Part shown: positions 1-32,809 of the stretch, piece by piece
Numbering within the stretch: the first letter of the stretch is position 1
Layout of the letters: each line of letters starts with the position of its first letter
DNA from: Thermodesulfobacteriales bacterium
GTDB taxonomy: Bacteria; Desulfobacterota; Thermodesulfobacteria; Thermodesulfobacteriales; Thermodesulfatatoraceae
Length of the DNA stretch: 32,809 nt
Direction: 5' to 3'
NCBI GenBank assembly: GCA_026988575.1
Contig: JALSKZ010000080.1
Location: forward strand, 1 to 32,809
The notes under the pieces: generated by a model
Told to the model about the DNA's origin: nothing
Seen by the model: the letters and a program-made list of their open reading frames with translations, nothing else
Database searches by the model: none
Program-made: the position numbers and the translations under genes

Positions 1-734
1 TAGCCTTGGTAAAAAATCTTTTTAAATACGGTTTGTTTGAGCCAGCTAAGGCCTAATTTTAAGAGGGCCGGTTCTGATTGGAGGGCCTTTTCTATCTCCT
101 CCGGACAAAGGCCTTGTATCTCTTTTTTTTCTATCTTTTGGCGAAACCGTTCCAGGTCGTAACAAGCTATGTAGATGGCGTCTAATTCATCTGCCGACAG
201 GGGCGTGTCGGCCATCTGTTTACGCGCCAAAATAATCTCTCCAAAGAGGTCGTTAAACTGATGATAGGGTTCTAAACCCTGTTCCTTGATCCAATCGCGT
301 ACCGATATCGGGCGCTTCTCGAAGTGGCCTTTACAATGTGTTTCCCGTATTATTCGGTAAATCTCTGTCTTTTGTCCCTGGTCGTCCAGCATGGTAAATC
401 GGGCCAGGGGATATGTGCGACAAGAAGAAGGCCTGTCTTTATAGATAGAGCAGCCCTCTTTGGTCAAAAACGGACAAGAAAAATCGTGGGTGTTCATGCG
501 CACCGAGATAACGGGCAATTGGGTAATATCTCCCAGGTAGAGGTCACAATATTTATCGATAAATTGTTGGGGGCTTAACCCAAGATGCAGGCGTATACGT
601 AAAAAGTCGTAGGGACTCAAGATCAGATTTACATCGTAGCAACAAAGATTAAAACACGATATGCCCGGGTAACAAGAAAATTCAAAGACATCGTCTAAAG
701 TAAGGGTGCGGTGATCAAAGACCGGCCCTTCCAT
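1..734 (-). CDS. YkgJ-family cysteine-cluster protein (partial, 3' end cut by window edge)
   Basis: The minus strand is open from an ATG at 734-732 to the window edge, giving at least 244 residues. The start follows AAGGAGGCTCAC, a strong ribosome binding site. The protein has cysteines at residues 21, 27, 31 and 32 (FSCYPG..CFNLCC), and further on the block CPFL..EGCSIY..RPSSCRTYPL. This pattern is that of the UPF0153/YkgJ family of putative zinc- or iron-chelating proteins; members bind metal or an Fe-S cluster but have no firmly assigned reaction. The C-terminal part (about 150-244) is charged and helical, without recognisable motifs. The last two bases in frame are TA, so the stop codon may lie exactly at the edge. 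The gene is divergent from truD, with 102 bp between the two starts. Family assignment is good; function is unknown. Confidence 0.85.
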   Translation of the reverse strand, partial: MEGPVFDHRTLTLDDVFEFSCYPGISCFNLCCYDVNLILSPYDFLRIRLHLGLSPQQFIDKYCDLYLGDITQLPVISVRMNTHDFSCPFLTKEGCSIYKDRPSSCRTYPLARFTMLDDQGQKTEIYRIIRETHCKGHFEKRPISVRDWIKEQGLEPYHQFNDLFGEIILARKQMADTPLSADELDAIYIACYDLERFRQKIEKKEIQGLCPEEIEKALQSEPALLKLGLSWLKQTVFKKIFYQG

Positions 735-836
735 GTGAGCCTCCTTTTGCCAACGGACTTTTTGGTGGCTGAAAGCCTACCAGATTTAACTCCTTTCTTC
801 CAGGGGCCAAATCTTTAGACTATCATAGAGGAGGCC

Positions 837-2015
837 ATGGAAATAAAAAGGCGTCCAGAAGATTTTGTCGTTTATGAAGTAGCAGATGTGGCCCCTGAGG
901 GCCGGGGCCCCTTTGCCCTTTATCGACTTTTTAAGCGGGGATCTACCACTTGGGATGTGTTAGGAGATATCGCTAGACGTCTTCGGAAGCGATACGAGGA
1001 GATCGGCTATGGGGGCTTAAAAGATCGTCAGGCCCTTTCGTATCAGTTTATTACCATCAAGTACGGGCCTAAAAAAGACCTGGAAGGACGCAATTACCGT
1101 TTAGAATATCTTGGACAGACCTCTTTTCCCATGAGTAAGGCCCGTTTAAAGGGCAATAATTTTTGTATACGGGTGTACGAAGTTGCCGTAGACAACTTGA
1201 CAGCCGAGATAGATCTCATACGTCGTTTTGGCGTAGTAAACTATTTTGATGAACAGCGTTTTGGTTCGGTTAGACAAACAAAGACTTTTGCTCTAAAAGA
1301 ACTCATTTTGGGCCATTATGAAAAGGCCCTTTATTTACTCTTGGTAGGGGCCAGTCAATACGAAGGCCGAAAGACCCGCTCTTTTAGGGACTGTTTGCGC
1401 AGGCATTGGCCCGATGTGCGTCCCTGTGTAGATATGGCACCGAGCCGTTGGGAAAAAGGGCTTTTAAGCTTTTTGTCTTCGCATAAGCCCTCTAAACGTA
1501 CCTTTAAAAGGGCCTTTGCCTTGGTAGATCAGGAATATCTTTTTTTGCTCGGCAATGCTTATCAGGCCTATATTTGGAACGAAACAGTAAAGGAGCTCTT
1601 AGCCAGCCTTGAGGATACGAGACTATTTGCGGCTCCTTACCTGTTGGGAGAGTTACTTTTTTATAAAGTACTTTCGGAGCCCAATTTAAAGTATCTTCAA
1701 GATCTCAAACTTCCCTTACCAAGCCCCCGACTTAAGATATCTTCCCCGCTTCGCGATTTTATGGAAACTGTTCTGCAACGAGAGGGAATATCCTCCCTAG
1801 AAGGCTTTCGTACTTTGGCCAAAGGGGCCGTCTTTAAGACCTATCCGCGAGAAATAATAGTCTTTCCTAAAGATTTTTCATACGAGATCAGGGGCCAAAA
1901 AGAAGTGTTGTTAAAATTTTTTTTGCCCAAAGGGTCTTATGCTACGGTGGTTTTAAAACGTCTTTTTGGCTTACAATCTTTGGACCTTGGTTTAAAGAAA
2001 AATGTGGTTAGATAA
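837..2015 (+). CDS. truD: tRNA pseudouridine synthase TruD
   Basis: The 392-residue product matches TruD, which converts U13 of certain tRNAs to pseudouridine. The N-terminus (KRRPEDFVVYEV) is the usual TruD opening. The catalytic motif GGLKDRQA places the active aspartate at residue 63. NYFDEQRFGSV (135-145) matches the conserved NYFGxQRFG motif, and NAYQAYIWNE the later conserved Q..-WN block. The insertion region between these is rather divergent, and the protein is longer than the E. coli enzyme (about 350 residues). The ATG follows AGAGGAGGCC. It stands alone on the plus strand, facing the Hsp20 gene. Identification rests on motifs in the right order and is strong. Confidence 0.93.
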   Translation: MEIKRRPEDFVVYEVADVAPEGRGPFALYRLFKRGSTTWDVLGDIARRLRKRYEEIGYGGLKDRQALSYQFITIKYGPKKDLEGRNYRLEYLGQTSFPMSKARLKGNNFCIRVYEVAVDNLTAEIDLIRRFGVVNYFDEQRFGSVRQTKTFALKELILGHYEKALYLLLVGASQYEGRKTRSFRDCLRRHWPDVRPCVDMAPSRWEKGLLSFLSSHKPSKRTFKRAFALVDQEYLFLLGNAYQAYIWNETVKELLASLEDTRLFAAPYLLGELLFYKVLSEPNLKYLQDLKLPLPSPRLKISSPLRDFMETVLQREGISSLEGFRTLAKGAVFKTYPREIIVFPKDFSYEIRGQKEVLLKFFLPKGSYATVVLKRLFGLQSLDLGLKKNVVR

Positions 2016-2225
2016 CCTTTCCCAGGGTCTGCGGTAGTTGTTGCAAGCCCAACAGGGGTTGTAGAAAGACTTCCCGAGTCTCTTTGGTCCTGTTTATCTC
2101 AGGGGTGAAGGATAAAGCGTTGGTCCGTGAAATTGGCCTTTCCCTCGCTGCTGTAAAGGGGCCAAGATGTTTTGTGCGTGATTTGTCCCCTCAAGAGGTC
2201 TTTCCCGTGGCAGAGGCCCTTTGGG
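2002..2225 (+). pseudogene. Possible frame-broken ORF remnant after truD
   Basis: The 210 bp between truD and the convergent Hsp20 gene read like protein-coding sequence broken across three frames. An ATG at 2002 overlaps the truD stop and gives MWLDNLSQGLR before a stop at 2035-2037. The next frame continues with VVVASPTGVVERLPE and stops at 2106-2108. The third frame runs from about 2084 to 2222 (KDKALVREIGLSL, GPRCFVRDLSPQEV). Joined, they would make a protein of roughly 75-80 residues, possibly once co-translated with truD. I recognise no family. It may be a decayed gene, a frameshift artefact of assembly, or coincidence. Confidence 0.3.
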
Positions 2226-2630
2226 CTAATGGAGGATCTTAGGGAGATAGATTTTTAACAGACCTTCTTCCAGAGTTGCTCTTGCTTCTTGCCCATTTAC
2301 CAAACAAGGGAGTCTTACCACGCGTTCAAAGGGACCGTATGCTCCTTCCAGTTGGTATACACGGGCTTGGCGATAGAGAGGCTCTGTTTGTCCTCGCACA
2401 CGAAGAAAACGGTCTTCTAAGGTGATCTCTAGACTTTCTCGCTGGGCCCCGGGGCAGGAAACTACCACTATAAGCTCTGCGGGTGATTCAAAGATGTCTA
2501 CCGGGGGAATCCAGGAAGTGGTTCTTCGGGGCAGGTGAGCTATGTTTACCCACCAACTTTGTTCTAAGTGGACAAAGAGTCTGTGTAGCTCTTGTAGCCC
2601 TTGCCCCAAGGAGATCCGGATTATAGCCAT
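2226..2630 (-). CDS. Hsp20/alpha-crystallin family small heat shock protein
   Basis: This ATP-independent holdase binds unfolding proteins in the cytoplasm. The 134-residue product has a short N-terminal arm followed by the alpha-crystallin domain (about 45-132): the strand opening PPVDIFESPAELIVVVSCPG, then LEITLEDRFLRVRG, the loop around YGPFERVVRLP, and the closing EEGLLKIYLPK. The start is placed at 2630 because GAGGAGGG lies just before that ATG; an upstream in-frame ATG at 2678 would add 16 residues without a site. The ribosome binding site overlaps the stop codon of the upstream binding-protein gene (2641-2643), so translation is likely coupled. A heat-shock gene ending an envelope-sensing operon would make sense as a stress output; that is inference. 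Confidence 0.9.
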   Translation of the reverse strand: MAIIRISLGQGLQELHRLFVHLEQSWWVNIAHLPRRTTSWIPPVDIFESPAELIVVVSCPGAQRESLEITLEDRFLRVRGQTEPLYRQARVYQLEGAYGPFERVVRLPCLVNGQEARATLEEGLLKIYLPKILH

Positions 2631-2640
2631 TTTACCCTCC

Positions 2641-3753
2641 TCAAAAGGAGTTTTTGTTAGGCTTACAAACGGGTTCATAAGTTAGGTCTTGATATTGATA
2701 AACCCCCACGGTGGGGGCCAAAAGGCCATAATGATCATCGGCAGAGATAAAATAGTACCCGGTAATCCCCTTTAACAGCCCTACTTTGGTTAGTCCCTTG
2801 GCCAGTCGATGGTGTAGAGCAAACTCTTCTCCTCTTCTCAAAAGGAGGAAGGCATCTGCCCAAGAGGCCAGAGAGAGGTCATAGGTGATGTTTTCAGTGC
2901 GTACGAATTCTTTAAGGAGGTCATAAATTTGAGCGTTCCCGTAGAAAAAAGCTCTTGGGGCCAAAAAGGCCGCTCCCACAAAGGGTTTTCCCTGTAATTC
3001 CGGATAAGTTTGGAGAAACCCTTCGGGGGAAATATGGTGGGAGAAAAATATAGGAATTTTGAGCCCCAGTTGATCTGCATTACGTGCTACGGTTAGAGAA
3101 GCCCAAGGACCAGCCCAACACACTATGGCTTGAGTATCCAAGAGGGAATTTAGTTGAAAGGTTACGTCGGTGTCTTTGGGGCCAAAGAATCGGGTGGCTT
3201 TGATTTTTAAGGTATATTCGGCAGCATAGGCCTCTAGCCAGTGTTGCCCTTCACGCCCCCAGTAGTCATTGCTAATCAAGAGACCTATTTGGTGGAACCC
3301 CTTTTGGTGTAGGCAGTGAAAAAGCACCTTTACAGCAGCCCGGGTGGAAAGACCGGTCCGAAAGACCTTCCCTATAGGGTGGTTAATTTGTTTGATGGGA
3401 TTTATTTCTCCAGCAGTAAGGATCAAGGGCAGGTCCAGTTTTTGGGCTTCTTGGGCTAGAAGAGGCGCCCCTGTAGGACGTGCTGGGCCTATAAGGACAT
3501 CAACCCCTTGGACAAAGGCCTCTTTTACTAGCGCAGGCATACGTGAGGCCTTCCCTTGAGAATCTAGAAATACCAACTGGATACTACCTGGAGGCCAAAG
3601 GGCGGAGGTTAGTACATTAACCCAATCTTGTAAGACCTGGCCTTCTCTTGTTTGTACGCCACTTAAAGGCAAGACTACGCCAACTTTTAAATAGGCCCAT
3701 AAAGGAGTGACCCAGAACAAAAGGCCTACAATAAGGAACAAAAGACGTTTCAT
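2641..3753 (-). CDS. Periplasmic ligand-binding protein, Leu/Ile/Val-receptor type
   Basis: The 370-residue protein has a signal peptide (MKRLLFLIVGLLFWVTPLWA) followed by a type I periplasmic-binding fold (Peripla_BP_6 type). It opens with KVGVVLPLSG, then GVDVLIGPARPTGAPLLAQ and LPLILTAGEINP. The mid-domain IGLLISNDYWGREG resembles the hinge-proximal strand of branched-chain amino acid receptors, and YDLSLASWADAFLLL the usual C-terminal helix. It probably binds a small ligand in the periplasm; LpoA-like or transporter-independent receptor roles are alternatives. No ABC permease or ATPase for it is in the window. It starts 5 bp after the TPR lipoprotein gene and is followed by hsp20. It is a distant relative of the binding protein at 6731-7903 in the same operon. 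Confidence 0.82.
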   Translation of the reverse strand: MKRLLFLIVGLLFWVTPLWAYLKVGVVLPLSGVQTREGQVLQDWVNVLTSALWPPGSIQLVFLDSQGKASRMPALVKEAFVQGVDVLIGPARPTGAPLLAQEAQKLDLPLILTAGEINPIKQINHPIGKVFRTGLSTRAAVKVLFHCLHQKGFHQIGLLISNDYWGREGQHWLEAYAAEYTLKIKATRFFGPKDTDVTFQLNSLLDTQAIVCWAGPWASLTVARNADQLGLKIPIFFSHHISPEGFLQTYPELQGKPFVGAAFLAPRAFFYGNAQIYDLLKEFVRTENITYDLSLASWADAFLLLRRGEEFALHHRLAKGLTKVGLLKGITGYYFISADDHYGLLAPTVGVYQYQDLTYEPVCKPNKNSF

Positions 3754-3758
3754 GGCCT

Positions 3759-4559
3759 CTATTTTTGTTTTAGGCGCTTTAGGCGTGCCAAATATTTACG
3801 GGCTACCCGCGCCTGGGCGGTATGTGGGTAAGTCCTTACAAGCTTTTTAAATACAATGCTTGCCGCTTCTGTATCCCCTAGACGCAAGAAAGAAAAACCT
3901 TGTTTCAAGAGAGCTGCAGGCACTTTGTTACTCTTGGGAAATTGGTCAATAACCTTTTGGTAGGCCAATATAGCATCTTCGTATCTATTACGATTAAAAA
4001 GGCACTCCCCGATCCAGAAGAAGGCGTTAGGGGCCCTTTTGCCCTGAGGGTACTGTTTGAGATATTCTTCAAATATCTGTTGGGCTTGGGCGTATTTTTT
4101 TTGTCTAAACAGGTCTAAACCTTTTTGATATAGGGTTTGTTCGTCGGGCTGTTGCTTTTGGTCTGCTATCTCGCCTTGGGCTGGGGCAAGCCTTGCTTCT
4201 AAGGCCGTTATGCGCTTGAGGATTTCTGCTTGAAATTCGCGAAAGGCTTCTCTATCTTGACTTTGTTGATAAGACAATTGTTCCATCTGGCCGTTTAAAC
4301 GAAGTTCGTCAGCACGAATTTTTTCGAGTTCGGAGAATAAATTGGCCTGTTGGGCAGCAAGCTTATCTAGCCGATTAAGGTCTTGAGACTGTTTGGTCAG
4401 CTTTACTACTTGCCGCTCCAGGGCAGAAAGACGTTTATCAAGGGCCTGAAGCTGTACGTTTAAGGTGTAGATTTGGCCTTGGAGGTCTTGCAGCTGTTGG
4501 TTAGAGACACAGCCCAGGAACAAAAAAGATAAACTACAAAGAATTAGCAGGCGCCTCAT
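3759..4559 (-). CDS. YbgF/CpoB-like lipoprotein with coiled coil and TPRs
   Basis: The 266-residue product begins with a lipoprotein signal (LSFLFLGC, lipid-modified Cys17), so it is expected to be anchored in a membrane facing the periplasm. Residues about 20-125 form a long coiled coil with many Q, L, K and E residues. Residues about 143-262 hold three TPR-like repeats (LYQKGLDLFRQKKYAQAQQIF, FFWIGECLFNRNRYEDAILAYQ, ALLKQGFSFLRLGDTEAASIVF). This is the layout of YbgF/CpoB, which in E. coli coordinates the Tol-Pal system with peptidoglycan synthesis; the lipid anchor and the absence of tol-pal genes nearby differ from that case. It starts 10 bp after the sensor kinase gene ends. Domain call is firm; the Tol-Pal role is inference. 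Confidence 0.82.
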   Translation of the reverse strand: MRRLLILCSLSFLFLGCVSNQQLQDLQGQIYTLNVQLQALDKRLSALERQVVKLTKQSQDLNRLDKLAAQQANLFSELEKIRADELRLNGQMEQLSYQQSQDREAFREFQAEILKRITALEARLAPAQGEIADQKQQPDEQTLYQKGLDLFRQKKYAQAQQIFEEYLKQYPQGKRAPNAFFWIGECLFNRNRYEDAILAYQKVIDQFPKSNKVPAALLKQGFSFLRLGDTEAASIVFKKLVRTYPHTAQARVARKYLARLKRLKQK

Positions 4560-4569
4560 ATTTAAGTTT

Positions 4570-6765
4570 CTAGTCAGTTACTCCTCTTTCGTCAAGTTCC
4601 GTTTTTGTAAGGGCCTCTTCAATGATAAGGAGTATTTCTTGAAGTTTATAGGGCTTAGAGAGAAAGCCTTTGGCTCCTTGAGCTAATAATTCTCTTACTT
4701 TTTTGTCCATCATATAGCCAGTGACCAAGACTATCGGGGTGTGGGGATCTATTTCTCTCAAGTCTTTGAATATCTCTAGACCATCCCTGCCAGGCATAAT
4801 CAAGTCTAAAAGAATCAAATCTATCTGTTCTTTTTTTTCTCGAAAGATCTCTACCCCTTCTTCTCCGCTGGCCGCCAAGATGACCTTGTACCCGTTTTCT
4901 TCCAGGAGGAGCTTTCCCATTTGACGCACTTCTTCTTCGTCGTCGATGAGGAGGATGGTTTTTCCTTTTAAAAGATGGACATCCCTTTTGGGTTTGGTCT
5001 CTGGAGATGTTTTTTCTTCTCTCGTCTCCTCGGTGCAAAGGGGTAGATAGATAGTAAAGATGGTCTTATGCGGTCTAGATAAGACATCGATATAGCCACC
5101 ATGGTTGCGCACGATACCATAGACCACAGAAAGTCCGAGACCTGTGCCTTCACCGGGCTCTTTGGTGGTAAAAAAGGGATCAAAGATCTTTTCTAAAATT
5201 TCTTCAGGTATACCAGGGCCATTGTCTTCTACTTCGATGGCTAAATACTGTCCCGGCTCACATTTGTCGCCCGTAGTAAAAAAGCGTTCTTCTAGGGTAC
5301 AAGTATAAGTACGTAGTATCAGGCGTCCGCCTCCTTGGCTCATCAAGGCATCACGGGCATTTATACACAAATTGAGTAGGACCTGGTTCAGCTGCGAAGG
5401 ATCTGCCTTAATTAAAGGTAAATCTGTTTGCAGTTCTTTAACTAAGCGAATTTTCTTCTCTAGAGAGTGTTCCAAAAAAGTAACCACTTCTTCGATTATC
5501 TGGTTTATCTGGACGTCTTCTACTTGATATTTTCCTGCTCTAGCAAAGGCAAGTAGATTTTTGACCAAACCAGCTGCTCTTAAAGACGATTTTTCTATAG
5601 CTTCTACGTAACGTGTGAGTGGGTTGTTGACTAACCGACGTTTGAGTAACTCGGCATAACCAAGTATGGCAGCTAAAATGTTATTGAAGTCGTGGGCAAT
5701 GCCTCCAGCCAAAAGACCAACACTTTCTAGTTTTTGGGCCTGAAGCAGTTGCTGTTCCATTTCTTTTATCTTGGATATATCTCGAATAATGGTAAAGACC
5801 AAAACAAATTTATCGAAGTTAGGGGGTAATTCGTCTTCTAGTATTGATGCTCCTATTAAACGCATAGATATTAGAGCCGGTAATTCTGAACCATCTTTGC
5901 GTTTTAAAATTACTTCTTTGTTTCGTATTTCCCCCACAAAAAAGAGTTCATCAAGCAGTTGGTCATAAACCTTAGGGTCTAGATATAGTTGATGCATATC
6001 TATTTTGGCTATTTCTTCTTCCGAAGGGATACGGAGCATCTCTTGAAATGCAGGATTATAAGAAACTATTTGGCCGTCTTCGGTGGTAATAACGTTACCA
6101 TCAGGGGCTAGCTCAAAAAGGGTTCGATATTTTATTTCGGAGTGTTTTAACTTGTTTTGTTCTTGAAGGAGTAGAGACTGCGATTTTCTTACCCGTTCTT
6201 CTACCCGTTGTATTTCGAAGAGGGGCAACAAAAACAGGGTAATCCCTTCGAGGGATCCGCAGAAGAGAGAAAAAATAAGGAGTTTGAAGGTGTAAGAAAG
6301 GGCCTTTTTAAGACTTATGCCTACTTCCACATACCCGTATAGAGAGCCTTCGTAGAAGACACTTTTTTGAGACTTTACGATCAAAAACCAGTTATGAGGT
6401 ACGGAGGCCTTAGAGATTTTGGCTATAAGGCGCCCTTTGGGATCGAAAAAATGCACAAAAGCAATGTCTGGGTAGTTCAAGCTCTTTTTTATGTATTTTT
6501 TCCAGTTTAGAGGGTGTGTTTCCAAGGTTTGTCTGAAAAAAGAGCTTACATATTTTGCGTGGACCTGGGCTTGTTTTAGGGCCTCTTGACGTGCCACATA
6601 ATAATAGCTGGCTGGAATGGCGAAACAGATAAAGAGCCCAGCAATGAAAGAAAGGGGTAGCATTTTTAAGGCAAAAGATTTCGTTATAGGATACGAAGGG
6701 TCATTCCCTAGGAGGAGCTGGAGGAGACTTTTAGATCTCTGGAGAAAGGCAGAAAAGTTGGTCAT
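4570..6765 (-). CDS. Hybrid sensor histidine kinase (PAS-HisKA-HATPase-REC)
   Basis: The 731-residue protein has two membrane segments (about 36-57 and 160-183) enclosing a periplasmic sensor region of about 100 residues. A PAS domain follows (about 208-335, [20 protein letters not shown]). Next comes a HisKA helix with the phospho-accepting His358 (GGIAHDFNN) and an ATPase domain with N box ([11 protein letters not shown]), G1 (DNGPGIP), F box (FDPFFTTK) and G2 (GEGTGLGL). A C-terminal receiver domain has D608, D609, acceptor Asp654 and Lys704. No DNA-binding output domain or separate response regulator is nearby, so the phosphate must pass elsewhere. The ATG overlaps the 3' end of the upstream binding-protein gene by 35 nt and has only a weak ribosome binding site, suggesting coupled translation. 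The sensed ligand is unknown. Confidence 0.93.
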
Positions 6766-7903
6766 TTTTGATATGTATTAAATATACCTTTTTTAGGCCT
6801 TGATGATCGTTGGCTGAAAAACTTATTTTTTCAGCCAGGCCTAAATCTAGATTTCGGAATCTTTCCAAAGTAACTATAAGTTTTTGCCTCGAGGGATGGG
6901 GGCCTAATTTTTGAAGGGCAACGGTAAATAATTTGGCATTTAAAAAGCCCTCAAAGGATAGAGAGGAATAACTTTGCTGGGGAAAATAACGCTGAAATAA
7001 TTTTCTGTATTCTTTAGCTGCTGGGAGATCTTCGTTAAAAGACGGAAGTACTTGGGTTATATATACGTCGTAAGGTAAATTCTTTATTTCTTGAGCCAAA
7101 GTATAAGCTCCGGTAAAAGAGATGCCCAAAAATATTATGTTTTTGGCCTTTTCCCTTAGCCACAGATCTTGCATAAATTTAGCATAGATTTCTGCGGTTC
7201 CAATAATAGCAATCACCTCGGGGTTAGTTTTGAGCAGTTTATTTAGCTGTTTATCCAGATTGTGTGCCCCTCGGAAAAAATAGGCCTTTCCTACCAGGTC
7301 GAGATCGTAATGGAGGAGGCGCCTTTTTATCCCTTCTAAGCCGTTTAGTCCGTATGCGTCATGTTGGTAAAGTATGGCAAAACGCTTTTTGTGTAATTTT
7401 TTGATCAAAAAGTCTACCGCTAAACGGCTTTCGTCCCAATAGCTAGGACGAAGATTAAAGACATAACGCCGTACAGGTCGGCGTAATTCTATGGCTCCTG
7501 TGATAGGAAACAGGAGGGGAATGTGTTTTTTTTTACAGAACTCTACTACGGTAAGGGTAGTGGGTGTGCCTACTAGGCTCAAAAGGGCAAAAACGCGGTC
7601 TTTTTCTACAAGATTTTTGACGTTACCAATGGTTAAAGGGGGATTATAGGCGTCATCATAGGCCTTTAAGACGATTTTACGGCCACAAACTCCACCTTGC
7701 TGGTTTATGAAGTTAAAATAGGCCTGCATCCCTTTTAATACTTCCTGTCCGAGGTAAGCCGCATGGCCGGAAAGAGGCAAAGAAGTTCCTAAGAGGATCT
7801 TGTCAGGAGAGATGCCAGGGGTTTCGGCCTTTGCCAGATTCCCATAGACCAGCAAACATATCCAAGCAGTAAAGAGAAATACTAAAATAACCCTTTTGTA
7901 CAT
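6731..7903 (-). CDS. Periplasmic ligand-binding protein, Leu/Ile/Val-receptor type
   Basis: The 390-residue product starts with a signal peptide (about residues 1-26, ending NLAKA). The mature part opens with DKILLGTSLPLSGHAAYLG and continues with YFNFINQQGGVCGRKI, LKAYDDAYNPP and VFALLSLVGTPTT. These are the standard landmarks of Peripla_BP_6 receptors of the LivJ/LivK/UrtA type, which bind branched-chain amino acids, urea or related small molecules. No transporter permease genes are adjacent. Instead the gene overlaps the start of a membrane sensor kinase, the arrangement expected if it presents its ligand to that kinase (compare the known pairs TorT-TorS and LuxP-LuxQ). It is the first gene of the operon; AAGGGAGGGGCG precedes its ATG. 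Confidence 0.85.
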   Translation of the reverse strand: MYKRVILVFLFTAWICLLVYGNLAKAETPGISPDKILLGTSLPLSGHAAYLGQEVLKGMQAYFNFINQQGGVCGRKIVLKAYDDAYNPPLTIGNVKNLVEKDRVFALLSLVGTPTTLTVVEFCKKKHIPLLFPITGAIELRRPVRRYVFNLRPSYWDESRLAVDFLIKKLHKKRFAILYQHDAYGLNGLEGIKRRLLHYDLDLVGKAYFFRGAHNLDKQLNKLLKTNPEVIAIIGTAEIYAKFMQDLWLREKAKNIIFLGISFTGAYTLAQEIKNLPYDVYITQVLPSFNEDLPAAKEYRKLFQRYFPQQSYSSLSFEGFLNAKLFTVALQKLGPHPSRQKLIVTLERFRNLDLGLAEKISFSANDHQGLKKVYLIHIKNDQLFCLSPEI

Positions 7904-8021
7904 AACGCCCCTCCCTTTTAAACAATTTAACTTAAATATCCGAGTTTTCTAGGTTTGTAGGGCCTGCAAAACACGCGCTTAATAGACCCTTAACCCTTTT
8001 TCAATAATCTTTTAGGTGTAA

Positions 8022-8050
8022 TTGACATTTAGTCTCAATAAAGTTATTGT
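8022..8050 (+). promoter_or_regulatory. Sigma70-type promoter of the DUF5320/zinc-ribbon/CDF cluster
   Basis: TTGACA (8022-8027) is followed after exactly 17 bp by TATTGT (8045-8050), giving a predicted start near 8057 and a leader of about 44 nt before the DUF5320 ATG. The -35 box sits in an imperfect inverted repeat (TTGACATTTAGTCTCAA), which could be an operator for a metal- or redox-responsive repressor; no known site consensus is matched well. The spacer between divergent genes spans 7904-8100. Confidence 0.6.
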
Positions 8051-8100
8051 TTTACGTAGACGATAAAGCCTAAGGGAAAATCTTAAAAGGAGGTATTGTT

Positions 8101-8463
8101 ATGCCTGGACTAGATCGCACAGGACCATGGGGAGAAGGCCCTCGTACAGGCCGTGGCCTTGGGCGCTGTACGCCTGAAGGGAGGCGCTTATTAGAAAATT
8201 ATGGTCCTTGGTTTGGCCGTGGTTTTGGTTGGGGTTGGCGTTGCGGTTTTGGTGGTGGTTTTGGATGGCGACGTGGTTTTGGTCGTGGCCGCGGTAGGTG
8301 GCGTTGGTTTTGGGGGCCTGGTTTTGGCTGGGGTTGGCGTCGGTGGTTGGCCAGCTTGAGTCCTGACGAACGTCGCGCCCTTCTCGAAGAAGAGGCTCAA
8401 TTCTATCGCCAGCGCCTGGAAGAGATCGAAAAAGACTTGACTCCTGAAAAGGATGAAGGATAA
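8101..8463 (+). CDS. DUF5320 family Gly/Trp/Arg-rich protein
   Basis: The 120-residue protein opens with MPGLDRTGPWGEGPRTGRGLG, the hallmark of DUF5320 (usual form: MPGxDxTGPxGxGPxTGRGxGxC). Residues about 38-80 are low complexity, built of GFGWGWR- and GRGRGRW-like units with almost only Gly, Phe, Trp and Arg. The C-terminus (about 85-115, SPDERRALLEEEAQFYRQRLEEIEKDL) is a predicted coiled-coil helix. Two cysteines (residues 23 and 49) are present. Family members occur in anaerobes beside NifX-like and other metal-cluster proteins, but their function is unknown. It begins after AAAGGAGGTATTGTT and its stop codon touches the zinc-ribbon gene, so the two are co-translated. The aromatic/arginine repeat region might drive self-assembly or nucleic-acid binding; that is speculation. 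Confidence 0.85.
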   Translation: MPGLDRTGPWGEGPRTGRGLGRCTPEGRRLLENYGPWFGRGFGWGWRCGFGGGFGWRRGFGRGRGRWRWFWGPGFGWGWRRWLASLSPDERRALLEEEAQFYRQRLEEIEKDLTPEKDEG

Positions 8464-8648
8464 TGGCCGAGGGAGAACGAGAATTTCGCTGCTTTGCGTG
8501 TGGTTATGAATGGGCTGTTCCCTATGGTACCGGAAGGGTGCTTATGTGTCCTAAGTGTGGTAGTTTCAGAATCAAAAGGATGAATCCTGGCCCTCCTCCA
8601 GGGAGGAGGGGGTGGCGTTGGAGAATGCGTTGGGGCACCAAAAGATAA
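8463..8648 (+). CDS. Small zinc-ribbon protein
   Basis: This 61-residue protein carries one zinc ribbon: FRCFACGYEW at residues 8-17 and MCPKCGS at about 28-34, so four cysteines in two CxxC knuckles. The C-terminal tail is Pro/Gly/Arg/Trp-rich (GPPPGRRGWRWRMRWG) and resembles the low-complexity style of the preceding DUF5320 protein. The start ATG overlaps the stop of that gene (8461-8463 TAA, ATG from 8463). No enzymatic motif is present. It may bind zinc or iron, or act as a small regulator or adaptor of the metal transporter gene that follows; the sequence does not settle this. Confidence 0.8.
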   Translation: MAEGEREFRCFACGYEWAVPYGTGRVLMCPKCGSFRIKRMNPGPPPGRRGWRWRMRWGTKR

Positions 8649-9907
8649 ATCTCTCTAAGCAAACCAGTATATTAACCAGGGTAGCCCTTGCGGCTACCCT
8701 GTTAAACTTTTTATTGGCGGTTTTTAAATATCTCTTGGGGCGCTATACTGGTAGCTTAGCCCTTTGTGCTGACGCCCTTCACTCTTTTACCGATGTTATT
8801 AGTTCCTTGTCGGTCTATCTTGGTCTTAAGTTTGCCGAGCGTAAGACCAAATCTTTTCCCTATGGCCTATACAAACTGGAAAATCTTGTCGCCCTCCTTA
8901 CCTCTGTATTTATTTTTTTGGCGGCCCTGGAAATTTTGCATCAAGCCTTTCATGGCCAAAATATAATCATACCCCGTAGGGTGCCGGTGACGGTGGTAAT
9001 TTTTTCCCTTATGACCCTTGTTATGTGGCTTTTTTCTCGCTGGGAACTGAAAATGGCCCAAAAGTCTGGCTCTCCAAGCCTTGCTGCCGATGCGCAACAT
9101 ATCACTACAGATATATTGGCCACGATTATTATTTTAATAGGCCTTGTGGGAGGGGCCTTTGGTATTCATTTTGTCGATCGTTTAGCGGCCTTATTTGTCG
9201 CGGTCTTGATCTTTAAGATTGGTCTAGAAATTGCCGGCGAGGCCTTGAAGGTGCTGTTAGATGCCAGCCTTGAGCCAGAAATCTTTGCCCGTATCACCGA
9301 TATTATTCGCGCTTTTCCGGAAGTAGTAGAGATAAAGTCCCTTACCGGGCGGCGTTCAGGTAGATTTTGCTTTGTAGAGGCCGAAATAGTGGTAGACGTT
9401 TCCTCTCTGGAAGAGGCCCATGAGCTCGTTACCTATATCGAAGAAGAGATATATGATGCTTTTCCCGAGATCGATCGTGTTATCATCCATTTTGAACCCC
9501 CAAAGCTTAGGCGATACCTCTTGGCTATTCCTACCGAAAATAAGGGGGAAAAAGTATCAGAGCATTTTGGTTGTGCCCCAGAATTTTACCTGTGGGAAAT
9601 AGAGTGTGAGCCGGCGGCCAGGGTAAAAAGTCAACGTCTCCTCCCCAATCCCTATGTTAAGGAGGACAAAAGGCGTGGCGTGAAGGTGGTGGAATGGCTG
9701 GCCAAAGAAGGTGTAGAGGCGGTGTTGATCTCTAAACAGGAAGTCAGAGAAAGGGGTTTTATCTATGCCCTTTTGGCCCACGGTATAAGGCCTATTTTTT
9801 GTCCCCAGGCTAGTCTAGAGGCCTTAAAACAAGCCCCTCCTTGCCCCCCTTTTAGTCTTGTAACTCTCCCGTCAATTGGGCAAGACGATACTCGTGTATT
9901 TGCCTGA
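8612..9907 (+). CDS. Cation diffusion facilitator transporter fused to a NifX-like domain
   Basis: The 431-residue protein is a CDF metal exporter (residues about 20-300) with a C-terminal NifX/NafY-like cofactor-binding domain (about 302-405). The transport site reads HD-HD: His57 and Asp61 in ADALHSFTD, His163 and Asp167 in ADAQHITTD, which in characterised CDFs favours zinc, though Fe, Co or Mn export is possible. The cytoplasmic CDF domain spans about 215-298 and ends HFEPP. The added domain starts LLAIPTENKGEKVSEHFGCA, the typical opening of dinitrogenase iron-molybdenum cofactor biosynthesis-type proteins. The start is a GTG directly after GGGAGGAGGGG, inside the zinc-ribbon gene (37 nt overlap). 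The fused domain probably senses or buffers a metal or Fe-S species. The 3' end overlaps the convergent pyrD by 56 bp. Confidence 0.9.
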   Translation: MALENALGHQKINLSKQTSILTRVALAATLLNFLLAVFKYLLGRYTGSLALCADALHSFTDVISSLSVYLGLKFAERKTKSFPYGLYKLENLVALLTSVFIFLAALEILHQAFHGQNIIIPRRVPVTVVIFSLMTLVMWLFSRWELKMAQKSGSPSLAADAQHITTDILATIIILIGLVGGAFGIHFVDRLAALFVAVLIFKIGLEIAGEALKVLLDASLEPEIFARITDIIRAFPEVVEIKSLTGRRSGRFCFVEAEIVVDVSSLEEAHELVTYIEEEIYDAFPEIDRVIIHFEPPKLRRYLLAIPTENKGEKVSEHFGCAPEFYLWEIECEPAARVKSQRLLPNPYVKEDKRRGVKVVEWLAKEGVEAVLISKQEVRERGFIYALLAHGIRPIFCPQASLEALKQAPPCPPFSLVTLPSIGQDDTRVFA

Positions 9908-10760
9908 GCAAATCTTCTATCTCTTCAAGGATTCTTGCGGGGGCCATGGGATCAAGTAGAGTGGCGGTACCTATTTGGACCGCCTTTGCCCCGGCTAAGA
10001 TGTAGGCCAAGACGTCTTGGCCAGAGGTTATGCCTCCACAGCCGATAATAGGAGCTTTTAGGCGACGATAGATCTCCCTTACTAACCTCAAGGTTAAGGG
10101 TTTGATGGCCGGTCCTGAAAGCCCCCCAAAACCAGCGGCAATATCAGGTTTGCGCCTTATGACGTCTACTACAAGGGCTGGATAGGTGTTGGCTACCGTG
10201 AGAGCGTCAGCGCCGGCATCAAGGGCGCTTTCGGCCACCTCAAATACAGGGCCTACGGGAGAGAGTTTTACCACCAGCAGGCGGGGCCAGATGTCTCGAA
10301 TGTCCTTTATTAACAAGGCTACTGTCTTGGGGTCTTGACCAAATTGTAGCCCCCCTTTTTTTACATTGGGACACGAAATATTGACTTCGATGCCTTGGAT
10401 TTTGGTTTCTAAAAGCCCTTCTACTACGGCTAAATACTCTTCAACATTTTGTCCAAAGACATTTACTAAAAGGGGGACTTTAAAACATGCTAGTCTAGGC
10501 CATATGTCCCTTTTAAAAATTTCAAGCCCTGGATTTTCTAAGCCTATGGCGTTGACCAGGCCACAGGGGGTCTCGGCTATGCGCGGGGGAGGGTTCCCTG
10601 GGCGAGGGTGCAGGGATATGCCCTTGGTAACCAGGGCGCCCAAAATAGAGAGGTCTAAATAAGAAGAGAGCCCTTCTCCGAACCCCCAGGTGCCGGACGC
10701 TAATAACAGGGGGTTTTGGAGCCTCAAAGGGCCTAAAGAAACCGAAAGATCTAGCTTCAC
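9852..10760 (-). CDS. pyrD: Dihydroorotate dehydrogenase, class 1B-like
   Basis: PyrD oxidises dihydroorotate to orotate with FMN, the fourth pyrimidine step. The product of 302 residues begins at a GTG preceded by AAAGAGGCCCAA. Starts further upstream would cover a separate miniprotein gene. It has LLLASGTWGFGEG, LVNAIGLENPG, VNVFGQN, and NISCPN with the catalytic cysteine typical of class 1 enzymes, then KLSPV, ANTY, GLSGPAIKP and GCGGI. The FMN-phosphate block is AVQIGTATLLDP. Class 1B enzymes usually work with an iron-sulfur electron-transfer subunit PyrK; no pyrK is in the window. The GTG start overlaps the stop of the miniprotein gene (GTGA), so it is translationally coupled to pyrB-pyrC expression. 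Confidence 0.92.
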   Translation of the reverse strand: MKLDLSVSLGPLRLQNPLLLASGTWGFGEGLSSYLDLSILGALVTKGISLHPRPGNPPPRIAETPCGLVNAIGLENPGLEIFKRDIWPRLACFKVPLLVNVFGQNVEEYLAVVEGLLETKIQGIEVNISCPNVKKGGLQFGQDPKTVALLIKDIRDIWPRLLVVKLSPVGPVFEVAESALDAGADALTVANTYPALVVDVIRRKPDIAAGFGGLSGPAIKPLTLRLVREIYRRLKAPIIGCGGITSGQDVLAYILAGAKAVQIGTATLLDPMAPARILEEIEDLLRQIHEYRLAQLTGELQD

Positions 10761-10855
10761 TTGGGCCTCTTTTGACGTATTTTCCATTCTAGGTAGATCC
10801 ACAGAATGCCTATGGCTAGGCCTATAGCGGCCATTTCTCCAAGCCATTCGAGCAT
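10757..10855 (-). CDS. 32-residue single-span membrane miniprotein between pyrC and pyrD
   Basis: This small gene has its own site AAGGATGTAAA before the ATG. It begins 1 bp after the pyrC stop, and its TGA shares bases with the GTG of pyrD. The product has a short acidic N-terminus (MLEWLGEM), a hydrophobic stretch at residues 9-22 (AAIGLAIGILWIYL), and a basic C-terminal tail ending KIRQKRPK. This predicts a single membrane span with the positive tail in the cytoplasm. I recognise no family. Its tight fit between two coupled genes argues for real translation; the same arrangement would also serve only to carry ribosomes from pyrC to pyrD. A role in bringing PyrD to the membrane is a guess. 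Confidence 0.6.
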   Translation of the reverse strand: MLEWLGEMAAIGLAIGILWIYLEWKIRQKRPK

Positions 10856-10856
10856 T

Positions 10857-12131
10857 TTACATCCTTGAAAAGGTTATTTTGCCCTCCACGATGGTCATTA
10901 CCGCTTGGCCCTGTAGTTCCCACCCCAAGAAGGGGGAATTCTTTCCTTGAGAATGGAGGTTTTCCTTCCTCGGGACCCATTTTTTTTCTAGATCAATGAC
11001 CGTTACGTCTCCAGGGCTTCCTACCCTTAGGCTACCCCCGGCTATTTTTAAAATACGGGCTGGATTGGTAGAAAGTAGGGCTATGGCCCGGGATAAGCTC
11101 AGTAGGCCTTGATTTACCAATCTTAGGGCAAGCGCAAGGGCGGTCTCTAGCCCTACAAGGCCAAAGGCTGCTTGTTCAAACTCTATAAATTTTTCTAAAT
11201 CACTGTGGGGGGCATGGTCCGTAGCAATGGCATCTATAGTGCCGTCAGAAAGTGCCTGGCAGATGGCCTCCCGGTCTTCGGCACTGCGTAAAGGGGGGTT
11301 GACCTTGGCGTAGGTGTTATAGCCCAAAGCAGCCTCTTCGGTGAGTGTGAAATAATGGGGGGCGGTCTCGGCTGTGACCGGGATGCCCTGTTTTTTGGCC
11401 CATCGGATGATCTCTACAGCTACCTTGGTAGAAACATGGGCAATGTGTACTGGAGCATCGGTGAGCTTAGCCAGCATTATTTCTCTGAATACAGCTATGG
11501 CCTCTCCTTCGGCAGGGATCCCCTTGAGCCCCAAGGTAGCCGATGCAAGCCCTTCGTTTACATGGCCCCCTTGAGAAAGGCTTAGTTCTTCGGCGTGTGA
11601 AATAACAGGGAGACCAAAATTTTTGGCGTATTCTAGGGCCAGACGCATCATAAAGGCGTCGGGGACAGGGCGTCCGTCGTCTGAAAGGGCCACTGCCCCG
11701 GCCCTTTTTAGATCGCCAAATTCGGTTAACTGGGTGCCTTTTTGACCTTTGGTTATACAGGCAATGGGATATACCCGGGTAAAGGCCTCTTGGGAGGCCT
11801 TTTTAAGGATAAAACGTGTTACCTCGGCGTTATCGTTTGGGGGTTGGGTGTTGGGCATACAGGCTACCGCCGTAAAACCTCCTGCGGCAGCCGCTAAGGT
11901 CCCGGTGGCGATGGTTTCTTTCCATTCCTCGCCGGGTTCACGCAGATGTACATGCATGTCAATAAGACCGGGGGTGATGATCAGGCCGTGACAATCTATT
12001 TTTCGGGCCCCTTGGCCAGAGAGCCTTTCTCCCAAGGCCTTTACTTGCCCGTTTTCGATAAGGATGTCCAGGACGGCATCTATCCCTTGGGAAGGATCTA
12101 TTACCCGGCCTCCTTGTAAGAGTAGACTCAT
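10857..12131 (-). CDS. pyrC: Dihydroorotase, class I
   Basis: PyrC closes carbamoyl-aspartate to dihydroorotate, the third step of pyrimidine synthesis. The 424-residue length and the metal motif DMHVHLREPG (His60, His62, substrate Arg64) place it with the class I amidohydrolase dihydroorotases (B. subtilis/Aquifex type) rather than the shorter E. coli form. Other landmarks are CMPNTQPPND, ALSDDGRPV, ISHAE, HIAHVST, TAETAPHY, and ATDHAPHS with the catalytic aspartate. Class I enzymes can associate with aspartate transcarbamoylase (shown for Aquifex), and here the genes are coupled: the ATG overlaps the pyrB stop by 4 nt (ATGA). Confidence 0.96.
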   Translation of the reverse strand: MSLLLQGGRVIDPSQGIDAVLDILIENGQVKALGERLSGQGARKIDCHGLIITPGLIDMHVHLREPGEEWKETIATGTLAAAAGGFTAVACMPNTQPPNDNAEVTRFILKKASQEAFTRVYPIACITKGQKGTQLTEFGDLKRAGAVALSDDGRPVPDAFMMRLALEYAKNFGLPVISHAEELSLSQGGHVNEGLASATLGLKGIPAEGEAIAVFREIMLAKLTDAPVHIAHVSTKVAVEIIRWAKKQGIPVTAETAPHYFTLTEEAALGYNTYAKVNPPLRSAEDREAICQALSDGTIDAIATDHAPHSDLEKFIEFEQAAFGLVGLETALALALRLVNQGLLSLSRAIALLSTNPARILKIAGGSLRVGSPGDVTVIDLEKKWVPRKENLHSQGKNSPFLGWELQGQAVMTIVEGKITFSRM

Positions 12132-13057
12132 GCGTTCCCCCCTAAGAGGGCTACTAAAAGGGCCATGCGCACGGCAACGCCGTTTTCCACCTGTTCAAGT
12201 ATTACATTGCGGGGGTCATTTTGTAGTTCAGGTGCCAATTCTACGCCCCAATTGACAGGCCCTGGATGCATAAGAAGGCAGTCTTTTTGGGCCAATTCTA
12301 GACGTTTAAGGTTTAGACCAAATTCTTGGGCGTATTCTCGAACAGAGGGTAAGAGGGCACGGCCGTGCCGTTCTTTTTGTACACGCAAGGCCATGACCAC
12401 ATCGGCTTGATCCAAGGCGGTTTCGATCCGGTAACACACACGAGCCCCTAGGGCCTCTCTCTCAAGAGGCAACATGGTGGCTGGCCCGGCTACATATACT
12501 TCCGAGCCCATTTTACGAAAACCTACGATATTGGAATGGGCCACACGACTGTGCTTGATATCGCCGATAATGGCTATTTTTAGACCCGAAAGGGTCTTTT
12601 TTTTCTGGTAGACGGTGAGCATATCCAATAAGGCCTGCGTAGGGTGAGCATGAAAGCCATCTCCCGCATTAATCACCCTAGCGCGACTATGTTTGGCTAC
12701 AAAGTGGGGTGTTCCGGCCATGGCGTGTCTTATTATGAACAGATCTACCCCCATGGATTCTAAATTGAGAATCGTATCCAAGAGGGTTTCGCCCTTTTCT
12801 ACACTACTCATACGGGCTGTAAAACTCAAAGTATCGGCGGAAAGGCTTTTGGCCGCCCGTTCGAAGGAGAGGCGGGTACGGGTGCTGGCTTCAAAGAACA
12901 TCAGGGCTACCAGTTTCCCCCGCAGGGTTGGCACTTTGGGAATAGGGCGATGTAAGATCTCTTTGAGATTAAGGGCCAATTTCAAAATATAAAAGATGTC
13001 CTCTTCAGAGAGAGAGGCTATGTCAAGTATGTGATTTGCCGTAAAGGAGGCGTTCAT
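12128..13057 (-). CDS. pyrB: Aspartate carbamoyltransferase catalytic chain
   Basis: PyrB joins carbamoyl phosphate and aspartate, the committed pyrimidine step. The start at 13057 (309 residues) is chosen because AGGGG lies 7 nt before it and the usual N-terminus (HILDIASLSEEDI) follows. The longer frame to 13135 would overlap argD. FFEASTRTRLSFE (55-67) binds carbamoyl phosphate, with Lys88 in SVEKGE, HPTQALLD at 138-145, and the late MHPGPVN motif. That last motif continues WGVEL where most relatives have an arginine in place of the tryptophan. No pyrI regulatory chain is present. There is a 59 bp gap after argD and a 4 nt overlap with pyrC. Confidence 0.95.
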   Translation of the reverse strand: MNASFTANHILDIASLSEEDIFYILKLALNLKEILHRPIPKVPTLRGKLVALMFFEASTRTRLSFERAAKSLSADTLSFTARMSSVEKGETLLDTILNLESMGVDLFIIRHAMAGTPHFVAKHSRARVINAGDGFHAHPTQALLDMLTVYQKKKTLSGLKIAIIGDIKHSRVAHSNIVGFRKMGSEVYVAGPATMLPLEREALGARVCYRIETALDQADVVMALRVQKERHGRALLPSVREYAQEFGLNLKRLELAQKDCLLMHPGPVNWGVELAPELQNDPRNVILEQVENGVAVRMALLVALLGGNA

Positions 13058-13116
13058 ATCTTGGCCCCTAGAGTTGAAAAAAGCCATACCAAAATCAGAT
13101 CCTAAAGACAAGCCCT

Positions 13117-14319
13117 TTAAGAGACGTTTAAGCAAGATTCTAAGGCTTCTCTTAGGGCTTCGGCCAGAGCGTCTATTTCTCTGTAGGCCACTACAAGGGG
13201 GGGCGTAAAGCGGAGAATACGGTTTTTAATAATCGTTATCAAGATGTGCTTTTTGTAAAAGAGGTATTGACCAACCTTGTCTGCCCCCCCTTTTAACTCG
13301 AGGGCCTGGAGGAGGCCTTTACCCCTTACATCGGCTATAAGAGAGGGAAAATCTAGCTTTAGCTCTTTTAATTTATGGCTTAAGGCTTTGCCCTTTAATT
13401 CTACCTCTTTTAGGAAGTCTTCTTGTAGTAAGGCCTTTAAAACTTCAAGGGCTGCGGCACAACTTACAGGGTTGCCTCCAAAGGTAGAGGCATGAGTGCC
13501 TGGTTCTAAGGCTTCCATTATCTCTGCCCTAGCCAACATGGCTCCTAGGGGTAGTCCACTGGCCAAGGCCTTGGCCAAGAGTAACACGTCAGGGACAATA
13601 TTTAGCCCCTGATAGGCAAAAAGTGACCCTGTACGTCCGAGGCCTACCTGAATTTCGTCAAAAATTAAGAGGGCGTTATATCTGTCACAGAGTTCCCGGG
13701 CCAGGCGGACAAATTTTGTTTCTAAGGGGATGACCCCCCCTTCACCTAGTATTGGTTCAAGAATTATCCCACAAGTTTGGGGCCCCACCGCCCTTTCTAA
13801 GGCTTCTAAGTCGTTGGGAGGTATATGGATAAAACCGGGCACTAAAGGTTGAAACCCCTCCCAGTAAGCAGGTTGTCCGGTGGCGGAAAGGGCACCAAAG
13901 GTGCGTCCATGAAAAGAATATTCCAAGGCCACAAACTGATTTTTGTCTGGACCGTAGTGCTTCCAAGCATAACGACGTGCTAATTTGAGGGCAGCTTCTA
14001 CGGCCTCGGCCCCGCTGTTGCAAAAAAATACCTTTTCGGCAAAACTTTGTTGACAAATAAGTTCTGCCAAGCGGGCCTGGGGTTCTGTCCAGTATAAATT
14101 AGACACATGAAGGAGTTTGTTTGCCTGTTCGCATATGGCCTTTACTACCGGTTCGGGACAGTGTCCAAGGGAGCATACCGCTATACCGGCCGCAAAGTCT
14201 AGATATTCTTGCCCATCTTCGTCGTATAGACGCGTCCCTTTACCCCTTACGAAGGCCACTGGAAAGCGTGCGTAATTACCAGCCAGGTATAGTTCTCCTA
14301 GATCTTTTATATATCCCAT
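13117..14319 (-). CDS. argD: Acetylornithine aminotransferase (class III PLP aminotransferase)
   Basis: ArgD exchanges the amino group between acetylornithine and 2-oxoglutarate in arginine synthesis and may also act on succinyl-diaminopimelate. The 400-residue product starts at 14319, where AAGGATATATACT precedes the ATG. Key features are CNSGAEAVEAALKLAR (100-115), SFHGRT (135-140), LEPILGEGGV, FDEIQVGLGRTG (220-231), the PLP lysine Lys250 in LLAKALASGLP, and THASTFGGNP. It is the first gene of an operon with pyrB, pyrC and pyrD, and divergent from argJ (129 bp between starts). Arginine and pyrimidine synthesis share carbamoyl phosphate, so co-transcription is metabolically sensible. Related ornithine or GABA aminotransferases are possible, but the argJ neighbour supports ArgD. 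Confidence 0.93.
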   Translation of the reverse strand: MGYIKDLGELYLAGNYARFPVAFVRGKGTRLYDEDGQEYLDFAAGIAVCSLGHCPEPVVKAICEQANKLLHVSNLYWTEPQARLAELICQQSFAEKVFFCNSGAEAVEAALKLARRYAWKHYGPDKNQFVALEYSFHGRTFGALSATGQPAYWEGFQPLVPGFIHIPPNDLEALERAVGPQTCGIILEPILGEGGVIPLETKFVRLARELCDRYNALLIFDEIQVGLGRTGSLFAYQGLNIVPDVLLLAKALASGLPLGAMLARAEIMEALEPGTHASTFGGNPVSCAAALEVLKALLQEDFLKEVELKGKALSHKLKELKLDFPSLIADVRGKGLLQALELKGGADKVGQYLFYKKHILITIIKNRILRFTPPLVVAYREIDALAEALREALESCLNVS

Positions 14320-14351
14320 AGTATATATCCTTGCCTTTTCTTTGGAAATGG

Positions 14352-14381
14352 ATTGTAGCCTAGCTATGATACTTATGTAAA
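14352..14381 (-). promoter_or_regulatory. Sigma70-type promoter of the argD-pyrBCD operon
   Basis: On the minus strand TTTACA (14381-14376) and TACAAT (14357-14352) are separated by 18 bp. The predicted start is near 14345, about 26 nt before the argD ATG. Such a short leader leaves little room for an attenuator. No clear arginine-repressor box was recognised. Confidence 0.5.
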
Positions 14382-14448
14382 ACAAAAAAGTCTCTAAGGG
14401 AAGTTTTGGCGTTGGAGGATAAAATTTTGAAGCAATAAGGGGGAAACG

Positions 14449-15627
14449 ATGATACCTAAGGGTTTTTTGTTTAGTGCCGTATCTTGTGGTTTAAAAAAAG
14501 GGGGTTTGTTAGATGTGGGACTCATTTATGTCCCTTTGGGGGCGACCTGTGCGGGGGTTTTTACCCAAAATATAGTAAAAGCAGCACCTGTACTATTGGG
14601 CCAGGAACGGGTGCGTCAAGGGAGAGCCTCCGGCATCCTGGTGAATAGTGGTTGTGCCAATGCCTGTACAGGCGAAAAGGGGCTTCTTGACGCGCAGAAG
14701 GTCTTAGCCGAGGCGGCCTCTCTTTTACAAGTGGAGCCCACGGCCCTGTTGCCCGCTTCTACAGGGGTAATTGGGGCTAGATTACCCGCAGAAAAGATAT
14801 CTAACGGCCTCTCCTTGCTCGTTTCTCGTCTTGCCCCGGAGTCCTACCAGGAGGTAGCTCAAGCCATGATGACTACCGATACCTTTCCTAAGGTTGTTCA
14901 GCGTCAGATAGAATATAAGGGCCAGAAGGGTTTTATACTGGGGTTGGCTAAAGGGGCCGGCATGATAGCCCCCCATATGGCTACCATGTTGGCCTTCATA
15001 TTAACTGATGTGGCGGTACCGGCAGATATTTTACAAGTCTTTATCCAAGATGCTGTTGAATATAGTTTTAATCGTATTTCTGTCGATGGTGATACCAGTA
15101 CCAATGATACGGTTTACGTTTTAGCTAGTGGAGAAAGTGGACTTGATATAACTAAAGAAGATTCTTTAAAAGATAAATTTGGGCAGGCATTACAAGAAGT
15201 TTGTCGAGAACTAGCCTATCTAATAGTTAAGGATGGAGAAGGAGCAAACAAATTGGTGACTGTTAAGGTAAAGGGATCTCACAGTGAAAAAGAGGCTTTA
15301 TGTCTGGCGCGGGTAGTGAGCGAATCTCTTTTGGTTAAGACGGCTATCTTTGGTGAAGATCCAAACTGGGGACGTATAATCGCCGCCATGGGGCGTTCGG
15401 GTATAAAATTTGATCCCTATTTGGTAGATATTTATATTGATAAAGTTAAAATAGTAGGAAATGGTATAGGTTTGGGTAAAAAAGCCGAAGAACAAGCTCA
15501 TCTAGTTATGAAAAAAGACAAATTTGCCATAATTATTGATTTAAAACAAGGGGGAGAAGAGGCTTTTATGATTACTTGTGATTTATCTTATGATTATGTA
15601 CGCATAAATGCTGAATATCGTACTTGA
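14449..15627 (+). CDS. argJ: Glutamate N-acetyltransferase / amino-acid acetyltransferase ArgJ
   Basis: ArgJ moves the acetyl group from acetylornithine to glutamate, recycling it in arginine synthesis; bifunctional forms also use acetyl-CoA. The 392-residue precursor self-cleaves before the nucleophile Thr179 in KGAGMIAPHMATMLAF. The oxyanion-hole pair is in ASTGVIG (Thr105, Gly106). LVNSGCANACTGEKG, SVDGDTSTNDT, VKDGEGANK and GEDPNWGRI are family signatures. It ends in a normal C-terminus (NAEYRT). The ATG follows AAGGGGGAAACG. It leads a plus-strand group with a 51-residue cysteine-rich gene and surE. Codon use becomes more AT-rich in its last third, continuing through surE. Confidence 0.96.
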   Translation: MIPKGFLFSAVSCGLKKGGLLDVGLIYVPLGATCAGVFTQNIVKAAPVLLGQERVRQGRASGILVNSGCANACTGEKGLLDAQKVLAEAASLLQVEPTALLPASTGVIGARLPAEKISNGLSLLVSRLAPESYQEVAQAMMTTDTFPKVVQRQIEYKGQKGFILGLAKGAGMIAPHMATMLAFILTDVAVPADILQVFIQDAVEYSFNRISVDGDTSTNDTVYVLASGESGLDITKEDSLKDKFGQALQEVCRELAYLIVKDGEGANKLVTVKVKGSHSEKEALCLARVVSESLLVKTAIFGEDPNWGRIIAAMGRSGIKFDPYLVDIYIDKVKIVGNGIGLGKKAEEQAHLVMKKDKFAIIIDLKQGGEEAFMITCDLSYDYVRINAEYRT

Positions 15628-15639
15628 CGTGGAGGTAAT

Positions 15640-15795
15640 ATGGATAAGGAAGATAACGGAGAAAAGGCCCTTTGCTTTAAATATCAAGAAGAACAGCGTA
15701 TAGAAGAGGGGTGTAAGCACCCGAAAGATTATTGTCCTTACCGCCAAAGTTGTTTGATTTATTTTTACAGCAAAGAAAAAAACAGGAATAACTGA
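15640..15795 (+). CDS. 51-residue cysteine-rich small protein
   Basis: This gene begins 12 bp after the argJ stop, with GGAGGTAAT directly before the ATG, and its TGA shares an A with the surE ATG (TGATG). The product is hydrophilic and has cysteines at residues 12, 25, 32 and 38 (ALCFKY, GCKHPKDYCPYRQSC). The spacing suggests a single zinc or Fe-S site. The middle part resembles small C-x6-C-x5-C domains of uncharacterised proteobacterial proteins, but I cannot name a family. Good ribosome binding site plus exact coupling to surE support translation. Function is unknown; it may be a small metal-binding partner of a neighbouring enzyme. Confidence 0.7.
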   Translation: MDKEDNGEKALCFKYQEEQRIEEGCKHPKDYCPYRQSCLIYFYSKEKNRNN

Positions 15796-16556
15796 TGCGT
15801 ATTTTGCTTACTAACGATGACGGAATTTTTGCCGAGGGTTTATGTGCCCTATACGACAATTTATCTCTGGAACACAAAGTTTTTGTAGTAGCGCCAGAGG
15901 CAGAGCGCAGTGCTGTTGGTCATGCCATAACTATTTCGGAACCGCTCCGCATAAAAAAGGTAAAACGTGGGCGAAAATTTTTTGGTTATGCGGTAAATGG
16001 TACACCAGCAGATTGTGTAAAGATTGCCATACATGAATTAATTGGTCCACATATAGATTTAGTGGTTTCTGGAATTAATAGAGGAGCAAATGTAGGTATA
16101 AACGTATTATATTCTGGGACAGTATCTGCGGCAACAGAAGGTGTTATATTGGGTTTTCCAAGTATCGCTGTATCCCTAAATGCATATCACGATCCAGACT
16201 ATTGCTTTGCCAGCTATTTTGTAAATTCTCTGTTGGAAAAGTGGCGGGCCATTTTTAATGAACTTAGTTTTTGTTTAAATGTTAATGTGCCGGCACTGCC
16301 AGCACACAAAATAAAAGGTATTAAGTGGGTACCGCAAAGTATTTCTCCTTTGTTGGAAAGATTTGAAAGAAGGATTGATCCTCATGGACATTTATATTAT
16401 TGGCAGTGTGGAGAAAGGTTCACTGAAGAGAATCCAGACACAGACGTTAAGGCTTTAGAGCAGGGCTTTATTACACTTACTCCTCTCTTTTTCGATTTGA
16501 CCTATAAAGAAATTTTACCCGCGCTCAAAGAAAAAAGCTTGTTTTTTGACTTATAA
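15795..16556 (+). CDS. surE: 5'/3'-nucleotidase SurE
   Basis: SurE is a metal-dependent phosphatase that removes phosphate from nucleoside monophosphates and short polyphosphates; it is linked to stationary-phase survival and repair in E. coli. The 253-residue protein has the metal-site signature LLTNDDGI (Asp8, Asp9), the loop APEAERSAVGHAIT with Ser39, and VSGINRGANVG with Asn95. The substrate region YSGTVSAATEG follows. The start shares its A with the stop codon of the upstream small gene. The length is typical. The group ends here, before a weak terminator-like hairpin. Confidence 0.96.
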   Translation: MRILLTNDDGIFAEGLCALYDNLSLEHKVFVVAPEAERSAVGHAITISEPLRIKKVKRGRKFFGYAVNGTPADCVKIAIHELIGPHIDLVVSGINRGANVGINVLYSGTVSAATEGVILGFPSIAVSLNAYHDPDYCFASYFVNSLLEKWRAIFNELSFCLNVNVPALPAHKIKGIKWVPQSISPLLERFERRIDPHGHLYYWQCGERFTEENPDTDVKALEQGFITLTPLFFDLTYKEILPALKEKSLFFDL

Positions 16557-16596
16557 ATCAGCCCGCAAACTAATAAAAATATTCATGCAGTTAAGG

Positions 16597-16627
16597 TCTA
16601 TGTAATAAAACGTAGAGGAATTTTTTT
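16597..16627 (+). terminator. Possible weak terminator after surE
   Basis: TCTATG and CGTAGA can pair (six pairs with one G-U) around the loop TAATAAAA, followed four bases later by a run of seven T. The stem is short and AT-rich, so termination would be weak, but the position between surE and the next promoter fits. Confidence 0.4.
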
Positions 16628-16628
16628 C

Positions 16629-16657
16629 TTGACAACTTAGAAATGTTTTTTTATGTC
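16629..16657 (+). promoter_or_regulatory. Strong sigma70-type promoter of the HTH gene
   Basis: TTGACA (16629-16634) and TATGTC (16652-16657) are spaced by 17 bp. Predicted transcription begins near 16664, leaving about 26 nt with AGAGGAGGTAATT before the ATG at 16690. Confidence 0.6.
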
Positions 16658-16689
16658 TTAGGACAAAACTTATATAAGAGGAGGTAATT

Positions 16690-16926
16690 ATGGCAAGGAA
16701 AAGAAGCCGTCCAGTTACCAAAGAAGATGTAAAATTCATCTATGAAAATTACGCCAAAATGTCTGCTACTGAAATAGCCGAAGAACTCGGTATTAGTAAA
16801 TTTCAAGTTATGAAAGTGGTAACAGAATTACGTAAAAGAGGAGTAGATATACCTAAAAAAGTTGGCCGTCGTGAAAATCCTGTCGATGCCTTTGTTAAGG
16901 AATTGAAAGAATCAGGAAAACTTTAA
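16690..16926 (+). CDS. Small helix-turn-helix protein
   Basis: The 78-residue product has one predicted helix-turn-helix at about residues 10-50: KEDVKFIYENYAKMSATEIAEELGISKFQVMKVVTELRKRG. The turn is ELGIS, as in many transcription regulators that read a start-stop rule like SATEIAEELGIS. The basic N-terminus (MARKRSRP) may contact the DNA backbone; the C-terminus (NPVDAFVKELKESGKL) is a short amphipathic helix, possibly for dimerisation. No ligand-binding domain exists, so it would be a constitutive binder or nucleoid-type protein, or part of a larger regulator complex. It has its own promoter and a strong ribosome binding site, suggesting abundant expression. I do not recognise a named family. 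Confidence 0.75.
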   Translation: MARKRSRPVTKEDVKFIYENYAKMSATEIAEELGISKFQVMKVVTELRKRGVDIPKKVGRRENPVDAFVKELKESGKL

Positions 16927-17007
16927 AAGATCAATAATCTGTTTGAGGCGATAAGTAATTTGCAGCTGTTCCGTTAAACAGAAGGCTTTTACCTTTATAA
17001 ATCTGAG

Positions 17008-17055
17008 AAGGGGTCCGTTTCCTGTTCTCTAGTGAAAAAAGGGGAACGGATCCTT
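17008..17055 (+). repeat. 48-bp palindromic dispersed repeat, copy 1
   Basis: The left arm AAGGGGTCCGTTTCC and the right arm GGGGAACGGATCCTT form an imperfect hairpin with a loop containing GTGAAAAAA. Its reverse complement starts AAGGATCCGTTCC and continues to a TTTTTTC block, matching the element at 28595-28642 in both length (48 bp) and layout. Such sequences resemble REP-like elements mobilised by RAYT transposases, but no such transposase is in the window. It lies between the HTH gene and the gatB promoter. Confidence 0.6.
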
Positions 17056-17095
17056 ATTCTTTAAGAATTAACGTCGGGGAAAGACCTTTCTTTTG

Positions 17096-17124
17096 TTGAC
17101 CTCCGCCTAATACCAGGCTATCTT
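17096..17124 (+). promoter_or_regulatory. Sigma70-type promoter of gatB-mtnA-suhB
   Basis: TTGACC (17096-17101) and TATCTT (17119-17124) have a 17 bp spacer. Transcription would begin near 17131, about 22 nt before the gatB ATG, which follows CAAGGAGGTAAAT. Confidence 0.55.
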
Positions 17125-17152
17125 GCGTTTAATTTTCCTCAAGGAGGTAAAT

Positions 17153-18586
17153 ATGCAGTTTGAGGCTGTTATTGGGTTGGAGGTTCATGCCCAGTTAACC
17201 ACCGCAAGCAAGATCTTTTGTTCTTGTTCTACAGCCTTTGGGGCTGCTCCTAATACGCACGTTTGTGAAGTATGTATGGCTGCTCCAGGGACGCTCCCCG
17301 TGCTCAATAAAAAAGTAGTGGATTACGCCATTAAATTGGCCTTGGCCACTAATGCTACTATTCATCCAGTAGCTGTCTTTGCTCGAAAAAACTATTTTTA
17401 TCCGGATCTTCCTAAGGGATATCAGATTTCTCAGTATGATCTCCCTATTGCTACAGGGGGATATATTCAAATAGAAGTTGGTTCCCAGACTAAGCGTATT
17501 CGACTGGTGCGCATCCATATGGAAGAAGATGCGGGAAAACTTATTCATGATGAGCACCGCCCGGTATCTTTTGTAGACTTTAACCGTACAGGGGTGCCGC
17601 TGTTAGAAATTGTCAGTGAGCCGGATATTAGATCTCCTGAAGAAGCAGTAGCCTATCTGAAAAAGTTGAGGGCTATTTTACGTTACTTGGAAATTTGTGA
17701 CGGCAATATGGAGGAGGGCAGCTTACGCTGTGATGCCAATATTTCTATAAGGCCCTTGGGTAGCAAGGAGCTAGGGACCAAAGTAGAGCTTAAAAACATG
17801 AACTCTTTTAAACATGTCCAGCGGGCCTTAGAATACGAAATTCGTCGTCAAACAGCCCTCTACTTAGACGGAAAAGAGATTATTCAAGAGACCAGGCTTT
17901 TTGACGTGGAAAAGGGGGTCACTGTATCCATGCGGGGGAAAGAAGAGGCCCACGACTATCGATATTTCCCTGATCCAGATCTTGTCCCCTTAAAAGTGGA
18001 CGACCAATGGGTAGAAGATATCCGCCAGACGCTACCGGAGCTTCCTGATGTAAAGAAAGAGCGCTTTATGAAGGAATATGGTCTGCCAGCTTATGATGCC
18101 GAAATAATCATTTCTTCGCGCCATTTAGCGGAATTTTTTGAGGCCTGTGTAAAGATATTCCCTAAACCCAAGATAGTAAGTAATTGGATTATGACCGAAG
18201 TCTTAAGAGAACTGAACAGAGAGGGTAAGGAGATTCACGAGACAAAACTTACCCCGGAATTGTTTACCGAACTTTTAAAACTGCTTGAAGACAATGTCAT
18301 CAGCTCCACCGCGGCCAAAAAGGTCTTTTCCGAAGTATATAAAACGGGCAAAAGGCCTGCACAAATAGTAGAGGAGCAAGGGCTTAGACAAGAAAGTGAC
18401 GAAGAAACCCTCCGGGCTATTTGTCAAAAGCTGGTAAAAGAACACCCCAAAGAGGTAGAAAAGTACAGGAGTGGGAAAAAGGGTGTTATAGGCTTTTTTG
18501 TAGGCCAGGTTATGCGTGAGACCAAGGGTAAAGCCAACCCCAAGGTGGTGAATAAGCTTCTCACAGAGCTCTTAGAGAGTGAGTAG
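17153..18586 (+). CDS. gatB: Asp-tRNA(Asn)/Glu-tRNA(Gln) amidotransferase subunit B
   Basis: GatB is the kinase/tRNA-binding subunit of the GatCAB amidotransferase that makes Gln-tRNA(Gln) or Asn-tRNA(Asn) from mischarged tRNA. The 477-residue product starts at the ATG at 17153 after AAGGAGG; the open frame from 17123 lacks a site. It has [13 protein letters not shown], zinc ligands Cys23, Cys25, Cys38 and Cys41 (FCSCS, VCEVC), [48 protein letters not shown] and KNMNSFK. A C-terminal YqeY-like tail domain begins around residue 330. gatA and gatC are not in the window. mtnA starts directly downstream. Confidence 0.97.
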
Positions 18587-18587
18587 G

Positions 18588-19655
18588 ATGAAGGAGTATT
18601 TGCCTCCTAATCTGGATGTAATTCGTCCGATATTGTGGGATGCAAGGGGGCTGCGTCTTCTAGACCAGCGACTTTTGCCTGGTAAGGAAAAGTATCTCCG
18701 TTTTACTAGCTGGCAGGAGGTGCGTAAGGCCATTAAAGACATGGTCGTTCGTGGTGCTCCCGCCATAGGTATTACCGCGGCTATAGGGATGGTATTGGGG
18801 GCCGAAAAGATAAAGGCCCAGTCTAAAAAGGCCTTTTTAACTTCTTTGCGTCGTATCGGTGAAGGGTTTAAACGAGCTCGTCCTACAGCAGTAAATTTAT
18901 CTTGGGCGGTGGAGAGGCTTCTTGTGCGGGCAGAAAACGCCCCTTGGACGTCTAAGGCCGATTTAGTCGAGCTCCTGCGCGCTGAGGCCCTTAAAATTTG
19001 GGAAGAGGATATCGAGGCCAATAAACGTATGGGGGCCCTGGGGGCCAAACTCTTGCCGGAAAAAGGGGTGGTACTTACCCATTGTAATGCTGGTGCGTTA
19101 GCCACAGGGGGCTTTGGTACAGCCTTAGGCGTCATCCGGGCCGCCGTAGACCGGGGTAAACAATTAGAAGTTATAGCAGATGAGACCAGACCTTGGCTTC
19201 AGGGAGCCCGTCTTACGGCCTGGGAGCTCAAGAAGGTGGGTATCCCTGTAAAAGTAATCGCCGACAACGCCGCTGGCTTCCTCCTTCGGCGGGGCCAAAT
19301 TCAAACGGTAGTGGTAGGGGCAGATCGCATAGCAGCAAATGGTGATGTGGCCAATAAGATAGGAACTTACTCTGTAGCGGTGTTGGCCCGCGAGAACGGT
19401 ATCCCCTTTTATGTGGCCGCCCCTTTATCCACCATAGATCTTCTTACCGGTAGCGGCGATGATATACCTGTAGAAGGGAGATCAGAAAAGGAAGTCCTCT
19501 ACTGTGGAGGTCAGCGTATAGCCCCTTCGGGTGTAGAGGCCTTAAATCCGGCCTTTGATATTACGCCGGCTAAATACATAACGGCCATTATTACCGAAAA
19601 AGGGCTTGCTTATCCCCCTTTTACCAAAAATTTAAAAATCCTCTTTCAGGATTAA
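18588..19655 (+). CDS. mtnA: Methylthioribose-1-phosphate isomerase
   Basis: MtnA isomerises methylthioribose-1-phosphate to methylthioribulose-1-phosphate in methionine salvage; in some bacteria the enzyme also handles 5-deoxyribose-1-phosphate. The 355-residue product starts at ATG 18588, 1 bp after the gatB stop; a GTG at 18579 would add three residues and overlap gatB. It has VRGAPAIGITAA (54-65), Cys166 in THCNAGALAT, DETRPWLQGARLTAWEL, Asp246 in VVGADRIAANGDVANKIGT, and PLSTID. These distinguish it from eIF2B-type relatives. No other methionine-salvage genes are nearby. Confidence 0.94.
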   Translation: MKEYLPPNLDVIRPILWDARGLRLLDQRLLPGKEKYLRFTSWQEVRKAIKDMVVRGAPAIGITAAIGMVLGAEKIKAQSKKAFLTSLRRIGEGFKRARPTAVNLSWAVERLLVRAENAPWTSKADLVELLRAEALKIWEEDIEANKRMGALGAKLLPEKGVVLTHCNAGALATGGFGTALGVIRAAVDRGKQLEVIADETRPWLQGARLTAWELKKVGIPVKVIADNAAGFLLRRGQIQTVVVGADRIAANGDVANKIGTYSVAVLARENGIPFYVAAPLSTIDLLTGSGDDIPVEGRSEKEVLYCGGQRIAPSGVEALNPAFDITPAKYITAIITEKGLAYPPFTKNLKILFQD

Positions 19656-19660
19656 GGGAT

Positions 19661-20428
19661 ATGAATTTATTAGAATTGGCCAAGAGTGCCGCTCTGGCGG
19701 CGGGGCGTCTCCAGCGGGAAAATTTTTCCCAAAAGATTTCTATCAGGCATAAAGGTGAAATAGACCTTGTTACAGAGATAGATCTGGCCAGTGAGCGCCT
19801 TATAAGCGATATATTGGCCCTTTCGGGTTTGCCCATTTTAGGCGAAGAAGAAGTAAAGACCAAACCTCAAGGGACTTATTGGTTGGTGGACCCCCTAGAT
19901 GGTACTACCAATTACGCCCACGGTTTTCCCTGGTTTGCTCCCTCTATTGCCCTTATGCAGGATAAGATCCCTCTTTTGGGAGTGGTATACCACGTCATGA
20001 TGGACGAATTGTTTTGGGCTGAAAAGGGTCAAGGAGCCTTTTTAAACGGCCGTCCGTTAAAGGTCTCGGCACAGGAGTCTCTAAGTCAGGCGCTTCTGGC
20101 TACGGGGTTCCCTTATAACGTACATGACCAACCAGAGCCTGTCGTAGGTGCTTTTAGGGCCTTTTTGGTCCGTGCTCAAGGTATTAGACGCGCCGGGGCA
20201 GCGGCCTTAGATCTCGCCTACGTGGCCTGTGGCCGCTTGGATGGCTTTTGGGAGATACTTTTAAAACCTTGGGATACGGCCGCTGGAGTCCTGTTAGTAA
20301 GAGAGGCTAAGGGCCAAGTCTCAGATTTTTTGGGGCAACCCTACGATCCCTTTGTTCCCCATATAGTAGCCAGTAACGGTAAAATTCATGCCGAAATGAT
20401 CTCCATAGCCTCCTCGTATACCCCCTGA
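19661..20428 (+). CDS. Inositol monophosphatase family protein
   Basis: The 255-residue protein belongs to the Mg-dependent inositol monophosphatase family (SuhB/CysQ type). Metal ligands are in GEEE (61-64), DPLDGTTNY (77-85) and the late WDTAAG motif. Typical phrases are DLVTEIDLASE and GAAALDLAYVACGRLDGFWE. It may hydrolyse inositol-1-phosphate, fructose-1,6-bisphosphate (as in thermophilic archaea) or act as a SuhB-like ribosome-assembly factor. The sequence does not separate these. It starts 5 bp after mtnA with AAGGGAT before the ATG and is probably co-transcribed with gatB and mtnA. Confidence 0.92.
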   Translation: MNLLELAKSAALAAGRLQRENFSQKISIRHKGEIDLVTEIDLASERLISDILALSGLPILGEEEVKTKPQGTYWLVDPLDGTTNYAHGFPWFAPSIALMQDKIPLLGVVYHVMMDELFWAEKGQGAFLNGRPLKVSAQESLSQALLATGFPYNVHDQPEPVVGAFRAFLVRAQGIRRAGAAALDLAYVACGRLDGFWEILLKPWDTAAGVLLVREAKGQVSDFLGQPYDPFVPHIVASNGKIHAEMISIASSYTP

Positions 20429-20652
20429 GACCTAATAAATTGATTTATAGACCCCAAAATAACCTCCCAATAAAAACTCCCTTGTGAATCTTTTAGGATA
20501 TCTAGAAAAATTTTATTTTAATTTTCTTTTTATTTTTTGATATAGTACTAAGAGCACAAAACAGATGATCTTTAAATATACTCATGACGAGCCAATGTAG
20601 TGACCGAACCAATCGCAGATAATACTGACAAAAATCTCTTTGAGGGGAGAAC
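20429..20652. other. Intergenic region upstream of the AsmA-family gene
   Basis: This 224 bp stretch is AT-rich, with no open frame of note. It contains TATAGT at 20541-20546, a fair -10 box, but the matching -35 (TTAATT, 17 bp upstream) is poor. A possible promoter for the AsmA-like gene is therefore only tentative. No terminator with a GC-rich stem was seen after the phosphatase gene. Confidence 0.35.
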
Positions 20653-22662
20653 ATGTCCAAGTTTTTTAAAATTATAGCGGGGCTGTTGGTCTTATTGGTT
20701 ATCTTTTGCGCAGGAATTTACCTTTTAGCCCGTCACTATTTGACCCAAGAGCGCATCAAGGCCTTGTTAGAGCCTCCCTTAGAAAGGGCCACTGGTCTTC
20801 AAGTCGATCTAGGCGAGATAAAACAGCAGGGATTTTCAAGGGTTAGTATCCAGCAGGTGATCTTTCAAGATCCTTCTACACACCAAAAGGTCTTTACCGT
20901 GGATAAAATCAATCTTTCTCTAAGACTCTTCCCCCTCCTCAAGGGCAGGTTGGTGGTGGCCAATTTAGAGTTTTTACACCCTTCGATCCTTGTGATACGT
21001 GGTAAGGACGGACGTATTAACTTAGAGCATTATCTTTTGCGTACGGAAAAACAGACGTCAAAATCTTCCGAAGCACCGGCAGTAAAGGCAAAGGCTTCGT
21101 CTCAAGCCCGGTGGGCTCTGATTTTTCAACGTCTTACGGTAAAAGGAGCCACTGTTACCTTTAGGGATAAACTGGGCGAGCTTCCCCCGGTGGAGACACA
21201 ATTTTCTCTAGATGTTGCCTTACGTTTACAGGGTACGCAGCTTAGTTTTTCTGGTGCAGGGCTTGTTTCTCATATCAGTTTGGCCGATTATCCCTTGTTA
21301 AAGCAGCTGCGTTTTGATGCCTTGTTAGGGCCCAAGAGCATATCCCTTAACTTACGGCAGGGGGAGTTCCTTAAAGGATCTATCTCCGGCCTTGTTGAGA
21401 GCGATTTTCGCAATCTTTCGGGAACAGTAACCTTAAAGTCTGCCTCTATGGAGGCCGTCCATAAACTGGTGTTTTTATTGCGTCCTTATCTCTTCCCTCA
21501 GGCTCAATTGCCTAAAATGGCCGGTGTATTTGATGCTTCGGCCAAGATAAAGGGCCCTTTAAGGGAACCTTATTATCTACTCACTTTGGATTTAAACCAC
21601 TTTTCCGTATCTTTGCCCCCTTACGAAGCCGTACTCGAGGGCCAAATAGTACTCGACCCGAGACAGATAAAGCCTGAGCTATCGGTTACTTTGAACCAAC
21701 AGAAAATTCACTTGGCGGGTCAAGTCGAGGCTTGGCAAGAGAAAGTGCCCCGGATCAACTTAGTGCTTAAGGGCCAAAAGATAGACGCCAAGGCCCTGTT
21801 CCCCCCTTCAGAAAGAGCCAGCTCTAAAAAAGACTCTCCTCATGCCTCTAAACCTCAAGGATCAGTACCGCTGGCTTTACCCGTACAGGGGCAGTTACTC
21901 TTAGAGGTAAAGTCATTGTGCTATGATCTTTGTGCTGAAGATATACAGGCTAAAACCCACTTTTCTCCCCAACAACTAGACCTTTGGGCCCGGTGTAAGC
22001 TTGCCAAAGGCCCTACCGAACTTTCGCTTCGTATAAAAGATCTTGCTAGCCCCCTGCCCCGTAGTTACCTTGCCTATAAGGCCGAAAAACTCGATTTACC
22101 CACCCTCCTTATGCCCTTTGCTTCTAAGGCTGTCTATGTCACCAGAGGAACCCTTTCTACCAAGGGGAAATTACAATCCAGGGGCCTTAGTGTGGCGCAG
22201 ATAAAGGAGAATTTGATCGGAAAGGGAGAGGCCTACTTCTTAAGTTTAGGGCTTAAGGAGATCCCTGCCACGGTTATAGTGGCCGATCTATTAGGACTTC
22301 CCGATTTAGCCCGTCTCTCTTTCGATAAAGGGAAACTCCTTTTCCGGATAAAACGGCAACAGGTCTATTTAGATGGGGCTTTTACCCGACCAGACCTTGA
22401 CTTTTTACTCCAGGGCAAGGTGTCCCTAAAGGGGTATCTCGATCTGCAGCCTCGGTTTTTGTTAGGTAAGCCTTATGCTTCTAGATTAGAAGAACATATT
22501 CCTGGGGTAAACTTTTTGGTGAATCAAGGCAGGCTAGAAGTACCCTTACAGGTAAAAGGTCCCTTTGATAAGCCCAAAGTAAGGCTGCTTCTAACCAACA
22601 AAGTGAAGGAAAAGATCGAAAAAAAGATAGAACAGAAATTGTTTGAATTTCTAGGACGCTAA
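20653..22662 (+). CDS. AsmA family envelope protein
   Basis: The 669-residue protein has an N-terminal membrane anchor (residues about 5-27, [20 protein letters not shown]) and a large periplasmic part. Residues about 28-125 match the AsmA N-terminal domain: [50 protein letters not shown] long beta-rich middle follows, and residues about 520-640 match the AsmA C-terminal domain ([36 protein letters not shown]). AsmA-like proteins (AsmA, TamB, YhdP) form hydrophobic grooves and are linked to phospholipid transport to the outer membrane. A Lys/Ser/Ala-rich linker lies near 133-150. It ends 1 bp from the convergent queF stop region (overlap 4 bp). Confidence 0.88.
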
Positions 22663-23048
22663 CCTTGGCGCCTTTCTACCGTAATTACCGTGTGAACATT
22701 ACCGCGGGGGTGAAAATCGCCCACTACTTTTAGATAACGTGGCTTCAGTAAGTTCCACAGGGCGTCAAATATTTCGTTGGTGGCGGCCTCGTGGGAGATA
22801 TAGCGCTGGCGAAATTTGTTTAACCATAACTTGAGAGATTTCAATTCTACTATGTGTCGGTCGGGGATGTAGTGGATTTTAATGGTGGCAAAGTCAGGGT
22901 AGCCTGAGCGGGGGCACAGACAGGTAAACTCTGGAAAGGTGATCTCTATAGTATAATCCCTGTCTGGATAGGGGTTTTCCCATGGTTCTAGAGAGGCTTC
23001 TTTTATGGCCTTTTCACCGTACTTAAGGGTTTTTTGTGTATCGTTCAT
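22659..23048 (-). CDS. queF: NADPH-dependent 7-cyano-7-deazaguanine reductase QueF
   Basis: QueF reduces preQ0 to preQ1 in queuosine synthesis. The 129-residue size is that of the unimodular (YkvM) class. The catalytic Cys45 lies in [14 protein letters not shown], with Asp52 as general acid; the following [14 protein letters not shown] is the QueF signature and [10 protein letters not shown] supplies a glutamate for substrate. Residues near the C-terminus ([12 protein letters not shown]) match the closing motif. The start follows AGGAGGTCAG, 11 bp after the Fe-S membrane protein gene. It is the last gene of the rsfS-gpmI operon. No other queuosine genes are in the window. Confidence 0.96.
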
Positions 23049-23059
23049 CTGACCTCCTG

Positions 23060-24400
23060 TTAGGAATAGTAAAGATAGAGGGCTTCCACCATTATAATCA
23101 AGACCAAAATAGCCAAAAAGTTTTTAAAAGACACCGCACCTTTGAATTCTTTGGCATAGAATATGTAAGCTACGTATATACTCCCTGCAAATCCACAAAG
23201 GAGGAGCAAGAGACTCAGTATTTTAAGCCCCAGAGGGGATATATTGACACGGCCAAGGCCAAAATAATTCAAAAACTCTCCTAAATGGCGTAAAAAATAT
23301 TCTAACCGATAGATAAGTTCTCCGGTAAAGGCTAAAGGAACCATTACCGGGACCATGGGCGAAAAACGGCCAAACAATTCGTCTTCCCAAAAATTAAATA
23401 ATCTTGTTCCTAGCCGGATAAGGAGCATAAAAAATACAAACCATGCCCCCAAAACGAGGCTAAAGGTCAGGGCCTCTGAATGGCCAAAATAAGCCTTCCA
23501 TGTTTGATAACAACTGCACTTTTCTTGGACAAAACGGGACAGTTGAGAGGCCATAAGAAAAGGGATGATATAGGTACAGGTCAAGTGGCGGCCTTTGTTT
23601 ATGATCAATTCGCGCAATGGGTGGCGCAGGTAAAAGGCAGGCGAGTTGTTTTCGCAAAGGATTAGACAGTGCCCGCAGTCTAGACACAAGAGATTATTGC
23701 GTACGTTAAAGGCCCCCAGGTATACCGGGCACCCGTGGAGTGCATCTTTTCCCCTTTTACACGCAAAGGTCTTGCATCCTCTACATTTTTCTAGGTCTGG
23801 GCGAAATTCTAGGAGGGACATGGTGGCTGCTGAACCGATGATTTTGCCCATAGGGCAAAAATAGCGGCACCAGGCCTGTCCCTTATAGATAAGGGCAAAG
23901 AAGGTGGCGCCGGTTAATATGGAAAGTAACAATAAGGATGTGCCCAGGGGAGAATATTTGAGGTGAAACACCGCTTCGGCCCAGATGATAAAGGCAAAGA
24001 ACAGGGTAGCAATATAGGTGCAGTATCTATCTAAAAGGCGAGGAGGTCTCTTTTTTAGGCTCAGGGAGAAGTGCTGTAAGATGCGTCCTATGCCAGGGAA
24101 AGGGCAAAAGGCGCACCACATCCGCCCTACAAAAAACCAAGATAAAACTATGCTCGTCCACCATATACCCCAAGAGATAAAGAGCACGGGATTGTAGCGG
24201 TCTTGGGGGCCAAATAAGCCCCAAAAGATCAAGATAGTAAACACAACATCGCTAAAGGACCGCAAAAGGGCAAAGTAGATCCGCTTGCGAAAAAAAGAGG
24301 CCAACCAGGGAAAACTATCAAATAAGTTAATTCGTGTCCCCTCGTCGTAGACAAAGAGTACACGAAGTATGTCTTTTACGCTTGCCCTATGCTTAGTCAA
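23060..24400 (-). CDS. NapH-like membrane protein with 4Fe-4S binding motifs
   Basis: The 446-residue integral membrane protein has about seven hydrophobic segments and NapH/NosR-type cysteine motifs. On the segment borders are CAFCPFPG and CRYFCPMGK. Two ferredoxin-like blocks follow: [15 protein letters not shown] and [13 protein letters not shown] further EKCSCY pair lies later. Such proteins pass electrons between membrane quinol and periplasmic or cytoplasmic partners; NapH, NosR, CcoG and RdxA are relatives, and which partner applies here is not visible. The start is a TTG overlapping the gpmI stop by 8 nt; AGGAAAAA upstream is a weak site. The function in an operon with gpmI and queF is not explained. 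Confidence 0.85.
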
Positions 24401-25940
24401 GCAATATTTTTCCTGTCATCTGGGCCGGAACTTCAAGCCCCATTAGATATAACCCTGTGGGGGCTATGTCGGCCAGTATGCCCGTACGCAGACGGTGCCC
24501 TTTAAAGCGATCATCTATTAGATAAAAAGGTACAGGATTGGCCGTATGAGCCGTAAAAGGCTCACCGGTTTGGGGGTCAATCATCATTTCGCAATTGCCA
24601 TGGTCAGCGGTGACGATTACCGTTCCGTCCACGTACTGGCGAAAGGCCTTTACCACCTTGCCTACACACTCGTCTACCACTTTTACCGCCTTGATGGCCG
24701 CTGAGAGTACTCCGGTATGCCCAACCATATCTCCATTGGCAAAGTTCAAGACAATAAAAGAATATCTCTTTTGTTTGATGCGGTTGATTACTTCGGCTGT
24801 AATTTCGTAAGCGCTCATTTCGGGTTTGTAGTCGTAGGTAGGGATGTCGCGTGGGGAGTGGATGAGTTTGCGCTCTTCTTTGGGAAACGGTTCTTCTTCG
24901 CCTCCGTTAAAGAAGTAGGTTACGTGGGCGTATTTTTCGGTTTCGGCGATACGAAGCTGGTACAGCCCTGCCCGACTAATTTCTTCGCCCCATATCCGTT
25001 CCAGCTTTTCTGGGGGAAAGGCCACCGGTAAATCAAACTCTTCATCGTATAGGGTCATACAGACAAAATAGGCCAAGGCCGGGATCTTTTCACGCTCAAA
25101 TTCATTAAAGTGCGGATCGGTAAGGGCCCTGGTTAACTGGCGGGCTCGGTCTGCACGAAAATTAAAGAAAATGACGCTATCTCCATGGTCAATAAGGGCT
25201 ACAGGACGATCTCCTTCCACAATCACGGTTGGTTTTATAAATTCGTCGGTTTCTCCCCGTTCGTAGGCGTTTTTTATAGCAGAAACAGGGTCTTCGGCCC
25301 GAAGGCCTTTGCCCAAAACCAGGGCTTTATAGGCTAGGGCCGTACGTTCCCAACGTTTGTCTCGGTCCATGGCGTAGTAACGACCAGAGACACTGGCCAC
25401 CTTACCGGATTTTAGAGAATCTATTTTGGCCAATAAGGCCTGCATGTAGTGAATTCCGCTGGAGGGGGGGGTATCACGCCCGTCCATAAAGGCGTGTATA
25501 AACGTCTTTTTTTGGAGTCCGTGTCTTTGGGCCAATTCTAAAAGGGCATAAAGGTGTTCTATATGGCTATGTACTCCTCCGTCTGAAAGGAGTCCCAACA
25601 AGTGGACCTTGCCCCCGGTTTCTTTGGCCCGTCTAAAGGCTTCGTTTAAGACAGGGTTTTCGAAAAAGGTCCCTTGCGCAATGGCCTTGTTAATACGCGT
25701 CAAGTCCTGGTAGACAATCCGGCCCGCCCCGATGTTGAGATGGCCAACTTCGGAGTTGCCCATCTGGCCTTCAGGCAATCCTACGGCCTCTCCAGAACAT
25801 TTCAGTAAGGTGAAGGGATAGTGCTTTTGGAATTCATCTAGATTCGGCGTGCCGGCCAACCTTATGGCATTACCTTCCACTTCTTCCCGCCATCCCCACC
25901 CGTCCATAATGATCAAAAGAAGGGGTTTAATCTGGGTCAT
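24393..25940 (-). CDS. gpmI: 2,3-bisphosphoglycerate-independent phosphoglycerate mutase
   Basis: GpmI interconverts 3- and 2-phosphoglycerate in glycolysis and gluconeogenesis using two manganese ions. The start at 25940 (515 residues) follows GGAGAATAAAA; an in-frame ATG at 25964 would add eight residues. The alkaline-phosphatase-type core shows LLLIIMDGWGW with Asp13, and GQMGNSEVGHLNIGAGR with phospho-accepting Ser63. Later landmarks are GLLSDGGVHSH, HAFMDGRDTPP, GRYYAMDRD, NFRADRARQ, NFANGDMVGHTG and VTADHGN. The length is typical. The 5' end overlaps rsfS by 14 nt. Confidence 0.97.
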   Translation of the reverse strand: MTQIKPLLLIIMDGWGWREEVEGNAIRLAGTPNLDEFQKHYPFTLLKCSGEAVGLPEGQMGNSEVGHLNIGAGRIVYQDLTRINKAIAQGTFFENPVLNEAFRRAKETGGKVHLLGLLSDGGVHSHIEHLYALLELAQRHGLQKKTFIHAFMDGRDTPPSSGIHYMQALLAKIDSLKSGKVASVSGRYYAMDRDKRWERTALAYKALVLGKGLRAEDPVSAIKNAYERGETDEFIKPTVIVEGDRPVALIDHGDSVIFFNFRADRARQLTRALTDPHFNEFEREKIPALAYFVCMTLYDEEFDLPVAFPPEKLERIWGEEISRAGLYQLRIAETEKYAHVTYFFNGGEEEPFPKEERKLIHSPRDIPTYDYKPEMSAYEITAEVINRIKQKRYSFIVLNFANGDMVGHTGVLSAAIKAVKVVDECVGKVVKAFRQYVDGTVIVTADHGNCEMMIDPQTGEPFTAHTANPVPFYLIDDRFKGHRLRTGILADIAPTGLYLMGLEVPAQMTGKILLD

Positions 25941-26355
25941 TTTTATTCTCCAAACACAGGTCAAGTTGAGAGGGGTTTACTCGGGGGGCATCCATCCAAA
26001 GGCCTTCTAAGTCGTAAACCTCACGCACGGGTTCGAAAAAGACATGCATAATGACGTCTCCGTAGTCTAAAAGAATCCATTGCCCTTCGGCTTTCCCTTC
26101 TATGCCCCTGGGGCGAAAACCCTCCTTATAGAGAATATCTTCGACATAATCGGCCAGGCCTTGAGCATGGCGCGTGGACCGTACACTTACGATAATGATG
26201 TAGTCAGCGTAGGTGGATTTTTCGCGGATATCAATAATGACTAGGTCTTCGGCCTTTTTAGCCAGGGCTTCTTCGCTCAAACGTTTGGCCAAAAGCCAGG
26301 ATCGGTCTTTTATCTTGTTCAAAACGGCAGAGGACATGTTGTCTATATTTTTCAT
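25927..26355 (-). CDS. rsfS: Ribosome silencing factor RsfS
   Basis: RsfS binds ribosomal protein uL14 and blocks joining of the subunits during starvation. The 142-residue product has the conserved core AEDLVIIDIREKSTYADYIIIVS, then STRHAQGLADYVED, GIEGKAEGQWILLDYGDVIMHVF and REVYDLEGLW. The ATG follows AAGGAGGCTT. It leads the operon rsfS-gpmI-(NapH-like)-queF. Confidence 0.95.
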   Translation of the reverse strand: MKNIDNMSSAVLNKIKDRSWLLAKRLSEEALAKKAEDLVIIDIREKSTYADYIIIVSVRSTRHAQGLADYVEDILYKEGFRPRGIEGKAEGQWILLDYGDVIMHVFFEPVREVYDLEGLWMDAPRVNPSQLDLCLENKNDPD

Positions 26356-26388
26356 AAGCCTCCTTAGATAGTTTGGTATTTTTTTACA

Positions 26389-26417
26389 ATTATAGGCTTT
26401 TCTTTCCGGCTTGGGAA
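26389..26417 (-). promoter_or_regulatory. Promoter of the rsfS operon
   Basis: On the minus strand TTCCCA (26417-26412) and a perfect TATAAT (26394-26389) are spaced by 17 bp. Transcription would start near 26382, about 27 nt before the rsfS ATG. The -35 matches consensus at four of six bases. Confidence 0.5.
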
Positions 26418-26510
26418 GAAAATAAGCTCTTACCTCATTAGGTAGTCCGAATTAAAGTCTCTCTTGCTTGACTCTCCAATTTGTGTTAAATGCGCATTAA
26501 AATTTGTATA

Positions 26511-26598
26511 GCCGAGGTGGCGGAACTGGCAGACGCGGTGGACTCAAAATCCACTGGGCCTTGCGCCCGTGCGGGTTCGACTCCCGCCCTCGGCACCA
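26511..26598 (+). tRNA. tRNA-Leu (anticodon CAA)
   Basis: The 88-nt sequence has acceptor arms GCCGAGG and CCTCGGC, then discriminator A and an encoded CCA. The anticodon stem GTGGA/TCCAC frames the loop CTCAAAA, so the anticodon is CAA, reading UUG. A long variable arm (GGGCCTTGCGCCC) marks a class II tRNA, as expected for leucine, and the T loop reads GGTTCGACTC. It stands alone on the plus strand; no tRNA cluster is visible. Confidence 0.96.
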
Positions 26599-26852
26599 TA
26601 TCTTTCAGTAAGCTCCCACCGTACTTCTACTTAAGGTGTGTTACTTTGTCGACAAAGCGCCATCGCGCGAAAGTCCGTAAGACCCGACACTAGATTCTGG
26701 ACTAGCCATTGTTGGAAAGCCTCTGCCCCTTGCGATTTTCTATAAACTAGTGTGTCTTGCGTGCGACAAAAGGGACAGGTTTTGGAAAAAATTCTCACAA
26801 AAAGGTCCGGCCGGAACACGGAGAGGCAATGTTTCCGGCCGGTAAAGAGGTC
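26599..26852. other. Region between tRNA-Leu and the porin gene
   Basis: The 254 bp after the tRNA holds no convincing gene. A 62-codon minus-strand frame starting with GTG lies at 26631-26819 and contains a CPFC motif, but its start is inside the porin terminator hairpin and no ribosome binding site is present. The last 50 bp form the porin terminator. Confidence 0.5.
26799..26842 (-). terminator. Rho-independent terminator of the porin gene
   Basis: Read on the minus strand, CCGGCCGGAAACA and its near-perfect partner TGTTCCGGCCGG make a 12-bp GC-rich stem with an 11-nt loop, followed by ACCTTTTTG. It begins 11 bp past the porin stop. Both the position and the T run support an intrinsic terminator. 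Confidence 0.8.
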
Positions 26853-28106
26853 TTAAAAAGAATATTTAATCCATATTCTCAAGGCATTTAAAACATCATC
26901 ATTGGCTCCTTTCCAAGCCCCTATACCATGATGATCAGAACGAATTAAAGCAGCAAAAATAACGAAATCTTTAAATCCGGTGTATTTGGTGATTAATTCG
27001 GTGGTAGTAGCCACTTTATCATTTGATACGGCAGTATTCCACTTGTTATCGCAATTATAATGGCCATAATCAAAGGTAGTAGTTAGACCAGAAAAGGGCT
27101 TGATAAAGAAACTTAGTTTAAAGGAATCTGTATTAGGACGTCCGGCGATATCTCCATCACCAGAAATAGTAAAGGTATAAAGGGGTGTTTTTATGCCATT
27201 ATCACTCAGTTTGGCAGCATTAAAATAACCGTTATCAACGGAAGAATAGGCAAAAGAAAAGCCTATTTTCTGCTGGTAATTCATACCTAATTTGATTCCG
27301 TAAGCATTTGTAGTATCAAAGCCTCTTTTTTGTGGATTTATAAAGAAATACTGACCTGCCAAAAGAAAGTTTAAATCCTCTTTTGGTAAAGAAAATTTTG
27401 TTTGGGCCTCGGTATAAAAGGAATCTACATAGCCGATATAGTTTTTATCCTGCCAGTAATAATCTTTGCCGTTTAAATCTGCTTTGTAATAATAGGCCAC
27501 AAGAGTTGTCTTAGGGATGCTCTTATTGGCCAATCCAATGAACATTACGCCGTCATCTCCCAAAAAATCTTGAAAATATTCGTTTTTTAGACGCCTTTCC
27601 TTAAAGAACCAACCCAAAACTACTTTTGTCTCCGGAATGTCTCTACTCTTTAACAATAGACCTTGAAAATTGTTGGGGAAAATAGGCCAGGCATCGCTGT
27701 TAACCAGAGGAGATTTAAAATTTTGTCGGCCTATTTTGAGTAGTGTATTTTGATAAATATAAGCAAGATAGCCCTCGCCAAGCCATGTTGCTGTTTCGTC
27801 GGCGTTGGGTCTTATCATGCTTTTGTTTGCAAAATTGCTATACGCAACGAGATCATCTACTGCATAAAAGGAAAGCTTAAGAGAAATTTTATGCCAGTTT
27901 TCACTTACATAGGAAAGTCTCACACCAGCATCAAAAAAAGAATTTTCCTTAGCAAATATATCTTTAGGTTCCTTATCACTTGTTTGGTACCAAAGTTTAA
28001 ATTCTCCACCTACCTTGCCTCCCTTTAAAGCATCTCCAATAGTTTCCGCTGACCACACATTCCCAACGAGTAATAAGATTAAGAAAATTCCCCAAAGATA
28101 CTTCAT
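26853..28106 (-). CDS. Outer-membrane porin, OprD-like
   Basis: The 417-residue protein has a signal peptide of about 20 residues (MKYLWGIFLILLLVGNVWSA). The mature chain is built from alternating beta strands rich in Tyr, Phe, Gly and Asn, and ends IWIKYSF, the terminal phenylalanine read by the BAM assembly machinery. The N-terminal KVGGEFKLWYQTSD, the strand LLKIGRQNFKSPLVNSD and the spacing resemble OprD-family porins of Epsilonproteobacteria and related anaerobes, which pass small solutes across the outer membrane. The start at 28106 follows GGGGAGGTACGC; the open frame reaches 28163 without a site. It is monocistronic, with its own promoter and terminator. Base use is AT-richer than in neighbours. 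Confidence 0.8.
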   Translation of the reverse strand: MKYLWGIFLILLLVGNVWSAETIGDALKGGKVGGEFKLWYQTSDKEPKDIFAKENSFFDAGVRLSYVSENWHKISLKLSFYAVDDLVAYSNFANKSMIRPNADETATWLGEGYLAYIYQNTLLKIGRQNFKSPLVNSDAWPIFPNNFQGLLLKSRDIPETKVVLGWFFKERRLKNEYFQDFLGDDGVMFIGLANKSIPKTTLVAYYYKADLNGKDYYWQDKNYIGYVDSFYTEAQTKFSLPKEDLNFLLAGQYFFINPQKRGFDTTNAYGIKLGMNYQQKIGFSFAYSSVDNGYFNAAKLSDNGIKTPLYTFTISGDGDIAGRPNTDSFKLSFFIKPFSGLTTTFDYGHYNCDNKWNTAVSNDKVATTTELITKYTGFKDFVIFAALIRSDHHGIGAWKGANDDVLNALRIWIKYSF

Positions 28107-28147
28107 GCGTACCTCCCCATATAGTTTTGGTAGAAATGTAAAGCTAG

Positions 28148-28176
28148 TTATTAATGGAATCATATTTATCTGACAA
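28148..28176 (-). promoter_or_regulatory. Promoter of the porin gene
   Basis: On the minus strand TTGTCA (28176-28171) and TAATAA (28153-28148) are spaced by 17 bp, predicting a start near 28141 and a leader of about 35 nt to the ATG. Confidence 0.5.
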
Positions 28177-28594
28177 ATTATATTGCGAGACGACTTGTAA
28201 GTCCGCGCGATCTTATTCCTGTCTGATTATCGCGAAGAGGGCCGCAAGAGACTAGGAAGTCTAGATCCCTCGCTTTTAAATTATGCTCTTTCTAAAGCAG
28301 AATAGATACAACCACAATAATTTTATAAAATTTCTAACTGTCCATTATGATTGGACTAAAACAGAACAGATAATAAAATATTTTGGCGCATATTCAAGAA
28401 GACAATTTTCGATATTTTTAATATGATTTATAGGTACATCTTATGTAAGACGATGTATATACCAGAATCGTATAAAAGATGTCCGTCCTTTTCGCAATGT
28501 AAGCTTATTGTTGGAATATGATCCGAAGATGTTTATTATTTAACAACTTGTTTTTTAGAGACCTTTGCAAAACATCTTTTCTTAAGTCCCAGTC
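28177..28594. other. Gene-free AT-rich region
   Basis: No open frame with a ribosome binding site is present in these 418 bp. A nested hairpin lies at 28232-28273 (outer GCGAAGAGGG/CCCTCGC, inner AGACT/AGTCT) followed by CTTTT, which could end a plus-strand transcript, though no matching promoter was found. A second, weak palindrome occurs at about 28431-28463 (GGTACATC/GATGTATATACC). At 28558-28572 GAGACCTTTGCAAAA resembles the ends of some insertion sequences, with no partner seen. The region may hold debris of mobile DNA. Confidence 0.45.
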
Positions 28595-28642
28595 AAGGAT
28601 CCGTTCCTATTTTTTCGTTCCGAAAAATGGGGACGCATCCTT
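28595..28642 (+). repeat. 48-bp palindromic dispersed repeat, copy 2
   Basis: Arms AAGGATCCGTTCC and GGGGACGCATCCTT can pair imperfectly around TTTTTTCGTTCCGAAAAA. The length, ends and T-run are the same as in the inverse-oriented copy at 17008-17055. The resemblance to REP-type palindromes is clear by eye; copy number in the genome cannot be judged from this window. Confidence 0.65.
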
Positions 28643-28647
28643 TGCGG

Positions 28648-28688
28648 TGGATCCTTCGCCTCGGTAGCGCTCGGCTCAGGATGACACA
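28648..28688 (-). repeat. Second REP-like sequence (TCATCCTGAG...GAAGGATCC type)
   Basis: Read on the minus strand this begins TGTGTCATCCTGAGCCGAGC and ends GGCGAAGGATCCA. The pattern TCATCCTGAG-(CG-rich)-GAAGGATC occurs as an intergenic dispersed repeat in several bacterial phyla. Its arms ATCCT/AGGAT and the GC-rich centre can fold. It sits 6 bp beyond the 48-bp repeat, so two repeat types are stacked at the same place. Confidence 0.55.
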
Positions 28689-28729
28689 ATTATGCTGAGA
28701 AAAGGTTTTCCTCGAAAGCAAGTTTTGGG

Positions 28730-30211
28730 CTAGCGTTTTAGCACCAGCAGGCGGTATGAGCCAAACATCCTTCCTATTTCATCGCGCCAGGGGTTTTCCA
28801 CCACCGCAATCAGGCGGCTGTCAGGAGACACGGCAAGGTGAAAAAAGCATGGTCCAAGGGTGGGGAAATAGCCGGCAAACCTTGTAAGGCCTCCTCCTGG
28901 CCGGGTCAGGTCAAAGACGAGCACGCCAAACTGCCGCACCCTTACGTCTTCACGCCTGAAAGCCGCCGCCGCCACGGCAAGGGTTTTCCCTTGCGGGTCA
29001 AGGGCTACCCCCTGGAGCTTAAAAGGCGAGGGGAACTGCCAGAGGACTTTGGCACTTGCAGGCTCAACGGCAAAGAGCATCCGGGCTTTGGGGTGTGGGC
29101 CGGCAGGCTTGTCTCCGGCCATGGGAAGGCCGTAAGGAAGGGTGCTCTCCCCTGAGACCACGTAGAAAATGCTGTTTGCGCCAAAAGTCCCGTAGCTTAG
29201 ACTTGCAGCAACCGGAAAGCCGCCAATTACAATGGGTGTAGCAAGGTTTAAGGTGTGAAGTAGCCTTTTGGCCTTAAGGTCAAAGATAAAGAGCCTGCCA
29301 TCGCTTGCCCCCAGGGCCCCAAAGTGGCCGTCAGGGCTTACGGCAACAGACTCCCAGGCAGAAACCCGCTTAAAATAGGGTTTAAGCGGCGTAAGCTGGT
29401 AAATAAAAATTTCTTTGCCGCTACGTCCAGAAAGAGCAACAAAGCTTTGGGGAGGTGGCCCGGGTTTTTGCCTGTCCCCCTCATACTCAGAGGGCATAAG
29501 GGTAACGGTAGCCACCACCTGGCCTTTGTGGTCAGCATCAGCATAGATCATGGTCACCGGGGCCGGGCCGTCTTTAGGGTAGGCCCAGCGCACCTGGCCA
29601 GCAGGGCTTAGCCGCCAAAGGCGTGAAAGCCTGCGCCAGGTGCTCTTTTTCTCGTCATACCAGGAATGAAGCCCAAGCACCAGGAGATCACCCCCTGGGA
29701 GTACTTTAAGCCGGTAAATGCCAGGTAGCTTGTAAACACCATAGATGTCGCCCGGGGCGGCCGGGGTGCCGCGCTCAAGGCTTTTAGCGGTGTTAAAACA
29801 CCAAAGCCTTTTTCCTGTTTTGGTTTCAAGGGCGCAGACTTCGGCGTCCGGGCTCTGGGCCCCGTAGTAAAGCACGCGGCCGTCCTCTGAAAAGGCCACC
29901 CTTTTTACCATGCCTTCAGGGACTCGCTTTTCCCAGATGAGACGCCCGCTTTCTGCGGAAAAGAGCATGAGCCTTCCGGTAAAGGTGCCAAGGGCAAGCA
30001 TTTTGCCGTTTTTTGAAAAGCGCAAACAGGCGTCTGCAGGATGCCCAGCACGGGCATAAAAAGATACGTCTTCAAGCTCTTTTTCCCACAAAAGCTCAAG
30101 CCCAAAGGCCTTAACTTTTTTCAAATCGTAGGCCAAAGCCCCCTTAGCAGCTAGCAAGAAGCTAAACGTATTTACGAAAAAAAGCATAAAAAGGCCTAAG
30201 CACCTCGGCAT
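28730..30211 (-). CDS. Secreted PQQ/WD40-like beta-propeller protein
   Basis: The 493-residue product has a signal peptide of about 27 residues (MPRCLGLFMLFFVNTFSFLL, ending KGALA). It continues with repeated blades such as GTFTGRLMLFSAESGRLIWEK, CALETKTGKRLWCFN, VALSGRSGKEIFIYQL, GALGASDGRLFIFDLKAKRLL and FAVEPASAKVLWQF. These are quinoprotein/WD40-like repeats without recognisable catalytic or PQQ-binding residues, so a binding or scaffold role in the periplasm is likely. The start at 30211 is chosen for AGGGGG seven bases upstream and the signal peptide; the frame is open to 30355. It overlaps the end of the ECF T-component gene by 50 bp, hence the same operon. Function with the importer is unknown. 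Confidence 0.78.
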   Translation of the reverse strand: MPRCLGLFMLFFVNTFSFLLAAKGALAYDLKKVKAFGLELLWEKELEDVSFYARAGHPADACLRFSKNGKMLALGTFTGRLMLFSAESGRLIWEKRVPEGMVKRVAFSEDGRVLYYGAQSPDAEVCALETKTGKRLWCFNTAKSLERGTPAAPGDIYGVYKLPGIYRLKVLPGGDLLVLGLHSWYDEKKSTWRRLSRLWRLSPAGQVRWAYPKDGPAPVTMIYADADHKGQVVATVTLMPSEYEGDRQKPGPPPQSFVALSGRSGKEIFIYQLTPLKPYFKRVSAWESVAVSPDGHFGALGASDGRLFIFDLKAKRLLHTLNLATPIVIGGFPVAASLSYGTFGANSIFYVVSGESTLPYGLPMAGDKPAGPHPKARMLFAVEPASAKVLWQFPSPFKLQGVALDPQGKTLAVAAAAFRREDVRVRQFGVLVFDLTRPGGGLTRFAGYFPTLGPCFFHLAVSPDSRLIAVVENPWRDEIGRMFGSYRLLVLKR

Positions 30212-30992
30212 AAAACACCCCCTGAAGATAGGCCCAAAAAAGTATTTTCCCCAAAAAAATCGCCAAAAGTAATCCCATAAGCACCAGGGAAAGGGCTCTT
30301 TCCATCCGTGGCCAGGGCGGCAAAAAGTAATTTTTAGCCGGGGCCAGGGGATCAAAGCCTCTGGTTAGAAGCGTATCCGCAAGGGCACGCGAGTCCCTTA
30401 TCGCCCTAACAAGGAGCGGATACACCACGGCCATTTCCGTGCGCAGGGTGTAGATGAGACCACGTCGAAAAGGCCGATAACCCCTTAGCCTTAAAGCCTG
30501 GCGCACCAGATGCAAATCCTCAGCCAGACGGGGAAGCGCCCGCACCGAGGCCGCGGCCATAAGGCTTAAGCCTCTGGGCAAAGGAAGCGCCCCCACAGCC
30601 CGAAAAAGCATTTCAGTAGAGGTTGAATTTATGAGATAGGCCCCGGCCGAAAGGGCCGCCACAAAACGCAGGCTTTGGATGAACCCGTAACGAAAACCCT
30701 CCTTGATAAAACAAAGCCCGGGGAAGGTCTCACTTGGAGGCACAAGACAAAAGACGATGGTGCGCGGGAAGTCCTGATAAAAGAGCCCCTGGCTTATCAT
30801 GATGCCCCAGACAGTAGTAGAAACCAGAAGAAAAAAGCCTTTTAACCAGCTTCTTGAGGGCCAGGCAGCCAAAAACAAAAATACCGACCCCAGGGCCAGA
30901 GCCATAAGAGAAAAAGCCTGGTCTAAGAGCACCGAGAGCCCGGAAATAACAAAGACCAGGATGAATTTCGTATAAGGATGAAGACTTTTCAC
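30162..30992 (-). CDS. ECF transporter T component (energy-coupling transmembrane protein)
   Basis: The 276-residue membrane protein has four or five hydrophobic segments and two cytoplasmic coupling motifs: RQALRLRGYRP (about 166-176) and ADTLLTRGFDPL (about 207-218), corresponding to the paired x-R-G helices by which EcfT engages its ATPases. EcfT connects the substrate-binding S component to the ATPase pair. Its ATG overlaps the stop of the fused ATPase gene by 4 nt, consistent with co-translation. The length matches EcfT/CbiQ proteins. Confidence 0.88.
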   Translation of the reverse strand: MKSLHPYTKFILVFVISGLSVLLDQAFSLMALALGSVFLFLAAWPSRSWLKGFFLLVSTTVWGIMISQGLFYQDFPRTIVFCLVPPSETFPGLCFIKEGFRYGFIQSLRFVAALSAGAYLINSTSTEMLFRAVGALPLPRGLSLMAAASVRALPRLAEDLHLVRQALRLRGYRPFRRGLIYTLRTEMAVVYPLLVRAIRDSRALADTLLTRGFDPLAPAKNYFLPPWPRMERALSLVLMGLLLAIFLGKILFWAYLQGVFYAEVLRPFYAFFRKYV

Positions 30993-32353
30993 CGCGTTTC
31001 CTCCTCAATCTTTCCTTTTTCAAAGCGCAAAATGCGGGTGGCAAGGGCGTATGCCAGGTCTTCATCGTGGGTGGAAAAGACGACAAGCTCTGCCCCTATG
31101 GCCTTAAATAAGCGCAGGGCGTTTTTTGGGTCCTGGGCGGTGGTGGGTTCATCAAGCAAAAGCACCTGGGGACGCCCGGTAAGTAGCGCGCCAAGGGCTA
31201 CCCGCAGGCGTTCCCCACGGGAAAGGGAAAAAGGCGCGCGTTTAAGCTTATCAAAAAGATGAAGCTCCTTTGCTACCTGAGACACCCGAGGCTCTATTTC
31301 CTTTCTGGTAAAGCCGAGGTTTTCCAGGGAAAAAGAGAGTTCTTCGGCTACTTTGGTGCGGATGAGCATGAGGTCTGGGTCTTGAAGCAAAAGGGCAAGG
31401 GCAAATCTTTTTTTATCCTGCGGAAGGAGATAGCGTATTGCGCCCTTAACAGGCTTTTTTAGCCCGGCCAGAAGGTGCAAGAAGGTAGTTTTTCCCGAGC
31501 CGTTTGGTCCAAGCAGGGCCACCCTTTCGTTTTCGTAAAAAGAAAAGTTTAGCCCGTTAAAAAGAGGCGGTCTTTTAGGGTAGGAAAAGTACAGGTTTTT
31601 GATCTCAACGGCCTTTTGCCCTTTAGGCGGGGAGGGCAGAGGGTTAACCTCCTTTTTAGGAGGCGTAAAATCTTTTGGCTTGCCAAGGAACTTGGCCTTT
31701 CCCCCTTCGAGATAAAGCAGCCGATCAACCCTTGGCAGGACATATTCCAGGCGGTGTTCGGCAATGACGATGGTTATGCCCTGTGAGGCAAGGCTTTTCA
31801 AAATATCCATAACAGTTTGCGCAGCCTTAGGGTCAAGCTGGGAAAGGGGCTCATCAAGCAAAAGGAGCTTTGGCGAAACCGCAAGGGCCTGGGCAATGGC
31901 CACTCGCTGGCGCTCCCCGCCTGAAAGGGAAGAAATTTCCCGGGCTTCGTATCCCGAAAGCCCGACTTCAGCAAGGGCTTTCTTTACCCGTTTAGTGACC
32001 ACTTCTTTAGAAAGCCCGAGATTTTCAAGGCCAAAGGCCACTTCGGCAAAGACCGTGTCTGCCAGAAGCTGCTCTGCCGGGCTCTGAAACACCACGGTCA
32101 CCTCTGGAAAGAGCTTAACAGGCGAGATAGGCCAGGTTTTTCCAAGGACTTTTACCAGGCCTTTAAATTCGCCTCCGGCCTCATAGGGAATAAGCCCGCA
32201 GAGCACGGAAATAAGGGTGCTTTTGCCTGAGCCGGTTTCTCCTGCAAGTAAAAAGATTTCGCCCTGTCTTACCGCAAAACTTATGTCTTTTAAGTTTGAG
32301 CCCGGGCTTTTGGGGTAGCGGTAGGAAAGGGCCTTCACTTCAATTACGGTCAT
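30989..32353 (-). CDS. ECF transporter ATPase, two ABC domains in one chain
   Basis: The 454-residue protein contains two ABC ATPase domains. The first has Walker A GETGSGKST (38-46), the Q loop VVFQSPAEQL, signature LSGGERQRVAIAQAL and Walker B LLLLDEPLSQLDP. The second (from about 245) has Walker A GPNGSGKTT, Q loop LLLQDPDLML, signature LSRGERLRVALGALL and LLLDEPTTAQDP, then FSTHDEDLAYALATRI. This fused EcfA-EcfA' form is like YkoD of the thiamine-precursor importer. It powers uptake together with the neighbouring T and S proteins. The start overlaps the upstream gene by 4 nt. Confidence 0.95.
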   Translation of the reverse strand: MTVIEVKALSYRYPKSPGSNLKDISFAVRQGEIFLLAGETGSGKSTLISVLCGLIPYEAGGEFKGLVKVLGKTWPISPVKLFPEVTVVFQSPAEQLLADTVFAEVAFGLENLGLSKEVVTKRVKKALAEVGLSGYEAREISSLSGGERQRVAIAQALAVSPKLLLLDEPLSQLDPKAAQTVMDILKSLASQGITIVIAEHRLEYVLPRVDRLLYLEGGKAKFLGKPKDFTPPKKEVNPLPSPPKGQKAVEIKNLYFSYPKRPPLFNGLNFSFYENERVALLGPNGSGKTTFLHLLAGLKKPVKGAIRYLLPQDKKRFALALLLQDPDLMLIRTKVAEELSFSLENLGFTRKEIEPRVSQVAKELHLFDKLKRAPFSLSRGERLRVALGALLTGRPQVLLLDEPTTAQDPKNALRLFKAIGAELVVFSTHDEDLAYALATRILRFEKGKIEEETR

Positions 32354-32809
32354 CTTTCAAGCTCCTTTAGATAGCCGCCAATCTTAAGCCCAAGGGCTGC
32401 CCCAAAGAGCGTATACAAAAACCCCTTAATCCCGATAGAAAGCATGAGATACCAGTCCGGGAAAAAGAGCCGGTAAAAGGTCATGTGAAGCACAAGGGAA
32501 GAAAAGGTCTGCACGGCATCTGCCACAGAAAGGGCGATGACTGTGCGCAAGCCCTGGGGCTTTTTGTAGCAGAGAAAGAGGAACAGGGCGGCCTCAAGCA
32601 CCAGGACCTTGGCCCCCAGGAAAAAGGGGTCTGTAGCCCGCATTCCACCATAAAGCACTACCCCCATGAGATAATGGATAAGGGCGGTTAGGGTGGCAAA
32701 GCCGGGTTTAGGCACCAGGACGAAAATAGCCGTAAACACCGCGTAGTGGATGATTTCGGTAATAAGCCCGCCCACCAGCACATTGAAAGGCCCAAGAAGG
32801 GCGTAGAGG
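32350..32809 (-). CDS. Membrane protein, likely ECF S component (5' end cut by window edge)
   Basis: The frame is open from the window edge to the stop at 32350; the GTG at 32781 is only an internal codon, since coding continues upstream (LYALLGPFN). About 152 residues are visible, with four or five membrane spans (EIIHYAVFTAIFVLVPKPG, FLGAKVLVLEAALFLFLCY, LSIGIKGFLYTLFGAALGL). Position directly before the fused ATPase and T component marks it as the substrate-binding S component. The PKPGFATLTALI segment recalls YkoE of the hydroxymethylpyrimidine/thiamine type, but I cannot assign the substrate. Cobalt, riboflavin or biotin uptake are alternatives. Confidence 0.7.
   Translation of the reverse strand, partial: LYALLGPFNVLVGGLITEIIHYAVFTAIFVLVPKPGFATLTALIHYLMGVVLYGGMRATDPFFLGAKVLVLEAALFLFLCYKKPQGLRTVIALSVADAVQTFSSLVLHMTFYRLFFPDWYLMLSIGIKGFLYTLFGAALGLKIGGYLKELER

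Follow-up and report, generated by a model that had tools for sequence, protein, structure and literature searches.

A probable transporter-free receptor-kinase pair beside a CpoB-receptor-Hsp20 gene set in a member of the Thermodesulfobacteriales

Gene content of the locus

Within the window (the whole stretch of 32,809 nucleotides that was analysed), positions 2226-7903 carry five genes on the minus strand. ORF and Pfam assignments agreed with the sequence-only reading, which had placed a receptor, a hybrid kinase, a CpoB-like lipoprotein, a second receptor and Hsp20 there. The features, including PyrD, are as follows:

9852..10847, minus strand: PyrD, a neighbour of CpoB in 11/16 other REC2 loci, where it precedes CpoB
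6731..7903, minus strand: REC1, Leu/Ile/Val-type periplasmic binding protein (Pfam Peripla_BP_6, 3.5e-49; signal peptide by eye)
6731..6765, minus strand: 35-nt overlap between the frames of REC1 and KIN
4570..6765, minus strand: KIN, membrane hybrid histidine kinase (Pfam PAS, HisKA, HATPase_c, Response_reg)
3759..4559, minus strand: CpoB/YbgF-like lipoprotein (Pfam TPR; lipobox LFLGC by eye)
2641..3753, minus strand: REC2 (Pfam Peripla_BP_6, 7.5e-13, residues 23-255 only)
2226..2633, minus strand: Hsp20 (Pfam Hsp20, 9.4e-10; ORF listed as 2226-2678)

The overlap of 35 nt between the first receptor and the kinase, as well as the common fold of both receptors, had been claimed before and were confirmed, the latter by the Peripla_BP_6 match of REC2. 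The gaps from KIN to CpoB and from CpoB to REC2 amount to 10 nt and 5 nt. For Hsp20, an alternative ATG at about 2631 with GAGGAGG upstream gives a product of 134 aa, and according to the ORF lists Hsp20 comprises 132-137 aa in eight of nine same-family relatives and 146 aa in the ninth (L069). Judged by these lengths, the ATG at about 2631 is a more likely start than 2678, and therefore the reading frames of REC2 and Hsp20 are probably free of overlap. The stretch is probably read as one transcript; the promoter and terminator scans stayed at shuffle level (8 vs 8.5 and 12 vs 9.8), and an Rfam scan of the window yielded one tRNA and nothing else.

Pfam detected no permease or ABC ATPase gene within 2226-7903, as had been stated. 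Among the other ORFs of the window that were scanned, the transporter matches were a CDF cation-efflux protein (8612-9907) and an ECF-type CbiQ with an ABC ATPase (30162-32353), 22 kb away; ECF systems are not known to rely on a periplasmic binding protein. The window's pyrD and cpoB are 5.3 kb apart, with REC1-KIN, a DUF5320 gene and the CDF gene between them.

CpoB, REC2 and the gene order

In all 16 other REC2 loci, CpoB was found directly upstream of REC2. The CpoB-like protein of the window reached 120.7 bits with the YbgF model TIGR02795 (cut-off 90.1) and is the sole protein above this cut-off in its genome. REC2 proper was found in the window's own order only, and CpoB also occurs in that order where REC2 proper was not found. 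One CpoB gene (in L062) was located by tblastn and not by ORF calling. Searches of the open-access literature for a link of CpoB or LpoA with binding proteins yielded no report on a CpoB-REC2 pair.

The constant pairing raises the question whether REC2 and CpoB could form a two-protein analogue of LpoA that acts in peptidoglycan synthesis or outer-membrane constriction and not in nutrient binding. LpoA itself combines a TPR-like domain with a binding-protein fold, the latter being its C-domain and the part shared with REC2, and CpoB is described as acting on PBP1B-LpoB (PMC4632607). Furthermore, the Thr-x-Thr of pocket loop 1 is absent in 11/11 REC2 rows and present in 6/7 rows of LIV-type receptors that share its side of the tree, the phylum has fused proteins of TPR and binding-protein parts that match LppC (L092, L093, L094), and the window's REC2 itself gave an LppC (PF04348) match of 14.9 bits (E 0.011), which lies below the gathering score of 28.8. 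For two other REC2 proteins that were scanned (L067, L073), however, no LppC match was reported. Unlike LpoA, REC2 is a lone binding-protein domain with the TPR protein encoded in a separate gene, it shows no lipobox by eye, and in the tree it groups with LIV-type receptors, apart from three LpoA-like domains. In Foldseek, LpoA ranked only 26th, 37th and 44th, after solute-binding proteins; it was also not among the 50 VIA matches listed for REC2, where an absence excludes nothing. REC2 as an LpoA orthologue was rejected due to the LppC score and the tree position, leaving a functional analogy only, and this analogy is considered doubtful, also in view of the cases in the order where CpoB occurs and REC2 proper was not found. 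It is likewise unlikely that REC2 has left nutrient binding and forms with CpoB an independently evolved two-gene counterpart of LpoA in the coordination of cell wall and outer membrane, kept through much of an order and here also located behind a solute-sensing kinase. The comparison singles out CpoB-REC2 as a conserved gene pair with a putative envelope role that is open to a direct test.

The sequence-only reading had regarded the two receptors as bracketing one kinase in a single unit with an envelope-stress output, and had named conservation of the five-gene order as a check and its loss in related genomes as a refutation. The order was not kept: neither REC1 nor KIN occurs in any of the 16 other REC2 loci, all of which have CpoB-REC2 without them, and the five-gene unit was rejected on these grounds. 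In nine genomes of the same family, REC2 is accompanied by CpoB and Hsp20 without REC1-KIN at that place; REC1-KIN lies at an unrelated place in three of them and was not found in the other six, of which three are only 76-83% complete. Moreover, the receptor tree places REC1 and REC2 on separate branches. That both receptors nevertheless report to KIN, with CpoB and Hsp20 as the envelope-stress output, would fit the common strand of all five genes and their close spacing (-35, 10 and 5 nt, followed by a short last junction). It would also fit a DegP-type protease gene, i.e. one of an envelope-quality type, preceding REC1-KIN in G004, and a look-alike (by eye) at that place in G005, but no such gene precedes REC1 in G003. 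With the gene order and the tree against it, this explanation is very improbable. The REC1/KIN overlap and the CpoB/REC2 adjacency are more than chance, as both recur in other genomes; the five-gene order does not recur in the loci compared. Judged by gene order, the five genes make up two separate modules, adjacent in this genome, and not a single conserved unit.

REC1 and its kinase

The REC1/KIN overlap is 35 nt in all four same-family loci (the window, G003, G004 and G005) and 29 nt in four of five further loci (L112, L113, L114 and L181), while the fifth, L117, shows a gap of 81 nt and no overlap. All eight other REC1 genes of at least 45% identity, i.e. those of G003-G005 and of the five further loci, are followed by a KIN orthologue of 43-54% identity; orthologues of the pair are present in MAGs of Desulfurivibrio, Desulfocapsa and Desulfofervidaceae. 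The wider comparison covered the best 80 of at least 584 confirmed REC1 relatives, which were found by patterns at about residues 148-156 and 176-185, biasing their conservation figures. A histidine kinase gene (catalytic match, same strand, at most 4.5 kb downstream) follows in 61 of these 80; six of the 19 without it lie on records ending within 3.5 kb. The ORF calling used favours long ORFs and is error-prone where loci are GC-rich, and the REC1 ORF was missing in 9/80 loci. A scan of 75 proteins, namely KIN and the downstream ORF of 74 of the 80 loci, gave HATPase_c in 56, sCache_3_2 in 56 and MCPsignal in 2. Receptors of the REC1 group were also found upstream of chemoreceptors (G004, G005, G057) and, in G015 and G030, upstream of a large hybrid kinase that has an Hpt gene in its vicinity. 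The claim of a receptor-kinase pair without transporter was thus borne out by a receptor gene beside a membrane kinase that is kept across species.

Neighbours were counted by tblastn, for which seven Liv proteins and a single kinase, chemoreceptor and GGDEF protein each served as queries. Of the Liv queries, two permeases from contig C73 of the window's genome and two of three ATPases were checked with Pfam. Liv permeases were found near one of the 80 relatives (L176) and Liv-type ATPases near two (L162, L176), and REC1 itself lacks the adjacent permease and ATPase genes of a Liv-type ABC receptor. These few cases, together with the Liv-type permeases on C73 (Pfam BPD_transp_2), would fit REC1 and REC2 as ordinary nutrient receptors for permeases encoded elsewhere, with accidental neighbours, but this is highly unlikely given that a separate receptor gene already lies immediately upstream of the C73 permeases, that the examined DNA of 79/80 relatives, short for some records, contains no Liv permease, and that the REC1/KIN overlap is conserved.

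KIN crosses the membrane twice, with TM segments at about 29-58 and 160-185 that enclose a periplasmic region of about 59-158, for which Pfam gave no family match even at E 10. The structural model of the sensor (pLDDT 84) shows four strands between the membrane helices, and its best structural matches are extracytoplasmic kinase domains. With VIA, the sensor matched 4u64 with a Z of 10.1 (rmsd 4.0, 118 aligned) and CitA with a Z of about 9; these Cache-domain values of 9-10 are closely followed by unrelated ribosomal chains at 7.6-8.7. In Foldseek, LuxQ took position 38 (E 0.069); TorS was not among the 50 VIA matches listed for KIN, where an absence excludes nothing. From the model, the periplasmic region is predicted to be a single Cache-like unit of about 100 aa. 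The putative phosphorylation residues are H358 in HisKA and D654 in the receiver. As described earlier, KIN has a receiver domain and no adjacent regulator gene; Pfam detected a single receiver and no Hpt domain in it. Since a stand-alone Hpt gene exists elsewhere in the window's genome, on contig C74, a phosphorelay from KIN is possible.

The adjacency of receptor and kinase genes alone is no proof of function, since for AgtS and AruS of P. aeruginosa the binding proteins encoded nearby are described as having no role in activating these kinases (PMC11113362). Distance matrices of REC1 correlated better with the sensor than with the catalytic part of the kinase, both for 41 loci (r 0.895 vs 0.740) and with the KIN type left out (0.789 vs 0.638, 36 loci). 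In the 18 loci with a regulator gene, however, the regulator (0.901) and the catalytic part (0.880) correlated better with REC1 than the sensor (0.744), so the sensor region is not singled out. These correlations are read as co-inheritance, not contact. Taking together the downstream kinases, the rarity of Liv permeases and the predicted Cache-like sensor, REC1 is therefore most likely the receptor of KIN, dedicated to signalling.

Altogether, we favour, with a probability of roughly 0.7, two independent modules arranged head to tail in this lineage, with REC1-KIN as a transporter-free two-component sensor and CpoB-REC2-Hsp20 as an envelope-linked set. In the periplasm, REC1 would bind a small solute and dock on the predicted Cache-like region of KIN, which would alter autophosphorylation at H358, the direction of the signal being our inference. 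The phosphate may then pass from H358 to D654 in the receiver and via the unlinked Hpt to some regulator. CpoB-REC2-Hsp20 would be the older set of the window's family and order, which would not need the kinase. The REC1 group is large and its closest members are mostly located beside kinases or chemoreceptors, not Liv transporters, so annotating them routinely as "ABC transporter substrate-binding protein" would be misleading.

Comparison with known receptor-kinase systems

In the LuxP-LuxQ system of Vibrio (autoinducer-2), a periplasmic binding protein signals via a membrane hybrid kinase with a PDC/Cache-type sensor (PMC8534201, PMC6321045). TorT-TorS (TMAO) is likewise a hybrid kinase depending on a binding protein, and in XylFII-LytS (xylose) and other pairs the target of the binding protein is a sensor kinase and not a transporter alone (PMC6321045). 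The tabulated sensor folds are all-alpha for TorS and double PDC for LuxQ (PMC8534201).

The window's TPR protein resembles CpoB (YbgF) in passing the YbgF model. KIN resembles LuxQ as a membrane hybrid kinase, but LuxQ has a double PDC and KIN one predicted Cache-like unit, and REC1 differs from LuxP in being of the LIV type (Peripla_BP_6). KIN remained far below the cut-offs of both the LuxQ model NF041947 (113.1 bits, cut-off 1200) and the TorS model TIGR02956 (145.6 bits, cut-off 676.5). The receptor and sensor families of XylFII-LytS differ from those of REC1-KIN as well. The earlier assignment to a TorT-TorS or LuxP-LuxQ type holds in part: a receptor-kinase pair without transporter is supported, whereas TorT-TorS, with its all-alpha TorS sensor, is probably the poorer structural analogue of a KIN sensor that is predicted to be Cache-like. 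Based on the sequence data, REC1-KIN is probably a further member of the known sensor kinases that depend on binding proteins and, by analogy, most likely works like LuxP-LuxQ or XylFII-LytS.

Gene order at positions 2226-7903 and in related genomes

Reading the open reading frames of the window confirmed the place and the 35-nt overlap that the sequence-only reading had stated for five genes at 2226-7903, all on the minus strand and nearly without intergenic space, and its domain calls matched our domain and profile searches.

6731-7903, minus strand: REC1, receptor gene with periplasmic binding-protein fold
4570-6765, minus strand: KIN, membrane hybrid histidine kinase (PAS-HisKA-HATPase-receiver, H358, D654)
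3759-4559, minus strand: CpoB/YbgF-like lipoprotein
2641-3753, minus strand: REC2, second receptor gene of this fold
about 2631 down to 2226, minus strand: Hsp20, start taken at the ATG that follows GAGGAGG

REC1 and KIN overlap by 35 nt, while gaps of 10 nt and 5 nt separate KIN from CpoB and CpoB from REC2; with the chosen ATG, Hsp20 follows REC2 after 9 nt. As had been noted, the interval is without a Liv permease or ATPase. Among the ORFs scanned in the rest of the window, transporter matches were limited to 8612-9907 (a CDF protein) and 30162-32353 (CbiQ of ECF type plus an ABC ATPase). The CDF efflux protein carries a C-terminal Nitro_FeMo-Co domain.

For the comparison of gene order, 60 relatives were searched, the neighbourhoods were read, and 16 other REC2 orthologue loci were examined. 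CpoB lies directly upstream of REC2 at all 16 (at L076, on a contig edge, just its end), PyrD lies upstream of CpoB at 11, and Hsp20 lies downstream of REC2 at 10, comprising all nine same-family genomes and the comparison genome G010. Within the 3.6-15 kb of DNA examined per locus, neither REC1 nor KIN was found near REC2 at any of the 16. REC1 orthologues were found in three of the nine same-family genomes (G003-G005; three of the nine are just 76-83% complete), each time with a KIN orthologue directly behind and at a location unrelated to that of REC2. In the window, the 5.3 kb between PyrD and CpoB hold REC1-KIN together with a DUF5320 gene and the CDF gene. Since REC1-KIN was not found at the 16 other REC2 loci and lies elsewhere in G003-G005, the window, whose genus is represented by one genome in the comparison, is read from gene order as a junction of two modules, REC1-KIN and CpoB-REC2(-Hsp20). 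The proposal that two receptors bracket one kinase in a five-gene unit is rejected, as this order is not kept at the 16 other REC2 loci: conservation supports REC1-KIN as a pair, and REC2 travels with CpoB, apart from REC1-KIN.

Further genes were observed at these loci. A stand-alone receiver gene, confirmed by Pfam, lies between REC2 and Hsp20 in G010 (L071:5497-5883). In the regions upstream of REC1 (L078/L079), a DegP/HtrA-type protease gene precedes REC1-KIN in G004, a look-alike does so in G005 (by eye), and a PpiC/SurA-like gene is located further up (by eye); no DegP/HtrA-type gene was found upstream of REC1 in G003.

REC1, KIN and their relatives

A scan of named genomes gave at least 584 confirmed REC1 relatives, of which the best 80 were used (labels mostly Desulfobacterota-type MAGs). 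Among these 80, identity to REC1 is at least 45% at L112 (Desulfurivibrio), L117 (Desulfocapsa), L113 and L181 (Deltaproteobacteria) and L114 (Candidatus Desulfofervidaceae). KIN orthologues are present at all five (43-50% identical to KIN; 49-54% in G003-G005). The REC1/KIN junction at nine loci including the window is a 35-nt overlap in four cases, a 29-nt overlap in four and an 81-nt gap at L117. A kinase catalytic match follows within 4.5 kb on the same strand at 61 of the best 80 relatives, and the remaining 19 include six at records ending within 3.5 kb (L115, L136, L141, L185, L188, L189). In the same set, 5/80 have a same-strand chemoreceptor match no more than 5 kb away, 2/80 a downstream GGDEF match, 1/80 (L176) Liv permeases nearby and 2/80 (L162 and L176) Liv-type ATPases, some loci being counted in more than one class. 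Altogether, the reading of REC1-KIN as a receptor-kinase pair is well supported by conservation across REC1 loci.

A downstream ORF was obtainable for 74 of the 80 relatives. Domain scanning of these proteins and KIN (75 in total) gave HATPase_c in 56, sCache_3_2 in 56, HAMP in 45, a receiver in 11 and MCPsignal in 2, with neither an sCache nor a HAMP match for KIN itself. A domain search of KIN for HAMP and Hpt found neither, and its periplasmic stretch matched no Pfam family even at E 10. The predicted model of KIN 1-205 (mean pLDDT 84) places four strands and two helices, one long and one short, between the membrane helices. The leading Foldseek rows are a WalK-YycH model, an output domain of LapD type and further extracytoplasmic domains of kinases, with LuxQ at rank 38. 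VIA gave 4u64 (Z 10.1) and CitA (Z about 9), and scored unrelated ribosomal chains at 7.6-8.7. Based on these rows a Cache-like periplasmic region is likely, although unproven.

Invariant positions of REC1 in 81/81 sequences are G112-T113-P114, G136, R141, R211, S262-F263 and E318, while T115, T135 and A137 are kept in 80/81; this conservation is biased, as the loci (best 80 of 584) were picked by patterns over about residues 148-156 and 176-185. The nearest solved structures by sequence are 4kv7 and 3lop.

Other arrangements were also observed. Paralogous receptors are located ahead of chemoreceptors in G004 and G005, as is a relative in G057. In G015 and G030, the gene after the receptor encodes a large hybrid kinase and an Hpt gene lies close by, in G015 together with one for a receiver-GGDEF protein. 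At L117 and L181 a chemoreceptor gene lies upstream of REC1-KIN, and one receptor might serve both kinase and chemoreceptor. REC1-type ORFs of ~780 codons ahead of a kinase at L116 and L118 are possibly tandem or fused receptors. Another Peripla_BP_6 gene, with no permease genes in view, occurs on contig C52 of the window's own genome (L083), in G006 (L097) and in G001 (L098). In each case the gene that follows looks by eye like a HAD-type phosphatase, and behind it L083 (Pfam-confirmed) and L097 also have a HAMP-type histidine kinase.

CpoB and REC2

The predicted REC2 model (mean pLDDT 90) shows a normal type I binding-protein fold, with 4jb0 and 7ylt (Z 35.9) as best structural rows. When 297 genomes of the phylum were searched with a REC2 profile, scores were 518-569 bits in the family, 352 in G010 and then 188 or less; because of this drop, REC2 proper appears, among these genomes, only within the order. 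CpoB is more widely distributed: TIGR02795 matched 55/60 relatives at E 1e-15, while the REC2 search matched 31/60 at E 1e-5, several via other receptors. In the tree, REC2 groups with LIV-type receptors, apart from three LpoA-like domains. The Thr-x-Thr of pocket loop 1, present in 6/7 LIV-type rows on the same side of the tree, is absent from 11/11 REC2 rows, a hint that the ligand has changed or been lost. With CpoB as its invariable neighbour at the loci examined, REC2 may have a role in the envelope. In other genomes of the phylum, L092, L093 and L094 are proteins that join TPR and binding-protein parts in one chain, match LppC and have an LpoA-like layout.

Putative signalling route and known systems

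REC1 would probably sense a small solute and act on the periplasmic region of KIN, in which phosphate would pass from H358 to D654. Neither an Hpt nor a regulator lies beside KIN, in agreement with the earlier remark that a DNA-binding regulator is missing there, so the onward signal would have to pass via an unlinked protein. The window's genome encodes one stand-alone Hpt (contig C74) and one Hpt within a frame of 912 codons, about the size of CheA.

A distance-matrix test for co-variation with REC1 did not single out the KIN sensor region. According to the available text of PMC11113362, binding proteins encoded close to the P. aeruginosa kinases AgtS and AruS showed no part in activating them; adjacency to the kinase is therefore no proof that REC1 activates KIN. 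Precedents for a binding protein acting on a kinase, and by analogy for REC1 signalling to KIN, are LuxP-LuxQ, TorT-TorS and XylFII-LytS (available text of PMC6321045). The REC1-KIN pair would be a further example of this already known type, and the association of CpoB with REC2 is the more unusual part of the stretch.

Follow-up and report, generated by a model that had tools for sequence, protein, structure and literature searches.

A CDF exporter fused to a NifX-like domain in Thermodesulfobacteriales: a distinct subfamily within a putative metal-efflux unit

The metal sites A, B and C of the YiiP exporter have been defined previously (PMC6465983), and iron CDF clade 2 is characterised by an HD-HD transport site together with second-shell Asp14, Asn18 and His22 (PMC5703985). 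Relatives of the NifX-like domain bind metal-sulfur species in MrpORP, IssA and the Orp8 homologues, the last with a Mo-Cu sulfide (PMC6345978, PMC5524996). The Di-Nase domain of MrpORP, a member of that family, binds a cluster, which has been reported to be [3Fe-4S] (PMC6345978), and IssA, also of this family, stores thioferrate, which its Trp/Gly/Arg-rich tail has been proposed to hold (PMC5524996). How anaerobes balance iron, zinc and sulfide with Fe-S cluster assembly is poorly known. Here, a locus was examined within a 32,809-nucleotide stretch of DNA, referred to as the window, from a thermophilic sulfur bacterium of the Thermodesulfobacteriales. Three genes lie at positions 8101-9907, coding for a DUF5320 protein, for a zinc ribbon with four Cys and for a CDF exporter to which a Nitro_FeMo-Co (NifX-like) domain is fused (Table 1).

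Table 1. Features of the locus in window coordinates; residue numbers of the pump are counted from GTG 8612
Feature	Position	Strand	Basis
Promoter-like site TTGACA-17-TATTGT	8022..8050	+	Consensus match only, chance level
DUF5320 protein, 120 aa, Gly/Trp/Arg-rich	8101..8463	+	PF17253 and composition
Zinc-ribbon protein, 61 aa, Arg/Trp tail	8463..8648	+	Likeness to C-terminal ribbon of DUF134 proteins
AGGAGG within the zinc-ribbon gene, probable ribosome-binding site for the pump	8604..8609	+	Sequence and junction comparison
CDF exporter-NifX fusion	8618..9907	+	Start TTG 8618 conserved; longest frame from GTG 8612
Six-helix transmembrane domain of the CDF type; transport site H57, D61, H163 and D167	8687..9259	+	PF01545; AF2 model
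Cytoplasmic dimerisation domain; site C partly lost (K242, E258), H270, H293 and E295 kept	9272..9499	+	PF16916
NifX-like (Nitro_FeMo-Co, IPR003731-type) domain	9545..9814	+	PF02579; relation to MTH1175 and TM1816-type structures
H-F-G-C motif; H318 in all 65 sequences, C321 lineage-specific	9563..9574	+	Alignment
C332; in 8/8 f1/f2 pumps, 1/57 others	9605..9607	+	Alignment
C411 (PPC); exclusive to the 8 f1/f2 pumps	9842..9844	+	Alignment

Organisation of the three-gene unit

The first gene had been described in a first-pass annotation as encoding a low-complexity protein rich in Gly, Trp and Arg, and its 120 residues do include 27 Gly, 20 Arg and 11 Trp, along with 8 Phe. The protein matches PF17253 with 65.7 bits (E 9e-18) against a gathering cut-off of 27, and its core has a calculated pI of 12. 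The zinc ribbon is of the CxxC...CxxC type, its four Cys being invariant in 17 relatives; it gives sub-threshold matches only to generic ribbon models, and resembles the C-terminal ribbon of those DUF134 proteins that adjoin NifX, Mrp or MinD genes.

The annotation also regarded the three genes as coupled and served by one promoter. The coupling is reflected in overlaps, in that the zinc-ribbon ATG at 8463 overlaps the DUF5320 stop codon and the pump start lies inside the zinc-ribbon gene, as in seven family members (L002-L008). The promoter, however, is a consensus match that does not rise above chance, four such sites being found where 2.4 are expected. The start of the pump, previously placed at GTG 8612, has been moved to TTG 8618, which is the more likely initiation codon from the alignment of the family, since the GTG position holds no start codon in L002 and L005 and since AGGAGG is separated by 8 nt from TTG 8618 and by only 2 nt from GTG 8612. 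At the position of TTG 8618, L002-L007 have start-like codons and L008 has CTG. With this start the pump and zinc-ribbon genes overlap by 31 nt. The suggestion that the overlap ties the dose of the pump to that of the zinc ribbon is compatible with the arrangement in the window family but is confined to it, as the two genes abut without overlap in Desulfomonile relatives.

The Trp-Arg-Trp tail of the zinc ribbon shares its bases with two successive start-like codons of the pump, GTG GCG TTG (window 8612-8623; L004, L006-L008), and the tail may therefore be a by-product of the gene overlap. At the other end of the unit, a dihydroorotate dehydrogenase-like gene on the opposite strand overlaps the pump gene tail to tail by 56 nt (9852-9907); a terminator-like site was looked for between these two genes and none was found.

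Metal sites of the fused pump

The pump has the complete CDF core with an HD-HD site that had been recognised at first reading: the six-helix Cation_efflux domain (E 2e-38) and the ZT_dimer domain (E 1e-17) both score above the Pfam cut-offs, and all four residues of transport site A are present. The NifX-like domain with its SEHFG motif was likewise recovered, the motif at residues 316-320 and the Nitro_FeMo-Co domain (PF02579) at residues 312-401 (E 3e-10; 40.8 bits against a gathering score of 26.3), which places the extra domain in the NifX/IssA family. An AlphaFold2 model built from an alignment of 65 fused pumps has a pLDDT of 88 and a pTM of 0.73. The nearest solved structures are the YiiP and human ZnT zinc exporters, and the NifX-like domain is related by sequence to MTH1175 and to a probable NifB-type protein of known structure. 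Zn2+ would be the likelier cargo, because the HD-HD arrangement at site A is typical of Zn clades, with Fe2+ a possible one. Membership of iron CDF clade 2 was considered separately and rejected, since S65, D160 and I164 occur in the window pump instead of the second-shell residues of that clade.

The metal sites of the 65 fused pumps were then compared with those of 31 plain CDFs after mapping to FieF. Site A is retained in the fused set, with HD on TM2 in 65/65 and, on TM5, His in 60/65 and Asp in 60/65, the remaining five having Glu. The residue matching D167 of the window pump, an Asp, is Glu (HxxxE) in L002-L005, L008 and L010, and this change at the TM5 ligand could possibly indicate an altered metal preference. 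Site B is a different matter: Asp68, His71 and His75 are present in 28, 26 and 24 of the 31 plain CDFs, whereas in the fused pumps position 68 is mostly Ser or Thr, and positions 71 and 75 are Phe and Leu in 65/65 (T79, F82 and L86 in the window). Site C is lost by half. His232 and His248 occur in 27/31 and 26/31 plain CDFs, as against mostly Asn or Lys and mostly Asp or Glu, respectively, in the fused pumps, while His261 and His283 are kept; in the window pump, positions 232 and 248 are replaced and the remainder of the YiiP/FieF site (His261, His283, Asp285) is kept or conservatively changed. The earlier proposal that the NifX-like domain gates the pump fits this clade-wide loss; on the simplest reading, the pump would have ceased to be controlled by free Zn2+ when it acquired the domain. 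Since the fused clade is one lineage, however, the loss of sites B and C counts as a single event and may reflect ancestry.

Among the possible ligands in the NifX-like domain, only H318 is general, being kept in 65/65 fused pumps. In the window lineage it is conserved together with C321, C332 and C411, and to judge from the alignment these four residues could form a metal or cluster site there. The three Cys are missing from most fused pumps and so do not represent the general mechanism. The absence of a conserved Cys from the extra domain of most members, together with the HD-HD site and the zinc exporters returned as best folds, would suit an exporter of the ordinary Zn2+/Co2+/Cd2+ kind, whose NifX-like domain only adds a metal-binding or dimer-stabilising module in the cytosol and has no part in cluster chemistry or gating. 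This explanation is considered rather unlikely, given that the usual accessory metal sites are lost across the clade and that Mrp/MinD, small NifX and DUF134-type partners recur beside the fused pumps.

Distribution and gene neighbourhood

Absence of the NifX-like domain from close relatives had been named beforehand as the observation that should count against the proposal. In the event, the fusion is present in all genomes of the same family, that of Thermodesulfatator (L066 matches T. autotrophicus), that have a complete gene, and in one genome (G010) of another family of the order. The three-gene order sought across Desulfobacterota holds only in part of the family, as DUF5320 is missing from the operon in the Thermodesulfatator-type genomes (L006-L008). 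The fusion itself is absent from the sister family f3, whose thirty genomes have plain CDFs only or none. At the level of the phylum, the fused profile finds matches in 63/395 genomes and 49/246 genera (E < 1e-60); in a few cases the match extends over the CDF part only. A scan of 85,000 species genomes returned 283 relatives; Desulfobacterota, Aquificota, Bacillota, Chloroflexota, Armatimonadota, WOR-3 and methanogenic or methanotrophic archaea are among the best 80 of the 283. The fused pump is thus widespread in oxygen-avoiding microbes. No fusion was seen in the plasmid collection, where no record covered 80% of the query.

The fused pumps form a distinct CDF subfamily. In a quick CDF-core tree, without bootstraps, all 65 lie on one side of a branch with an SH-aLRT of 100, opposite the 31 plain CDFs, which include E. 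coli FieF and ZitB; the fused set was gathered with motifs of its own clade, and the monophyly applies to this sample. Text searches of open-licence papers found none that describes a CDF-NifX fusion, and a paper on ANME-2a, which lists a CDF near FeMo-co proteins, has no fusion of the two. It seems likely, nonetheless, that the architecture is already listed in a domain database.

The genes nearby connect the unit with the ORP/Mrp iron-sulfur kit. Mrp/MinD-type ATPases (> 60 bits) were found at 19/64 fused loci and at 0/20 plain-CDF loci of the phylum (p 0.004; the control is small and not lineage-matched), about 70% of the fused loci having no Mrp/MinD neighbour in the DNA examined. Pfam assignments for 122 same-strand neighbours comprised 20 ParA/NUBPL, 8 Nitro_FeMo-Co, 9 Fer4 and 7 FeS_assembly_P domains, along with three each of ArsP_2, DUF364 and Gate-domain proteins, one of the last on a FeoB fragment. 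Small NifX and Mrp/MinD proteins are recurrent partners. As a separate observation, L078, L083, L091 and L015 have a 10TM permease of the ArsP_2 type immediately upstream of the fused pump, and L083 also has, farther upstream, the C-terminal portion of a FeoB-type protein.

These associations raise the prospect that the unit is an accessory to cluster assembly, the pump domain docking Mrp/MinD or Orp-like proteins and supplying or clearing metal at cofactor assembly rather than conferring tolerance. The ATPases are directly beside the pump in L085, L086 and L093, and the window genome (G000) has both an ORP-like locus on contig C54 (L158), comprising two ferredoxin-MinD ATPases and a NifX protein, and an MrpORP-like Mrp plus Di-Nase protein (contig C4, L160; 427 bits, just under the family cut-off of 450). 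Yet in the same genome the pump stands apart from the ORP-like and MrpORP-like genes, no Orp3/Orp4-like ATPases being found in the window cluster, and characterised CDF proteins are mostly exporters. An assembly role is accordingly judged doubtful.

The small proteins could also be passengers with no functional relation to the pump, as the loss of DUF5320 from the operon in Thermodesulfatator-type genomes might suggest. This is highly improbable. Strong-scoring stand-alone ribbons occur only beside fused pumps (297 genomes), Desulfomonile relatives included, and the associations exceed those of the plain-CDF control. DUF5320 genes, in turn, were near small NifX or Mrp/MinD genes at 12/20 loci, these loci having been picked from high-scoring and long-frame examples rather than at random, and at none in the plain-CDF control. 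In L186, L187 and L189-L192 the start of DUF5320 falls within a long frame (144-241 aa) whose own start was called mechanically.

Proposed function and comparison with known systems

The reading favoured here, with a probability of roughly one half, is that the unit is a divalent-metal efflux module built around a pump of a distinct CDF subfamily, sensing having passed to the NifX-like domain. The pump would export Zn2+ or Fe2+ as a dimer, while the NifX-like domain would bind Fe-S or other thiometallate species, its occupancy setting the activity of the pump; efflux would then follow cluster or sulfide-metal status, and not free Zn2+ at the dimer interface. As soluble partners, the zinc ribbon and the basic DUF5320 protein would hold anionic metal-sulfur species or pass them on. 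Dependence of the pump on a ligand of the NifX-like domain is proposed because three relatives of that domain bind metal-sulfur species and because DUF5320 has the composition of the IssA tail.

A more specific variant would have IssA split in two, the NifX-like domain of the exporter and the free DUF5320 protein together binding anionic thioferrate or another thiometallate, the load of which opens or closes the exporter. Such an arrangement, if true, would mean that a metal-sulfur polymer or cluster, instead of free metal ions, gates the metal pump, but it is considered improbable, slightly more so than a role in cluster assembly. Among neighbouring proteins, a search for NifX-type proteins with DUF5320-like tails found only His-rich or short tails in those listed.

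Under the efflux-module reading, metal efflux would be coupled to cluster status by a CDF subfamily in which a cluster-type domain apparently replaces the metal-sensing sites that were lost. The fused pump is a defined protein with clear residues to test, and DUF5320 and the DUF134-type ribbons, both of unknown function, gain a physical context.

Compared with YiiP/FieF, the window pump has the same six-helix CDF core, transport site A and dimerisation domain, but differs in its HD-HD rather than DD-HD site, in the loss of site B and half of site C, and in the extra NifX-like domain. The MrpORP/ORP complex of Desulfovibrio likewise has a NifX-like (Di-Nase) domain fused to another protein and a neighbourhood of Mrp, MinD-ferredoxin and NifX proteins. 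The fusion partner in the window is instead a membrane exporter, and the Di-Nase ligand motifs CXHFGHCE and CDH are missing, the window pump having SEHFGCAP and PPC. DUF134 proteins share the sequence of their C-terminal ribbon with the window zinc ribbon, which is without the DNA-binding DUF134 part. Finally, IssA combines a globular domain of the NifX family with a basic Trp/Gly/Arg-rich tail that DUF5320 resembles in composition, whereas in the window the corresponding parts are two separate proteins, with the globular part fused to the pump.
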